This document shows positions 1 to 64,000 of a stretch of 64,000 nt of DNA, in pieces. Every line of letters begins with the position of its first letter. Positions within the stretch are counted from its first letter, which is position 1. Under the pieces are notes generated by a model. The model was not told the origin of the DNA, did no database searches, and saw nothing but the letters and a program-made list of their open reading frames with translations. Source of the stretch: Egicoccus halophilus (GTDB lineage Bacteria > Actinomycetota > Nitriliruptoria > Nitriliruptorales > Nitriliruptoraceae); contig NZ_CP036250.1 in the NCBI RefSeq assembly GCF_004300825.1, positions 3,111,001-3,175,000 on the forward strand. Reading direction: 5' to 3'. The position numbers and the translations under genes are program-made.

Positions 1-868
1 CCTGCACCCGGTTGCGTTCGCGCTCGGACGCCTTGGTCTCGCGGATGCGGGCGTAGTCCTTCAGGTCGCGACGCAGCTTGGCGATGCGTCGCATGATGCG
101 GCGACGGTCGACCTCGAGCTGGGTCTCGCCCGGTCCACGACCACCGATGCCGGCACCACCGGCGGTGCGGCCACCGGCCTGCCGCGACAGTGCGGTCCCC
201 CACCCACGCAGGCGGGGCAGCAGGTAGTTGAGCTGGGCGAGCTCCACCTGCGCCTTGCCCTCGCGCGAGGTGGCGTGCTGGGCGAAGATGTCGAGGATGA
301 CGATGGTGCGGTCGAGCACCTTCTGCTTGACCCGCTCCTCCAGCGTGCGCTGCTGCGCCGGCGAGAGCTCGTCGTCGAACACGACGGCGTCGGCGCCGTG
401 GGCGGCCACCAGCTCGCGCAGCTCACCGACCTTGCCGCCACCGATGTAGGTCGCGGCCTGCGGGGTGTCCAGCCGCTGCACGACGCGCTCGACCACCTCG
501 GCACCGGCGGTGTCGAGCAGCGCCTCGAGCTCGTCCAGCGACGCCTCGACGTCCGCCGAGGTGCGTCCGGGCAGCTGCACGCCGACGATCACGGCCGCCT
601 CGACCCGCCGGATGATGTCGACGCCCTCGCGCGGGGCGCCCTCCTCGATGACGTCGCGGCGGCGGCGACGTTCCTCGGCACGCGAGAGCTGCTCGGCGCT
701 CAGGCCCGAGCCGTCGCCGAGCAGCAGGTCGTCGGCGGCGGGCTCGTCGTCGAGCGCGTAGCCGTCCACGACGTCGTCGAGGGGCGCGTCGTCGAGCGGT
801 GCGTCGTCGCCCGGGTCGGACGCGGACGGTCCGCGAGGTTCGGGGGAACGGGGGTCGTCGGAACTCAG
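1..868 (-). CDS. hflX: GTPase HflX (C-terminal part beyond window)
   Basis: Ribosome-associated GTPase that splits stalled or stressed ribosomes. About 289 residues are visible and the G domain itself lies outside the window. An acidic, low-complexity N-terminal extension (about 60 residues) precedes the HflX N-terminal domain, which ends in the family hallmark GIGGRGPGETQLE (positions 115-160 region) and a basic coiled helix rich in Arg and Glu. No ATG or GTG opens the frame near its 5' end. The best upstream limit is a CTG at 866-868 that overlaps the dapF stop codon, so the true start is unresolved and could be an internal GTG. Order dapF-hflX on one strand, nearly touching, is the usual actinobacterial arrangement and suggests co-transcription. 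Confidence 0.9.
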   Translation of the reverse strand, partial: MSSDDPRSPEPRGPSASDPGDDAPLDDAPLDDVVDGYALDDEPAADDLLLGDGSGLSAEQLSRAEERRRRRDVIEEGAPREGVDIIRRVEAAVIVGVQLPGRTSADVEASLDELEALLDTAGAEVVERVVQRLDTPQAATYIGGGKVGELRELVAAHGADAVVFDDELSPAQQRTLEERVKQKVLDRTIVILDIFAQHATSREGKAQVELAQLNYLLPRLRGWGTALSRQAGGRTAGGAGIGGRGPGETQLEVDRRRIMRRIAKLRRDLKDYARIRETKASERERNRVQ

Positions 869-1797
869 GGTGCGGTCTCCAGCAGGCCCGACCGCGCGTC
901 GCGCAGCCAGGCGTCGTCGAGCGTGCCGTGTCCGACCTCGACGGCCGGACCGGTCATGTACACGGAACCTCCAGCATGCCACCGGACCGTCAGTGTGCCT
1001 CCCGGCAGTCGGACGGCGACCTCGTCGTCCACACGTCCGGCGCGTCGCAGGGCGACCACGGTCGCACACGCGCCGGTACCGCACGCGGCGGTCTCCCCGA
1101 CGCCGCGCTCCCACACCCGCAGGCGAACGGAACCGCGGTCCACCACCTGCGCGAACTCGACGTTGGTCTTGGCCGGGAAGGCGGCGTGGGTCTCCAGCGT
1201 CGGGCCGAGGGTCGTGACCGGGGCGGTGCCGACGTCGTCGACCGTCAGGATCGCGTGCGGGTTGCCCATCGACACCACCGCGAGCTCGACCTGCCGGTCG
1301 CCGACCTGCACCGTGGGGCCGAACGCGTCGGCCACGGCGGGCCCGGTGCCGGCGGCCGTCGCGTCGAAGGGCACCTCGACCGGCTCGAGCGCGGGCGGGC
1401 CCATGTCGACCTCGACCTCGGCGACCGTGCCGTCGGCGTGACGGGCCACCACCCGCACCGGCCGCGGCCCCGAACGGGTGGCGACGACGACCGTGCCGTC
1501 CTCGCGGGGGGTGACCAGGCCGTGGTCGACGGCGTGCTTGGCGGTGACGCGCACGCCGTTGCCGCACATCTCCACCACGGAGCCGTCGGCGTTGCGGTAG
1601 TCCATGAACACGTCCGCACCGGCGTTGGCGCCCTCGAGACGGGCGACCCCGCCCACCCGGATGACGCCGTCCGCGCCGATCCCGAACCGCCGGTCGCACA
1701 GGGCCCGCACGAGCGCTGCGGACACGTCGAGGTGGTCGTCCGGATCGCGCAGGACGACGAAGTCGTTGCCGGTGCCATGGGCCTTGGTGAACTCCAT
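865..1797 (-). CDS. dapF: Diaminopimelate epimerase
   Basis: Converts LL- to meso-diaminopimelate, the last step before lysine and the peptidoglycan cross-linking residue. The 310-residue length is slightly above the usual 275. Both catalytic cysteines of the PLP-independent two-base mechanism are present: Cys78 in MCGNG and Cys239 in ETAACGTGAC. The N-terminal GTGNDF motif (residues 8-13) fixes the start at ATG 1797. There is no Shine-Dalgarno ahead of this ATG, but a good -10 lies only 7 bases upstream, so the mRNA is probably leaderless. The last bases overlap the putative beginning of hflX. dapA and dapB, two further steps of the same pathway, are also in this window at 26.6-27.5 and 39.6-40.3 kb. 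Confidence 0.96.
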   Translation of the reverse strand: MEFTKAHGTGNDFVVLRDPDDHLDVSAALVRALCDRRFGIGADGVIRVGGVARLEGANAGADVFMDYRNADGSVVEMCGNGVRVTAKHAVDHGLVTPREDGTVVVATRSGPRPVRVVARHADGTVAEVEVDMGPPALEPVEVPFDATAAGTGPAVADAFGPTVQVGDRQVELAVVSMGNPHAILTVDDVGTAPVTTLGPTLETHAAFPAKTNVEFAQVVDRGSVRLRVWERGVGETAACGTGACATVVALRRAGRVDDEVAVRLPGGTLTVRWHAGGSVYMTGPAVEVGHGTLDDAWLRDARSGLLETAP

Positions 1798-1804
1798 CGG
1801 CGAC

Positions 1805-1833
1805 AGCGTACGCGCACGTTCTGGGGTTGACAC
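1805..1833 (-). promoter_or_regulatory. Probable leaderless promoter of dapF
   Basis: On the minus strand GTGTCA (1833-1828) is followed by exactly 17 bases and TACGCT (1810-1805), then 7 bases to the dapF ATG. That places the start of transcription at or next to the start codon. On the plus strand the same region contains a perfect TTGACA (1827-1832), but no convincing -10 follows it for the acylase gene. Confidence 0.5.
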
Positions 1834-1941
1834 CGGTAACCCGGCCGGCGCGGCTGCTTGACTGCGCCGCCGTCGGCCTGGCGGGGCCACCGCCGCACCA
1901 GGCGACCGGGACCGGCTGCCCGCCCGGTGGCAGGAGTGCGC

Positions 1942-4572
1942 GTGGGACGGGTCGGGACGTGGTTCGCGCGTGGGCTGACCGCGCTGGTCGTGCTGGCGCT
2001 GCTGGTGGCGCTGGGCGTGGCCGCGACCACCACGGTGCTGGTGCGACGCTCGCTGCCGACGCTCGACGGCGAGCTCGCCGTGCCCGGCCTGGACGCCCGC
2101 GTGAGCGTCCAGCGCGACGCCGCCGGGATCCCCACCATCGTGGCGCGCACCAGCGACGACCTGTTCCGGGCGCAGGGCTACGTCCACGCCCAGGACCGGT
2201 TCTGGGAGATGGACGTGCGCCGGCACATCACCGCCGGCCGCGTCAGCGAGCTGTTCGGCGACACACAGCTCGACACCGACCGGTTCGTGCGCACGCTCGG
2301 GTGGCGACGCGTGGCCGAACAAGAGCTGGCGATCCTCGCCCCGGACACGCGACGGATGCTCGAGGCCTACGCCGAGGGCGTCAACGCCTGGATCGGGGAC
2401 CAGCGCGGCAGCCGGCTCTCGCTCGAGCACGCCCTGCTCCCGGTCGCCGGCGCCCGCGGGTACGAGGCCGAGCCGTGGACGCCGGTGGACTCGCTCGCCT
2501 GGCTCAAGGCCATGGCGTGGGACCTGCGCTCCAACCTCGAGGACGAGCTGCTGCGTGGGCGGCTGCAGACGGTCGACCTCGGTGACGGGCGCGACTGGCA
2601 GGAGCTGTTCCCCACCTACCCCTACGACCGCCACGAGACCATCCTGAGCGCCGACGACCTCGCGTCGGCCGCCGACTACGACCCCGCCGACGGCACCCGC
2701 GACGCGTCCGACGACGCAACGGCCGGCGAGGCCGCGGACGACGGCGAGGGCGAGGTGGCCGCCGCGCTCGACGCGGCGCTCGCGCAGGCGCAGCAGGCGC
2801 TGGCGGGCGCCCCGCAGCTGCTCGGGGACGGCGCCGAGGACGGCATCGGCTCGAACTCGTGGGTGATCGCGCCGGAGCGTTCGGCCACCGGCGGCGCCCT
2901 GCTCGCCAACGACCCGCACCTCGGTCCGGCGCAGCCCTCGCTGTGGTACCAGGTCGGCCTGCGCTGCGCGGAGGTGACCGAGGACTGCCCGTGGCACGTC
3001 GCCGGGTTCTCGTTCTCCGGCGTGCCCGGGATCATCATCGGCCAGAACGCCGACGTCGCGTGGGGGTTCACCAACCTCGGTCCCGACGTCGCCGACCTGT
3101 ACGTCGAGCAGCTCGACGGCGACCGCTACCGCACCGAGGACGGCTGGCAGGACCTCGAGGTGACCACCGAGGCGATCGCGATCGCCGGGGGCGGCAGCGA
3201 GGAGCTGACGATCCGCGCGACCCGCAACGGGCCGCTGTTCTCCGAGGTCTCCGCCGCCGGCCGCGACATCGCGCAGGGCCCGCAGGGGGCCGCGGGTGAT
3301 CAGGCCGCGGTCCACGCGTCCGGTGAGGTCGCGTTCGCCGTCGCCCTGCGCTGGACCGCGCTCGAGCCGGCCAACACCATGGACGGGGTGCCCGCCTTCA
3401 TGCGCGCGACCGACTTCGAGAGCTTCCGCGCCGCCGCGGCGGACTTCCTGGTCCCCAGCCAGAACCTCGTCTACGCCGACGTCGAGGGCCACATCGGCTA
3501 CCAGGCGCCCGGACGCATCCCGGTGCGTTCCACCGGCGACGGCACCGTGCCGGTGCCCGGGTGGACCGGTGAGCACACCTGGGAGCGCTACCTGGACTTC
3601 GAGGAGCTGCCGTTCGCCTTCGACCCGCCCGACGGTCAGCTCGTCACCGCCAACCAGGCGGTCCTGCCGCCCGACGAGGAACCGTTCCTGACCGTCGACC
3701 CCGACGCCGGCTACCGGGCCCGCCGGATCCACGAACTGCTCGGCGAGCGCGACCGGTTGACCCTCGACGACCTGCTCGAGATCCAGCTCGACAACCACAA
3801 CGGCAACGCCGAACAGCTGGTCCCCTTCCTGCTCGCCGTCGACGACGTCGACGACGAGGCGGCGACCGCCCAGCGGGTGCTGCGCGACTGGGACCTGCAG
3901 GACGACGCCGACGCTGCCGGCGCGGCGGTCTTCAACGCGACCTGGGCACACCTGCTGCGCCGCACCTTCACCGACGAGCTGCCCGACTGGGCCGCACCCT
4001 CGGGCGGGTCGCGCTGGTGGGAGGTCGTGCGCGCACTGGTCGACGAGCCCGACTCGCCCTGGTGGGACGACCGCGGCACGGAACAGGTCGAGACCCGCGA
4101 CGACGTGCTGGCCGCATCCCTGGGGGACGCCACCACGGAGCTCGTCGAACGCTTCGGCGACGACCCCGCCGACTGGCGCTGGGGGGCGATGCACACGCTG
4201 CTGCTGCGCCACGGCACGTTCGGGGACTCGGGCATCGCCCCGGTCGAGGCGCTGTTCAACCGGGGGCCGCTGGAGGTCGCCGGCGGCACCTCGGTCGTCA
4301 ACGCCAACGGCTGGGACGCCAGCCAGGGCTACGAGGTGACCTGGGTGCCCTCGATGCGCTACCTGGTCGACACGAACGACCTCGACGCGGGTCGCTGGAT
4401 CCACCTCACGGGCCAGTCGGGCCGGCCGTTCTCGACGCACTACACCGATCAGGCCGAGCTCTGGCGCGACGGCGGAATGCTCCGGCTGCCGTTCTCCTCC
4501 GACGCCGTCGACGCCGCCGCCGAGCACACCCTGACGCTCACGCCGGGGGACGCGACCCCGCCGGCGGGCTGA
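1942..4572 (+). CDS. Membrane-anchored penicillin acylase family (Ntn) hydrolase
   Basis: Amide hydrolase of the penicillin G acylase / AHL acylase / cephalosporin acylase family, which is made as a precursor and self-cleaves. The nucleophile is the serine of GSNSW (Ser304 with this start). Cleavage before it would give a beta chain of about 573 residues, a typical size. The alpha region carries the family's RAQGYVHAQDRFWEMD block; the beta region has NDPHL, a GFTNLGPD block and an HNGNA segment. A hydrophobic stretch right after the start (about residues 9-30) has no obvious cleavage site, so the protein is likely anchored outside the membrane. GTG 1942 was chosen because AGGAG ends 5 bases before it; TTG 1858 or GTG 1927/1936 are alternatives. 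The spacer before Ser304 is unusually acidic and Ala-rich. The substrate cannot be read from sequence. Confidence 0.88.
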   Translation: MGRVGTWFARGLTALVVLALLVALGVAATTTVLVRRSLPTLDGELAVPGLDARVSVQRDAAGIPTIVARTSDDLFRAQGYVHAQDRFWEMDVRRHITAGRVSELFGDTQLDTDRFVRTLGWRRVAEQELAILAPDTRRMLEAYAEGVNAWIGDQRGSRLSLEHALLPVAGARGYEAEPWTPVDSLAWLKAMAWDLRSNLEDELLRGRLQTVDLGDGRDWQELFPTYPYDRHETILSADDLASAADYDPADGTRDASDDATAGEAADDGEGEVAAALDAALAQAQQALAGAPQLLGDGAEDGIGSNSWVIAPERSATGGALLANDPHLGPAQPSLWYQVGLRCAEVTEDCPWHVAGFSFSGVPGIIIGQNADVAWGFTNLGPDVADLYVEQLDGDRYRTEDGWQDLEVTTEAIAIAGGGSEELTIRATRNGPLFSEVSAAGRDIAQGPQGAAGDQAAVHASGEVAFAVALRWTALEPANTMDGVPAFMRATDFESFRAAAADFLVPSQNLVYADVEGHIGYQAPGRIPVRSTGDGTVPVPGWTGEHTWERYLDFEELPFAFDPPDGQLVTANQAVLPPDEEPFLTVDPDAGYRARRIHELLGERDRLTLDDLLEIQLDNHNGNAEQLVPFLLAVDDVDDEAATAQRVLRDWDLQDDADAAGAAVFNATWAHLLRRTFTDELPDWAAPSGGSRWWEVVRALVDEPDSPWWDDRGTEQVETRDDVLAASLGDATTELVERFGDDPADWRWGAMHTLLLRHGTFGDSGIAPVEALFNRGPLEVAGGTSVVNANGWDASQGYEVTWVPSMRYLVDTNDLDAGRWIHLTGQSGRPFSTHYTDQAELWRDGGMLRLPFSSDAVDAAAEHTLTLTPGDATPPAG

Positions 4573-4837
4573 CGAGCAGCCCGTGGCCGGCTTCGAGCCG
4601 GCGACACGCGACCCCGCCGGCACGTTCGGTGCGACGCACGTGCGTCGGAAGCCGGCCGTGTGCAGATGAGTCCGCACGGATCGACGGTCGCGACGGCCCT
4701 GCGCGCGATCCGTGCGTCCGGACGTCGGCCGGTGCGGATCAGGACGCACGGACGGCTCCGATCAGGCCCTGCGCGGTTGCGCGGCGGCACCCGGGCGACG
4801 ACCGTCCTCGCGCGTACGCCGCGAAACCGCCACCGAC
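4573..4837. repeat. Convergent intergenic gap with palindromes
   Basis: Gap between the acylase and miaA, which converge. It holds a short hairpin just after the acylase stop (GCCGGC 4586-4591, loop TTCGA, GCCGGC 4597-4602), a perfect 16-bp palindrome centred on CACGTG (4632-4647), and an 11-bp inverted repeat (4673-4683 with 4706-4716). None has a T tract. The first is a plausible weak terminator and the others have no assigned role. No gene is seen here. Confidence 0.5.
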
Positions 4838-5767
4838 TCACGCGGCGGCGAAGTCGGCGAGGAGCGCCTCGGGGTCGATCGGGGTGCAACGGGGGTCGGC
4901 GCGGAACCAGCTGCGTTGGCGCTTGGCGTAGGTCCAGGTGCGCTTCGCGATGGCGTCGGCCAGCCCGTCGAACGGGGCGGCGCCGTCGAGCACCGCGGCC
5001 GCCTCGGCGTACCCGATGGCCTTCGCGGCGGTCGCCGACAGCCCGCCAGGCGCCGCTCGCAGCGAGGCGACCTCGTCGAGCAGCCCGTCGGCGACCATCG
5101 CGTCGGCCCGGGTGCGGATGCGCTCGCGCAGCACCTCGGTGTCCGGTTCGAGGTAGCCGACCGCCAATCCCGGGTGAATCGAGCGGTGGTCGTGCCAGGC
5201 GTCGGCGAAGGCCGAGAAGCGCTCCCCGGTCAGCTCGAGCACCTCCAGGGCGCGCACGGTGCGGCGCAGGTTGGCCGGGTCGATGCGCTCGGCCGCGGCC
5301 GGGTCGCACGCGGCGAGGTGCGCGTGCGCCTCGACGGGCCGGTCCGCCCAGGTCCGTTCCAGCGCCGCCCGCAGGCGCGGGTCGGTCGGCGGGAAGCGCA
5401 GGTCGTCGACGACGGCGCGGAAGTACAGCCCCGACCCGCCCACGAGCAACGGCGTCACGCCACGCGCCAGCACGTCGTCGACCGCGGCCCGCACCGTGCG
5501 CTGGAACCAGGCGACGGTGACCTCCTGCGAGGGCTCGCACAGGTCGAGGCCGTGGTGGGGCACCTCGGCGCGTTCGGCGGCGGTCGGTTTGGCCGTGCCG
5601 ACGTCCATGCCGCGGTAGACCGTGAACGCGTCGATCGCGACCAGCTCGGTCGGCCGGCCGGCGGCGATCCGACGGCGGGCGAGGTCGAGCGCGAGCGACG
5701 ACTTGCCGCTCGCGGTCGGTCCGACCACCGCGAGCACGGGCCGCGGACCGGGGCTCGCGCTGGTCAC
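4838..5767 (-). CDS. miaA: tRNA dimethylallyltransferase
   Basis: Transfers the dimethylallyl group of DMAPP to N6 of A37 in tRNAs reading UNN codons; MiaB, encoded two genes upstream, then methylthiolates the product. The 309 residues match the family. The P-loop GPTASGKS is at residues 16-23, followed by IDAFTVYRGMDVGTAKP, the DxxxxYRxMDIGTAKP block characteristic of MiaA, and GGSGLYFRAV. The start is GTG 5767, whose codon overlaps the TGA of the upstream gene (GTGA), indicating translational coupling within a miaB - unknown gene - miaA operon. DMAPP comes from the MEP pathway whose ispG and dxr lie at the far end of the window. Confidence 0.96.
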   Translation of the reverse strand: MTSASPGPRPVLAVVGPTASGKSSLALDLARRRIAAGRPTELVAIDAFTVYRGMDVGTAKPTAAERAEVPHHGLDLCEPSQEVTVAWFQRTVRAAVDDVLARGVTPLLVGGSGLYFRAVVDDLRFPPTDPRLRAALERTWADRPVEAHAHLAACDPAAAERIDPANLRRTVRALEVLELTGERFSAFADAWHDHRSIHPGLAVGYLEPDTEVLRERIRTRADAMVADGLLDEVASLRAAPGGLSATAAKAIGYAEAAAVLDGAAPFDGLADAIAKRTWTYAKRQRSWFRADPRCTPIDPEALLADFAAA

Positions 5768-6495
5768 GACGGCAGGGTGTCGACGGCGACGAGGCGCCCC
5801 TGCCCGCCGACGGTCAGGTGCTCGGGTCGCAGCGGCCCGCGCCGGCCACCCGCGGTGAGCAGGACCGCGAGCGGCGCCCACCCGTCGGCGCCGAGCCGGT
5901 TCGCGGTCACCGGGCCGAGCGTGGCGAGACGCTCCGGTTCGTCGTCGCGCAGGGCCACGACCGCGTCGCGGTCCCAGTCGGCCGCCCGCCGGCCGTCGCC
6001 GTCGGCGTCGGCGAGGGCGAGGTCACCGGCCGCGACCACCGCGATGCGACGCTCGGTGGCGCGGGCGGCGCCGGCGATGCCGGCCGCGATCGACTCGAGC
6101 GCCTGCCAGCCGGCAGCCCGTGGCACGGTGACCGGCAGCATGCAGGCCGAGGGCTGCATGGTCGCGGCGAGCAGTGCCAGCACCGCGAGCGGTCCCTCGA
6201 GCCAGTCGCCACGTACGCGGGGCGTGCGCCCGCGGGTGGCCAGGGCGGCGAGCAGTTCCTCGTCGTGGTGCAGTTCGACGCGCAGCCCCGGCTGGCCACT
6301 GGCGTGCAGTGTCGCCCCGGAGGCGTCGTGGACCAGGCCCTCCTCCCCCGCGGCGAGCAGCACGAACGAGTCCACCGGGGGCAGCTGCGTCAGGGTCCGG
6401 TCGACGGCCTGCCGCAACTGGCGGGCCGCCGGATCCGTCCCGGGCGTGAACAGTTCGACGGCCGTGGGCAGGGCCGCGCGGCCGACGACGGTCAC
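5764..6495 (-). CDS. Conserved protein between miaB and miaA, class III extradiol dioxygenase (LigB)-like
   Basis: 243 residues from GTG 6495, overlapping miaB and miaA by 4 bases on either side. In many actinobacteria this slot holds a protein annotated as class III extradiol ring-cleavage dioxygenase subunit B-like, and length, position and the N-terminal pattern (short hydrophobic strand, then a Pro-rich segment and an AxxLRQAVDRTL helix) agree. I see no clear set of iron-binding His/Glu residues, so enzymatic ring cleavage is doubtful. Fixed placement between two tRNA-A37 modification genes suggests a linked, but unknown, role. Family assignment rests mainly on synteny. Confidence 0.8.
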   Translation of the reverse strand: MTVVGRAALPTAVELFTPGTDPAARQLRQAVDRTLTQLPPVDSFVLLAAGEEGLVHDASGATLHASGQPGLRVELHHDEELLAALATRGRTPRVRGDWLEGPLAVLALLAATMQPSACMLPVTVPRAAGWQALESIAAGIAGAARATERRIAVVAAGDLALADADGDGRRAADWDRDAVVALRDDEPERLATLGPVTANRLGADGWAPLAVLLTAGGRRGPLRPEHLTVGGQGRLVAVDTLPS

Positions 6496-7988
6496 GGACC
6501 GGCCGGTGGCGCGCTCAGCACGGGCAGCCGCAACCCGCGTGCCCCGGGCGTCGGCGCCGCGTCCGTCGGCACACCGTGCCCCTCGCCGCGGGCCATCGCC
6601 GCGCCGGCGGCGCGACCGGCGGCGGTCCGACGTCGGATCGCGGCCGGTCCACCGATGGCGTAGTTCGCACTCGCCTCGAGGATCTCGACCTCGACGAGGT
6701 CGCCGGGGGCGAACGCCGGCTCGCCACCGGACGTCGACGGCGCCGGGAAGTGCACCAGGTGGTTGCCGCGGGTGCGCCCCGACCAGCGCGACGGGTCGGT
6801 CTTGGACGGCGACTCGACCAGCAGTTCCTGGCGGGTGGTGAGCAGCCGCTGGTGGGCGGTCAGCGACTGGGCCCGGGTGAGCTGCTCGAGCCGGCCGTAG
6901 CGCTCACGCACCACCTCGGCCGGGACGTACTCGTCGACCAGCGCGGCCGCCGGCGTGCCGGGACGCGGCGAGTACTGGAAGGTGAACGCCTGGTCGAAGC
7001 CGACCTGCGCGACCACGTCGAGGGTGGCCTGGAAGTCCTCGTCGGTCTCCCCCGGGAAGCCGACGATGATGTCGGTCGTCAGCGCCGCGTCGGGCATCAG
7101 CTCCCGGGTGCGCTCGACCAGCGCGAGGTAGCGCCGGGCCCGGTAGGAGCGGCGCATCAGGCGCAGCAGCCGGTCCGAGCCCGACTGCAACGGCAGGTGC
7201 AGGTGCGGGCAGACGTTGGGCGTCTGCGCCATGGCCTCGAGGACCTCGTCGGTGAAGTCCCGCGGATGGGGCGAGGTGAAGCGCAGCCGCTCGAGCCCGT
7301 CGACGGTCCCGAGCTCACGCAGCAGGTCGGCGAACTGGGACCGTCCGGCGAGGTCGCGGCCGTAGGAGTTGACGTTCTGGCCGAGCAGCGTCACCTCGAC
7401 GACGTCGTCGGCGACCAGGGCGCGGACCTCCTCGACGATGTCGCCCAGGCGTCGCGAACGCTCCGGCCCGCGCAGGCTGGGCACGATGCAGAACGTGCAG
7501 CTGTTGTTGCAGCCGACCGCGATCGACACCCACGCGTGATGACGCACGCTGCGCTTGGCCGGCAGCGCCGAGGGGAAGGTCTCCAGCTGCTCGACGAGCT
7601 CGACGACGGGGATCGCGGCGGAGTCCGCCTGCGCGAGCAGCTGCGGCAGGTCGGGCAGGTTGTGAGTGCCGTAGACGACGTCGACCCACGGCGCCTTGCG
7701 GGCCACCGTGTCACCATCCTTCTGCGCGAGGCAGCCCCCGACGACGATGGTCAGATCGGCACCCTCGCTGCGGCGCTGGTCCTTGAGGCCCTTGAGGTGG
7801 CCCAAGGTGCCGTAGAGCCGGTTGTCGGCGTTCTCGCGCACCGCGCAGGTGTTGACCAGAACGAGGTCGGCGGCGGTCTCGTCCGGCGCGCGTCGGTACC
7901 CGAGCGTCTCGAGCATGCCGGCGGCACGACCGGAGTCGTGCTCGTTCATCTGGCATCCGAACGTGCGGATGAAATAGCTCTTGGCCAC
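6492..7988 (-). CDS. miaB: tRNA-2-methylthio-N6-dimethylallyladenosine synthase
   Basis: Radical-SAM methylthiotransferase acting on i6A37 made by MiaA. The N-terminal UPF0004 domain carries the three auxiliary-cluster cysteines (FGCQMN, NTCAVRE, GGCLAQK), and the radical-SAM cluster motif is CNNSCTFC near residue 160. GFPGETDEDF follows, then a C-terminal TRAM domain (about residues 385-460). A short Pro/Ala-rich tail, about 40 residues beyond TRAM, is not part of the family core. Start is GTG 7988 giving MAKSYFIRTFGCQMNEHDS, the standard MiaB opening. 498 residues. Confidence 0.96.
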   Translation of the reverse strand: MAKSYFIRTFGCQMNEHDSGRAAGMLETLGYRRAPDETAADLVLVNTCAVRENADNRLYGTLGHLKGLKDQRRSEGADLTIVVGGCLAQKDGDTVARKAPWVDVVYGTHNLPDLPQLLAQADSAAIPVVELVEQLETFPSALPAKRSVRHHAWVSIAVGCNNSCTFCIVPSLRGPERSRRLGDIVEEVRALVADDVVEVTLLGQNVNSYGRDLAGRSQFADLLRELGTVDGLERLRFTSPHPRDFTDEVLEAMAQTPNVCPHLHLPLQSGSDRLLRLMRRSYRARRYLALVERTRELMPDAALTTDIIVGFPGETDEDFQATLDVVAQVGFDQAFTFQYSPRPGTPAAALVDEYVPAEVVRERYGRLEQLTRAQSLTAHQRLLTTRQELLVESPSKTDPSRWSGRTRGNHLVHFPAPSTSGGEPAFAPGDLVEVEILEASANYAIGGPAAIRRRTAAGRAAGAAMARGEGHGVPTDAAPTPGARGLRLPVLSAPPAGP

Positions 7989-7994
7989 GCCTGC

Positions 7995-10091
7995 TCACCA
8001 TCTCTCGCGCTGGGCGCGCAAGGGTACGGGCTCGCGGGCACCGTCCGTCCGCGGGCCACCGACGTCCCGGGTGTCGTGGCGCACCGGCGGGAGCGCACGG
8101 GCGCGGGCCAGCTGCCCCCCGGGCCCGTCACCCACCGCGACGTGCGCGTGCGCACGCAGCCAGTCCGCCACCTGTGCCGCCGGCAGGGGGCGCGCGATGT
8201 GGAAGCCCTGCGCCAGGTCGCAGCCGAGTGCCTGCAGGTGCGCCAGGGTGACCGCGTCCTCGACCCCCTCGGCCACGACCCGGACGCCGAGCCGGTGCAT
8301 CAGCTCGATGGTCGAGGCGACGATGGCGTCGTCACGGACGTCGGCGGCGAGTTCGCGCACGAAGGCGCGGTCGAGCTTGAGCTCGTCGAAGGGCAGGCGG
8401 CGCAGGTAGCCCAGGGACGCGAAGCCGGTCCCGTAGTCGTCGATGGACAGCTGCACCCCGAGGCGGTGCAGGCGGTCGACCGCCGCACCGAACGCCACGC
8501 CGTCGACCGCGAAGGCGTCCTCGGTGATCTCGAGCACGAGCGCGTCGGGCGGGACGTCCACCAGCGCGAGCGCCTCGACGACGTCGCCGACGAAGCTCGG
8601 CTGCTGCGCCGAGACCGGGGAGACGTTGACCGCGACCTGCAGCGCCAGGCCGTCACGACGCCACACCGCCAGCTGCTGCAACGCGAGCCGCAGCACCCAG
8701 CGGGTCAGCCGCGGCGCGAGGCCGTAGCGTTCGGCGAGCGGCACGAACTCCCCCGGGGACACCGTCTCGCCGTCGGGGCGGGTCCAACGCGCCAGGGCCT
8801 CCAGCGACGCGACCCGACCGGTGCGCAGGTCCAGCTTGGGTTGGTAGGCCAGCGTCAGGGCGTGCTCGCCGTCGGCCTCGCCGTCGAGCGCGCGGCGCAG
8901 GTCGGTGAGCAGCGCCAGCCGGCGAGCGGTACGGGTCTCGTGCTCCTCGGCGAACACGCACCAGCGTCCACCGCCACTCGCCTTGGCCTGGTACATCGCG
9001 GCGTCGGCCCGTTGGAGCAGCGTCACGGCGTCACGACCGTGCGCCGGGCTGGTGACGACGCCGACGCTGCCGCCGGGCTCGATGGCGATGCCGTGCAGCG
9101 AGAACGGTGCGGCCAGGGCGTCGACCAGCGCGGCGGCCGTCCACCGCGGGTCCTGCCCCGCCGGCAGGACCACCGCGAACTCGTCCCCGCCGAGGCGGCC
9201 GAGCAGGGCGGTGTCGCCGACGAGGCGGCGCAGACGTGCGGCCACCTCGAGCAGCACCTCGTCACCGACCGGATGCCCCAACGAGTCGTTGACGTCCTTG
9301 AAGTCGTCGAGATCGAGCACCAGCAGGCTCAGCGCGGACCGGGCGGCCAACCGACGGTCGAGCTCCTCGCGCAGCCGCTCGCGGTTGCACAGGCCGGTCA
9401 GCGCGTCGTGGTGGGAGCGGTGTCGAAGCTCGGCGTGTGCCCGGGCGGCGAGCTGGTCGCGGCGCGTGCGCACGAGCTGGATGCACACCAGGAACGGCAC
9501 CGTCCACAGGCCCAGGGCGAGCTCGCCGACGCGGTCGCCGGCGGTCAACGCCGCCACCACCATCAGCGCCGCGAGCAGGGCCGCCAGGGCCACGGCGTAG
9601 CGCTCCCCGCGACTGCGCCACCAGGGCAGGCTGCGGACCAGGTAGCCGAACACCCCGACCACCAGCGGCACGGTGAACAACCGGACGAGCGGGCCGAACA
9701 CCGGACCGCCCGAATCGGTGAAGGCGTGGGCGAACACCAGGTCGGTCGCCCCCCACAGCACGAGGCGGACCGCCCCGAGCGCGAGCAGCGCGCCGAACAG
9801 CAGCCGCGGGACGCGACGTCCGCACAGCGAGGCCACCACGGGGACGAGGAAGGCCGACGAGACGTAGAACAGCGCCGAGCGCAGGGCGTAGCCGGCACCG
9901 GCCAGGCCGGGTGGCAGGGTCGGCGCCAAGGTGGTGACGAGCAGGCAGATGCCCAGCAGCAGGGTCCAGGCCGCCAGCCAGCGTGCCTCGCGGTCGTCGT
10001 TGCGGGCGCTGCGCCGGAAGCCGAGGGCCAACTCGAAGGCCGCGCCGGCCAGCAGGAGCTGGACGACGGACAGCCACCTCTCGACGGACAC
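7995..10091 (-). CDS. Membrane GGDEF-EAL cyclic-di-GMP protein
   Basis: 698-residue predicted c-di-GMP turnover protein. The first ~200 residues are hydrophobic with about seven or eight membrane spans and no recognisable extracellular sensor. A GGDEF domain follows with an intact GGDEF at about 301-305; a clear inhibitory RxxD site just upstream is not evident. The EAL domain (about 415-665) has the signature Glu in LEALARW (about 431), the NVSP Asn, and the catalytic DDYGTG (about 549), so phosphodiesterase activity is expected. Start GTG 10091 was chosen because GGGAG lies 5 bases before it and it opens directly into the first membrane span; the frame stays open further upstream. It ends 6 bases before miaB, but a functional link to MiaB is not implied. 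Confidence 0.92.
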   Translation of the reverse strand: MSVERWLSVVQLLLAGAAFELALGFRRSARNDDREARWLAAWTLLLGICLLVTTLAPTLPPGLAGAGYALRSALFYVSSAFLVPVVASLCGRRVPRLLFGALLALGAVRLVLWGATDLVFAHAFTDSGGPVFGPLVRLFTVPLVVGVFGYLVRSLPWWRSRGERYAVALAALLAALMVVAALTAGDRVGELALGLWTVPFLVCIQLVRTRRDQLAARAHAELRHRSHHDALTGLCNRERLREELDRRLAARSALSLLVLDLDDFKDVNDSLGHPVGDEVLLEVAARLRRLVGDTALLGRLGGDEFAVVLPAGQDPRWTAAALVDALAAPFSLHGIAIEPGGSVGVVTSPAHGRDAVTLLQRADAAMYQAKASGGGRWCVFAEEHETRTARRLALLTDLRRALDGEADGEHALTLAYQPKLDLRTGRVASLEALARWTRPDGETVSPGEFVPLAERYGLAPRLTRWVLRLALQQLAVWRRDGLALQVAVNVSPVSAQQPSFVGDVVEALALVDVPPDALVLEITEDAFAVDGVAFGAAVDRLHRLGVQLSIDDYGTGFASLGYLRRLPFDELKLDRAFVRELAADVRDDAIVASTIELMHRLGVRVVAEGVEDAVTLAHLQALGCDLAQGFHIARPLPAAQVADWLRAHAHVAVGDGPGGQLARARALPPVRHDTRDVGGPRTDGAREPVPLRAQRERW

Positions 10092-10270
10092 TTCGGCTCC
10101 CACATCGGCCGAGTTCTCGTCGGCCGTGGCGCCCGGAACCCGAGCACCACGACGGCAGGTCGCCGGGGGCCGGTCGTCGACGCGCGCCGACCGCGCCCGG
10201 CGCGTGTTCGACCGATCCGCGAACTGGCAGGGCGTCGAGCGGGGCGACGGCCGCAGTCCGGCGGGGTGGG

Positions 10271-10567
10271 TCAGGGGGCGTCGCTGCCGCCCTCGCGGGC
10301 GGTGGTCAGCCGCTTGCGGTTCTGGTGGTGCTCCGCGAGCCCCTCGTCGCGGTGCGAACCCCGGCCGGTCGCGACGAAGGCGACGACGAGGATGCCCAGT
10401 GCGGACGCGGAGAGCACGTCCCCGGGCACGGTCACGAAGAAGACGACGAGTCCGACCAGCAACGCATGACCGGCCCACGCCCGCTGCTGCGACTGGCCGG
10501 TGAAGAGGCCGAGGACCACGGCCAGGACGGGCACGCCGACGATCACCCAGGCCTGCAACACGTCCAT
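10271..10567 (-). CDS. Small three-span membrane protein, unknown
   Basis: 98 residues from ATG 10567, with GAGGAG placed 7 bases upstream. Three closely packed hydrophobic segments occupy residues 5-80; the C-terminal 20 residues are charged and probably cytoplasmic. No family recognised. The gene is followed by a 180-bp gap before the GGDEF-EAL gene, in which no gene or hairpin stands out. Confidence 0.75.
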   Translation of the reverse strand: MDVLQAWVIVGVPVLAVVLGLFTGQSQQRAWAGHALLVGLVVFFVTVPGDVLSASALGILVVAFVATGRGSHRDEGLAEHHQNRKRLTTAREGGSDAP

Positions 10568-10677
10568 TGCGTCTCCTCGTTCCCGGGCGCGCATCCTCGG
10601 TCGACGAACACCGACGAAAACCGACGTGTGCCGACGGGCGCGCCGGGCCACCGGCGTCACGAGGCTAGCGAACGGCC

Positions 10678-10705
10678 GGTCCCCGGCCGCAGTCGGCCGG
10701 GGACC
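10678..10705 (-). terminator. 12-bp perfect hairpin, likely terminator
   Basis: Arms 10678-10689 and 10694-10705 are perfectly complementary with the 4-base loop CAGT. It lies 43 bases past the stop of the 55-residue gene. It lacks a T tract, as is common for hairpins in such GC-rich genomes. Confidence 0.65.
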
Positions 10706-10747
10706 CGGGTGCTCGCGACGGAGGTCACCGGCTGCCGGTGTCCGCCG

Positions 10748-10915
10748 TCAGTCGGGGTCGCGGGGAAGCTGCCCTTCGTTGGGCGGGTCGTCGGGCCCCT
10801 CGGACGGCACGGTCTGCTCGCCGCCCTCGGGCGGGAGCGGTGCGGTGTCGTCGATCAGGCCGGGGTCCTCGTCGCGGCGCGCGTCGTCGCCGCCGTCGGC
10901 GGGCGCGGTACTCAT
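10748..10915 (-). CDS. Very small acidic hydrophilic protein
   Basis: 55 residues, rich in Asp, Glu, Pro and Gly, with no hydrophobic segment and probably disordered. The start ATG 10915 has a perfect AGGAGG 5 bases upstream, which is the main support that it is translated. It sits between two strong hairpins (10949-10983 and 10678-10705) and so looks like an independent transcript. No family recognised. Confidence 0.65.
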   Translation of the reverse strand: MSTAPADGGDDARRDEDPGLIDDTAPLPPEGGEQTVPSEGPDDPPNEGQLPRDPD

Positions 10916-10948
10916 CGCTGCCTCCTGGAGGGGTCGTGGAACGCCGAA

Positions 10949-10983
10949 GTGGCGGCCACGGGCCACCGCCCGTGTGCCGCCAC
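10949..10983 (-). terminator. Hairpin terminator of the PRC-barrel/DUF2382 gene
   Basis: Long stem: GTGGCGG (10949-10955) pairs with CCGCCAC (10977-10983) and, further in, CACGGG (10957-10962) with CCCGTG (10969-10974), loop of six. It starts 24 bases past the stop of the PRC-barrel gene at 11007. Confidence 0.65.
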
Positions 10984-11006
10984 CTCGACCGGTGTTCCGT
11001 CGTACG

Positions 11007-11849
11007 TCAGCTGCGACGGTTCGACTCGCGGGAGTCCTCGACCCCGGCGACGTCGATCTCCTCGCGGCGGACGTCGTCCTCGACCTGGTGCTGCTCGGTC
11101 TCGACGTCCTTCTCGAGGCGGACGCGCTCCTTCGGAACGGCCTGCTTGTCGACGACCGGCGTCTCCTCGTGGAGCACGACCTCGTGCTCCTCCTCGGAGA
11201 TGGCCGGGCCGTCCATCGCCTGGTCGGCGTTGGCGTCGGTGATCGGCTCACGCTCGACGTGGACCTCTTCACGCTGGACCGGGACGGTCTTGGTGACGTG
11301 TTCGGTCACGACGTGCTTGCGCAGACGCGCGCGGCCGGTCTCACGGCGCTCCTTGTCGACCTGCAGCTCCTCCTCCGACAGCGTCATCGCGTCGTCGGTG
11401 GTCGGACCGGAGGTGTCGTGGCCCGCGGTGCCGTGGTCGTTGCGCTCGGTGCCCGTGCCACCGGTGGCGGTACCGGACGGCTGCGTGGTGCCACGCGCCG
11501 AGGCGTCGTCGCGAACGGTGTCGTCGTGGCCCGAGTCGTACGACATGCCGTAGTAGCGGTACAGCTCGGCCTCCTCGGAGGGGTCGAGATGCCCGTCGGC
11601 GTCGATGCTCGGGGCGTCCTTGATCTTGTCCTTGCTGTGCGGGACCTTCAGGTCGCCGTCGCTGAAGTTCGCGTCCTGGATCGGCACGAAGGACGACTTC
11701 GAGCCGAACAGCCCGGTGTTGACGAGGGCGAAGGTCGGTTCGCCGGTCTGGTCGTCGACGAAGATCGTGTCGACACTGCCGATCTTGTCGCCGTCGGGGT
11801 CGTAGGCCGTGGCGCCCATGACCTGGTCGAGATCCTGCTTGCCGATCAT
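11007..11849 (-). CDS. PRC-barrel and DUF2382 stress-type protein
   Basis: 280 residues. Residues 1-75 form a PRC-barrel opening with MIGKQDLDQVMGATAYDPDG and containing VDDQTGEPTFALV. A short linker with a YRYYGM helix and a disordered Ser/Thr/Gly-rich stretch follow. The C-terminal half (about 155-275) is DUF2382, recognisable from alternating strands such as LRKHVVTEHVTKTVPVQREE and repeated VxxE/VxxK patterns. This combination is widespread in actinobacteria and is often stress-associated; the biochemical role is unknown. ATG 11849 is preceded by GGAG. The neighbouring gene at 12172 is a paralogue of the N-terminal half only. Confidence 0.88.
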   Translation of the reverse strand: MIGKQDLDQVMGATAYDPDGDKIGSVDTIFVDDQTGEPTFALVNTGLFGSKSSFVPIQDANFSDGDLKVPHSKDKIKDAPSIDADGHLDPSEEAELYRYYGMSYDSGHDDTVRDDASARGTTQPSGTATGGTGTERNDHGTAGHDTSGPTTDDAMTLSEEELQVDKERRETGRARLRKHVVTEHVTKTVPVQREEVHVEREPITDANADQAMDGPAISEEEHEVVLHEETPVVDKQAVPKERVRLEKDVETEQHQVEDDVRREEIDVAGVEDSRESNRRS

Positions 11850-12171
11850 GCTCACTCCGTTGGGTTGCGGTCGTGCTTGCGATAGGTCCACCGAACCGCA
11901 TCCGGCGTCACTCGGGGAGCGATCGTTCCCGCCCTGCGCCGGGGTCAGAACGACGACCTGTCCGGTCAGCGGCTGCACGACGGGGACTACCTCCAGTTCG
12001 ACTGGAGCGAACCCGAAGATCGCGGGAATTCGTGATTGCTTCCGGCAGATCCGGCCTCCGCCGGCCCGGGCGTCTGCCGGGCCCATGGCGGGCACCTCGC
12101 GCCCCGAGTCCCGGCACGAACGACGGGAGGGCCTGTCGGCCCTCCCGTCCGGAGCGTGAACGCCGTGGCGA
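11850..12171. other. Gap between PRC-barrel paralogues
   Basis: 322 bases without a recognisable gene. It contains the terminator hairpin of the upstream paralogue (12122-12149) and presumably the promoter of the 11007-11849 gene; no clear -35/-10 pair was found. Confidence 0.6.
12122..12149 (-). terminator. 12-bp perfect hairpin terminator
   Basis: GACGGGAGGGCC (12122-12133) pairs perfectly with 12138-12149 around a TGTC tetraloop, 22 bases downstream of the stop of the PRC-barrel gene at 12172. Confidence 0.7.
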
Positions 12172-12870
12172 TCAGGCGTCGGGTCGCTCGGGGGCCGGTT
12201 CGGGGTCCTGCTCGGCACGGGCGGCGCGCGGGTCGTCGGCGTGTTCGACCGGGCGGCCGACCCGTCGCAGACGCACGCGGCTGTTGGGCGTGCCCAGTGG
12301 CCCGTCGAACATCGGATCGAAACCCTGTCCGGAGATCAGGTCGGTTCCGGTGGGCAGGTCGGTGTCGACCGGCTGCCCGACAGCACGGCCCTCGTCGAGT
12401 TCCTCGACGGCCGTGGCACCAGCACCACCGCCCGCGCCGGCTGCGGCGCCGGCGGTCGCGGCCCCCTCGTACGCGCCGCTGCCGGTCTCGGCCTGCGCGT
12501 CGACGCGGCCGCTGTCGGCGTCACCGTGGTCGGTGTCGTCGGTCTCGTCGGTGTCGGCGACGGGGATGCCGTAGTAGCGGTAGAGCTCGACCTCCTGCTC
12601 GGGGTCGAGCGTGTCGTCGGCATCGATGGTCGGTGCGTCGTTGACGCGCTCACGCGGATACGCGACGTGCAGCTCGCCGTCCCGGAAGTTCGCGTCGGCG
12701 AGCGGGACGAACGACGATTTCGTGCCGAACAAGCCGGTGGTGACCGCCGCGAAGGTCGGTGCCTCGGTCTCCCGGTCGACGAAGACGGTGTCGACGCTGC
12801 CGAGCTTGGTTCCGTCGCGGTCGAAGGCCGTCACGCCGATGAGCTGGTAGAGATCCTGTTTGCCGAACAT
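12172..12870 (-). CDS. PRC-barrel protein, paralogue lacking DUF2382
   Basis: 232 residues from ATG 12870 (GGGGGAG just upstream). The first ~115 residues are clearly paralogous to the neighbour at 11007-11849: MFGKQDLYQLIGVTAFDRDG, VDRETEAPTFAAV, TGLFGTKSSFVP, and a YRYYGI helix. Beyond that the two differ: here the DUF2382 half is replaced by a low-complexity region rich in Asp, Thr, Ala and Gly and a short Arg-rich end. Likely a tandem duplication followed by loss or exchange of the C-terminal domain. Function unknown. Confidence 0.85.
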   Translation of the reverse strand: MFGKQDLYQLIGVTAFDRDGTKLGSVDTVFVDRETEAPTFAAVTTGLFGTKSSFVPLADANFRDGELHVAYPRERVNDAPTIDADDTLDPEQEVELYRYYGIPVADTDETDDTDHGDADSGRVDAQAETGSGAYEGAATAGAAAGAGGGAGATAVEELDEGRAVGQPVDTDLPTGTDLISGQGFDPMFDGPLGTPNSRVRLRRVGRPVEHADDPRAARAEQDPEPAPERPDA

Positions 12871-13142
12871 GGCTCCCCCGGGGTCGCGGACCGTTCGTGC
12901 CCCGTACCCAACCGCATCCGCCCGCGACCGACGACCGCACCGACCGGTCCCGGCGTCCGGGGTCACCGGGTGGCACGGCCCGGGCCACTGGCCGAGCGGC
13001 AGGCGTGGCGAACCCGCACGCCGGCGAAACCGCGACACCCGCACACGCGCGCAGGACCGCCACAGCGGGGCGACGGCAGCGGGCGACGGCGCCCGCGGCA
13101 CGACGGCGCGCACCGAGGTGAGCCGAGCGCGACGGATGGCGG

Positions 13143-14003
13143 TCAGTGCCCGGCGGTGCGCTCCGCGTCGCGGGCGGTGAACACCGCTTCGCGTGCCACC
13201 TTGCGGGCCAACCCCTCCGGATAGCCGCGACGGACGACGTGGGCGGCCACCCGACGGAACGCGGCCTCGGGCGCCAGCCCGGTGCACCGCTGGGCCTTCT
13301 CCTGCGCCAGGGCGTAGGCCGCGGCCTCGGCGTCCTCCTGCTCGGCCGGCGCGAGGGCCGCGTCGAGCAGTGCCTCGTCGAACCCGCGCTGGCGCAGATC
13401 CCGCCGGATCCGGGCCGGCGCATGGCCCTTGCGACGTCGTTCCTCCACGAGTGCGCCGACCATCGCCGCGTCGTCGACCAGCCGTTCCCGGCGGGCCTGG
13501 GTCAGGGCCAACTCGACCACCGCGTGCGGGGTCTCGCGCTCACGCAGCTTCGTGCGCAGCCGCGACTCGCTCTGCGGTGCCATGGCGGTCGACCGGCGCA
13601 GGAACGCGACCGCCTCGGCGACGTCGTCCTCGAGTCGCGGCGCGGACGGATCGGGACGCGCGGCCCGCTCGTCGGCGCGGCGCACCGCCTCGTCGAGGGC
13701 GTCGCCGGCGAGCCGGCCCGCCTCGCGCGCACCGGGTGCCGGGCCGCCGCCCGTGACGCTCGACCCCGAGTCGACGAACGTGGCGGCAACCGGCTCGGCG
13801 GGCGCAGACGGCGCCGGTTCGGCGAGCGTGGACGGGTCCACGGCGTCGGGCCCGGCGCCATCGGTGCGGCGGGGCGGGTCGGCGGGCGTCGGAGCGTCAG
13901 GAGGCGTCAGCGGTACCCGGATCGGGTCGCGTCGCACCCCTCGGGCGGCCAGCCAGGCCTCGGCGTCCTGGAAGGGAACCGGATCGGTCGCGTCGTCGGC
14001 CAT
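13143..14003 (-). CDS. recX: RecA regulator RecX
   Basis: RecX binds RecA filaments and modulates strand exchange. The conserved three-helix-repeat core is the C-terminal ~155 residues, with typical segments AVAFLRRSTAMAPQSESRLR, MVGALVEERRRKGHAPARI and LRQRGFDEALLDAAL. The first ~125 residues are a Pro/Ala/Asp-rich, probably disordered extension absent from short RecX proteins. It begins 5 bases after the recA stop on the same strand, so it is co-transcribed with recA. Start ATG 14003; no strong ribosome site, so coupling to recA translation is likely. Confidence 0.93.
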   Translation of the reverse strand: MADDATDPVPFQDAEAWLAARGVRRDPIRVPLTPPDAPTPADPPRRTDGAGPDAVDPSTLAEPAPSAPAEPVAATFVDSGSSVTGGGPAPGAREAGRLAGDALDEAVRRADERAARPDPSAPRLEDDVAEAVAFLRRSTAMAPQSESRLRTKLRERETPHAVVELALTQARRERLVDDAAMVGALVEERRRKGHAPARIRRDLRQRGFDEALLDAALAPAEQEDAEAAAYALAQEKAQRCTGLAPEAAFRRVAAHVVRRGYPEGLARKVAREAVFTARDAERTAGH

Positions 14004-14008
14004 GGTGG

Positions 14009-15034
<1,026 letters not shown>

Positions 15035-15104
15035 GGGTGCCTCCCGGGTCTGCCCGGCATGCGCGGGCGCGATGGTGTCGGTGCGGTACGGGCGAGGTGC
15101 CGGG

Positions 15105-15157
15105 CGTCGTCTGCGTCACGTCGTCTGCATCACGTCTGCGTGACGTCGTCTGCGTCA
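15105..15157. repeat. 14-bp tandem repeat in the recA leader
   Basis: Four head-to-tail units of CGTCGTCTGCGTCA-type: 15105-15118, 15119-15132 (one change), 15133-15143 (11-base truncated, one change) and 15144-15157. They lie between the inferred recA transcription start and its GTG, so they would be transcribed. No known regulatory motif recognised. Confidence 0.8.
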
Positions 15158-15263
15158 GGTCGTCGGAAACGGTGTCGCGCCAGGGTCGTCGCTCCAGCGG
15201 CCGTCACGGTACGGGCCGGCTGGGACACGACCGAGGACCGCGTCCGCTGCGCTGTGGACGACG

Positions 15264-15292
15264 ACCGTATCCGAACGCGTGTTCGGTCGCCA
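15264..15292 (-). promoter_or_regulatory. recA promoter with embedded SOS box (LexA operator)
   Basis: CCGAAC-GCGT-GTTCGG at 15271-15286 matches the actinobacterial LexA box core CGAAC-N4-GTTCG with both 6-base arms perfectly inverted. On the minus strand TGGCGA (15292-15287) and TACGGT (15269-15264) flank it with a 17-base spacer, so LexA bound here would cover the promoter spacer. The -35 match is poor. Box assignment is strong; exact promoter elements are inferred. Confidence 0.75.
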
Positions 15293-15362
15293 GCATCCGC
15301 GTCGTGCGGTCGCCCCGTGCCGTGCCGTCCGGGGCTGTCCACGGGCGGCCGCGTGTCGGGCG

Positions 15363-15390
15363 GTGACGCGTCGGACCCGCCGGCTACGGT
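15363..15390 (+). promoter_or_regulatory. Possible promoter of the exonuclease gene
   Basis: GTGACG (15363-15368), 16 bases, TACGGT (15385-15390), about 80 bases before the exonuclease ATG. It is divergent from recA, with the SOS box some 80 bases upstream of it, so the box might influence both directions. Confidence 0.4.
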
Positions 15391-15470
15391 GGGGAACGAC
15401 CCCCGGGCCCGCTCGTGACCTCCGGCGTGCGGCCCGCTCGAAGCCCCACTTCCTCCGAAGGCGCCACCGC

Positions 15471-16232
15471 ATGGCCGACGATCCCACCACTCCTGCGCCC
15501 GTGCCCGCGACCGGTCGCCGCAGCGGCCGGACCCGGTTCGTGTTCGTCGACACCGAGGCGACGGGCCTCGACCACGAACGTCACGAGCTGACCGAGGTGT
15601 CCTGGATCGTGCGCTTCGAGGACGGCCGCGAACTGGAACGGCAGTTCTTCCCCCAGCACACCGTGGACGGCGCCGACGCCGACGCGCTCTCGCTCACGCG
15701 CTACCACGACCGCATCGCCCCGCAGGACAAGACACCGGCCGCCGAATGGCTGACGCTGTTCCTCGAGGACGCGCAGGACGCGGTCCTGGTGGGCGCGGTG
15801 CCGGACTTCGACGCGCAGCACCTCGACCGCATGTGCCGCAAGCTCGGTCTCACGCCCACCTGGGACCACCATCTGCTCGACGTGGAGACGCTCGCGCTGC
15901 CGCTGATCGCCGCCGGACCGGAGGCGCCACGCAGCCTCGCCAAGACCTGCGCGGCGCTGGGCATCCCCCACGACAAGGACCAGGCCCACGGCGCGCTCTA
16001 CGACGCCCGGCAGACCAAGCTGGTGTTCGACCGGATCTGGGAGGTGCTGGCCGACCTCCGGGCGAACGAGCGTCCCCTGCCCGCGTCGGTGCCACGCGAC
16101 AGCGGCCGCAACGGCGTCGACGGCGCCCGGGCGGTGGACCCGCAGGTCGCCGACCGGCTCGCCGACGCCACCCCGGCCGACGAGGCCGCGCCCGAGCAGC
16201 GTGCGGAGCGCGACGCCCACACCCCCCGCTGA
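15471..16232 (+). CDS. DEDDh-type 3'-5' exonuclease (DnaQ fold)
   Basis: 253 residues. The exonuclease motifs are visible: FVDTEATGLD (Exo I, Asp and Glu), DFDAQHLDRM (Exo II Asp), and HGALYDARQTKLVF (Exo III, His and Asp). An acidic/Pro-rich N-terminal tail (about 20 residues) and a disordered C-terminal tail after residue 205 flank the fold. Such stand-alone proteins act as polymerase-III epsilon-like proofreaders, oligoribonuclease-like or repair exonucleases, and the sequence alone does not decide among them. It is divergent from recA across a LexA box, which makes a repair role attractive. ATG 15471 gives a tight start without a strong ribosome site. Confidence 0.85.
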   Translation: MADDPTTPAPVPATGRRSGRTRFVFVDTEATGLDHERHELTEVSWIVRFEDGRELERQFFPQHTVDGADADALSLTRYHDRIAPQDKTPAAEWLTLFLEDAQDAVLVGAVPDFDAQHLDRMCRKLGLTPTWDHHLLDVETLALPLIAAGPEAPRSLAKTCAALGIPHDKDQAHGALYDARQTKLVFDRIWEVLADLRANERPLPASVPRDSGRNGVDGARAVDPQVADRLADATPADEAAPEQRAERDAHTPR

Positions 16233-16244
16233 ACCGTCCGTCCG

Positions 16245-16829
16245 TCAGGTGGCGAGCCGCGCGACGTGTTCGACCGCGTACCGGGCCGGGCCGCGCCCCA
16301 GGCGCGACGACCAGAGCTCGAGCGCCGTCGCGCGCCACGCGACCGGCTGCGGGACGCCCGCGGTCAGTGCCGCGTCCACGCGCGCGACCAGCGCCTCGTC
16401 GACGTCGTGACGCTCGTGGCCCCGACGCCCGCCGGCGCGGGCGAGCGTGACGTGCGGGTGCACCGGCTGCCGCTGCACCGGGAGGTGGGCGTCGGCCAGC
16501 GACGACTGCACCAGCCCGCCCAGGCGCGCCACCGCTCCCGGCGGGTCGTCGTCGACCCCCAGCCACAGCACCCGGCGGCCGAAGCGTCCCGCGTCGGCCG
16601 AGCGCAGGTCGATCGACGCGGTCCCGGCGGCGACCCGGTCGAGCGCGGCTCGCACCTCGGCGAGCCGGTCGTCGGGCGTCGCGCCGAGGAAGGCCAGCGT
16701 CAGGTGCCAGGCCTCGGGCCGGGTCCAGCGCACCGATTCCTGCCCGCCCCCCTCGCGCAGCGGCGCGGTGGCGCGGGTCACCGCCTCGCGCAACGCCGAG
16801 GGCACGGGGAGGGCGACGAACAGGCGCAC
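16245..16829 (-). CDS. thpR: RNA 2',3'-cyclic phosphodiesterase
   Basis: 2H-phosphoesterase (LigT/ThpR family). Both catalytic HxTx motifs are present: HLTLAFLGA and HVTLARA, spaced as in the family. 194 residues. GTG 16829, opening VRLFVALPVP, is the conserved N-terminal strand and lies 10 bases after the cinA stop. Acts on 2',3'-cyclic RNA ends or on 2'-5' linked ends in vitro; its cellular role is unsettled in bacteria. Same-strand continuation of the rimO-pgsA-cinA series. Confidence 0.9.
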   Translation of the reverse strand: MRLFVALPVPSALREAVTRATAPLREGGGQESVRWTRPEAWHLTLAFLGATPDDRLAEVRAALDRVAAGTASIDLRSADAGRFGRRVLWLGVDDDPPGAVARLGGLVQSSLADAHLPVQRQPVHPHVTLARAGGRRGHERHDVDEALVARVDAALTAGVPQPVAWRATALELWSSRLGRGPARYAVEHVARLAT

Positions 16830-16839
16830 GCCGAGCCGC

Positions 16840-18153
16840 TCAGCGTTCCTGCAACCGACGTCGCAACAGGTCGAGTCCGGCGCTGCCGAGCCGCTTGATG
16901 ATCTGCCCGCGGTCGCCGGGGATCTGCCGTCCGTGCACCTCCACGTGCCCGTCGGGGTGAGCCAGGGCCCAGAACGCGGTCCCGACGGGTTGGCCGTTCT
17001 GTTCGGTCGGGCCGGCACAGCCGGTGACCCCGATCCCCCAGTCGGCACCGAACCGCTCGCGGGCGAGCTGGGCGATCGCGCGGGTCACGGCCTCGCTGAC
17101 CGGCCCGTGCTCGTCGAGCAGCTCCCGGTCGACCCCGAGCACGTCGTGCTTGATCTCGGTGTCGTAGACGACCATGCCGCCGACCAGACCGTGCGACGCA
17201 CCCGGCACGGCGCCCAACCTGGCGGCGATGTCGCCGGCGGTCGCCGACTCCGCGGTCGCGACGGTCTCGCCACGGTCCCCGAGCAGCCGCAGGACCACGT
17301 CCTCGAGCTGTTCGTCGTCCAGACCGGCCACGGCACCACCGAGCGCGTCGATGACCTCGTCGAGCAGGGGCTGGGACGCGCCGCGGGCCGCTCCGACGTC
17401 GTCCGCGCTGACGGTCAGGCGCACCTGGATCTCGTGGCTGCGCGCCAGGTACGACAACGTCACCCCGTCGCGGTCGCCGGCGATCGGCTCGACGACCTGG
17501 GCGACGTCGGACTCGCCCATGCCGATGACGTGCACGACCCGGGTGACGGTGGCGCGTGCGCCGGCCAGCGCCTGCAGCTCCGGCGCGACGTCGCGGTGGA
17601 ACAGTTGCTGCAGCTCCCACGGCACGCCCGGTAGCGCGTACACCCGGGTGGGCTTGGGGCTCGCGAGGGTGAGTGCGAACCCGGGCGCGGTACCGACCGG
17701 CGGGAACGGCCGCGCGCCGCGCGGGATGCCGGCCTGCTTGGCGTTCTGTGGGGGCATGCGCCGCCCCATCGAGGCGAAGCGTTGCAGGATCGCCTCCTCG
17801 AGGTCGTCGTGGTGCTCGAGGGCGACGCCGGCCGCTGCCGCGATCGCCGCACGCGTGCGGTCGTCGGAGGTCGGACCGAGCCCACCACCGCAGACGATCA
17901 CGTGGACCCGCTCGGCCAACCAGGCGAGTACCTCGACGAACTCCTCGGTGTCGTCGCGGACCGCGACGTGGTGCACGACCTCGACGCCCATGTCGCGCAG
18001 CTTCGAGGACACCCAGGCGGCGTTGGTGTCGACGAGGTCCCCGAGCAGCAGCTCGCTTCCCACGGACACCACGGCGGCCCGGGCGGGCTCGCCGGCGGGG
18101 CGGATCTCGAGGCCGTCGATCGTGCCGGCCGGTCCGCTTGCGTCCTGCTTCAC
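16840..18153 (-). CDS. cinA: CinA-family nicotinamide-nucleotide amidohydrolase
   Basis: 437 residues in two domains. The N-terminal MoCF/COG1058 domain (about 20-190) has VSVGSELLLGDLVDTNAAW and GGLGPTSDDRT. The C-terminal PncC domain (about 275-435) has TAESATAGDIAARL, GGMVVYDTEIKHDVL and GVTGCAGPT, the amidase features that deaminate nicotinamide mononucleotide in NAD salvage. Start GTG 18153 overlaps the pgsA TGA as GTGA. Location between pgsA and recA is typical; the historic 'competence/damage-inducible' label comes from that linkage. Confidence 0.94.
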   Translation of the reverse strand: MKQDASGPAGTIDGLEIRPAGEPARAAVVSVGSELLLGDLVDTNAAWVSSKLRDMGVEVVHHVAVRDDTEEFVEVLAWLAERVHVIVCGGGLGPTSDDRTRAAIAAAAGVALEHHDDLEEAILQRFASMGRRMPPQNAKQAGIPRGARPFPPVGTAPGFALTLASPKPTRVYALPGVPWELQQLFHRDVAPELQALAGARATVTRVVHVIGMGESDVAQVVEPIAGDRDGVTLSYLARSHEIQVRLTVSADDVGAARGASQPLLDEVIDALGGAVAGLDDEQLEDVVLRLLGDRGETVATAESATAGDIAARLGAVPGASHGLVGGMVVYDTEIKHDVLGVDRELLDEHGPVSEAVTRAIAQLARERFGADWGIGVTGCAGPTEQNGQPVGTAFWALAHPDGHVEVHGRQIPGDRGQIIKRLGSAGLDLLRRRLQER

Positions 18154-18797
18154 GTCGTCGATTCCTCCCGCCGCCCCCGGGCCAACCGCCCGGCGCGGAA
18201 CGCGTATTCGATACCGGACCAGATGGTGAGCACGACGGCGACGCCGAGCAACGGGTCGGCCACGTTCGCCGGCACGCCCGGTGACAGGTACGCGGCGACG
18301 GCCACCACCTGCGAGACGGTCTTGGCCTTGCCCCAGTGACTGGCCGGCATCACCAGGTCCAACCGGCGCACCAGCCGGACCCGCAACGCGGTGACCGCCA
18401 CCTCGCGGGCGACGATCACGTTGACGGCCCACCACGGCAGCTCACCGACCAGCGCGAGACTCGCCAGCGACCCGATGATCAGCAGCTTGTCGGCGATCGG
18501 GTCGGCCAACTCGCCCCAGCGGGTCACCCCGTGCCACCGTCTCGCGACCCACCCGTCGATCGAGTCGGTGGCCGCGGCGAAGACGAACACGCCGAACGCC
18601 CACCAGCGGGCCGTGTCGCCCTCGACCGCCAGCAGCCACAGGATCACCGGGACCAGCAGCGCGCGCAGGAAGGTCAGCAGATTCGGCACGTTGAGCCAGT
18701 GCGGCTCGGTCCCGCCCTGCGCGCCCGCCGCGCCTGCCGACCGAGATGCCGGGGCGAGATTCGGCTCGCCGTCGCGCGGCGGAGGCGGCTCGGTCAC
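18150..18797 (-). CDS. pgsA: CDP-diacylglycerol-glycerol-3-phosphate phosphatidyltransferase
   Basis: Integral membrane enzyme of phosphatidylglycerol synthesis. The CDP-alcohol phosphotransferase motif DG-x2-AR-x8-G-x3-D-x3-D is complete (DGWVARR ... GELADPIAD). About five hydrophobic spans follow a 30-residue Pro/Gly-rich cytoplasmic start. 215 residues. GTG 18797 overlaps the rimO stop (GTGA), and its own stop overlaps the cinA start, so three genes are translationally chained. Confidence 0.94.
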   Translation of the reverse strand: MTEPPPPRDGEPNLAPASRSAGAAGAQGGTEPHWLNVPNLLTFLRALLVPVILWLLAVEGDTARWWAFGVFVFAAATDSIDGWVARRWHGVTRWGELADPIADKLLIIGSLASLALVGELPWWAVNVIVAREVAVTALRVRLVRRLDLVMPASHWGKAKTVSQVVAVAAYLSPGVPANVADPLLGVAVVLTIWSGIEYAFRAGRLARGRREESTT

Positions 18798-20461
18798 GCG
18801 CGGGCCTCGACCAGGCGCGCGACCAGGTCGACACCGACCGTGTCGATCACCTGCACCCGTGCCCGGGCACCGACGGCGAGGTCGGCCGCGCGACCCTGGT
18901 CGTCCACCACCTCGATCTCCCCGTCCGTGTCCGGTGCCTCACGATAGGAACGTGCGAGCGTCGCGGCGATCTCCTCGTCACCGTCCTCGGGGCGTTCCTG
19001 CACGATCACGTCCAGTTCGCGGCCGACGAATCGACGGCTGGCCTCGTCGGCGAGACGCTCCTGCAACTCCCCGACCCGCGCCAGTCGGTGTTCGGCCACC
19101 TCGGCCGGCACCTGGGCGTCGAAGTCGGCCGACGGGGTGCCGTCCTCGACGCTGAACGGGAACAGCCCGACCCAGTCGAGCACGTGCTCGGCCAGGAACG
19201 TCTCGAGAGCCGCGACGTCCGCCTCGGTCTCGCCGGGGAACCCGAGGATGAAGTTCGACCGGAAGACGGCCTGCGGATCGAGGCCGCGGATCCGCTCGAT
19301 CAACGCCCCGAACCGCTCCGGGTCGCCGGAGCGGGCCATCGCCTGGACCACCGGGCCCGAGACGTGCTGCAACGACAGGTCGAAGTAGGACGCGACCTTG
19401 GGCAGCTCCGCCATGGTTTCGAGCAGGGGCAGGGTCAGCTCCGCCGGCTGCAGGTACATCAACCGCAGGCGCTCGAGGTCGTCGATGGCCGACAGCTCCC
19501 GCAGCAGGGTCGCCTGCAGCCTGCGCCCGCCGGGCAGGTCCTTGCCCCACGAGGTCGTGTTCTCGCTGACCAGCACGAGTTCGCGCGCCCCGCCCTCGAC
19601 CAGCCAGGCGGCCTCGGCGAGCACCTCGTCGAGCGGGCGGCTGCGGAACCGGCCGCGGAACGACGGGATGGCGCAGAAGGTGCAGATGCGGTCGCACCCC
19701 GAGGCGATCTTCAGGTAGGCCCACGGCCGCGGGACCCCGCCGGTCTGCGGCAGGCGCACGGGGAACCGGGGTCCCGAGTCGGGCACCCGGTCGAGCAGGT
19801 CCTGTGCGGTGCCGGGCGCGAGCGCCGTCCGCGGCGCCTCGGGCGGCAGCTCGAGCGCACGCAGTCCGAGGGCGAGCTCGTCGAGATCCGCGGCGGTCGA
19901 GGGCACCGACGGTTCGGACCGCGCGCGCTCCGGGGTCGTGACCGGTGCGGTCACCGGTGCGCTCGGTGGGTGTGCGGTGGGCGACGCGCCGACGGGAGCG
20001 ACCATCAGCGGCAGGTCGCGTCGCACGGGCCGGGCCCCGGGGTGGGAGTCGCCGACACCGACGACCCGGTCGATCTGCCGTCCGGCCAGCACGTCCCCGA
20101 CGACCGACGGCAACGTGGCGTAGCCGTCGAACCCGACGATTGCGTCGGCCTCGGGGATGGCCTCGGCGAGCTCGTGCGGGTAGCGCTGGGCCATGCATCC
20201 GACGACCAGCACCGCGCGGGCGCTGCCCTCGTCCTTGAGCTGGCACGCCTCGAGGACCGTGTCGATCGACTCCTGCTTGGCCGGGGCGATGAAGGTGCAG
20301 GTGTTGACCAGGACCACGTCGGCGTCGAGCGGATCATCGACGACCGCGTTGCCCTCGCGGTGGAACAACCCGGCGAGCTGCTCGGAGTCGACCTCGTTGC
20401 GGCCGCAGCCGAGGGTGACCACGGCGACGCGGTAGGTGTCGGTGGATGCGGATGCTGACAA
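18794..20461 (-). CDS. rimO: Ribosomal protein S12 methylthiotransferase RimO, with an internal insertion
   Basis: Radical-SAM enzyme that methylthiolates the conserved Asp of ribosomal protein S12. UPF0004 domain cysteines are in TLGCGRNEVDSEQ, NTCTFI and GCMAQRY; the radical-SAM motif is CDRICTFC. GFPGETEADV and a C-terminal TRAM domain complete the family. At 555 residues it is about 110 longer than usual. The excess is a Pro/Thr/Ser/Glu-rich insert of about 95 residues between the UPF0004 and radical-SAM domains, centred near 19800-20030. TTG 20461 is the best start: GAGG lies upstream and the conserved YRVAVVTLGC follows within 15 residues. No ATG or GTG is available nearer. Confidence 0.92.
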   Translation of the reverse strand: MSASASTDTYRVAVVTLGCGRNEVDSEQLAGLFHREGNAVVDDPLDADVVLVNTCTFIAPAKQESIDTVLEACQLKDEGSARAVLVVGCMAQRYPHELAEAIPEADAIVGFDGYATLPSVVGDVLAGRQIDRVVGVGDSHPGARPVRRDLPLMVAPVGASPTAHPPSAPVTAPVTTPERARSEPSVPSTAADLDELALGLRALELPPEAPRTALAPGTAQDLLDRVPDSGPRFPVRLPQTGGVPRPWAYLKIASGCDRICTFCAIPSFRGRFRSRPLDEVLAEAAWLVEGGARELVLVSENTTSWGKDLPGGRRLQATLLRELSAIDDLERLRLMYLQPAELTLPLLETMAELPKVASYFDLSLQHVSGPVVQAMARSGDPERFGALIERIRGLDPQAVFRSNFILGFPGETEADVAALETFLAEHVLDWVGLFPFSVEDGTPSADFDAQVPAEVAEHRLARVGELQERLADEASRRFVGRELDVIVQERPEDGDEEIAATLARSYREAPDTDGEIEVVDDQGRAADLAVGARARVQVIDTVGVDLVARLVEARA

Positions 20462-20570
20462 GACAGGGACCTCGGCAGGACGGTGGAGCGCGAAGGAACC
20501 GGGGCGACGGGCGGCACGCGGGCGCCGTGGTGGCCGATGCGGTGGTGGTGGCCGGTGGGCGCGCCGGCGT

Positions 20571-21404
20571 TCAGTCCGTCGCGACACCGTCGGCAGTGAA
20601 CACCACCTCGACCACCTGCCCACGCGCACCGAGCGAGTCGACCTCCTCGCCGTTGACCTGGGCCCGGATGCCGCCGGCGTTGCCGAGCCGGACACGGATC
20701 TCGTCCTCACCCTCGAAGTCGCGGGTCACGCCGGCCTCGACCGTCTGCTCGAGCACCACCGAACCGTCGATGGTCACCCGCATCCACGAGCTCTCCTCGA
20801 GGGCGAGCAGGACCTCGACGCCCTCGACGACCGGCTCGGCCTCCTCCTCGGTGTCCGACGCCGACGCGGCGCCGCCGTCGCCGTCGCCATCGGCGTTGGC
20901 TGCCCCGGTGTCCGGTTCCGGCGCGTCCTCGGCCGCCGGCTGCTCGGAGGGCACGGGCGCCGGCGGCGGGGAGATCGGCACCTGTCCGGCCGGTTGCGGA
21001 GCGCGGCCCGATCCGAGCGTGCTCAGGAAGGCGAAGGCGGCGAGCACCACCACGGCGACCAGGACCCACGCGACCCAGGGCGGCGGCCCGGAACCCGACG
21101 ACGGACCACCCACCGCGCTCGAACCGACGACCCCGCTCGCCACCGCGGGCTCACCGTCCTGGCGGCGGTACTCGTCGAGCAACGGCTGCGGATCGAGTCC
21201 GAGCTCGGTGGCGTAGTTGCGCAGGAAGCCCTTGGCGTAGATCGCCCCGCCGAAGACCTCGAAGTGCTCGTCCTCCAGCGCGCGCAGGTAGTCGCTGCGG
21301 GTCCGTAGTCGCTCGGCGAGATCGGAGACGGAGCGTCCCTGCTCCTGCCGTGCGGCGCGCAGTGTCTCGCCGATACCCGTACCCACGCCCGGCCGGCCTC
21401 CCAT
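20571..21404 (-). CDS. RodZ-like helix-turn-helix membrane protein
   Basis: 277 residues: an N-terminal HTH_25 domain (about 10-75, IGETLRAARQEQGRSVSDLA and RALEDEHFEVFGGAIYAKGF), one membrane span (about 108-130), a disordered acidic/Pro linker, and an external C-terminal DUF4115 beta-domain (about 190-275). This is the RodZ architecture, linked in rods to MreB and elongation. Location between ftsK and rimO is the usual actinobacterial site. ATG 21404 with GAGGAC upstream. Confidence 0.88.
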   Translation of the reverse strand: MGGRPGVGTGIGETLRAARQEQGRSVSDLAERLRTRSDYLRALEDEHFEVFGGAIYAKGFLRNYATELGLDPQPLLDEYRRQDGEPAVASGVVGSSAVGGPSSGSGPPPWVAWVLVAVVVLAAFAFLSTLGSGRAPQPAGQVPISPPPAPVPSEQPAAEDAPEPDTGAANADGDGDGGAASASDTEEEAEPVVEGVEVLLALEESSWMRVTIDGSVVLEQTVEAGVTRDFEGEDEIRVRLGNAGGIRAQVNGEEVDSLGARGQVVEVVFTADGVATD

Positions 21405-21595
21405 CCACGACGTCCTCGGGAGCCTGCTGCTCCGGTGAACGACGCGAGCCTAGGACCACCCCCCGGTCGTCGCACGAGCCGTCCCCGGGCGTCCGGCCGC
21501 CGCAGGTCGGGGCAGGTCGTGCGGGGCCCGCCCCGGCGGCCCCGGGGCGCACACCGGATGCCGTGATCGCGCGCTCACGTGGCTACGATGCGCGC

Positions 21596-21895
21596 ATGAA
21601 GACCTCCAAGCTGCTGCGTTCGTCGGCCGCCGCCCTGGCGGCCGTGTTCCTCGTCGCTGGCCCGGTGTCGGCCGCCGAGGACCCCGCCACGACGGAGACC
21701 GCCGAGGAGGCTCCTGTCGGCGACCACGGGGCGGGTACCTCGGATCGCTACCAGATCGCGGAGACGCCCCGTCAGCAGGTCGGTCTGCTGCTCTACGGCG
21801 CGCTGGGCGTGGGCGCCTACCTGGCGTTCACCAACGCCCGCCGCCAGTACAAGGGCGAGCGCTCCCAGGCCACCGGCGAGTTTCGTTGGCGCTGA
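21596..21895 (+). CDS. Small exported membrane protein, unknown
   Basis: 99 residues from ATG 21596. It starts MKTSKLL with a signal-type hydrophobic segment and an Ala-x-Ala cleavage site (VSAAED, about residues 23-28). A short acidic stretch follows, then a single membrane span (about 62-78) and a basic tail ending FRWR. No family recognised. The final codons and the stop lie inside the first copy of a 26-bp tandem repeat, so the repeat array begins within the gene. Converges on ftsK. Confidence 0.75.
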   Translation: MKTSKLLRSSAAALAAVFLVAGPVSAAEDPATTETAEEAPVGDHGAGTSDRYQIAETPRQQVGLLLYGALGVGAYLAFTNARRQYKGERSQATGEFRWR

Positions 21896-22043
21896 CGAGC
21901 GGCACCCTGACTCGGCGCTGACGAGCGGCACCCTGACTCGGCGCTGACGAGCGGCACCCTGACTCGGCGCTGACGAGCGGCACCCTGACTCGGCGCTGAC
22001 GAGCGGCACCCTGACTCGGCGCTGACGAGCCGCACCCTGGCGC
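21888..22043. repeat. 26-bp tandem repeat array, about six copies
   Basis: Unit GGCGCTGACGAGCGGCACCC plus TGACTC. Five identical copies (21888-21913, 21914-21939, 21940-21965, 21966-21991, 21992-22017) and a sixth, degenerate one (22018-22043). Each unit contains CGCT-GACG-AGCG, a small potential hairpin. The array spans the junction between the end of the small membrane gene (+) and the ftsK end (-). There are no variable spacers, so it is not CRISPR. Confidence 0.95.
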
Positions 22044-22101
22044 CCCACCCGGCGTCCGCCCCGGATTCCGCCGTCCCCGGGGCCCGGCGCGGACCGAGGG
22101 C

Positions 22102-24738
22102 CTACATGTGGCCGGCGGCGCGGGCCTCGTCGAGCTGTTCGGGGGTCCACAGCACGTCGCGGGCCTTGGAACCCTCGCTGGGTCCGACCACCCCGAGCTC
22201 CTCGAGCTCGTCCATGAGCCGCCCGGCGCGCGCGAACCCGATGCGCAGCTTGCGCTGGAGCATCGAGGTGGACCCGAGCCCGGACACCACGACCTGTTCG
22301 GCCGCCCGGCGCAGCAGGGCCTCGTCGGAGTCGTCGTCGCCGGAGCGGGCGGAGTCGACCCGCTCGGCGTCGTCGCCGGTCTTGACGACCGTCTCCTCGA
22401 ACTCGGCCTCGCGCTGCTGCTTGCAGAACGTGACCGCGGCGAGGACCTCGCGCTCGGTGACCCAGCAGCCCTGGAGCCGGGACGGCTTGCCCTGGCTGGC
22501 GGGCAGGAACAGCATGTCGCCCTTGCCGACCAGCTTCTCCGCCCCACCCATGTCGAGGATGGTGCGCGAGTCGGTCTGCGAGGCGACCGCCAGCGCGAGC
22601 CGCGACGGGATGTTGGCCTTGATCAGGCCGGTGATGACGTCGACCGACGGCCGCTGCGTGGCGATGACCATGTGGATGCCGACGGCGCGGGCCATCTGGG
22701 CGATGCGACAGATCGCGTCCTCGACGTCGCGCGGGGCGACCAGCATGAGGTCGGCGAGCTCGTCGATGACCAGCAGGATGTAGGGCAGCTCCTCGGGCTC
22801 GATCTGCGTGGGCACCCCGTCCTCGCCCAACGGCCCCTCACGCAGCGGCACCTCGCCGGCGCGGACGGCGTCGTTGTAGCCGTCGATGTTGCGGAAGCCG
22901 AGCAGCGCCAGCAGCTCGTAGCGTTGCTCCATCTCCTTGACGCACCACTGCACGGCGTCGGCGGCCCGGCGGGGGTCGGTGACGACCGGGGAGAGCAGGT
23001 GCGGGGTGCCCTCGTAGCCGTTGAGCTCGACGCGCTTGGGGTCGATGAGGATCATCCGCACCTGGTCGGGGCGGGCGCGCATGATGATGGAGGTGATCAT
23101 GCCGTTGAGGGTCACCGACTTGCCGGAGCCGGTGGCGCCCGAGACCAGCAGGTGCGGCATGGTGGCGAGGTTGACCAGCGCCGGGTTGCCGGCGATGTCC
23201 ACGCCCATGGCGACGGTGAGCGGGTGCGGGTCGCGCTGCGCCTCGTCGGAGCGCAGGATGTCGCCGAGCGTGATGAGGTCGCGCTGGCGGTTGGGGACCT
23301 CGACGCCGATGGCGGACTTGCCGGGGATCGGCGCGACGATGCGCACGTCGGGGGCGGCCAGCGCATAGGCGATGTCGTCGCCCATGTTGGCGACCTTCTT
23401 GACCTGCACGCCGGGGCCGAGCTCGATCTCGAACCGGGTGACGGTCGGGCCCCGTGACCAGCGGGCGACGGTGGCGTCGATCCCGAACTGGTCGAAGGTC
23501 TCCTGCAGCGCGGCGGTCTGCGCCTCGATGGTGCGGGTGGACTCCTTGCCCAGCTTCTTGCCGGCGGCGAGCAGGTCCATGCTGGGAAGCTGGTAGTCGT
23601 CCCACGACTGCACGGGCGACACCGGGCTGGCCTTGAGCGTCGCCGGGTCGACGGGCACCCGGGCGCGCTCGACCGGCGGATCGGGGGCCCGGCCGGCGAG
23701 GCGGTCGGCGGCCGTCGAGCCGTCCCCGTCGTCGGTGTCGGCGTGGCGAGCGCCGCCGCGATCCTCGTCGAGCTCCGGCTGCTCGAAGGCCTTGTTCGCC
23801 AGGGTCGCCCGGACCGGTGTGGCCGGGATGGCCTCGGTCGGCTCGTCGGCCTGCGGGTCCGCGTCGCCGGGTTCGGTCGTCCGCCGGCGACTGCCGCTGC
23901 GGCGCTTGGCGGCCGGCGTCGCGTCGTCCACGGCGTCGGCGTCGGATCGGCGGCGTCGGGCGGGTCGGGAGGCGATCTGCTGGGTCGCGTCGTCGTCCTC
24001 GTCCTCGTTCTCGCCGACGTCGTCCGCGTCGGCGGGCTCGCGGACGAACAGGCCCTTGATCGCCTCGACGACGGCCGAGAACGGGGTCTTGGTGACCACG
24101 AGCAGCCCGAGGGCGATCAGGGCGACGACGACGGCCGCCGCCCCCCACACCGACAGGGCGGCCGTCAGCGGCCGTCCGACCGCCCACCCGAGCAGGCCGC
24201 CGGCGAGCCACAGGCCCCGGATGCCCTCGGAGGGCTCGGGACCACCGGCGATCAGGTGCAGGCCACCGAGCACACCGACGCCGAGGACGAGCGAGCCGAC
24301 CCCGATGCGCCCGATCTCCGGACTCGGGCGGCCCAGCAGCACGAGCATCCCGAACCAGGCCAGCAGGACCGGTACGGCGTACCCGAGCAGGCCGAGCAGG
24401 CCGAGCGAGACGGCTTCCAGGAAGTTGCCGACCGGACCGGCGACGTCGGCGTAGGTCCCCATGCCGGTCAGCACGCCGAGCAGGATCAGCAGGATGCCGA
24501 CGGCGTCCTGCTTCTGGGCCGCCAGATGCCCGCCCAGGGCGCTGCCGGCCTTGCTGGCCGGCCCCTGACGGCGGGTGCTGCCGCCCTTGCTGCTGCTCCC
24601 CCTGCCGCTCCCCCCACCGGCGCTGCGGCTCGAGCCACCACGGGACGAGCCGCTGCGCGACGAACTGCCACGCGACGGCCGTCGCGCGGCAGGCTTGCCC
24701 CGCGACTTCTTCGGCGGATTCTTCGTGGTGGACGCCAC
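22102..24738 (-). CDS. ftsK: DNA translocase FtsK/SpoIIIE
   Basis: Septal DNA pump that clears chromosome from the division plane. 878 residues. A basic Ser/Arg/Gly-rich N-terminal tail (about 60 residues) is followed by four or five membrane spans (about 80-240), a long acidic/Pro linker, and the motor: Walker A GATGSGKSV, Walker B LLVIDELADLM and IATQRPSVDVITG. The C-terminal winged-helix gamma domain (GSTSMLQRKLRIGFARAGRL) recognises orientation sequences. Start GTG 24738 was chosen as the first codon after an upstream GAGGAG at rather long spacing. A -10-like TATCCT sits at 24815-24810 on the minus strand. Confidence 0.96.
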   Translation of the reverse strand: MASTTKNPPKKSRGKPAARRPSRGSSSRSGSSRGGSSRSAGGGSGRGSSSKGGSTRRQGPASKAGSALGGHLAAQKQDAVGILLILLGVLTGMGTYADVAGPVGNFLEAVSLGLLGLLGYAVPVLLAWFGMLVLLGRPSPEIGRIGVGSLVLGVGVLGGLHLIAGGPEPSEGIRGLWLAGGLLGWAVGRPLTAALSVWGAAAVVVALIALGLLVVTKTPFSAVVEAIKGLFVREPADADDVGENEDEDDDATQQIASRPARRRRSDADAVDDATPAAKRRSGSRRRTTEPGDADPQADEPTEAIPATPVRATLANKAFEQPELDEDRGGARHADTDDGDGSTAADRLAGRAPDPPVERARVPVDPATLKASPVSPVQSWDDYQLPSMDLLAAGKKLGKESTRTIEAQTAALQETFDQFGIDATVARWSRGPTVTRFEIELGPGVQVKKVANMGDDIAYALAAPDVRIVAPIPGKSAIGVEVPNRQRDLITLGDILRSDEAQRDPHPLTVAMGVDIAGNPALVNLATMPHLLVSGATGSGKSVTLNGMITSIIMRARPDQVRMILIDPKRVELNGYEGTPHLLSPVVTDPRRAADAVQWCVKEMEQRYELLALLGFRNIDGYNDAVRAGEVPLREGPLGEDGVPTQIEPEELPYILLVIDELADLMLVAPRDVEDAICRIAQMARAVGIHMVIATQRPSVDVITGLIKANIPSRLALAVASQTDSRTILDMGGAEKLVGKGDMLFLPASQGKPSRLQGCWVTEREVLAAVTFCKQQREAEFEETVVKTGDDAERVDSARSGDDDSDEALLRRAAEQVVVSGLGSTSMLQRKLRIGFARAGRLMDELEELGVVGPSEGSKARDVLWTPEQLDEARAAGHM

Positions 24739-24880
24739 TCGGGTTCCCAGCTCCTCACGTGCTCGTGCCCGTGTCGGGCCGGTCCGGCACACGCCGGGCG
24801 AGCGCACCGAGGATAACGGGCGCACACAAGCATGGAACTACACGTTCGGCAGGGCCACGTGGGGGCAGGCGGACGCGGGC

Positions 24881-26566
24881 TCAGGCCTCGCGCACGACCG
24901 GCAGGATGAACGGGCGGCGGCCCGTCTCGGACCGCCAGAACGTCCCCAGTGCCTGCACGACGTGACGCTGCACCACCTGCGGGTCCTGGAACTTCACGCG
25001 GGTGAGGCTGGCGAGTTCCCGGTCGACCGCCTGCTTGGCCTGCTCGAGGATGTCCTCCTCCGTGCCGTGGAACACCACACCCTTCTGCGTGACCACGACG
25101 TCGCCGACGACGCCGCCGTCGTGGGTGTCGACCGCGACCACGCAGACGCAGATCCCGTCCTCACCGATCCGGCGCCGGTCGCGCAGCAGCGCCGGGCCGA
25201 CGTCGTCGAGCAGACCGTCGATGTAGACATGGCTGGTGGTCACCGGCTCGCCGCGCGTCACGACGCCGTCCTCGAGCACGACCGTGTCGCCGTCCTCGCA
25301 GATCAGCACGTGCTCGGGCAACGCTCCGGTCTGCTCGGCGATCTCGCCGTGCGCCCGCAGGTGCCGGTGCTCGCCGTGGACGGGCACGAAGTACTCCGGC
25401 TCGACCACGTTGTGGAACAGCAGCAGCTCCTCGCGCGAGGCGTGACCGGAGACGTGCACCGGTGCGACGCCCTTGTGCACGACCTTGCAGCCGCGACGCG
25501 AGAGGTTGTTGATGGAGCGGTAGACGGCCTGCTCGTTGCCGGGGATGAGGCTGCTGGCCAGGATCACCAGGTCGCCCTCGCCCACCTCGAGGTGCTTGTG
25601 GTCACCGGCGCCCATCAGCGACAGCGCGCTGAACGGCTCCCCCTGCGACCCGGTGGAGATGACGATCAGCTGACGACGGTCGTAGCGGTCGACCTCGTGG
25701 AGCTCGACGACCGAGTCGTGGTCGAAGTCGAGGTACTCGAGCTCCTGCGCGATGCCCATGTTGCGGACCATCGAGCGTCCGACGAACACCGGTCGACGAC
25801 CCACTTCGGCGGCGGCGTCGAGCACCTGCTGGATGCGGTGCACGTGCGAGGCGAACGACGCGACCACGATCAGCCCGTCCTTCTGCGCCGCGATGTGCTC
25901 CTTGACGTTGCGACCGACGGTGCGCTCGGTCGCGACGTGCCCGGGCACGTCGGCACCGGTCGAGTCGGCGAGCAGCAGGTCGACACCCTCGTCACCGAGG
26001 CGGGCGAAGTGGGCGATGTCGGTGGGGCGGTTGTCGATCGGGGTCTGGTCGAGCTTGAAGTCGCCGGTGTGGACGATGAGCCCGTGCGGGGTCCGGAACG
26101 CGTAGGCGACCCCGTCGGGGATCGAGTGGCTGACCTGGACCGCTTCGACGGTGAACGGGCCCTGTTCGATGGTCTCCGCCGGTTCGATCACCTCCAGGCG
26201 CGGCTCGGGCAGGTCCGGCCACTCCTCGAGGATCGCTTCGACGAACGCGATCGTCAGCTGCGTGCCGTAGACGGGCACGCCCTCGCGGTCGAGGTCGCGC
26301 AGCAGGTAGGGCAACGCCCCGATGTGGTCGAGGTGGCCGTGCGTGAGGAAGACCGCCTCGACGTCGTCGGCACGGTCCTTGACGCTGGACCAGTCGGGCA
26401 GGATCAGGTCCACCCCGAGGTGCTCGGCGTCGGGGAACAGCACGCCGACGTCGACGACCGCGAGCCGGCCGTCGACCTCGATGGTGGCCATGTTGCGGCC
26501 GATCTCGCCCAACCCGCCGAGAAAGCTGACGGTGACGGGAGGGGAGTCGGTGTCGTTGCCGGTCAT
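24881..26566 (-). CDS. rnj: Ribonuclease J
   Basis: Metallo-beta-lactamase/beta-CASP RNase with 5'-3' exo- and endonuclease activity, a main mRNA and rRNA processor in actinobacteria. 561 residues. Metal site LTHGHLDHIGALPYL (about residue 78), then HTGDFKLDQ, the beta-CASP motifs (STGSQGEP, VHVSGHAS) and PVHGEHRH. A C-terminal domain ending VVREA closes the protein. ATG 26566 overlaps the TGA of dapA (ATGA), the common actinobacterial dapA-rnj pairing. Confidence 0.96.
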   Translation of the reverse strand: MTGNDTDSPPVTVSFLGGLGEIGRNMATIEVDGRLAVVDVGVLFPDAEHLGVDLILPDWSSVKDRADDVEAVFLTHGHLDHIGALPYLLRDLDREGVPVYGTQLTIAFVEAILEEWPDLPEPRLEVIEPAETIEQGPFTVEAVQVSHSIPDGVAYAFRTPHGLIVHTGDFKLDQTPIDNRPTDIAHFARLGDEGVDLLLADSTGADVPGHVATERTVGRNVKEHIAAQKDGLIVVASFASHVHRIQQVLDAAAEVGRRPVFVGRSMVRNMGIAQELEYLDFDHDSVVELHEVDRYDRRQLIVISTGSQGEPFSALSLMGAGDHKHLEVGEGDLVILASSLIPGNEQAVYRSINNLSRRGCKVVHKGVAPVHVSGHASREELLLFHNVVEPEYFVPVHGEHRHLRAHGEIAEQTGALPEHVLICEDGDTVVLEDGVVTRGEPVTTSHVYIDGLLDDVGPALLRDRRRIGEDGICVCVVAVDTHDGGVVGDVVVTQKGVVFHGTEEDILEQAKQAVDRELASLTRVKFQDPQVVQRHVVQALGTFWRSETGRRPFILPVVREA

Positions 26567-27480
26567 CGCAGAGCCTCGATCGCTTCGTGGGCGCCGAGCA
26601 CGGCCTTGACGGTCTCCTCGGACGCCTCCGCCAGCGGACCACGTACGGGGCCGGCGGGAAGTCCGAGCGCGTTGAGGGCGGCCTTGAGCGGCGCGGGGGA
26701 CGGTTCGGTGAACAGTGCCCGGTGCAGGGGCAGACAGCGCAGGTGCAACTCGAGCGCACGGGCCGGGTCGGACGGGAACACCCGCACCATCTCGGCCAGC
26801 TCCGGACCGACGAGGTGGGCGCTCACCGAGACCAGCCCGCGGCCGCCGACGGCCAGGATCGGCAGGTTCATCTCGTCCGAGCCGCTCCACAGGTCGAACC
26901 CGCCGGGCGCGCCCCGGGTCGCGAGCCTGACGTCGGCGGCCCGGCCGAGGTCACCGGTGGCGTCCTTGACGCCGACGATGTTCTCCACGCCCGACAGTTC
27001 GGTCGTGGTGGCCAGCTCCAGCGTCGTCACCGTGCGCGCGGGGACGTCGTAGAGCAGCACCGGCAGCTCGGTGGCCTCGGCGACGGCGCGGAAGTGCGCC
27101 ACCAGTCCGTGTTGCTGGGGCTTGTTGTAGTACGGGGTGACGGCGAGGACCGCGTCGGCGCCCGCGTCGGCGGCCCGGGCGGTCGCCGCGACGCTCTTGG
27201 CCGTGTCGTTCGACCCCGTGCCGATCATCACGGTGGCGTCGCCGCCGACCGCCTCGCGGACCGCGGCCAACAGCTCCCAGGGCGCCTCGCCGTGCAGGGT
27301 CGGCGACTCACCGGTGGTCCCGTTGACCAGCACGGTGTCGGTGCCATGGTCGGCGAGGTGCCGCGCCAGTCGCTGCGCGCCGTCGAGGTCGAGCTCGCCG
27401 CCGTCCGTGAACGGCGTGACCATCGCGGTCACCACCGCGCCGATGGCCATGGCCGGTGTGCCCTCCTCGGAGGTGCTCAT
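26563..27480 (-). CDS. dapA: 4-hydroxy-tetrahydrodipicolinate synthase
   Basis: Condenses pyruvate with aspartate semialdehyde at the entry to the lysine/DAP pathway. 305 residues. Schiff-base Lys in VGVKDATGD, the pyruvate-binding NGTTGESPTL, the catalytic Tyr in LLYDVPART, and YYNKPQQHG. ATG 27480 with GAGG 6 bases upstream. Precedes and overlaps rnj. Confidence 0.97.
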   Translation of the reverse strand: MSTSEEGTPAMAIGAVVTAMVTPFTDGGELDLDGAQRLARHLADHGTDTVLVNGTTGESPTLHGEAPWELLAAVREAVGGDATVMIGTGSNDTAKSVAATARAADAGADAVLAVTPYYNKPQQHGLVAHFRAVAEATELPVLLYDVPARTVTTLELATTTELSGVENIVGVKDATGDLGRAADVRLATRGAPGGFDLWSGSDEMNLPILAVGGRGLVSVSAHLVGPELAEMVRVFPSDPARALELHLRCLPLHRALFTEPSPAPLKAALNALGLPAGPVRGPLAEASEETVKAVLGAHEAIEALR

Positions 27481-27545
27481 CGTCTGCCTCGTGTCGTCGG
27501 ATCCGCTGCGGGCGCGCGCGGCCCGGGCGACGGCCGCCGACGGCC

Positions 27546-27551
27546 TATCCT
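27546..27551 (+). promoter_or_regulatory. -10 element of a leaderless transcript
   Basis: TATCCT ends 8 bases before GTG 27560. That spacing would start transcription at or beside the start codon, and no ribosome-binding site is present. No good -35 was found. Confidence 0.45.
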
Positions 27552-27559
27552 AACCGTCC

Positions 27560-28462
27560 GTGCCCGACCGCTCCCCGCGCAGGACCCGGTCGGCGAGCCA
27601 CCCGGCACGAGGAGTCCGCCGTGCGTTCCGCCGAGTGTTCCCACCCGCACGTGGACCTGCGGCTGTGACGGCCGGCGCGCTCCTGGCGGCCCCGTCGCTG
27701 CCGCCGGTGCCGTGGACGCCGTGGGTGGCCCACGCCGGGCCGGGCTCGACCTGGCAGGCGTTGCTCACCGCGATCAGCCTCGGCCTGGTGGTGGTGGCCG
27801 TGCTGGCGGTACTCGGCCGTCTGCGGGTCCGCAGCCCCGACGACCTGGTGCTGCCGTTGGCAGCGGTGGCGGTGCTCTCGTCGTTGGCGCCGTTGGCCGA
27901 CTACTGGCTCTCGGACTGGATCGGGTGGGCCTTCCCCATCGGCGTGACGGTGCTCGTCGGGCTGGTGACGGCGGCGTTGACGCCACTCGAGCTCGATGCC
28001 CGTTCGCCACTGACCTGGGCCGTCGTCGCGGTGGCCGCGGTCGGCGCGGTCGTGCTGTACCGGCCGCTCACGGTCGCCTGGCACCCGCCGCCGGACTACC
28101 TGCCGCTGGCGTCCGACGCCGAGGTCGAGATCCTCGTGCCCCAGGACGGCGCGGTGATCGAGGCCGGCACGCTCCAGGTCGCGGTCTCGGTCGCCGGGGG
28201 CAGCATCGGCCCGGGCAACGCCGCCCTCGAGGACCTGCCGCCGGACGCCGAGGAGGCCGGTGGGCTCACCGTCACGCTCAACGGCGAGCGCGTGGTGGTC
28301 GACTACCTCGAGGACTGCACGGTCGTGGCGCCCTGCGGCAGCGTGACCTTCCCGATCGAACTCGAGGCCGGCTCGCACACCCTGCACGTCGAGTTCACCC
28401 GCGGCGACGGGGTGCCCCTGGCGCCGATGGTCACCGACCGTGCCGAGTTCGAGGTCCGCTGA
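27560..28462 (+). CDS. Membrane protein with C-terminal exported domain, unknown
   Basis: 300 residues from GTG 27560, probably leaderless. A basic N-terminal tail is followed by about five hydrophobic spans (about 40-175) and an external domain of about 120 residues. The latter contains strands such as EVEILVPQDGAVIEAGTLQV and LTVTLNGERVVVDYLEDC with a pair of cysteines (DCTVVAPCGS), suggesting a small disulfide-bonded beta-sandwich. GTG 27665 is an alternative start but has no ribosome site. No family recognised. Divergent from dapA. Confidence 0.75.
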   Translation: MPDRSPRRTRSASHPARGVRRAFRRVFPPARGPAAVTAGALLAAPSLPPVPWTPWVAHAGPGSTWQALLTAISLGLVVVAVLAVLGRLRVRSPDDLVLPLAAVAVLSSLAPLADYWLSDWIGWAFPIGVTVLVGLVTAALTPLELDARSPLTWAVVAVAAVGAVVLYRPLTVAWHPPPDYLPLASDAEVEILVPQDGAVIEAGTLQVAVSVAGGSIGPGNAALEDLPPDAEEAGGLTVTLNGERVVVDYLEDCTVVAPCGSVTFPIELEAGSHTLHVEFTRGDGVPLAPMVTDRAEFEVR

Positions 28463-28494
28463 CCACGGCGACCCGGCGACCGGCGACCGGCGTG

Positions 28495-28872
28495 TCAGGC
28501 CCGCGGGCCCCGCAGCAGCGCGTACAGGTAGGCTCCGGCGACCGCGAACGCGACCGCCTGCGACGCGAACGTGTCGGTGACCAGCGGCAGGCTCGGCAGC
28601 CAGGCGGGCGGGGTCACCGCGACCGAGGGGACCGCGGCGAGCAGCAGCACGGCGATCCCGACCAGTGCCACCAGCCGGTCACCACGGGCAGCCGACACCC
28701 CGAACGCGGCCACGGCGCCGACGCCGACGAAGCAGGCCACCGGCCACCAGGCGCTGGTGCTGCCCGGATCGGTGTACATGGCCTCCTGCAGCACGCGTGC
28801 AAGGTCGAGCAGGAGCAGCGGGACGAGTCCCGCGAACAGCCCGGTCGCGACGGACCGTGCACGCTCGTTCAT
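28495..28872 (-). CDS. Small four-span membrane protein, unknown
   Basis: 125 residues from ATG 28872 with AAGGA upstream. Four hydrophobic segments cover almost the whole length, with a short basic N-terminus. It sits alone between a convergent membrane gene and the divergent thyX. No family recognised. Confidence 0.7.
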   Translation of the reverse strand: MNERARSVATGLFAGLVPLLLLDLARVLQEAMYTDPGSTSAWWPVACFVGVGAVAAFGVSAARGDRLVALVGIAVLLLAAVPSVAVTPPAWLPSLPLVTDTFASQAVAFAVAGAYLYALLRGPRA

Positions 28873-29050
28873 CGCGGCCCGTCCTTGGTCACCCGTCGGT
28901 TCCGTCTGCCGGGGCGCGGAGCCTACCGGCCGCGACCGGTGGACCCGGGGCATCCATCACGGGCGCCCGTCGCCGTCGGGCGCGCGTCCCGCGCGGGCGT
29001 AGGGCGGGCGTAGGATGGGGCGTCGCCGTCGCCGCGAGGTGTTGTCCGCC

Positions 29051-29911
29051 ATGGTCCGTGCTCCGCTCCCCGATGCCGACGGCGTCGTCGGCACCCCCCG
29101 CGCCGAGGTGGTGCGCGACAGCGTCTCCCCGGCCGGCGTGCGTCTGACCACCGTCGAGGTGACCCTCCACCGCTTCGTGTTGGCGGAGCTCAACACCCAC
29201 CGGGCGTTCTCGCGCAACTCCGCCAGCTCCCGGGCGATCCCGGTGCAGCGCCAACTCGACACGGTCCTGCACGACCCGGCGGTGCCGGTCGAGTTCGGCG
29301 CGAACCAACGCGGCATGCAGGCCGGGCCACCGCTGACCGGCGAGGAGCGCGAGCGGGCCGAAGCGGGCTGGCTCGCCGCCCGCGACGCCGCGGTCGCCGC
29401 CGCCCGTGACCTGCTCGACCTCGGCGTGCACAAGCAGGTGGCGAACCGGCTGCTGGAGCCGTTCCTGTGGCAGACCGTGATCGTCACGGCAACCGACTGG
29501 GACGGGTTCTGGCAGCAGCGCTGCAGCCCGCTGGCGCAGCCCGAGATCCGCGCCGCCGCCGAGGCCATGCGCGCCGCGTTCGCGGCGAGCACGCCGGTCG
29601 AGCTCGCCGTCGGCGACTGGCACACGCCCTACGTGCGGGCCGAGGACGGGGACCTGGACGTCGAGACCCGCAAGCGCGTCTCGGCGGCCCGCTGCGCCCG
29701 GGTGAGCTACCTCACCCACGACGGGCGCCGTGACCTGGCCGCCGACGAACAGCTCTACGAGCGCCTGGTCACGGCCGAGCCGCCGCACTGGTCACCGCTC
29801 GAGCACGTCGCCACGCCCGCCGACGGCGACGGCCCGGTACGCGGCAACCTGCGGGGCTGGCGACAGCTCCGCCACGTCGTCGAGCTCGACCGCGCACCGG
29901 TCGACGCCTGA
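29051..29911 (+). CDS. thyX: FAD-dependent thymidylate synthase, divergent subfamily
   Basis: Flavin-dependent dTMP synthesis from dUMP. 286 residues. The ThyX motif appears in the variant form THRAFSRNSASSR (about 49-61) instead of RHRxxSxNxxSxR; the final block is GNLRGWRQLRHVVELD. Variants with NTHR..SRNSxSSRAIP occur in phage and some bacterial ThyX proteins. ATG 29051 was chosen over ATG 29015 because GAGGTG precedes it and ATG 29015 overlaps a -10-like TAGGAT (29011-29016). Actinobacteria often place thyX near dapA/dapB, as here. Confidence 0.85.
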   Translation: MVRAPLPDADGVVGTPRAEVVRDSVSPAGVRLTTVEVTLHRFVLAELNTHRAFSRNSASSRAIPVQRQLDTVLHDPAVPVEFGANQRGMQAGPPLTGEERERAEAGWLAARDAAVAAARDLLDLGVHKQVANRLLEPFLWQTVIVTATDWDGFWQQRCSPLAQPEIRAAAEAMRAAFAASTPVELAVGDWHTPYVRAEDGDLDVETRKRVSAARCARVSYLTHDGRRDLAADEQLYERLVTAEPPHWSPLEHVATPADGDGPVRGNLRGWRQLRHVVELDRAPVDA

Positions 29912-30056
29912 CGCACGGCCCTGGCCGGCGCGCGGGGAGCACCACACCGACCACCTCGGCGCCGCGCCCGGAAGCCACCGGCCGTCCGGCGACGTTGTCT
30001 CCGGCGAACTGTTCGCGGCGGGTCGCCGACCCGCCGACCACACTCAGGACGAATCC

Positions 30057-31940
30057 GTGGGACCTGCCAACTACGGGCGCATGCGACTGCGCCCCATCGG
30101 TGACGCCGACGCGCTCAAGGGCCGTGGCGTCGACCTGGCCGTGGTCCGGCGCGCCTGGGAGCTGGCACGGCCCTACCGGGCCCGTCTCGCCGGCTACCTC
30201 GCGGTGCTCGTCGCCACCTCGATCACCGCGGTCCTGCCCGCGCAGCTGATCCGGCTCGCGATCGACCGCGCCATCCCCGCCGCGGACACCGGCCTGCTCG
30301 TGTGGCTGTTCGCCGGGCTGCTGGCCGTGGCCGTGTTCGAGGCGGTGCTGTCGCTGGTCGAGCGGTGGCTGTCCTCGAGCGTCGGGGAAGGCTTCATCTA
30401 CGACCTGCGGCGCATGCTCTACCGGCACGTGCAGTCGATGCCGCTGGCGTTCTTCACCCGGACGCAGACCGGTGCGCTGATCACCCGGCTCAACAACGAC
30501 GTGATCGGGGCGCAACGGGCGCTGACCGGCACGATGGGCACGGTGGTCGCCAACCTCATCGGCGTCACGGTGACGCTCGCGGCGATGTTCTCGCTGTCGT
30601 GGCAGGTGACGTTGCTCTCGCTGGCCCTGCTGCCGTTGTTCATCCTCCCGGCCCGCATCGTCGGACGGCGGCTGCAGGGCCTGGCGCGGCGTTCGATGGA
30701 GCTCAACGCCGAGATGAACACCACCATGACCGAGCGGTTCCACGTCGCCGGCGCGTTGCTGGTCAAGCTGTTCGGGCGACAGGAGCGGGAGACGGAACGC
30801 TTCGGCGAGCGGGCCGAACGCGTCGCCGACATCGGCGTTCGCACCGCGCTGTACGGCCGCGGGCTCTTCGCCGCCCTGGGCCTGGTGGGCGCGGCCGCGA
30901 CCGCGCTGGTCTATCTGGTCGGCGGCCTGCTGGTCATCTCGCCCGACTCGGGCCTGCAGATCGGCGTGGTCGTCGCGCTCGGGATGTACGTCACCCAGCT
31001 CTACGGCCCGCTCGCGCAGCTGTCCAACGCGCCGGTCGACCTGATGACCGCGCTGGTGTCGTTCGAGCGCGTCTTCGAGGTGATGGACCTGCCGCGCGAC
31101 ATCGACGAGAAGGACGACGCGCGCGAGCTGACCGACCCCCGTGGTCACGTGCGCTTCGAAGGCGTCGCCTTCCGCTACCCGGCCGCCGGCGGGTCGTCGC
31201 TGGAGTCGCTCGAGGGGCCGCGTTCCGCCCACGGCGACGCGGCCTCCGACTGGATCCTGCGCAACATCGAGCTCGACCTGCGGCCCGGCACGGTCACCGC
31301 GCTGGTCGGCCCGTCGGGAGCCGGCAAGTCCACGCTCTCGTCGCTGGTCCCGCGGCTCTACGACGTCACCGAGGGCCGGGTCACCGTCGACGGCATCGAT
31401 GTCCGCGACCTGACGCTGGAGTCGCTGGCGCACGCGGTCGGGGTCGTCAGCCAGGACGCGCACCTGTTCCACGAATCCATCGCGGACAACCTGCGCTACG
31501 CCCGCGCCGACGCCACCCAGGAACAGATCGAGGCAGCGTGCCGGGCCGCCCGCATCCACCACGTCATCGCCCGGCTGCCCGACGGCTACGACACCGTCGT
31601 CGGCGAGCGCGGCTACCGGCTCTCCGGCGGGGAGAAGCAGCGCGTGTCGCTGGCACGGGTGCTGCTCAAGGACCCGGCGATCGTGGTGCTCGACGAGGCG
31701 ACCGCCCACCTCGACACCGAGTCGGAACGGCTGGTGCAGGCCGCCCTGCGCGAGACGCTGGTGGGCCGCACCGCCCTGGTCATCGCGCACCGCCTGTCCA
31801 CGGTGGTGGACGCCGACGAGATCGTGGTGCTCGACGAGGGCACCATCGTCGAACGCGGCACGCATGCCGAGCTGGTCCGCCGCGGTGGCCTCTACGCCGA
31901 TCTCGCCCGCACCCAGCTGGTCACCAGCGAAGCGTCCTAG
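30057..31940 (+). CDS. ABC exporter, fused permease and ATPase
   Basis: 627-residue half-transporter of the MsbA/multidrug exporter type. Six membrane spans (about 35-320, with the intracellular-loop motif RTQTGALITRLNNDV) are followed by an ATPase with Walker A GPSGAGKST, signature LSGGEKQR, Walker B IVVLDEATAHLD and H-loop AHRLSTV. About 25 extra Ser/Gly/Glu residues interrupt the ATPase before its first strand (after FRYPAAGGSS). GTG 30057 follows AGGAC by 7 bases. Acts as a homodimer or with a partner not encoded nearby; substrate unknown. Confidence 0.92.
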   Translation: MGPANYGRMRLRPIGDADALKGRGVDLAVVRRAWELARPYRARLAGYLAVLVATSITAVLPAQLIRLAIDRAIPAADTGLLVWLFAGLLAVAVFEAVLSLVERWLSSSVGEGFIYDLRRMLYRHVQSMPLAFFTRTQTGALITRLNNDVIGAQRALTGTMGTVVANLIGVTVTLAAMFSLSWQVTLLSLALLPLFILPARIVGRRLQGLARRSMELNAEMNTTMTERFHVAGALLVKLFGRQERETERFGERAERVADIGVRTALYGRGLFAALGLVGAAATALVYLVGGLLVISPDSGLQIGVVVALGMYVTQLYGPLAQLSNAPVDLMTALVSFERVFEVMDLPRDIDEKDDARELTDPRGHVRFEGVAFRYPAAGGSSLESLEGPRSAHGDAASDWILRNIELDLRPGTVTALVGPSGAGKSTLSSLVPRLYDVTEGRVTVDGIDVRDLTLESLAHAVGVVSQDAHLFHESIADNLRYARADATQEQIEAACRAARIHHVIARLPDGYDTVVGERGYRLSGGEKQRVSLARVLLKDPAIVVLDEATAHLDTESERLVQAALRETLVGRTALVIAHRLSTVVDADEIVVLDEGTIVERGTHAELVRRGGLYADLARTQLVTSEAS

Positions 31941-32113
31941 CCGTCACGCGCCGACTCGGTGGTCGAGCGACGCCGAGGTGGTCGCGGTCAACCGGAGGGT
32001 CGCGGCCACCGGAAGGGCCGCCCGCAGTACCCGGACGATCGTCGGCACCACCCCGGTCGCGCGGTCCCGTTCCTCCGCCCACGGTGGTGGCGCACGCGAG
32101 CGAAGGGAGTTGC

Positions 32114-33561
32114 GTGCGTCTTCGGGAAACCTCATCCGACCGACCGACGACGGCAGGGCGCGGACCCGGCCGCGGCCGACGCGGCCTGGCCGCCGCGTCG
32201 GGAGCGGCCCTGGCGTTGACGACCGTGCTGGGCACCGGCCTCGCCAGCGCGGACGGACACACGTTCGACCGCGGCATCGACGCCGCCTGTACCGGCACCG
32301 CGCAGCAGCCTGGCACCTTCACCGACACGGGCGGCGCCGTGCACGAGCCGGCCATCGAGTGTCTGGCCCGCTGGGAGATCGCGCAGGGCTATGTCGTCGA
32401 CGACGGGCAGCGTGCCTACGCACCCGGCAACCCGGTCAACCGGGCGGCGATGGCGTCGTTCGTGGCCCGCGCCATGCAGACCGGCCCCTACGCCCTGCCG
32501 ACCGATCCCGAACCGGCCTTCGACGACGTCGCCGGCACCCATGCCGACAACGTCGACGCCCTCGCGCGGTCGGGGTCGTACAGGGCCGCACCGACGGCAC
32601 CTACGGCCCGGGCGAACCGGTGACGCGTGCCGCGATGGCGTCCTACCTCGTGCGGGCCATCGAGGCCGTGATCGACGAGGAGTTGCCGGCCAGCGACGGC
32701 GCGTTCCCCGACCAGCAGGGTCACCACGAGGTCAACATCGACAAGCTGGCCGCGATCGGCGTGGTCGAGGGTCGGACCGACGGCACCTACGACCCGTCGG
32801 GCGTCGTGACCCGCGCCGCGATGGGGTCCTTCCTGGCCCGCAGCCTCGACTACCTCGCCGAACGGGGCTTCCACCCGGTGCCCTTCGACGTGCAGGTGTC
32901 CGCCACCGCGGACGAGCAGCCGTCCAACCTGCGTCACCGGCTCTCGGGCCAGGTCGTCGACCAGTTCGACACCGGCTACTTCCTCGCCGACGTGCGCTTC
33001 GAGGTGCACCGGCCCACGGCCGACGGCTGGAGCGTGGTCCGCAGCGGCACGGTCGTCAGTGGTCCCGGTGGCGAGCTCGAGTACAGCTATGCCGGCGGGG
33101 ACGTCGAACCCGGCGCGACCGACGCGGTCGCGGCCTGCACCGTGGCCGCCGGTGAGCAGTTCGCGCCCGACGCGGCCGTCTGCGCCACCGAGGACGACGA
33201 CGGCGAGCTCGAACCGCAGGCCGACCGGCGTGCCACGCTGCTGGGCGTGGACTGGGGCGAGCCGGTCGAACCGACCGTCGCCACGCCGGGCGAGTACCCG
33301 TCCGAGGCGATCGCGATCGATGCGGACGCGGGTGTGCTCGACGTGCAGACGCTGGTGCCCGACACCGAGTTCCTGCGCTTCGGCTACCTCGGGGACAACG
33401 ACTTCCAGGTCGAGGGTGCCGATGTCACCGCCGACGCGTTCACGTGCGCCGTGGCGACCACGATCGAGACCGACGCCCAGCACTCGTTGAGCATCTTCCT
33501 CGACGAGGACGGCACCGGGATCTACGCCCTGGCGACCGCCGCCGACGTCGCCGACTGCTGA
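32114..33561 (+). pseudogene. Exported S-layer homology (SLH) domain protein, frameshifted
   Basis: Starts at GTG 32114 (AGGGAG six bases upstream) with a basic signal peptide and likely cleavage in GLASADGH. Three SLH modules follow: about 32265-32475, 32517-32680 and 32697-32870. The second is split: to about 32567 it reads in one frame (ending VDALAR), and from about 32571 the continuation GVVQGRTDGTYGPGEPVTR is in another. The span is 1448 bases, one short of a multiple of three, consistent with loss of a single G within the CGGTCGGGG run. A C-terminal domain of about 230 residues (beta-rich, several Cys) follows. SLH modules bind cell-wall polymers. It may be a true pseudogene, phase variation or a sequencing error. 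Confidence 0.82.
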
Positions 33562-33587
33562 CCCTGGCACCGGCCCGCTCGACGGAT

Positions 33588-33614
33588 CGTGCCCCGGCCC
33601 ACGGCCGGGGCACG
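33588..33614 (+). terminator. Hairpin terminator, repeat copy A
   Basis: CGTGCCCCGGCC (33588-33599) pairs perfectly with 33603-33614 around a 3-base loop, 27 bases after the SLH gene stop. It is part of a 44-bp element (33574-33617) with a near-identical second copy at 34787-34830. Confidence 0.75.
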
Positions 33615-33736
33615 ACGCTGTGGGCGGCACGGCGCACCCTCGCCCCGGATCGACGTCGCAGGTTCTTCTCCGTCGCGTCACTTCCGGCGCCGTCGCTGCG
33701 TCTCCTCTGGCGACCGTTCGACGAGGCCGAGGACAC

Positions 33737-33832
33737 GTGGACGAGCTCCACCGCTCCCACGCCGACCTCGTCCTGGCCCACCTGATCGGTCTGACCCGTG
33801 ACCGACACCAGGCGGAGGGCGGCCATGTCTGA
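33737..33832 (+). pseudogene. Possible 5' remnant of an ECF sigma factor gene
   Basis: A 31-codon frame from GTG 33737 to TGA 33830-33832 reads VDELHRSHADLVLAHLIGLT followed by RDRHQAEGG. It resembles the beginning of sigma-70 region 2 (LYRxHAxxVLxxxxxLTGDRxxAED). It stops where region 2.3 should start, so the DNA-binding parts are missing. It overlaps the start of the next gene by 8 bases. The resemblance is by eye only; a short leader peptide or chance are alternatives. Confidence 0.4.
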
Positions 33833-34761
33833 GCGCGAACCCGACGGCGCTCGCGGCGCCGGACCGCATCCCGACGACGCGGCCCTGCACGCCCACCTCG
33901 ACGACGACCTGTCCCCGTCCGACGAGGCGGTGGTGCTGCCGACGGCCGGGCAGGTGTCCGACGGCGCCTTCGACGAGCGGCACCTGCGGCGGGCGATCCG
34001 GCGCACGCTGCTGCGCACGGCCGTCGACGCGCTCGGGCTGCTGTGGTCGGTGCAGCGGGCCGTCGGCGCGCGCGTGCAACCGTTGGGGTGGCTGGCGACA
34101 CGCCTGGGTCCGATCGGCGTCACGGTCGACAACGGTGCGGCCGCTGTCGACGACACTGCGCGAGCGCGACGGCACGCCGCTGGCGAGGGACCAGCGATCG
34201 TCGTTGCCCGAGTTCGATCCGCAACGACTGGGCGAGGGCACGGCCGTGACCGTGCTCCTGCGCTGGCCCGAGGGCATCGCCGCCGAGGAGGCGCAGCACC
34301 TGGCGACCCCCGAAGAGCGCACGGCCCTGCTGTGGGTGGGGGTTCCGCCTGCCGGCTCGCCGCCGGACGCGCTCTTCGACCCGACGCTGGGCTACCGCGC
34401 CTGCGGAACCCTCCCGGGCTTCCTGTTGGAGCGTTCGAACCGGATCGGGTCGTTCGGTGGCGACGGGTTCCGCGTCCCGGAGGTGGCGGGCAACGGGGTC
34501 ACCCACGCGCTGGCCGAGGTCCGACACGCCACCACCAACCTCGCGGAAGCACCGACGATCGACGGCATCGCCGACGTCGGCGTGTTCGCGGACCTGCAGG
34601 CGACCGCCGACGCGTTCGCGAGCGAGGACCCGCAGGTCGACGGTCTCGTCGTCACGGGCCCCAGCGACGCGGTCACCGAACTGGTGGACGCCCCCGGTGC
34701 CGACGCCGTCCACCTGCTGGAGGTCGACTTCGACCGCGGCGCCCCGGAACCGTGCGGCTGA
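33825..34761 (+). pseudogene. Unknown protein, frameshifted
   Basis: ATG 33825 has GGAGGGC upstream and opens a frame with strong GC3 bias (MSEREPDGARG ...) to about 34110. From about 34135 the bias and protein-like sequence continue in the next frame (VRPLSTTLRERDGTPLARDQ ...) to TGA at 34761. The 937-base span is one more than a multiple of three, which fits a single-base insertion between about 34100 and 34140. Joined, it would encode about 312 residues: an acidic N-terminus, an amphipathic Arg/Leu-rich middle, and a soluble C-terminal domain. No family recognised. Position after a sigma-like fragment would suit an anti-sigma gene, but no zinc-finger or membrane signature supports that. 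Confidence 0.55.
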
Positions 34762-34797
34762 CCGCCCCCGGAGCATGTTGCCGACGCCCGTTCGACG

Positions 34798-34830
34798 CGT
34801 CGTGCCCCGGCCCCGAGCCGGGGCACGACG
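34798..34830. terminator. 14-bp bidirectional hairpin, repeat copy B
   Basis: CGTCGTGCCCCGGC (34798-34811) pairs perfectly with 34817-34830, 5-base loop. It lies between convergent genes (stop 34761 and stop 34846) and can serve both. It belongs to the same 44-bp element as 33574-33617; 38 of 44 positions agree. Confidence 0.75.
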
Positions 34831-34845
34831 TCGAGTTCCCGCCGG

Positions 34846-35622
34846 TCAACCGTCGCCGAACGGCACCAGCACACGGTCGGCCGCCTGCTGCAGGTCGTCG
34901 AGGTCGACGTCGACCTCGACCTGTTCGTCGAGGTCGTAGGCCGGCCACCGGACGGTGAACACGAGCGCTTCCTCGCCCTCGTCGGGCGCCGGCGACGTCC
35001 ACAGGTGCTGTTCCCAGGACTCGTCGTCGCCCATGCCCTGGTGTCCCGTCAGGGTCGGCTCCTCGGGCTGTTCGCCCGCCGCAGTGGCCAGCAGGTCGTC
35101 GACGGTGGCGGCGACGCGACCGTCGGGATGCTGGAGCGCCACGCGCAGCACCGTGTCGGGTATGTCGTCCTCGGAGGTCGGCGGCTCCTCGCCCGTGACG
35201 TCCATCGGCCCGCCCGGGCCCTGTTGGAGGTCGCGCCCGCCGGCGTCGGGGTCCCACCGGACCTGCACCTCCAGGTCGGCGCCCTCTCGGTGCATGGTGA
35301 TCGACGTCAACGCGACGACCACGTCCTCCGCCTCGACCACGGCCGGTTCGAACGCCACCGGCGCGCCGATCTCCGCGCTCGGTGGCCCGAGCGCCATCGT
35401 CTCGTCGTCGGTGCCAGGAGGTGGGTCGGTGTCGCCGGGCGAACCTTCCTCCTCCACTACCACGCCCTCGTCCGGTGTCCCCTGGTCCGGCGACGCCGGC
35501 GGCTCCCCGCCGACGTCGGGTTCTTCGCCCGCCGTCGGTGTCGGCGTGTCGGTCGTGTCGTCGGTGTCGCAGCCGGCGAGCACGAGCGTTCCAGCGGCCG
35601 CGAGCAGCACGGCGCGTCGCAT
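34846..35622 (-). CDS. Secreted lipoprotein, unknown
   Basis: 258 residues from ATG 35622. A lipoprotein signal peptide ends in the lipobox LVLAGC with Cys at about residue 18. About 60 residues of Thr/Pro/Asp/Glu-rich linker follow, then a soluble domain (about 80-258) with strands such as VVVALTSITMHREGADLEVQ and FTVRWPAYDLDEQVEVDVDL. The pattern suggests a small beta-rich extracytoplasmic domain. No family recognised. GGGGGAG precedes the start. Confidence 0.8.
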   Translation of the reverse strand: MRRAVLLAAAGTLVLAGCDTDDTTDTPTPTAGEEPDVGGEPPASPDQGTPDEGVVVEEEGSPGDTDPPPGTDDETMALGPPSAEIGAPVAFEPAVVEAEDVVVALTSITMHREGADLEVQVRWDPDAGGRDLQQGPGGPMDVTGEEPPTSEDDIPDTVLRVALQHPDGRVAATVDDLLATAAGEQPEEPTLTGHQGMGDDESWEQHLWTSPAPDEGEEALVFTVRWPAYDLDEQVEVDVDLDDLQQAADRVLVPFGDG

Positions 35623-36102
35623 GAAGGCTCCCCCTTCGCGTTCCCTTCGACCGTAGGAGGGACTGGTTCCCGCGGCGCCGGAAGGCCCTCCACGATCGGG
35701 TCACCGCCCGAGACAGCGAACGCGCTCGGCGCACGTCACCGCTGGACGAGGCAGCGCGGTGGCGTCGATCGGGCCGCCGTGTCCGACGTCGTCACCGCGT
35801 CGTAGTCGCCGGCCCTCTCGGCCGCGAGCGCCGGAGCCGGGCTTCTGCGCGACGGCGGGACGCGTGCCGCACGGCGTTCCGAGAGCGCCGACCCCGCGCG
35901 GGGGCCGACCGCTGACCGCGGCTTCGACTGAGCAGAGACCGACCCGAACATGGCCTCGATTCTCGATGGCCAGGTCCGGCTGATCGAGTGCCGGAGCCGA
36001 CCGGCTGTGGATCAGGCGGACAACGTTCCACAACCCCGGGCAGCACACACCGGCCCGCTCGCATCGACGGGATCGGGCAGGTCCGCCGCGCGGGCCGGCG
36101 CC
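35623..36102. other. 480-bp gap without a recognised gene
   Basis: Lies between the start of the lipoprotein gene and the stop of the PPR-like gene, both on the minus strand. Open frames here lack ribosome sites and protein-like composition. It presumably holds the lipoprotein promoter and the end of the PPR transcript. No hairpin stronger than a few pairs was found. Confidence 0.5.
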
Positions 36103-38235
36103 TCAGTCGCCGCTGGAACGGAGCTCGTCGTCCTCGGCGGGCGTGGGCGCAGCACCGGCGGAGGCGGACGCGTCTCCGGCCGTCGAGGAGTCGTTGGACG
36201 CGTCGTCGGCCGCCGGTCCCTCGGCAGACCCGTCGTCAGCGGCCTCCGCCGCCGCCTCGACCGCCGGCGCCTGCTCCGACACGGGCGTGTCCGCTCCCGG
36301 CGCGGGATCGGGCGTCGCCGGCTCGGTGCCGCCGGGCTCGGACGCCACCGACGCCGCGTGGCCGGAGGACGACGAGTCGTGCTCGGACGGGGCCGGTGGG
36401 GCCGGCGCCTCGGTCGCCTCGGCCGCCGCGATCGCGTGCGGCGCCTCGGGCTTCTCGAAGCGGTCGGCCGGATCGGCGACCACCAGGACCTCTCCCCCGG
36501 TCACCGGCTCCGACGCGCCGGCGTCCGCGTCCGCAATCGGCTCCGTCGCACCGGCGTCCGTGGCCGGCTCCGACGCATCCGCGTCCGCAGCCTGGTCCGA
36601 CGCACCGGCGTCCGCGTCCGCAGCCTGGTCCGCGGCACCGGCATCAGCCGCCTGGTCGGCGGACGAGTCCGGGGCGGACTCGTCCGACTCGCCGTCTTCG
36701 GGCAGGCGGCGCTTGGTCTCGCCCGAGGCCCACTCGAGCGCCTTCTGGTGGCGCTCGTCGGGCGTGATCTCCGCGGCGACCATACGGGCGTAGACGGCGC
36801 GGGCCGGCTCGGCCTGTCCCTTGCGGGCGTGCGCCCACATCAGCTCGCGGTAGGTCGGCTCGTCGACGGCCACCCCGGCGTCCCCGAGGGATGCGAGCAG
36901 GTCGTCGGCGGTGGCAAGGTCCCCGCCCCGGATCAGCGTGCCGAGCAGCTTGGACGCATCCGCGCTGGTCGGGACGATCTTCTTCGACAGCATGTGCTGG
37001 AGCAGGGCGATGGCCTCGTCGGCGCGCTTGGCGGCGACCAACCCGTTGAGCAGCGAGCCGTAGTGGCGTCCGTGGGTGAGGGTGCCCGACGCACGCAGGC
37101 GTTCGAGCAGCTCACGGGCCTCGTCGAGGCGCTTGGCCCGCACGAGGCGCTCGACCAGGTCGCGGGCGGTGCGGCGGTCGGCCGGCACGCCGTTGGCGGT
37201 CACGACCTCGAACAGCATCAGTCCGGTGTCGAGCTCGCCGGCCTGCAGGTGACGGCCGATGATGTCGGCGGCCTTCTGCGGCGGCACCGGCACCCCGAGG
37301 ATCAGCATCCAGTCGAGCACGCCGCTGGCGGCGGCGACCCGGTTCGCGGCCAGCGACACGTCGATCAGACCCTCGAGGTTCTCTCCCGAGGGGATGCGCC
37401 CGTCCGCGGCCAGCGCCAACGCGACCGACCAGGCACCGTCGACGTCGCCCGCGGCGATGCGGGCACGCAGCACGGCGTTGCGGTGGAAGCTCGACGGTCG
37501 GCTGCCGGCCTCCTCCATGGCCACGAGCGCGCGGTCGGCGGCCTCGGCGTCGCCGGCCTTGGCGTGGGCGAGCAGCAGTTCGGTGTGTACGTCACCGGGG
37601 AGGTCGACGCCGGCCTCGGACAGGCGCTCGAGCAGCTCCAGGGCCCGGTCGGTGTGCCCGGCCCGGGCCATCATCGCCACCAGCTCGGTCGACAGCCGCG
37701 GCGAGGGTGCCCGTCCGACCTGCAGCATGAGATCGACGACGGTGCGGGTGTCCTTGATGGCCCGCCGGTCGAGGCAGTCGCGCAGCAGACGTTCGTAGTC
37801 GGCGTCCGCGGCGAGCTGCCCACGCTGTGACATCTGCCGGACGACGGCCCGGGCGGCCGGGTACCGACCGGCGGCAAGGTAGATCTGCAGCACCGCGGGC
37901 GCATGGTCGGCGTCGGGTTCGACGTTCTCGCGGTGCAGCTCGTCGAGCGTCGCGAGCGCCTCGTCGGTGCGGCCGGCGCGTCCCGTGGCGATGGCGACGT
38001 CCCAGCGGGTGGCGCCCTCGACGGCGATCCCGGCGGCCTGCATCGCGGTCAGGATCTCCCCGGCACCCGCGAGGTCGCGGGCGTCGAGGTGGGCCTTGAG
38101 CAACAGGCGGTAGTGGCCCTCGCCCGGCATCACGTCGCGTTGCTGCATCGAGGCGAACACCTGGCGCATCATGCGCAGGTCGCCGGAGAACCGGCGCATC
38201 GCGTCGAGGTAGCGGTCGTTGGTCTCGGACGTCAT
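36103..38235 (-). CDS. Pentatricopeptide (PPR)-type repeat protein with acidic tail
   Basis: 710 residues. Residues 5-494 divide without gap into fourteen units of exactly 35 residues (DNA 36754-38223). Each has two helices: hydrophobic positions 6-7 and 10, usually Gly/Ala around 12-14, Ala at about 19, a hydrophobic/Met at 26, Gly near 30 and often Pro at 32-34. That period and the loop between helix B and the next helix A match PPR repeats better than TPR (34) or Sel1 (36 or more). The last ~215 residues are Ala/Asp/Glu/Ser-rich with a repeated ADQAADA theme, probably disordered. ATG 38235 follows AGGAGG by 7 bases. PPR proteins bind RNA in organelles and are rare in bacteria. The bases-specifying positions here are mostly non-canonical, so no target can be read. 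It neighbours RNase Z (divergent). Confidence 0.85.
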   Translation of the reverse strand: MTSETNDRYLDAMRRFSGDLRMMRQVFASMQQRDVMPGEGHYRLLLKAHLDARDLAGAGEILTAMQAAGIAVEGATRWDVAIATGRAGRTDEALATLDELHRENVEPDADHAPAVLQIYLAAGRYPAARAVVRQMSQRGQLAADADYERLLRDCLDRRAIKDTRTVVDLMLQVGRAPSPRLSTELVAMMARAGHTDRALELLERLSEAGVDLPGDVHTELLLAHAKAGDAEAADRALVAMEEAGSRPSSFHRNAVLRARIAAGDVDGAWSVALALAADGRIPSGENLEGLIDVSLAANRVAAASGVLDWMLILGVPVPPQKAADIIGRHLQAGELDTGLMLFEVVTANGVPADRRTARDLVERLVRAKRLDEARELLERLRASGTLTHGRHYGSLLNGLVAAKRADEAIALLQHMLSKKIVPTSADASKLLGTLIRGGDLATADDLLASLGDAGVAVDEPTYRELMWAHARKGQAEPARAVYARMVAAEITPDERHQKALEWASGETKRRLPEDGESDESAPDSSADQAADAGAADQAADADAGASDQAADADASEPATDAGATEPIADADAGASEPVTGGEVLVVADPADRFEKPEAPHAIAAAEATEAPAPPAPSEHDSSSSGHAASVASEPGGTEPATPDPAPGADTPVSEQAPAVEAAAEAADDGSAEGPAADDASNDSSTAGDASASAGAAPTPAEDDELRSSGD

Positions 38236-38514
38236 CGCTCGACCTCCTCGCGCCACGAGCCGGGACGCAGAGATCGTGCGGGTCGTCCCCCACGAGTCGC
38301 GTGCCCCCGTCTACGGGCTGCGCACCTCCCCACGTGCGCTGTGGCCAGCCGACCATCGGCCGGGCCACGGACCGTAGCGGGTCACGGACGACGACGTGCG
38401 CCCGTCGACGCCCACAGCGCACCCCGCGTCCGGTCGGTCTCACGTACCGGCACTGACTACGGTCGCGGCCCGACCGGCCGCCGCGACGCGGTGGCCGCGG
38501 CCGAGGGAGCCAGG

Positions 38515-39435
38515 ATGTCGACCCGCCAACTGGTGGTGCTGGGGACCGCGAGCCAGGTCCCGACCCGAACCCGCAACCACAACGGCCATGTGTTGCTGTG
38601 GGACGAGCTCGGGATCCTGTTCGATCCGGGTGAGGGCACCCAGCGGCAGCTCACGCATGCCGGCCTGCCGGTGTCCCGCATCGACCACGTCTGCATCACC
38701 CACGCCCACGGCGACCACTGCCTGGGGTTGCCCGGCGTGCTGCAGCGGCGGGCGCTCGACGGGCTGAGCGCACCGGTGACCGTGCACCATCCTCGCCCCG
38801 CCGCGGACACGATCGCCCGGCTGCGTGACGCGACCCCGTACGAGGCCACCGCACCGGTGGTGCTGCGCGGCGTCGAGCTCGCGTCCACCGCGCCGCTGGA
38901 CCTCGGGCCGGTGACGCTGCGGGCCGCACCGCTCGAGCACGGTGAGCCGGCCGTGGGGTGGCGCATCGACGAGCCCGACGGCTGGCGGGCGGACCCGGAG
39001 CTCCTGGCCGCCGCGCGCGTGCCCGGCCCGCTGCGGCGCGAACTGCTGCGCGAGGGTCGGGTCGAGGTGGACGGACGCATGGTCCGGCGCGAGGAGGTGG
39101 CGGTGCCGCGTCCCGGACAGTCGATGGCGTTCGTGATGGACACGCGCGACTGCGACGGGGCCCGCGAGCTCGCGGCGGGCGTGGACCTACTGGTGATCGA
39201 GGCCACGTTCCTCGACGACCAGCGGGCACTCGCCGAGGAGGTGGGGCACCTCACCGCCACCCAGGCGGCCCGCATCGGGGCGGAGTGCGGAGCGCGCCGG
39301 GTGGTGCTGACCCACTTCTCGCAACGCTACCCGGACCTGACCGAGCACCTCGCGCAGGCCCGGGCCGCGGCGCCGGGTCTGGACATCCACGTCGCCGCCG
39401 ACCTCGACCGCGTCGACGTCCCGCCCCGCCGCTGA
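38515..39435 (+). CDS. rnz: Ribonuclease Z
   Basis: tRNA 3'-end endonuclease of the metallo-beta-lactamase superfamily. 306 residues with FDPGEGTQRQL, metal motif THAHGDHCLGLPG, FVMDTRD and the final HFSQRY (LTHFSQRYPD), all typical of short-form tRNase Z. ATG 38515 follows GAGGGAG. About 280 bases separate it from the divergent PPR-like gene; weak TACGGT -10-like sequences face both ways (38458-38463 on plus, 38376-38371 on minus). Confidence 0.95.
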   Translation: MSTRQLVVLGTASQVPTRTRNHNGHVLLWDELGILFDPGEGTQRQLTHAGLPVSRIDHVCITHAHGDHCLGLPGVLQRRALDGLSAPVTVHHPRPAADTIARLRDATPYEATAPVVLRGVELASTAPLDLGPVTLRAAPLEHGEPAVGWRIDEPDGWRADPELLAAARVPGPLRRELLREGRVEVDGRMVRREEVAVPRPGQSMAFVMDTRDCDGARELAAGVDLLVIEATFLDDQRALAEEVGHLTATQAARIGAECGARRVVLTHFSQRYPDLTEHLAQARAAAPGLDIHVAADLDRVDVPPRR

Positions 39436-39440
39436 GGACA

Positions 39441-39494
39441 CCGCCGCTGCTGACCAGTCCGGGGAACGGGCCCCGCCGCTGCTGACCAGTCCGG
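39441..39494. repeat. 22-bp direct repeat after rnz
   Basis: CCGCCGCTGCTGACCAGTCC plus GG occurs at 39441-39462 and again identically at 39473-39494, a 32-base period. It lies between the convergent ends of rnz and dapB. No function known. Confidence 0.85.
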
Positions 39495-39549
39495 CACCCC
39501 GCCGTCCGCTCCCCCGCTCGCGTAGCGAGAGGAAGCAGCGGCAACGAAT

Positions 39550-40335
39550 TCAGAGCACGTGTTCGAGGCCGACGACGAGGCCGTCGAGGGAGGCGACCTT
39601 GCGGCAGCCGAGCAGGACGCCGGGCATGAACGAGGTGCGGTCGATGGAGTCGTGCCGCAGGGTCAGGGTCTGTCCGGTGCCGCCGAAGATGACCTCCTCG
39701 TGCGCGACCAGGCCGGGCAGCCGCACCGAGTGGACGCGCACGTCGGCGTGGGCGGCGCCGCGGGCGCCGGGGTGACGGTCGTCACCGAGCGGCGCGTCGG
39801 GGATCTCGGCGCGGGCGTCGGCGATGAGCTCGGCGGTGCGCAGCGCGGTGCCGGAGGGGGCGTCGACCTTGCGGTCGTGGTGCAGCTCGATGATCTCGAC
39901 GTGCGGGAGGTACCTGGCGGCCTCGGCGGCGAACTGCATCAGCAGGACGGCGCCGATGGCGAAGTTCGGGGCGATCAGCGCGTTGGCGGGGCGGGCCTCG
40001 GCGAGTTCGCGCGCGACCGTGAGATCGGCCTCGTCGATGCCGGTGGCGCCGACGACGGCGTGCAGGTCGTGTTCGAGCAGCCAGCGCAGGTTCGCGCCGA
40101 CCGCGGACGGCCCGGTGAACTCGACGACCACCTCGGCTCCGGCGTCGACCAGCGCGTCGAGGTCCCCGGCGAGGGTGAGGTCGGTGTCCACGCCGGTGGC
40201 CTCGCGTACGGCGACGCCCGCGTGGTGGGGGTCGACCGCGGCGACCAGTTCGAGGTCGTCCGCTGCGGCCACGGCACGGCAGACCTCGGCGCCCATGCGG
40301 CCCGCTGCCCCCACGACACCCACCCGGATGGTCAC
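39550..40335 (-). CDS. dapB: 4-hydroxy-tetrahydrodipicolinate reductase
   Basis: NAD(P)H-dependent reductase after DapA. 261 residues. Nucleotide-binding VGVVGAAGRMG at the start, VEFTGPSAVGAN, catalytic region ELHHDRKVDAPSGTA (His-His and Lys), and a C-terminal GGTGQTLTLRHDS. GTG 40335 follows AGGAG. Same strand and close to the M16 peptidase, pnp and rpsO genes, the usual actinobacterial order. Confidence 0.97.
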   Translation of the reverse strand: MTIRVGVVGAAGRMGAEVCRAVAAADDLELVAAVDPHHAGVAVREATGVDTDLTLAGDLDALVDAGAEVVVEFTGPSAVGANLRWLLEHDLHAVVGATGIDEADLTVARELAEARPANALIAPNFAIGAVLLMQFAAEAARYLPHVEIIELHHDRKVDAPSGTALRTAELIADARAEIPDAPLGDDRHPGARGAAHADVRVHSVRLPGLVAHEEVIFGGTGQTLTLRHDSIDRTSFMPGVLLGCRKVASLDGLVVGLEHVL

Positions 40336-40372
40336 GTCCTGCTCCTCGTCGCTCGGCGGCGCAGCCTAGGTG

Positions 40373-41635
40373 TCAGGCGACGGCGGCGGCGAAGCGGTCG
40401 GTCTCCCCGACGTCGAACGGGCCGACCACGGCGAGGTCGCGCGGTTGCTGCAGCACCCGGGCGGCGACCCGGCGGACGTCGTCGGCGGTGACCGCACCGA
40501 TGCGCAGCAGGGCGTCGTCGACGGTGACGATGTCGGCCCCGGTGGCGATCTGCTTGCCCAGACGCGACATCCTCGAGCCGGAGTCCTCGAGGGAGAGGAC
40601 CGTCCCGCCGGTCAGCGCACCCTTGGCCCGTTCGACCTCGGCGGCGGTCACCTCGTCGGCGACGACGTCGAGCTGTTCGCGCAGGACCTGCAGCGCCTCG
40701 TCGACCTTTGCCGGGGCGGTGCCGACGTAGGCGCCGAACAACCCGCCGTCGGTGTACGACGAGGTGTAGCTGTAGGTGGAGTAGGCCAGGCCGCGGACCT
40801 CGCGGATCTCCTGGAACAGCCGCGACGACATGCCGCCACCGAGCAGCGTGTTGAGCACCCGCAGCGCCCAGCGGTCCTCGTCGCGGTGGGCCAGGCCGGG
40901 GACACCCAGGACCACGTGGGCCTGCTCGGTCGGGCGGTGACGGACGCGCACCTGGCCACGACCGAACTCGCGCGGGGCCACGCGCGCGGGCCGGGCACCG
41001 CCGGGACGATGCAGGTCACCGAGCAGTTCGTCGGTGAGCCGGACCACCGCGTCGTGGTCGACGTTGCCGGCGGCGGCGACGGTGAGGTTGTGCGGCCGGT
41101 AGGTCTGGCGGTAGTAGCCGTCGACGGTGTCGCGGGTCATGCGGGTGATCGAGTCGGCGCTGCCGAGGGTCTCCAGGGCCAGCGGGTGCGTCCCAAGGAC
41201 GACCTCGGAGAAGTCGGAGTGCACCAGGTCGTCGGGGGTGTCGACGTGGATGTCGATCTCGCTGAGCACGACCTGGCGTTCGGCCTCGACGTCGGCCTCG
41301 GCGTTGGTGGCGTCGACGACCATGTCGGCGAGCACGTCGAACGCCAGCGGCAGGTCCTGGTCGAGCACGCGCGCGTAGAAGCAGGTCAGCTCCTTGGAGG
41401 TGAACGCGTTCATCTCCCCGCCGACGGCGTCGAGGGCCTCGGCGATGTCGCGGGCGCTGCGCCGGGACGTGCCCTTGAACAGCAGGTGTTCGAGGAAGTG
41501 GGAGCACCCGGCCTGCTCGCCGGTCTCGTCGCGGGAGCCGACGCCGATCCACAGGCCGAGCGTCGCGGAGCGGACGGCCGGCATGTGCTCGGTGACGACG
41601 GTGATGCCGGAGTCGAGCTGGGTCAGCTGGTGCAC
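40373..41635 (-). CDS. M16 family zinc metallopeptidase
   Basis: 420-residue pitrilysin/mitochondrial processing peptidase-type protein. The inverted zinc motif HFLEH (about residues 46-50) sits in AGCSHFLEHLLFKGT, with the distal Glu ligand in the region EVDVEAERQVVLSEI. The C-terminal half contains GGGMSSRLFQEIREVRGLAYS, the conserved RxxxGLAYS block. Single polypeptide with both halves. GTG 41635 after AAGGA. Conserved next to pnp in Gram-positive bacteria. Substrate unknown. Confidence 0.93.
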   Translation of the reverse strand: MHQLTQLDSGITVVTEHMPAVRSATLGLWIGVGSRDETGEQAGCSHFLEHLLFKGTSRRSARDIAEALDAVGGEMNAFTSKELTCFYARVLDQDLPLAFDVLADMVVDATNAEADVEAERQVVLSEIDIHVDTPDDLVHSDFSEVVLGTHPLALETLGSADSITRMTRDTVDGYYRQTYRPHNLTVAAAGNVDHDAVVRLTDELLGDLHRPGGARPARVAPREFGRGQVRVRHRPTEQAHVVLGVPGLAHRDEDRWALRVLNTLLGGGMSSRLFQEIREVRGLAYSTYSYTSSYTDGGLFGAYVGTAPAKVDEALQVLREQLDVVADEVTAAEVERAKGALTGGTVLSLEDSGSRMSRLGKQIATGADIVTVDDALLRIGAVTADDVRRVAARVLQQPRDLAVVGPFDVGETDRFAAAVA

Positions 41636-41653
41636 GGCAGGTCCTTCATGCAG

Positions 41654-41683
41654 GCGGCCCCCCGGAATGTCCCGAGGGGCCGC
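41654..41683 (-). terminator. Hairpin after pnp
   Basis: GCGGCCCC (41654-41661) pairs with GGGGCCGC (41676-41683); the 14-base interior can pair further. It starts 16 bases past the pnp stop and overlaps the ribosome-site region of the M16 gene, so read-through or attenuation is possible. Confidence 0.55.
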
Positions 41684-41698
41684 CGCTGGTTCGGCTGG

Positions 41699-44326
41699 TC
41701 AGTCGCGCTCGCGGCTGCGGCTGCGGGTCCGCGTGCGGGTGCGCTCGCCCCCGCCGTCGCCGCCGCCCTCGCGGCCGCCACGCTCACGGTCACCGCCACG
41801 CTCACGGTCACCGCCACGCTCACGGTCACCGCCACGCTCACGGTCACCACCGCGGTCCCGGTCACCACCGCGGTCCCGGTCACCGCCACGCTCACGGTCA
41901 CCACCACGGCCACCGCGCTCGCGATCACCGCCACGCTCGCCGCGCTCCCGGCCACCACGCTCACGATCGCCGCCACGCTCGCGGTCACCGCCACGCTCAC
42001 GGTCACCACCACGGCCACCGCGCTCGCGGTCACCGCCACGGTCACCGCGCTCGCGGTCACCGCCACGGTCACGGCCGCCACGGGGCTCGTCGTCGCCACC
42101 GTCGGCGTCGCCGTCGTCGTTCCCGCCGGCACGCTCACCGACGTACTCGAGCTTGAACTTGCGACCGCCGTCGAGAACGTCCTTGACCTCGACGAGTACC
42201 TGCTGGCCGACCTCGACCGCGTCCTCGGCGTGGTTGAGCCGCTTGCCGGCCATCTTCGACAGCTCGGAGATGTGCAGCAGCCCGTCGGTCCCCGGGGTGA
42301 GGTTCACGAAGGCGCCGAAGTCGACCGTCTTGACGACCGTGGCGCTGTAGCGCTCGCCGACCTCGGGCAGCTGCGGGTTGGCGATCGCGTTGACCCGGTC
42401 GAGGGCGTCCTGCGCCTGCTCACGGGAGCTGGCGTAGATCTTGACGACGCCGCGGCCGTCCTCCTCGTCGACGTCGATCTGGGCGCCGGTGACCTCCACC
42501 AGCTCCTTGATGATCGCCCCGCGCGGGCCGATGACCGCACCGATCTTGTCCTGCGGGATGCTGACGATCTCGACCCGCGGGGCGGTCTCGGCGACCTCGT
42601 CGCGCGGCTCGCCGATGGCGTCGTTCATCACCTCGAGGATCTGCAGGCGGGCGTCGCGGGCCTGCAGCAGCGCGTCCTGCAGGACGTTGGCCGGGATGCC
42701 GGCGAGCTTGGTGTCCAACTGCAGCGCGGTGATGAAGTTCTCGGGACCCGCGACCTTGAAGTCCATGTCGCCGAAGAAGTCCTCGACGCCCTGGATGTCG
42801 GTCAGGGTGGTGTACTTGCCGTTCTCGTACACCAGCCCCATCGCGATACCGGCGACCTGCGCGTGCACCGGCACACCGCCGTCCATCAGCGCCATCGACG
42901 CGGCGCACACCGACCCCATCGAGGTCGAGCCGTTGGAGCTGAGGACGTCGGAGACGACCCGCATCGCGTACGGCCAGGTGTCCTGCTCGGGCAGGACCGG
43001 GATCAGGGCACGCTCGGCCAGCGCACCGTGGCCGATCTCGCGACGCTTGGGGCTGCCGACCCGGCCGGCCTCACCGGTCGAGTAGGGCGGCATGTTGTAG
43101 TGGTGCAGGAACAGCTTCTCGTCCTGGGGGTCGAGGGTGTCGAGCCGCTGTCCGTCGCGCTGGGTGCCCAGCGCCAGGACCGACAGGACCTGGGTCTCGC
43201 CGCGCTGGAACAGCGCCGATCCGTGGGTCTTGGGCAGCACGCCGACCTCGGCGCTCAGCTGCCGCAGGTCGCTCGGGCCGCGCCCGTCGATGCGGAAGCC
43301 GTCGTCGACGATCAGCTGGCGCACGACCTTCTTCTCGGTCGAGCGGAACGCCTCGGACGCCTGCTTGCCACGGGCGTCCTCGTCGAGGTCCTCCGGGCCG
43401 TCGGCGACCACGTGCGCGATCGACTCCTGGCGCACGACGTCGAGCTGGTCGTTGCGCTCGGCCTTGGTCAGCTCGGCGTCGCGGTAGATCGAGGTGACCC
43501 GGTCGGCGGCGAAGCCCCAGACGGCGTCGAAGACCTCGTCGGTGTAGTCGACGAACAGCGGGAACTCGCCCGCGTCACGGGCGCCGACCTCGTCGACGAA
43601 CGCCTGCTGCGCCTCGCACAGCTGCTTGATGATCGGCTTGACGTCCTCGATGGCCTGACCGACGACCTGCTCGGTCGGCGCCGGGGCGCCCATCTCGACC
43701 TTCACCCACGCGTCCGGGGTGGCCTCGGCCTCGATCATGAGGATGGCGACCTCGCCGTCGTCCTCGACGCGGCCGGAGATCACCATGTTGAAGACCGCCT
43801 CCTCCTCGAGCTCCTCGAAGGAGGGGAAGGCGATCCAGGAGCCGTCGCGCAGCATCGCGTAGCGCACGGCGGCGATCGGGCCGGCGAACGGCAGGCCCGA
43901 GAGCATCGTCGACAGCGACGAGCCGTTCATCGCGACGACGTCGTAGGGGTCGAACTGCACCGTCTGCACGACGGTGTTGACGACCTGGACCTCGTTGCGC
44001 AGTCCCTCGGCGAACGTCGGGCGCAGCGGGCGGTCGGTCAGCCGGCACACCAGGATGGCGTTCTCCGACGGACGGCCCTCGCGCTTGAAGAACGAGCCCG
44101 GGATGCGCCCGTTGGCGTACATCCGCTCCTCGACCTCGATGGTGAGGGGGAAGAACGGCAGGAAGTCCTTGGGCTGCTTCGACGCCGTGGTGGTCGTCAG
44201 GACCTTCGTGTCACCGAGGGTGGTGACGACCGCGCCACCGGCCTGCTGGGCCAGGGTGCCGGCTTCGAAGGTGATGGTCTTGCCGTCGATCTCGACGTTG
44301 TGTTCGTACGTTCCGAGCGTGCCCAC
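41699..44326 (-). CDS. pnp: Polynucleotide phosphorylase with RGG/RD-rich tail
   Basis: 3'-5' phosphorolytic exoribonuclease. Two RNase PH domains (about 10-215 and 310-560) with FFKREGRPSE and GSPKRREIGHGALAERAL, the active-site region MGSVCAASMALMDGGVP, a KH domain (IGAVIGPRGAIIKEL) and an S1 domain (FGAFVNLTPGTDGLLHISEL). From about residue 720 on, 150 residues are almost only Gly, Arg, Asp and Glu, made of GGDRERGG-like units. This long disordered RNA-binding-type tail is far beyond the S1 end of most PNPases. GTG 44326 follows GAGGAGG. Confidence 0.97.
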   Translation of the reverse strand: MGTLGTYEHNVEIDGKTITFEAGTLAQQAGGAVVTTLGDTKVLTTTTASKQPKDFLPFFPLTIEVEERMYANGRIPGSFFKREGRPSENAILVCRLTDRPLRPTFAEGLRNEVQVVNTVVQTVQFDPYDVVAMNGSSLSTMLSGLPFAGPIAAVRYAMLRDGSWIAFPSFEELEEEAVFNMVISGRVEDDGEVAILMIEAEATPDAWVKVEMGAPAPTEQVVGQAIEDVKPIIKQLCEAQQAFVDEVGARDAGEFPLFVDYTDEVFDAVWGFAADRVTSIYRDAELTKAERNDQLDVVRQESIAHVVADGPEDLDEDARGKQASEAFRSTEKKVVRQLIVDDGFRIDGRGPSDLRQLSAEVGVLPKTHGSALFQRGETQVLSVLALGTQRDGQRLDTLDPQDEKLFLHHYNMPPYSTGEAGRVGSPKRREIGHGALAERALIPVLPEQDTWPYAMRVVSDVLSSNGSTSMGSVCAASMALMDGGVPVHAQVAGIAMGLVYENGKYTTLTDIQGVEDFFGDMDFKVAGPENFITALQLDTKLAGIPANVLQDALLQARDARLQILEVMNDAIGEPRDEVAETAPRVEIVSIPQDKIGAVIGPRGAIIKELVEVTGAQIDVDEEDGRGVVKIYASSREQAQDALDRVNAIANPQLPEVGERYSATVVKTVDFGAFVNLTPGTDGLLHISELSKMAGKRLNHAEDAVEVGQQVLVEVKDVLDGGRKFKLEYVGERAGGNDDGDADGGDDEPRGGRDRGGDRERGDRGGDRERGGRGGDRERGGDRERGGDRERGGRERGERGGDRERGGRGGDRERGGDRDRGGDRDRGGDRERGGDRERGGDRERGGDRERGGREGGGDGGGERTRTRTRSRSRERD

Positions 44327-44505
44327 GTGGGCCTCCTCGTCGTGATGGGTCCGCGACGACGTCCGCCCGCCGGGAGGGCTGCCGGTGCATCAGTGGGGGC
44401 GGCTCGGGCGCCGCGACGGCGGCCACCGAGACGTCTCCACTGACGACCGACCGTCCCGGTCGGTACGGGTCGGGTCGCGGGATGTCGGTTGTCAGACGAA
44501 ACGAA

Positions 44506-44532
44506 CGAGCCGGGGTCGCGGACCCCGGCTCG
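44506..44532 (-). terminator. rpsO terminator
   Basis: 12-bp perfect stem (44506-44517 with 44521-44532, loop GCG), beginning 6 bases after the rpsO stop. On the minus strand it is followed by a T-rich stretch (TTCGTTTCGTCT), so it is a classic intrinsic terminator, and pnp needs its own promoter or read-through. Confidence 0.8.
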
Positions 44533-44538
44533 GTCGGT

Positions 44539-44811
44539 TCAGCGGCGGAGCTCGAGCTCCGCGATGAGCGCGCGGTAGCGCTCGATGTCCTTGTCACGCA
44601 GGTAGTTCAGCAGCCGTCGACGCTGACCGACCAGCATCAGCAGCCCACGCCGCGAGTGGTGGTCGTGCTTGTGCGTCTTGAGGTGCTCGGTCAGGTGGCT
44701 GATGCGCTTGGTCAGCAGCGCCACCTGGACCTCGGGGGAGCCGGTGTCGCCCTCGCTCTGCGCGAAACGGGCGATGATCTCCTGCTTGTCGTCGGGAAGG
44801 ACGGCAGCCAA
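44539..44811 (-). CDS. rpsO: 30S ribosomal protein S15
   Basis: 90 residues; S15 blocks [36 protein letters not shown] and [16 protein letters not shown] are all present. The start is TTG 44811, with AGGAG six bases upstream; no ATG or GTG is available near, and the conserved protein starts right there. Binds 16S rRNA helices 20-22. Upstream of pnp as in most bacteria. Confidence 0.97.
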
Positions 44812-45131
44812 GGGGTTCTCCTGTCGTGGTCGGGCCCTGCCTCGCCGGGTGACGAGCACTCGTCGCGGGGGATCTGCGAGGCGTGCGGCCACGAAGCGCG
44901 CAGCATCGATCAGGGAACCCCGACACCCGAACGGGCACGGTGAACGCGGCCCCGATGGACCGCGCGTCCCCAGTGTAGCCGCCGTCCGCCGTCCGGCAAG
45001 CGGTGGGCGCACGTGGTGCGAGGTGCGTCGACCGGGTGCTGCTGCCGTCCGCCTGCCGGCCGACGGGTGTCGGGTGGACCGCAGCACGGGTTGCCGCGCG
45101 GACATCGACGACAACGGACGGGGACGTCGCT
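44812..45131. other. rpsO leader and divergent upstream region
   Basis: No gene. The rpsO promoter (44972-44999) gives a leader of about 155 bases before TTG 44811. It can form hairpins, among them the perfect 14-base palindrome GACGAGTGCTCGTC. S15 autoregulates through its mRNA leader in many bacteria, so this is a candidate site. The rest upstream of the GGDEF-EAL gene shows nothing recognised. Confidence 0.5.
44972..44999 (-). promoter_or_regulatory. Promoter of rpsO
   Basis: On the minus strand TTGCCG (44999-44994), 16 bases, TACACT (44977-44972). A good housekeeping-sigma match for this GC-rich genome. Confidence 0.6.
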
Positions 45132-48056
45132 ATGGCAGTCAGGCGACGCGCGGGCGGTGACCCGGTCGGGGACGCGCCGGCCGAGACACGCGAGACCGCC
45201 GCCGCGACCACGGCGCTGATCGTCGGCCACGTGCGGCAGCGGGCCGGCGAGCAGGGCGTCGAACGCCTGCTCGCGCTGGCCGGGGTCCCGTTCACGTCGA
45301 CCGAACTGTCCGACGAGCGGCGGTGGTTCGCCTACGACACGCGGATCCGCCTGTTCGCGGCCGCGGTCGAGGTGCTCGACGACCCCGACGCCTGTTTCGC
45401 GATCGGGGCGACGGCGCTGGCCAACACCAGCCTCGCGCCCGCCATCGTGCTGCTGATCCGGACGTTGGGCTCGCCGCAGCAGGTCTTCCGCCAGTTGCCG
45501 AGCGCGGTGACCAAGTTCTCCACCACCTCGACGATGACGATGCTCGAGGTCGGAAAGCAGCATGCCGAGATCGTCTACGTCCTCCACGACGGCTACGTGC
45601 ACTCCCGGCTCGACTGCGACTACGCACGCGGGCTGATCTCCACCGTGCCGGCCTTCTTCGGTCTGCCGGCGGCGCACGTCGAACACCTCGCCTGCGAGTC
45701 CGACGGCGCGGACGCGTGCCACTACCGGGTGACCTGGCGGACCCGCCCGCGGTGGTGGCAGCGGCGCCGCGGGACGTCCATCCCGGCGCCGACGAGCACG
45801 GAGCTGCGGGCGCTGCGCGGGCAACTGCACGCGCTGCAGTCGGCCGCGTCCGACCTGGTGGACAGCGACGACCTGCACGCCGCACTGGCGAGGATCACCG
45901 AGCGGGCCGCCTCGGCGGTCGTCGCCCCGGCCTACCTGCTGGCCGTGCAGCACGCCGACGGCGTCAAACGGCTGGTCCACAGCGCCGGACTCGAGCCGGC
46001 CGAGGCCGGCGACCTGGGCCGGCGGCTGCTGGCCGGGGAGTACCTCGGTCCCAACATCGTGGTCGTCGACGTGGCCAGCGCCCGGCGACACTACGGGCGC
46101 CTCGCCGCGGTCTACGCCCCGAGCCACCGCGGCTTCGAGGAGGAGCGCACGCTGTTGGCCTCCTATGCGGCCCACGCCGCCGCCGCGCTGGACCTCGTGC
46201 TGGCCTCGGAGGCGTCGCGGCGCGGGGAGGCCCGCGCGCACGACCTGCTCGTCCTGGCGCACCGGTTGTCGCTGACCCGCAGCGAGGACGAGGTGGCCAC
46301 CGTCACGGTCCAGGCCGTGCCCGCCATCACCGGTGCCCGACGGTCCACGCTGCTGCGGTGGGACCCGGCCGTCGGTTCGCTGCGGGCCTCGGCGACCGTG
46401 GGGCTGGCCGCCGACGAGCACGACGCACTGCTCGCGGCCGCGCTGCGTCCCGACGACACGCCCGAACTGGCCCGGATGCTGACCCGTCTGGAACCGGCCC
46501 TGCTGCGCCGCGCCGGGGCCAGCCCGTCGATGCGCCAGTTGCTGCAGGCGGCCGGCGCCGACCACGTCCTGGCGGTACCGCTCATCGCCGGCGACCAGCT
46601 GCTCGGCGTGCTCACCGCCGCCCACGGTCCGCAGGCACCCGACTCCTGGCCCGACGAGGCCGCGTCCAGCGGTCTCGACGGCCTGGCGAAGCAGTCGGCC
46701 GCAGCGCTCTACAACGCCCGGCTGTTGGCCCAGGTCCGCCACCAGGCCCACCACGACGGACTCACCGGGTTGCCCAACCGGGCGCTGTTTATGCAGGACC
46801 TCGAGGTGTGTCTCGAGACCGCGTCGGCACCCAACGCCGTGGCGGTGCTGTTCTGCGACCTCGACGACTTCAAGCAGGTCAACGACCGGCTCGGACACGC
46901 CATCGGCGACGAACTGCTGCGGCAGGTCGCGGCGCGTCTGCGCTCCCTGCTGCGCGGTGGCGACTCGGTCGCGCGCCTCAGCGGTGACGAGTTCGCGATC
47001 GTCGTGTGCGCACCCGACGTCGACCTCGTGGCCCGCGAGATCGCCGATCGCCTGACCGCACAGTTCGCGACCCCGTTCCGACTCGACGGCCGCGAGGTGC
47101 GCGTGACCACCAGCGTCGGCGTGGCCGTCTGCCATGCCGACGACGACGGCGACCGGCTGCTGCGGCGCGCCGACGCCGCGATGTACGTCGCCAAGCAGCG
47201 GGGCCGCAACCAGGTGGCCGACGCCGACGAGGCCCCCCGCCGGGCCACCGTCGACCGCTCGACCGTCGCCGAGCTGCGCCGCGCCATCACCCAGGACGAG
47301 CTGACCCTGCACTTCCAGCCGGTCGTGCGGCTCGATCACCACGACGGACGGACCGTCGTCGGTGGTGTCGCCGCCCAGGAGGCGCTGGTCCGCTGGCCAC
47401 ACCCGCAACTGGGCCTGCTCTCGCCGGCCGCGTTCCTGCCGGCCGCCGAGCACAGCGGCAGCGTCGCGGACCTCGACCTGTGGGCACTGCGTGCCGCGAC
47501 CGCCGCGGCCGGTGCCTGGACCGACACCGACGAGCCGTCCCACGTGGCGGTCAACCTCTCGGCACAGACGCTGGTCGACCGGCGCCTGCCCGGCACGGTC
47601 CGGGCGGCCCTGGCCGCAGCCGACCTCGAACCCGGCCAGCTGACGTTGGAGGTCATCGAGTCGCGGTCGCTGGTCGACCTGCCCGGCGTGGTCGAGCAGC
47701 TGACCGAGCTGCGCCGGCTCGGGCTCCGCATCGCCCTGGACGACTTCGGCACCGGGTTCTCGACCCTGTCGTGGCTCCAGCGTCTGCCCATCGACCAGAT
47801 CAAGCTCGACCGCAGCTTCGTGACGGCACTGCACGAGACCGCCGACGCCGACGCGCTGATCGAGGGCGTCGTCGCCCTGGCACGCGCCTTGGACATCGAA
47901 CTGGTCGCCGAGGGCGTGGAGACCGCGGCACAGCTCGACGCCCTGTCAGCTGCCGGTTGCCGGTTCGTGCAGGGCTACCTGCTGGCACCTCCGTCCGCGA
48001 CGGCGCTCGGGCGGGGCGACCGGCTGGCTCCGCTCCAGGACCCGGTCGGAACGTGA
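45132..48056 (+). CDS. Multi-domain sensor GGDEF-EAL protein
   Basis: 974 residues, no membrane spans. Residues about 30-215 form a sensory domain ending HVEHLACESDGADACHYRVTW, similar to V4R/heme-NO-like ligand domains whose last strands carry GxxxCxYxxxW; the family is not certain. Two GAF-like domains follow (about 240-390 and 410-545). The GGDEF domain (about 560-715) has SGDEF (617-621) instead of GGDEF. The EAL domain (about 725-965) has EALVRW (Glu750), NLSAQ, LEVIES and DDFGTG (about 870) intact, so it should degrade c-di-GMP, with cyclase activity uncertain. ATG 45132 fits the beginning of the homologous sequence, with only a weak ribosome site. Confidence 0.9.
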   Translation: MAVRRRAGGDPVGDAPAETRETAAATTALIVGHVRQRAGEQGVERLLALAGVPFTSTELSDERRWFAYDTRIRLFAAAVEVLDDPDACFAIGATALANTSLAPAIVLLIRTLGSPQQVFRQLPSAVTKFSTTSTMTMLEVGKQHAEIVYVLHDGYVHSRLDCDYARGLISTVPAFFGLPAAHVEHLACESDGADACHYRVTWRTRPRWWQRRRGTSIPAPTSTELRALRGQLHALQSAASDLVDSDDLHAALARITERAASAVVAPAYLLAVQHADGVKRLVHSAGLEPAEAGDLGRRLLAGEYLGPNIVVVDVASARRHYGRLAAVYAPSHRGFEEERTLLASYAAHAAAALDLVLASEASRRGEARAHDLLVLAHRLSLTRSEDEVATVTVQAVPAITGARRSTLLRWDPAVGSLRASATVGLAADEHDALLAAALRPDDTPELARMLTRLEPALLRRAGASPSMRQLLQAAGADHVLAVPLIAGDQLLGVLTAAHGPQAPDSWPDEAASSGLDGLAKQSAAALYNARLLAQVRHQAHHDGLTGLPNRALFMQDLEVCLETASAPNAVAVLFCDLDDFKQVNDRLGHAIGDELLRQVAARLRSLLRGGDSVARLSGDEFAIVVCAPDVDLVAREIADRLTAQFATPFRLDGREVRVTTSVGVAVCHADDDGDRLLRRADAAMYVAKQRGRNQVADADEAPRRATVDRSTVAELRRAITQDELTLHFQPVVRLDHHDGRTVVGGVAAQEALVRWPHPQLGLLSPAAFLPAAEHSGSVADLDLWALRAATAAAGAWTDTDEPSHVAVNLSAQTLVDRRLPGTVRAALAAADLEPGQLTLEVIESRSLVDLPGVVEQLTELRRLGLRIALDDFGTGFSTLSWLQRLPIDQIKLDRSFVTALHETADADALIEGVVALARALDIELVAEGVETAAQLDALSAAGCRFVQGYLLAPPSATALGRGDRLAPLQDPVGT

Positions 48057-48072
48057 CCGCCGGGCACGCCGC

Positions 48073-49461
48073 TCACGCCGCCTCCTCGAGCTCGGTCAGC
48101 GACGCCTCGAGATGGTCGAGCAGCCGCTGCAGCGAGGGCACCCGCCGTCGGCACCCGGTCAGCCCGAACGAGAGCTGCCCGTCGTGGCTGGTGACCGTGA
48201 CGTTGAGCGCCTGGCCGTCGTAGGGCACCGACGCCGGGTACATGCCGTCGAGCCGGGCGCCGTTGTAGTAGCGCGGCTCGGACGGCCCCGGGACGTTGGA
48301 CACGACGAGGTTGAACGCCGGCCGGCGCAGGGGCCGGAACCGGAACAGCGGACCGAAGGCCACCGGGCCGAAGCTGAGCGCGCTCAGCAGCAGCACCGCG
48401 GCCGGTTCGAGGTCGGCGAGCTCGTTCTTCGCGTCGCGCATCGAGCAGTGCACGAGCTCGAGCCGTGCCATCGGGTCGGCGAGGTGGGTGCCGAGGTTGC
48501 ACAGCACGACCCCGACGGCGTTGCCGCGTCCGGGCGCGTCGCCGCCGCGCAGCGACACCGGCACCGCCGCGATCAGCGGACGTTCGGGCAGCGCGTCGTG
48601 GTCGAGCAGATAACGGCGCAACGCCCCGGCGGTCATCGCCAGGACCACGTCGTTGACCTTCGCGCCGGTGTCACGGCCGACCGCACGGATCCGTTCCAGC
48701 GGCCACGACTGGGCCGCGAACCGGCGCGCCCCCGTGATCGGCTGGTTGAGCATGGACCGTGGCGCCTGGTAGGGCAGCGCGGTGGCGCGGTCCTCCAGCG
48801 ACTGTCGCACCGCGCGTACCGCGGTCGAGGAGGCCTGCCCGAACGAGCGCCCGAGCGAGCTCACCTCGTCGGCGACGCTGCCGGTGACCGAGCTCAGCAG
48901 ACCACCCGAGGGCTCGTCGTCGTCGGTCGACGACTCGCTGGGCGGCCGGGCCGGCAACGACCACGGCGGTGCCATCCCGCGCGCGTCGGGGTCGGTGCTC
49001 AGCGAACGCAGTAGCCAGCGCATCGCACCGGTGCCGTCGATCAGGGCGTGGTGCACCTTGGAGTAGATCGCCAGGCGTCCGTCGTCGAGGCCCTCGATGA
49101 CGTGGCTCTCCCACAGCGGCCGGTTGCGGTCCAGCATCGTGCCGTGCAGCCGGGACACCAGCGTCAGCAGTTCGCGGATGCCACCGGGATGCGGCAGCGC
49201 CGAGTGGCGCACGTGGTACTCGAGGTCGAGGTCGTCGTCGTCGGCCCAGGTCCACGGACCCACCCCGCCGAGCGAACGGACCGGCCGGCGTCGGAACAGC
49301 GGCGCCGGCGCGTGGGCCAGTGCGTCGCGGTACTGCTGCCTGGTGAAGTCGGGCCCGGCGTCGGCGGGCGGCTCGAACAGCTGCAGGCCGCCGACGTGCA
49401 GCGGACGCCCCCGCCGCTCCCCCACCAGGAAGATCGCGTCGATCAAAGGCACCGGCGTCAC
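48073..49461 (-). CDS. Wax ester synthase/diacylglycerol acyltransferase (WS/DGAT)
   Basis: Transfers acyl from acyl-CoA to a fatty alcohol or diacylglycerol, making storage wax esters or triacylglycerol. 462 residues with the catalytic HHALIDG (137-143, HHxxxDG), PLWESHVIEG, NDVVLAM and the C-terminal NLVVSNVPGP region. GTG 49461 follows AGGAG by 6 bases. It converges on the GGDEF-EAL gene with a 16-base gap. Substrate preference cannot be told. Confidence 0.93.
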   Translation of the reverse strand: MTPVPLIDAIFLVGERRGRPLHVGGLQLFEPPADAGPDFTRQQYRDALAHAPAPLFRRRPVRSLGGVGPWTWADDDDLDLEYHVRHSALPHPGGIRELLTLVSRLHGTMLDRNRPLWESHVIEGLDDGRLAIYSKVHHALIDGTGAMRWLLRSLSTDPDARGMAPPWSLPARPPSESSTDDDEPSGGLLSSVTGSVADEVSSLGRSFGQASSTAVRAVRQSLEDRATALPYQAPRSMLNQPITGARRFAAQSWPLERIRAVGRDTGAKVNDVVLAMTAGALRRYLLDHDALPERPLIAAVPVSLRGGDAPGRGNAVGVVLCNLGTHLADPMARLELVHCSMRDAKNELADLEPAAVLLLSALSFGPVAFGPLFRFRPLRRPAFNLVVSNVPGPSEPRYYNGARLDGMYPASVPYDGQALNVTVTSHDGQLSFGLTGCRRRVPSLQRLLDHLEASLTELEEAA

Positions 49462-49521
49462 CAGCCACTCCTGCCGTCGTCGGCCGACGACGGTAGGCCG
49501 CCGCGCGGCGGCGCGGGAGCG

Positions 49522-50007
49522 TCAGGCCTCGCCGAACAGGTCCCGGCCGCGTCGGCGGGCCTCCTCACCGAGCTCCTCGCGGTGCGCGCGCAACCGCGCG
49601 GCGAGCTCGGCGTCGCGCGTGGCGAGGATGCGCAGCGCGAGCAGGCCCGCGTTGGCGGCACCGTCGATCGCGACGGTGGCGACCGGCACGCCGCGGGGCA
49701 TCTGCACGATCGAGAGCAGCGAGTCGAGTCCGTCGAGTGCCTTGAGCTTCACCGGCACCCCGATGACCGGAAGGTGGGTGACACTGGCCAGCATGCCCGG
49801 CAGATGGGCGGCTCCCCCGGCTCCGGCGATGATCACGTCGATGCCGCGGTCGGCGGCCTCGTGCCCGAACCGCAGCATCTCGTCGGGCATCCGATGGGCC
49901 GAGACCACCTGCTCGAGGCAGGACACCCCGAAGCGGCGGACGGTCTCGGCGGCCTCACCCATCACGGGGTGGTCGGACGCGGAGCCCATGACGACGGCGA
50001 CGCTCAC
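49522..50007 (-). CDS. purE: N5-carboxyaminoimidazole ribonucleotide mutase
   Basis: Converts N5-CAIR to CAIR in purine synthesis. 161 residues, with [31 protein letters not shown] and [19 protein letters not shown], the class I PurE blocks (catalytic His in the SAHR motif). GTG 50007 overlaps the purK TGA (GTGA). Confidence 0.97.
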
Positions 50008-51134
50008 GACGATGCCTCCTCGGCTGGTGCGGTCAGGCGGTCGGCAGCTCGCAGCGCCCGCCCGCGGACGGTCTCGAGGTCGTCGCCGGTCGCGGTGACG
50101 TGCCCGAGCTTGCGCCCGGGCCGGTGATCCTTGCCGTACAGGTGCACGGCGACGGCCGGTTCGGCGGCCAGCGTCTCGGCCAGCCGCTGCTGCGGGTCGA
50201 CGGGACCGCCGACGACGTTGACCATCACGGCCGGCCCCCGCGACGCGGGCGACCCCAGCGGCAGGTCGGCGACGGCGCGCAGGTGGTTCTCGAACTGCGA
50301 GGTGACGGTCCCCTCGATCGTCAGGTGGCCGGCGTTGTGCGGGCGGGCGGCGAGCTCGTTGAGCAACACCTGCTCCCCGCTGACGAACAGCTCGACCGAC
50401 AGCATGCCGACCGAGCCGATCGCGTCGGCCACCAGGGCGGCGAGCTCGCGGGCCCGGGCGGCGACGGCAGCGGGGACCCGGGGTGGCTGGAGCACCTCGC
50501 GACACATCGCGTCGACCTGCACGGTCTCGACCGGGTCGTAGACGACCGTCTCGCCCCCGGGACGTCGGGCGACCAGCACGGCGAGCTCACCGGTCAACGT
50601 CACCTTCGGTTCGACCAGCAGCGGGTCACCGTCGACCTCGTCGAGGACGGTACGGGCCGCGTCGAGGTCGTCGACCACCCACACGCCGCGGCCGTCGTAG
50701 CCACCGCGGGGCCGCTTGAGCACCAGCGGCCATCCGTGGACGTCGCCGAAGGCGCCGATCGCGTCGAGGTCGCCGGCCAGCGTCCAGGGCGCGACCGGCA
50801 CGCCGGCCGCGGCGAGCACCTCGCGCTGGCGGACCTTGTCGGTCGCGATCGCCAGGGTCGCGGCGGACGGGCGCACGGGCGTGCCCGCGTCCTGGAGCGT
50901 CTGCATCGTGTCGAGGTCGACCAGCTCGTGCTCGACCGTGACCACGTCGACCCGTGCGGCGAGCCGGCGCAGTCCGTCGGCGTCCGGCTCGCCGGAGAGC
51001 ACCGCGGGCCACACGGCACCGACCGCGTCACCCGGCCGGGCGAGGAAGACCAGGGGGAGGCCGAGTCGGGCGGCGGACGGCAGCAGCATGCGGGCGAGCT
51101 GCCCGCCCCCGACGACCCCGATGGTGGGCGGCAC
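50004..51134 (-). CDS. purK: N5-carboxyaminoimidazole ribonucleotide synthetase
   Basis: ATP-grasp enzyme making N5-CAIR from AIR, ATP and bicarbonate; its product is used by PurE from the overlapping downstream gene. 376 residues. [10 protein letters not shown] at the start, [15 protein letters not shown] in the ATP-grasp core, VELFVS and [17 protein letters not shown] in the active site. GTG 51134 follows AGGAG. Confidence 0.97.
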
Positions 51135-51255
51135 GGTCGAACTCCTGCGTCGCTTCGTGGATCCGATGGCGTTCCCGGGCGCGGCAGCCTACAAGCGGCG
51201 ACCGCCGCCGACGTGTCGTCGGCGGCGGCCGGGTGCGGCGCCTCGGTGCGGTCGG

Positions 51256-51723
51256 TCAGCGACGCCCGGCGGCGCTGTGGTCGCGGTCGCGCGCCGGCCA
51301 CAGGGCGATGGCGAGACCGGCCAGGGCGCTGCCCAGATGCAGCCAGTTGTCGGGCTGGTTCAGGGCCAGGAAGTTGGCCTGGTCGTCGGTGTTGGCGACG
51401 AACAGTCCGTAGACGAACGTGGCGCCGTAGCCGATCGCGAGCAACCAGCCGTAGATGCGGGCCCGGTCGAGCCGGTTCCACAGCGCCAGGCCGGCGGCAC
51501 CGATCAGCAGGTGGACGATGTTGTGCAGCGGGTTGACCTCGAAGACCCCGAGCAGCAGCTCCCCGTCCGGGTCGGCGAAGCCGTCGAAGCCGGTCACGAA
51601 GAACCCGGCGATCCCGATCAGGACGTAGAGCACCCCGATCGCGAGGGCCAGGTACTGGGCGGGGTGTTTGCCGGCGGTGCCGGCCGTGTTGGTGGTGTTG
51701 GCGGTGTTCGGGTCGCGGCTCAT
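51256..51723 (-). CDS. DUF4383 four-span membrane protein
   Basis: 155 residues from ATG 51723, which has AGGAG 5 bases upstream; ATG 51759 is a weaker alternative. A short hydrophilic N-terminus is followed by four hydrophobic spans. The segment VFEVNPLHNIVHLLIGAAGL between the first two spans is the DUF4383 signature. Function unknown; common in actinobacteria. Confidence 0.88.
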   Translation of the reverse strand: MSRDPNTANTTNTAGTAGKHPAQYLALAIGVLYVLIGIAGFFVTGFDGFADPDGELLLGVFEVNPLHNIVHLLIGAAGLALWNRLDRARIYGWLLAIGYGATFVYGLFVANTDDQANFLALNQPDNWLHLGSALAGLAIALWPARDRDHSAAGRR

Positions 51724-51931
51724 GGCAGCTCCTGGACGCGTGTCGGTGATGGCCTGTGTCATGGCCGGGCGACCAACATGGGTGCTGCGGGGACGGATGA
51801 CCGCCGAACCACCGACGTCGAACGGCCGTGAGGGCCTCGGTCGGGGCCGAGGAGGTGACCGCGTCACGGTCGGGCGACCCCACCCACGGATGTGATCCTC
51901 GTGCAGTCTGTCCGGACGAGGTGCGCCGTCC

Positions 51932-52864
51932 TCAGCCGAGCAGCTCCCGCGCCGTGGCGATGTCCGTGTGGATCTGGGCGACCAGGGCCTCGACGCCGTC
52001 GAAGCGCTGCTCGTCGCGCAGGCGGTGCTCGAACGCGAACGTCAGCTCACGACCGTACAGATCGGGGTCGGCGTCGAGCAGGTGGACCTCGACGGTCCGG
52101 GTCGCGCCCGCGAACGTCGGCCGTCGACCGACGTTGGTGACGGCCGGCCACGACGAGCCCTCGACCGAGGCCGTCCCGGCGTACACGCCGTTGGCGGGCA
52201 CGAGCCGGCCGTCGTCGACCGCCACGTTCGCCGTCGGCACCCCGATGGTGCGACCACGACCGTCCCCCGGGACGACCTCCCCGCGCACCGCGTAGGGCCG
52301 CCCCAGTGCCAGGTTCGCCCAGCCGAGGTCCCCGTCGGCGAGGGAGCGTCGGACCTGCGTGGACGAGATCGGACGGTGCTCCAGTTCCCGCAGGGTGACG
52401 GCCTCGACCTCGAACCCGTGGACGTCGCCGGCTTCGACGAGCGTCACCACGTCACCGGCGGCCTTGTGCCCGAAGCGGAAGTTCGTCCCGACGATCAGCC
52501 GACGGGTGCCCAGCGGCCGGACCAGCACGTCCTCGACGAACGCCTGCGGGGAGAGGTGCGACAGCTCCCGGGTGAAGGCGAGCACCACCACCAGGTCGAG
52601 GTCGAGCGCGCACAGGGCCGCGACGCGCTCGTCGACCGACTGCAGTCGCGGCGGCTCACTGCCCGGACGCAGCACCGCCGCGGGATGCGGGTCGAAGGTG
52701 ATCGCGACCGCCCGGGCGTCGCGGTCCCGTGCCGCGTCGACCGTCCGTCGCAGCAGCACCTGATGGCCGCGGTGGACGCCGTCGAAGTTGCCGATCGTGA
52801 CCACCGAGTCGACGGCGGTCAGCTCACCCAGTTCGTGGACGTCGGCGCGGTGTACCTCGCTCAC
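51932..52864 (-). CDS. ribF: Bifunctional riboflavin kinase / FAD synthetase
   Basis: Makes FMN and then FAD. 310 residues: N-terminal adenylyltransferase domain with TIGNFDGVHRGH and ISSTQVR, C-terminal kinase with GRTIGVPTANV and NVGRRPTF. The GTG start at 52864 overlaps the truB stop (GTGA). Together with truB, nrnA and rbfA it forms the usual series; FAD supplies ThyX among others. Confidence 0.96.
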   Translation of the reverse strand: MSEVHRADVHELGELTAVDSVVTIGNFDGVHRGHQVLLRRTVDAARDRDARAVAITFDPHPAAVLRPGSEPPRLQSVDERVAALCALDLDLVVVLAFTRELSHLSPQAFVEDVLVRPLGTRRLIVGTNFRFGHKAAGDVVTLVEAGDVHGFEVEAVTLRELEHRPISSTQVRRSLADGDLGWANLALGRPYAVRGEVVPGDGRGRTIGVPTANVAVDDGRLVPANGVYAGTASVEGSSWPAVTNVGRRPTFAGATRTVEVHLLDADPDLYGRELTFAFEHRLRDEQRFDGVEALVAQIHTDIATARELLG

Positions 52865-53817
52865 CCGGCGGCTCCTCCTGCTGCGTGCAGCTCGTGCGGA
52901 CGCGTCCAGACCAGTTCGGAGCGCGCGGTCGGACCGCGATCGGCGTACAGCCCGAGCAGTCGATCGCCGTGACGCACGGCGTAGACGCCCTCGCGGCCCT
53001 GCGCGGGCAGCACCGGCTTGCCCTGGGTCAGGGCCAGCGCCAGTTCGGCGTCGTCGACCTCGACACCGGGCAGCGCCCGCGCCACCGCGTCCTCGGGACG
53101 CAGCACCAGCTGCCGGAAGCTGCCGTCGGTGCCCGCGGCGCGCACGGTGTCGAGGTCGTGCGCGTCCTCGACACCGAACGGGCCGTTGGCCAGCCGTCGC
53201 AGCGCGAGCAGGCTGGCACCGACCCCCAGGGTCTCGCCGATGTCGTGGGCGAGCGTGCGGACGTAGGTGCCCGACGAGCAGGTCACCAGCAACGACACGC
53301 TGGGGTGGTCCGGGTCGCTGGTGTCGAAGGCGTCGAGCATCAGGTCGTGGACCGTGACGCGCCGCGCCTCACGCTCGACCTCCTCGCCGCGGCGGGCCAG
53401 CTCGTGCAGGCGCTCGCCGCCGACCTTGACCGCCGACACCATCGGCGGCACCTGGTCGAGCTCCCCCTGGAAGCGCGTCAGTGCCTCGCACAGCCGCCGT
53501 TCGTCGACCCCGCGCGCGGAAGCCCGGGCGAGCACCTCACCCTCGGCGTCCTGGGTGGAGGTCGTGACGCCGAGCACCATCCGGGCGGCGTAGGTCTTCT
53601 GCCCGGCCTGCAGGAACCGGACCAGCTTGGCCGCGCGGCCGAGACAGAGCACGAGCACGCCGGTCGCGGGCGGGTCGAGGGTCCCGGTGTGGCCGACCCG
53701 GTGCTGACCGGCGGCACGTCGTACGGTCTGGACGACGTCGTGCGACGTCGGTCCCGCCGGCTTGTCGACGACGAGCACGCCGTCGAGATCGTCCGGGCTG
53801 CGGCGTCGGCGACCCAT
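52861..53817 (-). CDS. truB: tRNA pseudouridine55 synthase
   Basis: Forms pseudouridine 55 in the T loop of tRNA. 318 residues. VVDKPAGPTSHDVV, catalytic-Asp motif GHTGTLDPPATGVL, and SSGTYVRTLAHDIG. A C-terminal extension includes a PUA-like end (TQGKPVLPAQGREGVYAV). ATG 53817 abuts the nrnA stop. Confidence 0.96.
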   Translation of the reverse strand: MGRRRRSPDDLDGVLVVDKPAGPTSHDVVQTVRRAAGQHRVGHTGTLDPPATGVLVLCLGRAAKLVRFLQAGQKTYAARMVLGVTTSTQDAEGEVLARASARGVDERRLCEALTRFQGELDQVPPMVSAVKVGGERLHELARRGEEVEREARRVTVHDLMLDAFDTSDPDHPSVSLLVTCSSGTYVRTLAHDIGETLGVGASLLALRRLANGPFGVEDAHDLDTVRAAGTDGSFRQLVLRPEDAVARALPGVEVDDAELALALTQGKPVLPAQGREGVYAVRHGDRLLGLYADRGPTARSELVWTRPHELHAAGGAAG

Positions 53818-54843
53818 TCAGTGCTCCCGCAGTGCGGCGACGACCGCCGCGACGACGTCGTCGATCGGACCCGTGGCGCTGAACCCGGACGCGAACGCGT
53901 GGCCACCGCCTCCGAAGCGCTCGGCGACCGCGCCGACGTCGACCCCGCCGTGCGAGCGCAACGACGCCCGCCAGGTGCCGTCGGGCGCCGGCTTGCACAC
54001 CAGCGCGACCTCGGCCACGTCGGCGGTGCGGACCACGTCGATCAGGGCCTCGGTGGCCTCCAGGCCGGTCCCGGTGCGCTCCAGCTCCTCGCGGGTCAGG
54101 TGGGTGTGCACGAGCGAGACGTCCGCCACGAACGCGAGCCGGTCGAGGGCGCGTCCCAACAGCCGGAGCTCCCCGAGCGACGAGGTGCCGTACAGCCGCC
54201 GGGTCAGCTCCGCGTGCGCGACCCCCACGTCGATCAGCCGCCCACCGAACTCCATCGCGGCCCGGTCCGTCGACGCGTGACCGAAGCGGCCCGTGTCGGT
54301 GACGAGCCCGACGTACAGGCAGGTCGCGAGCTCGATCGTGAGCGGCACCCCGAGGCGGTGCAGCAGTTCGTCGACGACCAGGACCGTCGCGGCGGCCCGC
54401 GGGGCCACCAGCCGCAGGTCGCCGAACTCGGTGCTCGCCGCGTGGTGGTCGACGACGATCGTGGGCACCCGCGCGTCCAGCAGACGGCTGATGCTGCCGA
54501 GTCGTGCCGGACTCGCCGCGTCGAGCGTGACCAGCAGGTCCACGTCCGCCGGGTCGGGCAGTGCCGAGGGCGGCACGAGGTCGCGCACACCGGGCAGGTC
54601 CGCCAGCGGCGCGGGCACCTTCAGCGGCTCCTCGCCGACGGTCGGCACGGTCCTGGCCCCGAGACCCGACAACGCGACGTGCAACGCCAGGGCCGCACCG
54701 AGCGCGTCACCGTCGGGCCCGACGTGCGCGGCCAGCACGATCCGTCCCCCCGCGTGCGCGCACGCGGCGAGCCGCTGCACCGCCGCGTCGAGGACCTCCG
54801 GGTCGAGGTCCTCGAGCCACGTTGGGCCTTCCCGGCTCGTCAC
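53818..54843 (-). CDS. nrnA: DHH-family nanoRNase/pAp phosphatase
   Basis: 341 residues of the NrnA type, degrading short oligoribonucleotides and 3'-phosphoadenosine 5'-phosphate. Motif HVGPDGDALG, the DHH motif in VVDHHAAS, and the DHHA1 signature FGGGGHAFASG. GTG 54843 overlaps the rbfA stop. In genomes with such NrnA it finishes the RNA decay started by PNPase and RNase J. Confidence 0.93.
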   Translation of the reverse strand: MTSREGPTWLEDLDPEVLDAAVQRLAACAHAGGRIVLAAHVGPDGDALGAALALHVALSGLGARTVPTVGEEPLKVPAPLADLPGVRDLVPPSALPDPADVDLLVTLDAASPARLGSISRLLDARVPTIVVDHHAASTEFGDLRLVAPRAAATVLVVDELLHRLGVPLTIELATCLYVGLVTDTGRFGHASTDRAAMEFGGRLIDVGVAHAELTRRLYGTSSLGELRLLGRALDRLAFVADVSLVHTHLTREELERTGTGLEATEALIDVVRTADVAEVALVCKPAPDGTWRASLRSHGGVDVGAVAERFGGGGHAFASGFSATGPIDDVVAAVVAALREH

Positions 54844-55256
54844 GGTGCGGGGTCCTCGTCGCCAGCCTCGTTCTGCTGCCCGAGCTCGCGCAACAGCTGT
54901 TCGACGCGGTTGGCCTGCTCGACCACCGGGTCGGGACGGAAGCGCAGCTCGGGTGAGGTCCGCAGACGCGCACGACGCCCCACCAGCCCACGCAGCCGGG
55001 GCGCGGCGGCCTCGAATCCCGCCTCGACCTCGTGGGGTTCGAACAGCCGGTCCCCACCGGTGCGCCGCGGGTCGCCCGACACCAGCGACGGGTCGAGCGT
55101 CGAGTAGTAGATGGTCGCCACCTCGTGGTCCTGGGTGACCTCCGCCTCCGTGATGGTGATCAACCGCAGGCGTGGGTCGGCGATCTCGGACTCGAGCAGG
55201 TCGGCGACCGCCTCGCGTACGGCCCGGTCGACACGGGGGTTGCGCTTCTTTGCCAT
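54840..55256 (-). CDS. rbfA: 30S ribosome-binding factor A
   Basis: Needed for late 16S rRNA 5'-end maturation. 138 residues, KH-like fold; VDRAVREAVADLLESEIADPRL and TITEAEVTQDHEVATIYYS are family blocks. Clear AGGAG before ATG 55256. Acidic C-terminal tail. Overlaps nrnA by 4 bases. Confidence 0.95.
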   Translation of the reverse strand: MAKKRNPRVDRAVREAVADLLESEIADPRLRLITITEAEVTQDHEVATIYYSTLDPSLVSGDPRRTGGDRLFEPHEVEAGFEAAAPRLRGLVGRRARLRTSPELRFRPDPVVEQANRVEQLLRELGQQNEAGDEDPAP

Positions 55257-55337
55257 GGTGGGCTCCTCGGGTCGGTCCGCGGGGGTGCCGCAGCGGACGC
55301 CACCGCACCGGGCGTCGCCGCACCGGGCGTGGGATGC

Positions 55338-55679
55338 TCAGGGAAGTGGCGGCAGGCCACTCGCGTCGGCGTCGAGGGTGTCCGCGAGGTCGGCACGACC
55401 GAGCACGACGACGCGCGGGTCGCGTTCGAGCACGGCGGTGATGCGGTCGAGCACCCGGTCGACCCCGGTGGCACTCGATGCGGCCACGGCCACCCCGAGC
55501 ACGGCACGCTGCCAGCGCTCCTGTTCGCCGACCTCGGCCACCGAGACGCCGAGTTCGTTGCCGAGGGCCGACTTGGCCCGGTTGAGCAGCGCGCGCTTGC
55601 CCTTGAGGCTGTCGACGCCGGGAAGGTGCAGATCCACCCGCGCGACCCCGAAGTGGACTCGTCCGTCCCCGGAGCTCAC
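55338..55679 (-). CDS. DUF503 (YlxP-like) protein
   Basis: 113 residues from GTG 55679, with AGGAGGAGG upstream. Core VHFGVARVDLHLPGVDSLKG, AEVGEQERWQRAVLGVAVAA. Small ferredoxin-like domain of unknown function, regularly located between infB and rbfA; implicated by context in ribosome maturation. The terminator behind infB (55709-55740) lies just upstream. Confidence 0.92.
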   Translation of the reverse strand: MSSGDGRVHFGVARVDLHLPGVDSLKGKRALLNRAKSALGNELGVSVAEVGEQERWQRAVLGVAVAASSATGVDRVLDRITAVLERDPRVVVLGRADLADTLDADASGLPPLP

Positions 55680-55708
55680 GGAGGCCTCCTCCTGCTGGCC
55701 GTGGTTCC

Positions 55709-55740
55709 CGCCGCCCCGGCCGCGTGCGGCCGGGGCGGCG
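55709..55740 (-). terminator. 14-bp hairpin terminator after infB
   Basis: CGCCGCCCCGGCCG (55709-55722) pairs perfectly with 55727-55740, loop CGTG, 10 bases past the infB stop. It should end much of the rimP-nusA-ylxR-infB transcript before DUF503/rbfA. Confidence 0.75.
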
Positions 55741-55750
55741 GCGACCAACC

Positions 55751-58708
55751 TCAGTCGCGGGCGACCTCGACGGTCACGTACGCCTCGAAGACGTCACCTT
55801 CCTTGACGTCCTGGAACTTCTCGAGGCCGATACCGCACTCGAAGCCCTCGCGGACCTCGCGTACGTCGTCCTTGAAGCGTCGCAGCGACGTCATCCGGTC
55901 CTCGGCGATCACGACACCCTCACGGATGACGCGGACGCCGGCGTCGCGCTGGATCTCGCCGCGGGTGACCATGCACCCGAAGACGAACCCCGCACGCGGG
56001 ACCTTGAAGATCTCGCGGACCTCGGCCTCGCCGATGATCTGCTCGCGGAACTCGGGCGCGAGCAGACCCTTGACGGCGCGTTCGATGTCCTCGATCGCCT
56101 CGTAGATGATGCGGTAGGTGCGGACGTCGACGCCGGAGCGGTCGATCTCGTCGCGGGCGTTGGGGCCCGGACGGACGTTGAACGCCACGATGATCGCGTC
56201 CGAGGCCTCGGCGAGCCGGACGTCGCCCTGCGTGATCGCACCGACGCCCTTCTGGATGACCCGCACCTGGACCTCGTCGAGCTCCAGCTTGAGCAGGGCG
56301 TCCTCGAGCGCCTCGGCGGACCCGGACACGTCGGCCTTGATGATGACGTTGAGGGTCGCCTTGTCGCCGGCCTGGACCGCGGAGGTGAACTCCTCGAGGG
56401 TGCTCGGCCGACGGTCGGCGAGCTCCTTGCGCCGCTCGCGCGCGGAGCGGCGTTCGGCCACGTCGCGGGCGAAGCGCTCCGCGTCCACGACACGGAACTC
56501 GTCGCCGGCCTCCGGTACGTCGTTGAGGCCGATGATCTGCACCGGACGGGCCGGCAGGGCCTCGTCGACCTGGTTGCCGTTCTCGTCGAACATGGCACGG
56601 ATCTTGCCGTCGGCGGTGCCGGCGACCAGGATGTCGCCGCGGCGCAGGGTGCCGTTCTGCACCAGCACCGTGGCGACCGGACCGCGTCCCTTGTCGAGGT
56701 GGGCCTCGACGACACGACCGCGGGCGTCCTTGTCCGGGTTGGCCTGCAGCTCGAGCAGGTCGGCCTGCAGCAGCACCACCTCGAGCAGCTCGTCGAGCCC
56801 CTGCCCGGTCTTGGCCGAGACCTCGACCATGGGCACCTCGCCACCGAAGTCCTCGGCGACGACGTCGTGCTCGGTCAGCTGCGTCTTGACGCGGATCGGG
56901 TCGGCACCCTCGAGGTCGACCTTGTTGATCGCGACCACCATCGGGACCTCGGCGGCCTTCGCGTGGGCGATGGCCTCCCGGGTCTGGGGCATGACGCCGT
57001 CGTTGGCGGCGACCACCAGGATGGTCACGTCGGTCACCTGGGCACCGCGGGCACGCATGGCCGTGAAGGCCTCGTGACCCGGGGTGTCGATGAAGGTGAT
57101 CAGACGCCCGTCCTTGCTGATCTGGTACGCGCCGATGTGCTGCGTGATGCCGCCCGCCTCGCCCGACACGACGTCGGTGTTGCGGATGGCGTCGAGCAGC
57201 AGCGTCTTGCCGTGGTCGACGTGGCCCATGACGGTGATGACCGGCGGACGCCCCTCGAGGTTCTCCGGGTCGTCGGCGGTCTCGATGCCGAACTCGAGCT
57301 CCTCCTCGGACATGAAGTAGATCTCGACGCCGAGGTCGGCACCGATGATCTCGACGGTGTCGTCGGGCAGCGTCTGCTGCACCGTCGCCATCTCGCCCAT
57401 CTCGAACAGCTTCTTGACCAGGGCCGCACCGGGCACCCCGAGCTTGTCGGCGAGCTCACCGACGGTGATGCCGGAGAGGACCTCGACGCGCTCGACCGAG
57501 ATCATGTCCTCGATCGGCACGTCACGACGCCGCGGCCCACGCGCGAGCTCCTGCTCGGCCGGACTCTGCTTCTCCTTCTTCTTCTTGCGCCGGGTCTTGC
57601 CCGAACCCGGGCCACCGGTCCCCCCGGGGCCGCTTGGACCGCCACGGCCGCCGCCGGGACCGCCGGGACCACCGCCCGGCCCGCCACCGGGGCCACCACG
57701 ACCGACCGGCTGACGGTAGGGCGAGCCCGGGGGCCCGCTCGGAGCCCCGCGGCCACCGCCGCGGTTGGCGCCGCCGGGAGCTCCGCCGCGGTTGCCGCCC
57801 GGCGCACCGCCGGGACCACCGCGGCCGGCACCGGCAGGACCACCACGTCCGGCGGGAGCACCCGGCTGGGGCTGCGGACGCGCCGGCGCCTTGCGCAGCG
57901 GCGGCGGGATCGACCGGCGCCCCGAACCTTCCTGGGGCAGGCTGCTCTCACTGCGACGGACCGGCGCCACGCCGCCACCGGTCACGCTCGGCGGCGGGAC
58001 CGGGCCACGCTGCGACGGCGGACGCAGCGGCGCCTCACCGGGCTTGAGCCGCGGCGGTGGCGCACCCGGCATGCGGCGTCCGGCGTCGCCGCCGGCGGCT
58101 GCCTGCGGCGCGCGACCGGCATCGGCGGCCGGGGCCTGCGGCGGGCTCGCCGGCGTGGCCGGGCCCTCCGGCGGCGTCGAGCCCTCGGCGGCGGGCTGCT
58201 GCCCGGCCGCGGGCTGGCCACCGGCCGCGGGCTCACCGGCCGCAGGCGGCTGGTCGGCCGCGGGCGGCGTCGAGGCAGGCTGGTCGGCTGCCGACCCACC
58301 GACGGTGGGCTGGGGCGTCGACGGCTGCTCGGCCGCGGCCGGCGCCTCGGGCGCCGACGGCCGGACGGCCTGTGCGGCACGTCGGGCGGCCTCCTGCTCC
58401 TCCTGCTGCTTGCGCAGGTGCGGCGGCAGGACCTTGGCGGCCTTCTTGCCCTCCGGCGGCGCGGCGGCCTGGATCGAGCGGTACCGCTCGAGTTCCGCCT
58501 GCTCGCGCTGTCGCCGGGCCTCTTCCTCGGCACGTCGCTCGGCCTCGGTCTTGCCGAGCGATTCCCGGAACTTCGCCGCGTCCCCGTCCGAGATGGACGA
58601 GGAGTGGCTCCTGGCATCGACGCCGAGGTCGGTCAGACGACGGAGGACCTCCTTGTTGTGGAGGCCGCTTTCCTTCGCCAGTTCGTAGACGCGGACCTTG
58701 TTGCTCAC
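55751..58708 (-). CDS. infB: Translation initiation factor IF-2
   Basis: Delivers initiator tRNA to the 30S subunit. 985 residues. The first 50 residues are the IF2 N-terminal helical module (VRVYELAKESGLHNKEVLRR). Residues about 100-400 are Pro/Gly/Ala-rich, ending in very Gly-rich GGPGG tracts and a basic KTRRKKKKEK. The GTPase starts near 494 (GHVDHGKT, then DTPGHEAF and NKVDLEG), followed by domains II-IV. GTG 58708 overlaps the ylxR stop. The disordered Gly/Pro region is typical of actinobacterial IF2 though long. Confidence 0.97.
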   Translation of the reverse strand: MSNKVRVYELAKESGLHNKEVLRRLTDLGVDARSHSSSISDGDAAKFRESLGKTEAERRAEEEARRQREQAELERYRSIQAAAPPEGKKAAKVLPPHLRKQQEEQEAARRAAQAVRPSAPEAPAAAEQPSTPQPTVGGSAADQPASTPPAADQPPAAGEPAAGGQPAAGQQPAAEGSTPPEGPATPASPPQAPAADAGRAPQAAAGGDAGRRMPGAPPPRLKPGEAPLRPPSQRGPVPPPSVTGGGVAPVRRSESSLPQEGSGRRSIPPPLRKAPARPQPQPGAPAGRGGPAGAGRGGPGGAPGGNRGGAPGGANRGGGRGAPSGPPGSPYRQPVGRGGPGGGPGGGPGGPGGGRGGPSGPGGTGGPGSGKTRRKKKKEKQSPAEQELARGPRRRDVPIEDMISVERVEVLSGITVGELADKLGVPGAALVKKLFEMGEMATVQQTLPDDTVEIIGADLGVEIYFMSEEELEFGIETADDPENLEGRPPVITVMGHVDHGKTLLLDAIRNTDVVSGEAGGITQHIGAYQISKDGRLITFIDTPGHEAFTAMRARGAQVTDVTILVVAANDGVMPQTREAIAHAKAAEVPMVVAINKVDLEGADPIRVKTQLTEHDVVAEDFGGEVPMVEVSAKTGQGLDELLEVVLLQADLLELQANPDKDARGRVVEAHLDKGRGPVATVLVQNGTLRRGDILVAGTADGKIRAMFDENGNQVDEALPARPVQIIGLNDVPEAGDEFRVVDAERFARDVAERRSARERRKELADRRPSTLEEFTSAVQAGDKATLNVIIKADVSGSAEALEDALLKLELDEVQVRVIQKGVGAITQGDVRLAEASDAIIVAFNVRPGPNARDEIDRSGVDVRTYRIIYEAIEDIERAVKGLLAPEFREQIIGEAEVREIFKVPRAGFVFGCMVTRGEIQRDAGVRVIREGVVIAEDRMTSLRRFKDDVREVREGFECGIGLEKFQDVKEGDVFEAYVTVEVARD

Positions 58709-59079
58709 GCGTTCTCGCTCCTCACGGTGCCGTCCGGCACCTGGTGCTGCTGCACGTCTTCGTCGGACCCCGTCGCGGGGCCGTCGCCTTGGGCGCTGAT
58801 CGTGTGGCCGTCGTCGCGGATCGCCGCGAGTGCCGCGAGCACCTCTGCCTCGGAGCCGCCGCGGAGCGCGCGCCGGAGTGCGGCGGCGCCACGGCGTGCG
58901 GCGACCTCGAGGCAACGGGGATCGGGGCAGAGATGGGCGCCCCGGCCGGGCAGGCGCCAACTCGTGTCGAAACGGATTCCGTCGGGTGTCCGGGCCAACC
59001 GCAGCAGCTCACGCTGGGGGCGCGCGGTACGGCAGGCAACACAGGTCCGGACCGGTTGACGGGAGGCTTCGCGCGACAA
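58705..59079 (-). CDS. YlxR (DUF448) RNA-binding protein
   Basis: 124 residues with the YlxR core RTCVACRTARPQRELLRLAR and a GRGAHLCPDPRC loop. YlxR proteins bind nucleic acid; one has been reported as an RNase P modulator. TTG 59079 is chosen because GAGGA stands 7 bases before it and the core follows within 10 residues; GTG 59184 is an upstream alternative. The C-terminal 35 residues are acidic. Fixed position between nusA and infB. Confidence 0.9.
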   Translation of the reverse strand: MSREASRQPVRTCVACRTARPQRELLRLARTPDGIRFDTSWRLPGRGAHLCPDPRCLEVAARRGAAALRRALRGGSEAEVLAALAAIRDDGHTISAQGDGPATGSDEDVQQHQVPDGTVRSENA

Positions 59080-59199
59080 GGGTACTTCCTCGACGGCTGC
59101 TGGTTCGACCTGGCTGCCCGGACATTGGTTCGGGACGTCCGGAACCGGGCGTGGCAGCACGCGGATCCGCCGGAGCGGTACCACGTGCGGTCCCTGGCG

Positions 59200-60375
59200 C
59201 TAGGCGCCCGACTCCTCGGTTGCTGCCGGTGCGGCGTCGCCCGCGGCACCGGGCTGCTCGCCCTCGTCGAGGGCGGTCTGACGGGCCGCCTCGGCGGTCT
59301 GCACCGCAGCCTCGATGGCAGCCTCGCCCTCGGCGGACAGCGGATTGCCGTACTCGTCGATGAGCCCCTGGTCGAACGCCTCCTGGAAGGCGCGCTGCTC
59401 CTCGGCGAACTGCGTCTCGGACTTGATGTCGATGCGCCACCCCGTCAGTCGGGCGGCGAGCCGGGCGTTCTGGCCCTCGCGCCCGATCGCCAGCGACAGC
59501 TGGTAGTCGGGCACGATCACCATCGCGGTGCCGTCGTCCGGGTACAGGTAGACGTTGCTGACCTTGGCCGGCGACAGGGCGTTGGCGACCACGTCCTCGG
59601 GCTCGTCGGCCCAGCGGACGATGTCGATGCGCTCGAGCTCGTCGGCGTGGAGTTCCTTCTGGACCGCCCGGGCACGCTGGCCGCCGGGGCCGACGCACGC
59701 GCCGACCGCGTCGACGTTGGCGTCGTTGCTCATGACGGCGACCTTGGTGCGGTGGCCGGCCTCGCGGGCGATCCCCTTGATCTCGACGATGCCCTCCTCG
59801 ATCTCGGGCACCTCGAGGGCGAACAGGCCGACGACGAGCGCCGGGTGGGTGCGCGAGGCGACGATCTGCGCCCCGCGCGCCTGCTTGCGGACCTCGATCA
59901 CGACCGCCCGGGTGTGGGCGCCGTGCTCGAGCCGCTCGTTGGGGATCTGCTCGGCGTAGGGCAGCAGCGCCTCGGTGCGACCCAGCTCGATCAGGGTCAC
60001 GTTGCCCTGCTGGCTGATCTGGCCCGACACGATGTCGCCCTCGCGACCGACGAACTCGCCGTAGGTGACCTCGCGCTCGGCCTCGCGCAGGCGCTGGAGG
60101 AGCACCTGCTTGGCGGTCTGCGCCACGATGCGGCCGAAGTCCTTGGGCTCCTCGCGCCACTCGGAGACGATGTTGCCCTCGTCGTCGAGCTCCTGGGCGA
60201 ACAGGGCCACCTCGCCGGTCGTGCGGTCGACCGTCACGCGCGCCTCGTCGGCGGACGCGTTCGGGGAGCGCTTGTACGCCGAGGACATCGCGGTCTCGAA
60301 CGCCTCGACCACCGTGAGGAAGTCGATGCCCTTCTCGCGCTCGATCTGGCGCAGGGCGTCGATGTCGATCTTCAT
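59200..60375 (-). CDS. nusA: Transcription elongation/antitermination factor NusA
   Basis: 391 residues: N-terminal RNAP-binding domain (1-125), S1 domain (about 130-200, VSGQISQQGNVTLIELG) and two KH domains (GACVGPGGQRARAV; LAIGREGQNARLAARLTGW). An acidic Ala/Glu-rich tail of about 55 residues ends it. ATG 60375 has AGGAGG upstream. Follows rimP. Confidence 0.97.
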   Translation of the reverse strand: MKIDIDALRQIEREKGIDFLTVVEAFETAMSSAYKRSPNASADEARVTVDRTTGEVALFAQELDDEGNIVSEWREEPKDFGRIVAQTAKQVLLQRLREAEREVTYGEFVGREGDIVSGQISQQGNVTLIELGRTEALLPYAEQIPNERLEHGAHTRAVVIEVRKQARGAQIVASRTHPALVVGLFALEVPEIEEGIVEIKGIAREAGHRTKVAVMSNDANVDAVGACVGPGGQRARAVQKELHADELERIDIVRWADEPEDVVANALSPAKVSNVYLYPDDGTAMVIVPDYQLSLAIGREGQNARLAARLTGWRIDIKSETQFAEEQRAFQEAFDQGLIDEYGNPLSAEGEAAIEAAVQTAEAARQTALDEGEQPGAAGDAAPAATEESGA

Positions 60376-60409
60376 TCGCCTACCTCCTCACTGCTCGTAC
60401 CCGTCCGCT

Positions 60410-60880
60410 TCACCACGGCAGGACCACCTTGCCGTGGTCGATGTCGGCGAGCGGGACCACGACCTCGTCCCCGTCGACCTCCAGCGTCACGCTGCTGTCG
60501 TCGGCCACGACCACCGTTCCGGTCACCTCGCGGTCCCCCGGCGCGTCCTGCTCGCGCACGAGGCGGACCTCGCGCCCGACGTTGCGGGCGAAGTCGCGCG
60601 GACGCCGCAGCGGACGGTCTACACCCGGGGAGGTGACCTCCAGCGTGTAGCTCGACGGGATCAGGTCGCGCTCGTCGAGCGCCGAGCCGACCCGTCGCGA
60701 GAGCGCCGCGATCACGTCGACGTCGAGGCCACCCTCGGCGTCGGCGACCAGGCGCACGAGCCGTCGGGTACCGGACCCCTTGACCTCCACGTCGACGAGT
60801 TCCACGTCGAGGTCGTCGGCCAGCGGGGATGCCAACTCCCGGACGCGCTCGGGAAGTCGCGCCTCGTCCGTCGTGGCCAT
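60410..60880 (-). CDS. rimP: Ribosome maturation factor RimP
   Basis: 156 residues, acting in 30S assembly. LDVELVDVEVKGSGTRRLVR, ALSRRVGSALDERDLIPSSY, LEVTSPGVDRPLRRPRDF are the family blocks. ATG 60880 follows AGGGGGT. First gene of the rimP-nusA-ylxR-infB operon. Confidence 0.96.
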   Translation of the reverse strand: MATTDEARLPERVRELASPLADDLDVELVDVEVKGSGTRRLVRLVADAEGGLDVDVIAALSRRVGSALDERDLIPSSYTLEVTSPGVDRPLRRPRDFARNVGREVRLVREQDAPGDREVTGTVVVADDSSVTLEVDGDEVVVPLADIDHGKVVLPW

Positions 60881-60970
60881 GTCACCCCCTGCGGGTCGGT
60901 CGTGGTCGTCGTCCCCTGCCGTACCGGCCGGGCGGTCGGCCCGCAGGACGGTGCGTCTCACGAAGACGGC

Positions 60971-60985
60971 CGGCCCAGAGGGCCG
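60971..60985 (-). terminator. Small hairpin between ispG and rimP
   Basis: CGGCCC (60971-60976), loop AGA, GGGCCG (60980-60985), about 100 bases past the ispG stop. Short stem, no T tract; tentative. Confidence 0.35.
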
Positions 60986-61086
60986 ACCGGCGCATGCGAC
61001 GCGTAGGTTGGGTCGTCGAACGTACCAGCAACGCCGGGTGGACGCCACGGGGCGTGGTCGTCGGCCTCGCGTCGTTGCAGGGACGG

Positions 61087-62244
61087 TCAGGCGTTGACGG
61101 TGGGCATCCCCGAACCACGCTCGGCGCGGATCTCCTCGGCCATCTCCGTGGCGTAGTGGATCATCGCCTCGACGATGTCCTCCTCGCGCACCGTGGCGAT
61201 GCGCTCCCCCTTCTGGATGATCTCGCCCTTGCCGTTGCCGGCGGCGACACCGAGGTCCGCCTCGCGGGCCTCGCCGGGACCGTTGACGACGCAACCCATG
61301 ACCGCGACCCGCAGCGGGACGTCGATCCGGCCCTCGAGCCCCTTCTGCACGTCCTCCGCCAACGTCCAAACGTCGACCTGGGCGCGCCCGCACGACGGGC
61401 AGGACACGACGTCGAGCCCCCGCTCGCGCAGGTGCAGCGACTCGAGGATGGCGATGCCGGCCTTGACCTCCTCGACGGGGTCGGCCGACAGCGACACGCG
61501 GATGGTGTCGCCGATGCCCTCGGCCAGCAGCGCACCGATGCCGACCGCCGACTTGATCGACCCCGACTTGAGCGGCCCGGCCTCGGTGACGCCGAGGTGC
61601 AGCGGGTAGTCGCAGCGCTCCGCGAGCAGCCGGTAGGTGCGGATCATGGTCCACGGGTCGGAGTGCTTGACCGAGATCTTGGTGTTGAAGAAGTCGACGT
61701 CCTCGAGCAGCCGGACCTCGCGCAGCGCCGACTCGACCATCGCCTCGGGCGTCGGACCGCCGAACTCGTCGAGGACCTCCTGCTCGAGCGAGCCGCCGTT
61801 GACGCCGATGCGGATGGCGACGCCCGCCTCGGCCGCCAGCCGACCCAGCAGCGCGACCTTGTCGTGCTTCTTGATGTTGCCCGGGTTGATGCGCACGCCG
61901 GCGCAGCCGGCCTCGATCGCCATGACCGCGTACTTCCACTGGAAGTGGATGTCGGCGATGACCGGGATGCGGGCGTGCTCGGCGATGCGCGCGAGCGCCT
62001 CGGCGTCCTCCTTGCGGGGCACGGCGACGCGCACGGCGTCGGCACCGGCGGCCTGCGCCGCCGCGATCGCCTGCAGGGTGAGGTCCGCCTCGTGGGTGGG
62101 CGTCACGGTCATGGTCTGCACGCTGACCGGCGCGTCCCCACCGACCTCGATCGGGCCGAGGGTGATCTTGCGGGTCGCACGACGGGTCGGGCCGGTGGGT
62201 GCCGGCGCCGGCGCGGAGGAGACGATGGGCAGCTGCGTGGTCAC
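61087..62244 (-). CDS. ispG: 4-hydroxy-3-methylbut-2-en-1-yl diphosphate synthase (flavodoxin)
   Basis: [4Fe-4S] enzyme of the MEP isoprenoid pathway. 385 residues. [49 protein letters not shown], and the cluster cysteines in [11 protein letters not shown] and [13 protein letters not shown] 62244 with GGAG 6 bases upstream; about 25 residues of Pro/Ala-rich N-terminus precede the barrel. Forms with rseP and dxr the usual dxr-rseP-ispG group. Confidence 0.97.
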
Positions 62245-62344
62245 GTGGAACTCCGGACGAACGCGGAGGGCGTCAGGCCGCCACGGTACCCCGGGCGGTT
62301 CCGACGGGTTCGGTGCCCGCCCCCGGCGGGATGCCGGGACGCGG

Positions 62345-63814
62345 TCATCCCGGCAGGCGGATCGGGTTGGTGATGTCCAGCCACAACAACGCCACGAACA
62401 CCACGCCGAGGACCGCGAGCACCGGTACCGCGACCGCAGCCACCGCCCGGGGGTCGACGCTGAAGTCCTGCGGCTGTCCCCGGACCCGTCGCACGGCGTT
62501 GACGCTGCGCTCGATGCCGAGCACGGCGAGGTGCCCACCGTCGAGCGGCGGGAGCGGCACCAGGTTGAAGATGCCGATGAACACGTTGACCGAGACGATC
62601 AGCAGCAGCAGCGTCAGCAGGCCGCGGACCCCGGCGCTGGCCTGTCCGGCCAGCGACGCGGCACCGACCAGCGACACGGCCCCGTCGACGGCGCGGTCCT
62701 CGGTGCCCGACGCCTGCGAGAGCAGGTTGGCCAGCCCCGCGGGCGAGAACACGGTGGCCAGGCCGGTCAGCGAGGCCACGAACAGGGTGACGAACCCGAC
62801 CGGACCGACGAAGGACTCCTCGATGGCCCGGCTGACCGAGTAGCGCTCGGTGATCTCGGCCGGCAGGAACCCGACCTGACCGATCGTCTCGCCGGACTCC
62901 GGATCGGTCGCCTCGGCCGGCGTGATCGTCAGCGCGAGCTCCGCGCCGTCGCGCGACACGACGAACTCGGTGGGCTGACCCGGCCGGTCGCGGATCACCT
63001 CGCGCAGTTCGAGGTAGTCGTCGGACGCCACGCCCTGCACCGCCAGGATCCGGTCACCGGCCTGCAACCCCCCACGGTCGGCGGGCTGTCCCGCGACGAC
63101 CGTGTCCACGGTCGTGCCGATCTCGCCGGTCGGCTGCGGCAGGAACAGGAACATCCCGAGCAGGACGACGATCGCGATCAGGAAGTGCATCACCGATCCG
63201 GCCACGAGCACGATCGCGCGCTGCCAGGCCGGGCGGTCGGCGAAGAAGCGGCCGCGGTCGCCCTCCATGATGCGGTGATGGAGGTCCCCGACCCGGCCGG
63301 TGTCGCTGACCTCGCCGGTGACGACCTCGGCGAACACCGAGCGCGCGAGTCCGAGGTCGCTGCTCGATCCGAGGTTGAGGCGGGTGCGCTGCACGAGGCG
63401 TTCGGTCAGCTCCCGCCCCGCACCGCGTCGGCGCAACTCGTCCTCGAGCCGTCGCCAGGTGTCGGGCGGCAGTCCCTCCCCCACCCCGCTGGCGCCGGCG
63501 GGCACGAGCTCGACCTCGCGGGTGCGGTCCTCGGCCACGGCCGCCGGATCGAAGGCCTGGTCGGCGACCGGCGCCAGCCGCTCGTCGAGCGGGGACATCC
63601 CCTTGATGCTGACGAACCCACCCAGCGGCAGCGCCTTGACGCCGTACTCGGTCTCGCCGCGGCGCGTCGACCACAGCGTGGGACCGAAGCCGAGGAAGTA
63701 CCGCTCGGCCCGCATCCCGAACCAGCGGGCGGTCAGGAAGTGACCGGCCTCGTGGATCATGATCGCCACGATGATGCTCACGACGAACACGGTGATGGCG
63801 GTTCCACCGCTCAT
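62345..63814 (-). CDS. Site-2 intramembrane metalloprotease (RseP/Rip1 type)
   Basis: 489 residues. First span contains the zinc motif HEAGH (21-25); the second metal motif is in [13 protein letters not shown] (about 410-422). A PDZ domain lies between (about 245-320). About 85 residues more than the mycobacterial Rip1 size, mostly in an Arg/Glu-rich segment (about 80-185) between the first and second spans. Cleaves membrane-embedded anti-sigma factors and other single-span proteins. ATG 63814 overlaps the dxr TGA (ATGA), GGAGG upstream. Confidence 0.94.
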
Positions 63815-64000
63815 GTCGAACCTCCGTCGACGCTCGGCGAGACGTTGCGCGGCTGGCCGGCGAAGCGCCGCGCCCAGGCGTCGGCGGCAAGCACGTCGTC
63901 CAGGTCCCGCGGGTGACCTGGCGAGGTCGCCCCCCAGGCCTCGAGGGTGCGCTCGACCAGCTCGGGGATGGCGAGGAAGCCGAGCCGACCGGCGAAGAAG
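63811..64000 (-). CDS. dxr: 1-deoxy-D-xylulose 5-phosphate reductoisomerase, C-terminal end only
   Basis: The last ~62 residues of a gene that continues beyond the window: FFAGRLGFLAIPELVERTLE, then LDDVLAADAWARRFA, the characteristic C-terminal helical block of Dxr. It stops at TGA 63811-63813, overlapping the rseP-type gene. Catalyses the first committed MEP-pathway step, acting upstream of IspG encoded nearby. Confidence 0.9.
   Translation of the reverse strand, partial: FFAGRLGFLAIPELVERTLEAWGATSPGHPRDLDDVLAADAWARRFAGQPRNVSPSVDGGST

What the first reader, a model, noticed from the sequence alone, without database searches (positions are those of the whole stretch)
36103..38235. A bacterial pentatricopeptide-repeat protein: fourteen perfect 35-residue repeats plus a disordered acidic tail
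Seen: residues 5-494 divide without any gap into fourteen 35-residue helix-turn-helix units with conserved hydrophobic, Gly and Pro positions. A ~215-residue Ala/Asp/Glu-rich tail follows. Known: PPR proteins are organellar RNA-binding proteins of eukaryotes and occur only sporadically in bacteria. Inference: the neighbours (divergent RNase Z, then PNPase and S15 downstream) suggest RNA binding and protection or processing. The base-specifying positions (4 and 34 of my phasing) are mostly not the canonical Asn/Thr/Ser with Asp/Asn/Ser pairs, so the code may be degenerate or different.
Basis: partly seen in the sequence, partly recalled or inferred. Interest (0 to 1): 0.85.

Follow-up and report, generated by a model that had tools for sequence, protein, structure and literature searches.

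The report
Bacterial PPR protein family, structured RNA leader
This free-living actinobacterium carries a genuine 14-motif pentatricopeptide-repeat (PPR) protein, a kind of RNA-binding protein almost confined to chloroplasts and mitochondria; it is inherited by a whole bacterial order inside an RNA-decay gene cluster, and its own messenger starts with a conserved RNA hairpin element that may be its target.

Summary
In detail: window 36103-38235 (-) encodes 710 aa; residues 5-494 are fourteen gap-free 35-residue units, followed by a short basic cap and an acidic disordered tail. It is a true PPR protein: NCBIfam PPR 103 bits, several Pfam PPR models far above TPR; AlphaFold gives 28 helices (pLDDT 90); best PDB fold match maize PPR10. 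It is single-copy, present in every family member whose locus is assembled (plus a second family of the order), absent from sister families, and vertically inherited. The gene follows dapB in the old actinobacterial rpsO-pnp-M16-dapB...dapA-rnj-ftsK cluster; rnz is a younger, clade-limited insertion. Base-reading positions 5 and 35 are the most conserved surface sites in units 8-14 but not in units 1-7; position 13, which contacts phosphates, is the most basic. New here: 22 core-clade genes share a two-hairpin RNA leader just after the -10 box, with compensatory changes, one copy per genome, absent from Rfam. Best reading: a cytosolic sequence-specific RNA binder, probably autoregulated through its leader, that protects or delimits RNA against PNPase/RNase J. 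RNA binding itself is untested. A second, unrelated PPR family occurs in another actinobacterial family.

The parts
36103..38235 (-). PPR protein gene, 710 aa
36754..38223 (-). fourteen contiguous 35-residue PPR units (residues 5-494)
36703..36753 (-). conserved cap RHxKAxEWASGETxRRL (residues 495-511)
   Evidence: lowest mean entropy of the protein, 0.62 bits
36106..36702 (-). acidic Ala/Pro/Asp/Glu-rich disordered tail, composition conserved but not sequence
38312..38368 (-). conserved structured RNA element in the PPR mRNA leader: SL1 CGGCCGA-nGG-TCGGCYG and SL2 YGCRC-GUGGG(n)-GYGCR with compensatory changes
38371..38376 (-). -10-like box TACGGT of the PPR gene, conserved as TA(C/G)(C/G)GT in the core clade
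   Evidence: consensus match only
38515..39435 (+). rnz-like metallo-beta-lactamase gene (RNase Z), divergent; younger insertion between dapB and the PPR gene
39550..40335 (-). dapB, immediate upstream neighbour of the PPR gene in the ancestral order
40373..41635 (-). M16 peptidase (pepR-like)
41699..44326 (-). pnp, PNPase with Arg/Gly/Asp-rich tail
44539..44811 (-). rpsO, ribosomal protein S15
26563..27480 (-). dapA, downstream end of the same ancestral cluster
24881..26890 (-). rnj, RNase J (longest ORF; the protein probably starts near 26569)

Best explanation
A cytosolic P-class PPR RNA-binding protein acquired by the ancestor of Nitriliruptorales and fixed inside the rpsO-pnp-dapB...dapA-rnj cluster. 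The solenoid clamps a short single-stranded stretch, reading bases mainly with units 8-14 and gripping phosphates with Arg/Lys at position 13. In the core clade it probably also binds the hairpin element at the 5' end of its own mRNA and so controls its own level. By analogy with PPR10 in chloroplasts, where PNPase and RNase J are also the exonucleases, it most likely acts as a sequence-specific protein barrier that stabilises or delimits one or a few transcripts. Shown: PPR repeats, predicted fold, conservation, gene order, conserved RNA leader. Inferred: RNA binding, autoregulation, exonuclease blocking.
For: PPR profiles beat TPR; fold matches PPR10 and designer PPRs. Positions 5 and 35 have mean entropy 0.74 bits in units 8-14 (random exposed positions reach this with p 0.0007) against 2.05 in units 1-7 (p 0.97). 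Position 13 is the most basic position, +0.36, p 0.0005; Lys13 is needed for RNA binding in synthetic PPRs and Arg13 is compatible (PMC11094755). Gene order; dapB and PPR overlap by 4 bases in L040. Leader: 291 of 307 base-pair cells kept, 21 cells with both sides changed (shuffles 6.8, sd 2.2; slid controls at most 4), one strong copy per genome, always before this gene. PPR10 blocks exonucleases (PMC5897788, PMC10226603).
Against: No RNA-binding data. Only about four of fourteen code pairs are canonical. Domain net charge is -10. Neighbouring dapB and M16 are not RNA genes and the cluster predates the PPR gene. The leader is missing in the deeper relatives that have the protein. The match of units 7-10 (purine, pyrimidine, any, G) to the loop GUGG is weak because the loop is G-rich. 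The split into units 1-7 and 8-14 was chosen after seeing the alignment.
Confidence: 0.45

Rival explanations
1. Ribosome- or rRNA-associated PPR protein, like the rPPR proteins of plant mitoribosomes, which use non-canonical PPR arrays to hold structured RNA or protein.
For: Fold and sequence hits include mL102, mS76, mS77 and mL104 of plant mitoribosomes; the gene sits in the rpsO cluster; most code pairs are non-canonical.
Against: All PPR searches hit these proteins because they are PPRs; the single-copy leader points to a specific mRNA target; acidic tail unlike ribosomal proteins.
Confidence: 0.2
2. Protein-binding scaffold (TPR-like use of the solenoid) for an RNA-decay assembly with PNPase and RNase J; the acidic tail contacts the Arg/Gly-rich PNPase tail.
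For: Genomic linkage to pnp and rnj; PPR tails have 0-5% Lys/Arg while PNPase tails are Arg-rich in all relatives; units 1-7 conserve turn positions 15, 16, 19 rather than the reading positions.
Against: PPR, not TPR, profiles win; reading positions and position 13 are conserved; PNPase tails with an Arg-rich end also occur in genomes without the PPR (L102-L105).
Confidence: 0.2
3. The inverted repeats upstream are operators for a DNA-binding regulator, so the leader says nothing about RNA or the PPR protein.
For: The element also pairs fairly well on the opposite strand (275 of 307 cells); it lies between divergent genes.
Against: Stem sequences vary with compensation while the start of the loop is invariant; G-U pairs fall on the PPR-sense strand (291 against 275 cells); it lies downstream of the -10 box. 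An operator would conserve the half-sites.
Confidence: 0.15

Closest known systems
Maize chloroplast PPR10 and other P-class PPR RNA protectors (HCF152, CRP1)
   Same: Uninterrupted P-type 35-aa repeats, same fold (Foldseek best hit 4m57, 5.9e-15), operates or would operate beside PNPase and RNase J.
   Different: Bacterial and cytosolic, no transit peptide, mostly non-canonical code pairs, acidic tail, own structured leader; RNA binding unproven.
Bacterial PPR proteins reported so far
   Same: PPR repeats in a bacterium.
   Different: Reported cases were described as confined to symbionts or pathogens of eukaryotes and explained by gene transfer (PMC8190603; see also PMC4029402). Here a free-living order inherits a single-copy gene vertically at one locus.
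The f22 PPR proteins of another actinobacterial family (L107, L108)
   Same: Large PPR array in Actinomycetota.
   Different: About 31-32-aa units with many canonical N5 pairs, about 1050 aa, an extra N-terminal region, only weak similarity confined to the repeats.
TPR and Sel1 solenoid proteins
   Same: Helix-turn-helix solenoid.
   Different: Repeat length 35 rather than 34 or 36-44; TPR models score 35 bits or less against 64-103 bits for PPR.

Membership tests
PPR (P-class) | Tandem degenerate 35-aa units | tested here: met
   14 contiguous units, residues 5-494
PPR (P-class) | PPR profiles above curated cut-off and above TPR | tested here: met
   TIGR00756 103 bits (cut-off 20); PF13041 76; PF17177 77; TPR_19 34.8; all members agree
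PPR (P-class) | Antiparallel helix pairs stacked into a solenoid | tested here: met
   AlphaFold pLDDT 89.9, 28 helices plus cap; PPR10 best PDB match; the low TM-scores reflect superhelix pitch
PPR (P-class) | Position 13 basic in the groove | tested here: met
   mean charge +0.36, the highest of 35 positions
PPR (P-class) | Position 5/35 code pairs of the canonical N/T/S with D/N/S type | tested here: inconclusive
   units 7, 8, 13 canonical-like and 10 near; the others are R, W, P, E, A, G pairs
PPR (P-class) | Sequence-specific single-stranded RNA binding | not testable with these tools
   needs EMSA, CLIP or RNA-bind-n-seq
PPR (P-class) | Organellar targeting in a eukaryote (typical of known members, not part of the structural definition) | tested here: not met
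   chromosomal gene of an actinobacterium
TPR | 34-aa units and TPR model as best hit | tested here: not met
   period 35; PPR models score higher
PPR-SMR, PPR-DYW, PRORP | Fused SMR, DYW or NYN nuclease domain | tested here: not met
   no Pfam domain other than repeats in 710 aa
Known Rfam leader or riboswitch | Match to a curated RNA family | tested here: not met
   nothing near threshold at 38312-38368

The most novel reading that the evidence does not exclude
A bacterial, vertically inherited PPR regulator working in cis with a cognate structured RNA: the protein recognises the conserved GUGGG loop of its own leader and, as a bacterial counterpart of PPR10, sets RNA ends against PNPase and RNase J. 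This would be a native bacterial PPR-RNA regulatory pair that does not depend on a eukaryotic host.
Probability: 0.25. Interest if true: 0.9.

Novelty: new variant of a known kind. Interest (0 to 1): 0.72.

Why it matters
PPR proteins are treated as a eukaryotic organelle invention, and bacterial ones as curiosities of host-associated species. A conserved single-copy PPR gene fixed in a free-living bacterial order at a decay-enzyme locus, with a ready candidate RNA element, gives a genetically simple place to ask whether PPR-based RNA protection works in bacteria, what bacterial code pairs read, and how such proteins enter and stay in a lineage. It also offers a natural bacterial scaffold for programmable RNA binding.

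Tried and rejected
(1) 'PPR occurs only in Nitriliruptorales within the phylum', suggested by the single-repeat TIGR00756 scan, was dropped: weak profile hits in family f22 proved to be a second genuine PPR family. (2) Loss of the gene in five family members: rejected, the same five assemblies also lack dapB, so the locus is simply unassembled. (3) rnz as the key partner: rejected as ancestral, it is missing in the deep relatives and in L051/L066. (4) Predicting the RNA target from the code: too few decodable pairs; the agreement of units 7-10 with the loop GUGG is noted but weak. (5) Searching the genomes for further copies of the leader as trans targets: none strong. (6) The first automatic anchor picked a wrong hairpin in the window and L014; corrected. 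(8) One search used a wrong family accession and is irrelevant. (9) Thermodynamic z-scores of single leaders are unremarkable to modest (-2.3 to +0.5); the case rests on covariation. (10) Eukaryotic donor or de novo origin of the repeats was not tested: repeat phylogenies are unreliable at this divergence.

Full report
Observation. The gene at 36103-38235 (-) encodes 710 residues. Residues 5-494 fall into fourteen 35-residue units without a gap. NCBIfam PPR scores 103 bits (2e-30), Pfam PPR_long 77, PPR_2 76, PPR 64, PPR_3 49, against TPR_19 34.8. Every homologue in two alignments matches PPR models. The closest PDB sequences are designed PPR proteins, then PPR10. A 24-sequence alignment gave an AlphaFold model of mean pLDDT 89.9, with helices in 14 A/B pairs and a cap helix at 494-504; Foldseek's best PDB match is PPR10, 5.9e-15, with low TM-scores, probably because the superhelix pitch differs.

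Distribution. The gene is single-copy in its genome. It was found in 30 of 35 genomes of the family and in the one genome of a second family of the order, with identity falling with kinship (82-87% in the genus, 41-72% in the family, 35% in the order), and in none of 25 genomes of sister families. The five family members without it also lack dapB in their assemblies, so the locus is unassembled rather than the gene lost. Named relatives are Nitriliruptoraceae genomes and Salsipaludibacter albus. The window's organism is therefore a nitriliruptorian actinobacterium; its exact name is not given. In a sample of 396 actinobacterial genomes PPR_2 rings only in this order and in one other family, f22.

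Locus. In the window the order on the minus strand is rpsO, pnp, M16 peptidase, dapB, [rnz on plus], PPR, a lipoprotein-like ORF, then after plus-strand genes dapA, rnj, ftsK. Sister families have rpsO-pnp-M16-dapB and mostly dapA-rnj-ftsK without the PPR gene (L102-L106). In Nitriliruptorales the PPR gene always follows dapB where both are assembled, directly in the deep relatives (overlapping by 4 bases in L040) and across a divergent rnz in most of the core clade. So the PPR gene was inserted once into an old RNA-decay and lysine cluster and kept; rnz came later. That the cluster is older than the PPR gene weakens a purely functional reading of the neighbourhood.

Anatomy of the repeats. 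With sequence weighting, positions 5 and 35 in units 8-14 have mean entropy 0.74 bits, reached by random exposed positions with p 0.0007, whereas in units 1-7 the value is 2.05 (p 0.97). The halves were defined after inspection, so the p-value is somewhat optimistic, but the contrast is large and position 5 is the most conserved exposed position in the second half. Position 13 is the most basic of all 35 (p 0.0005). In synthetic PPRs Lys13 contacts phosphates and is required, with Arg compatible, and position 2 clamps the base (PMC11094755). These are the marks of an RNA-reading solenoid focused on its C-terminal half. The cap RHxKAxEWASGETxRRL is the best conserved stretch.

Tails. The C-terminal tail is acidic and Ala/Pro-rich in all relatives, almost without Lys/Arg, but not conserved in sequence or length; PNPase of the same genomes ends in an Arg/Gly/Asp-rich tail with a conserved RTRTRSRSRD-like end, and sister families have shorter Arg-rich tails. 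A contact between them is possible but speculative.

RNA leader. Upstream of the PPR gene all 22 core-clade loci examined share an element of about 57 nt placed just after a TA(C/G)(C/G)GT -10-like box (window 38312-38368, box 38376-38371). It forms two hairpins. On the alignment 291 of 307 pair cells are standard pairs, 21 cells have both sides changed (shuffles 6.8, sd 2.2; slid controls 0-4), e.g. column pair 33-51 C-G to U-A in nine sequences and 36-48 A-U, G-C and C-G. RNAalifold, unprompted, returns the same two stems. G-U pairs lie on the PPR-sense strand (291 pairs against 275 on the other strand). The second hairpin's loop begins with invariant GUGG. A covariance model finds one strong copy per genome (E at most 9e-5); wherever the PPR gene is on the same contig it lies directly before it, and elsewhere there are only weak matches (E above 0.002). 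Rfam has nothing there. Deep relatives lack it.

Mechanism. Most likely the protein binds a short single-stranded RNA with units 8-14 and, in the core clade, its own leader, giving autoregulation. By analogy with PPR10, which blocks exonucleases and so defines transcript ends (PMC5897788, PMC10226603), it may stabilise or delimit RNA against PNPase and RNase J, whose genes lie in the same cluster. Shown: repeats, predicted fold, conservation, gene order, leader structure. Inferred: RNA binding, its target, exonuclease blocking. If units 7-10 read the loop start, the decodable preferences (purine, pyrimidine, any, G) agree with GUGG; given the G-rich loop this is weak support.

Novelty. PPR identity is not new, and automatic annotation would already name it. 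What is new as far as the held library shows is a conserved, vertically inherited PPR family in a free-living bacterial order, its split pattern of reading-site conservation, and its structured leader. Earlier work described bacterial PPR proteins as belonging to symbionts or pathogens of eukaryotes (PMC8190603) or as absent from bacteria (PMC4029402). Subscription papers were not searchable, so an earlier mention cannot be excluded.

Noticed in passing
L107:382-3573 (-), L108:956-4000 (+), and loci L109-L115: A second, unrelated actinobacterial PPR family: about 1050 aa, about 20 motifs of 31-32 aa with many canonical N5 pairs, PF13041 down to 3e-88, and an N-terminal region that by eye resembles a nucleotide-cyclase domain; found in 7 genomes of one unnamed family (f22).
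   Followed up: partly
window 41699-42120 (-), end of pnp: PNPase carries a 140-residue Arg/Gly/Asp-rich low-complexity tail with a conserved RTRTRSRSRxRD end; similar tails occur in all relatives and, less rich, in sister families.
   Followed up: partly
L040:5021-5991: Partial, broken duplicate of the PPR gene (95-99% identical segments) next to the intact copy in the only genome of the second family of the order.
   Followed up: partly
PPR units 1-7, positions 15, 16 and 19 (window 37489-38223): In the N-terminal half the conserved exposed sites are at the turn between the two helices, not at the base-reading sites, which suggests a protein contact or a different role for that half.
   Followed up: no
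window 36103-36702 (-): In the window's genus the tail holds a conserved short stretch GGEVLVVA(D/N)PADxxExPExP, absent from other genera: a possible docking motif.
   Followed up: no
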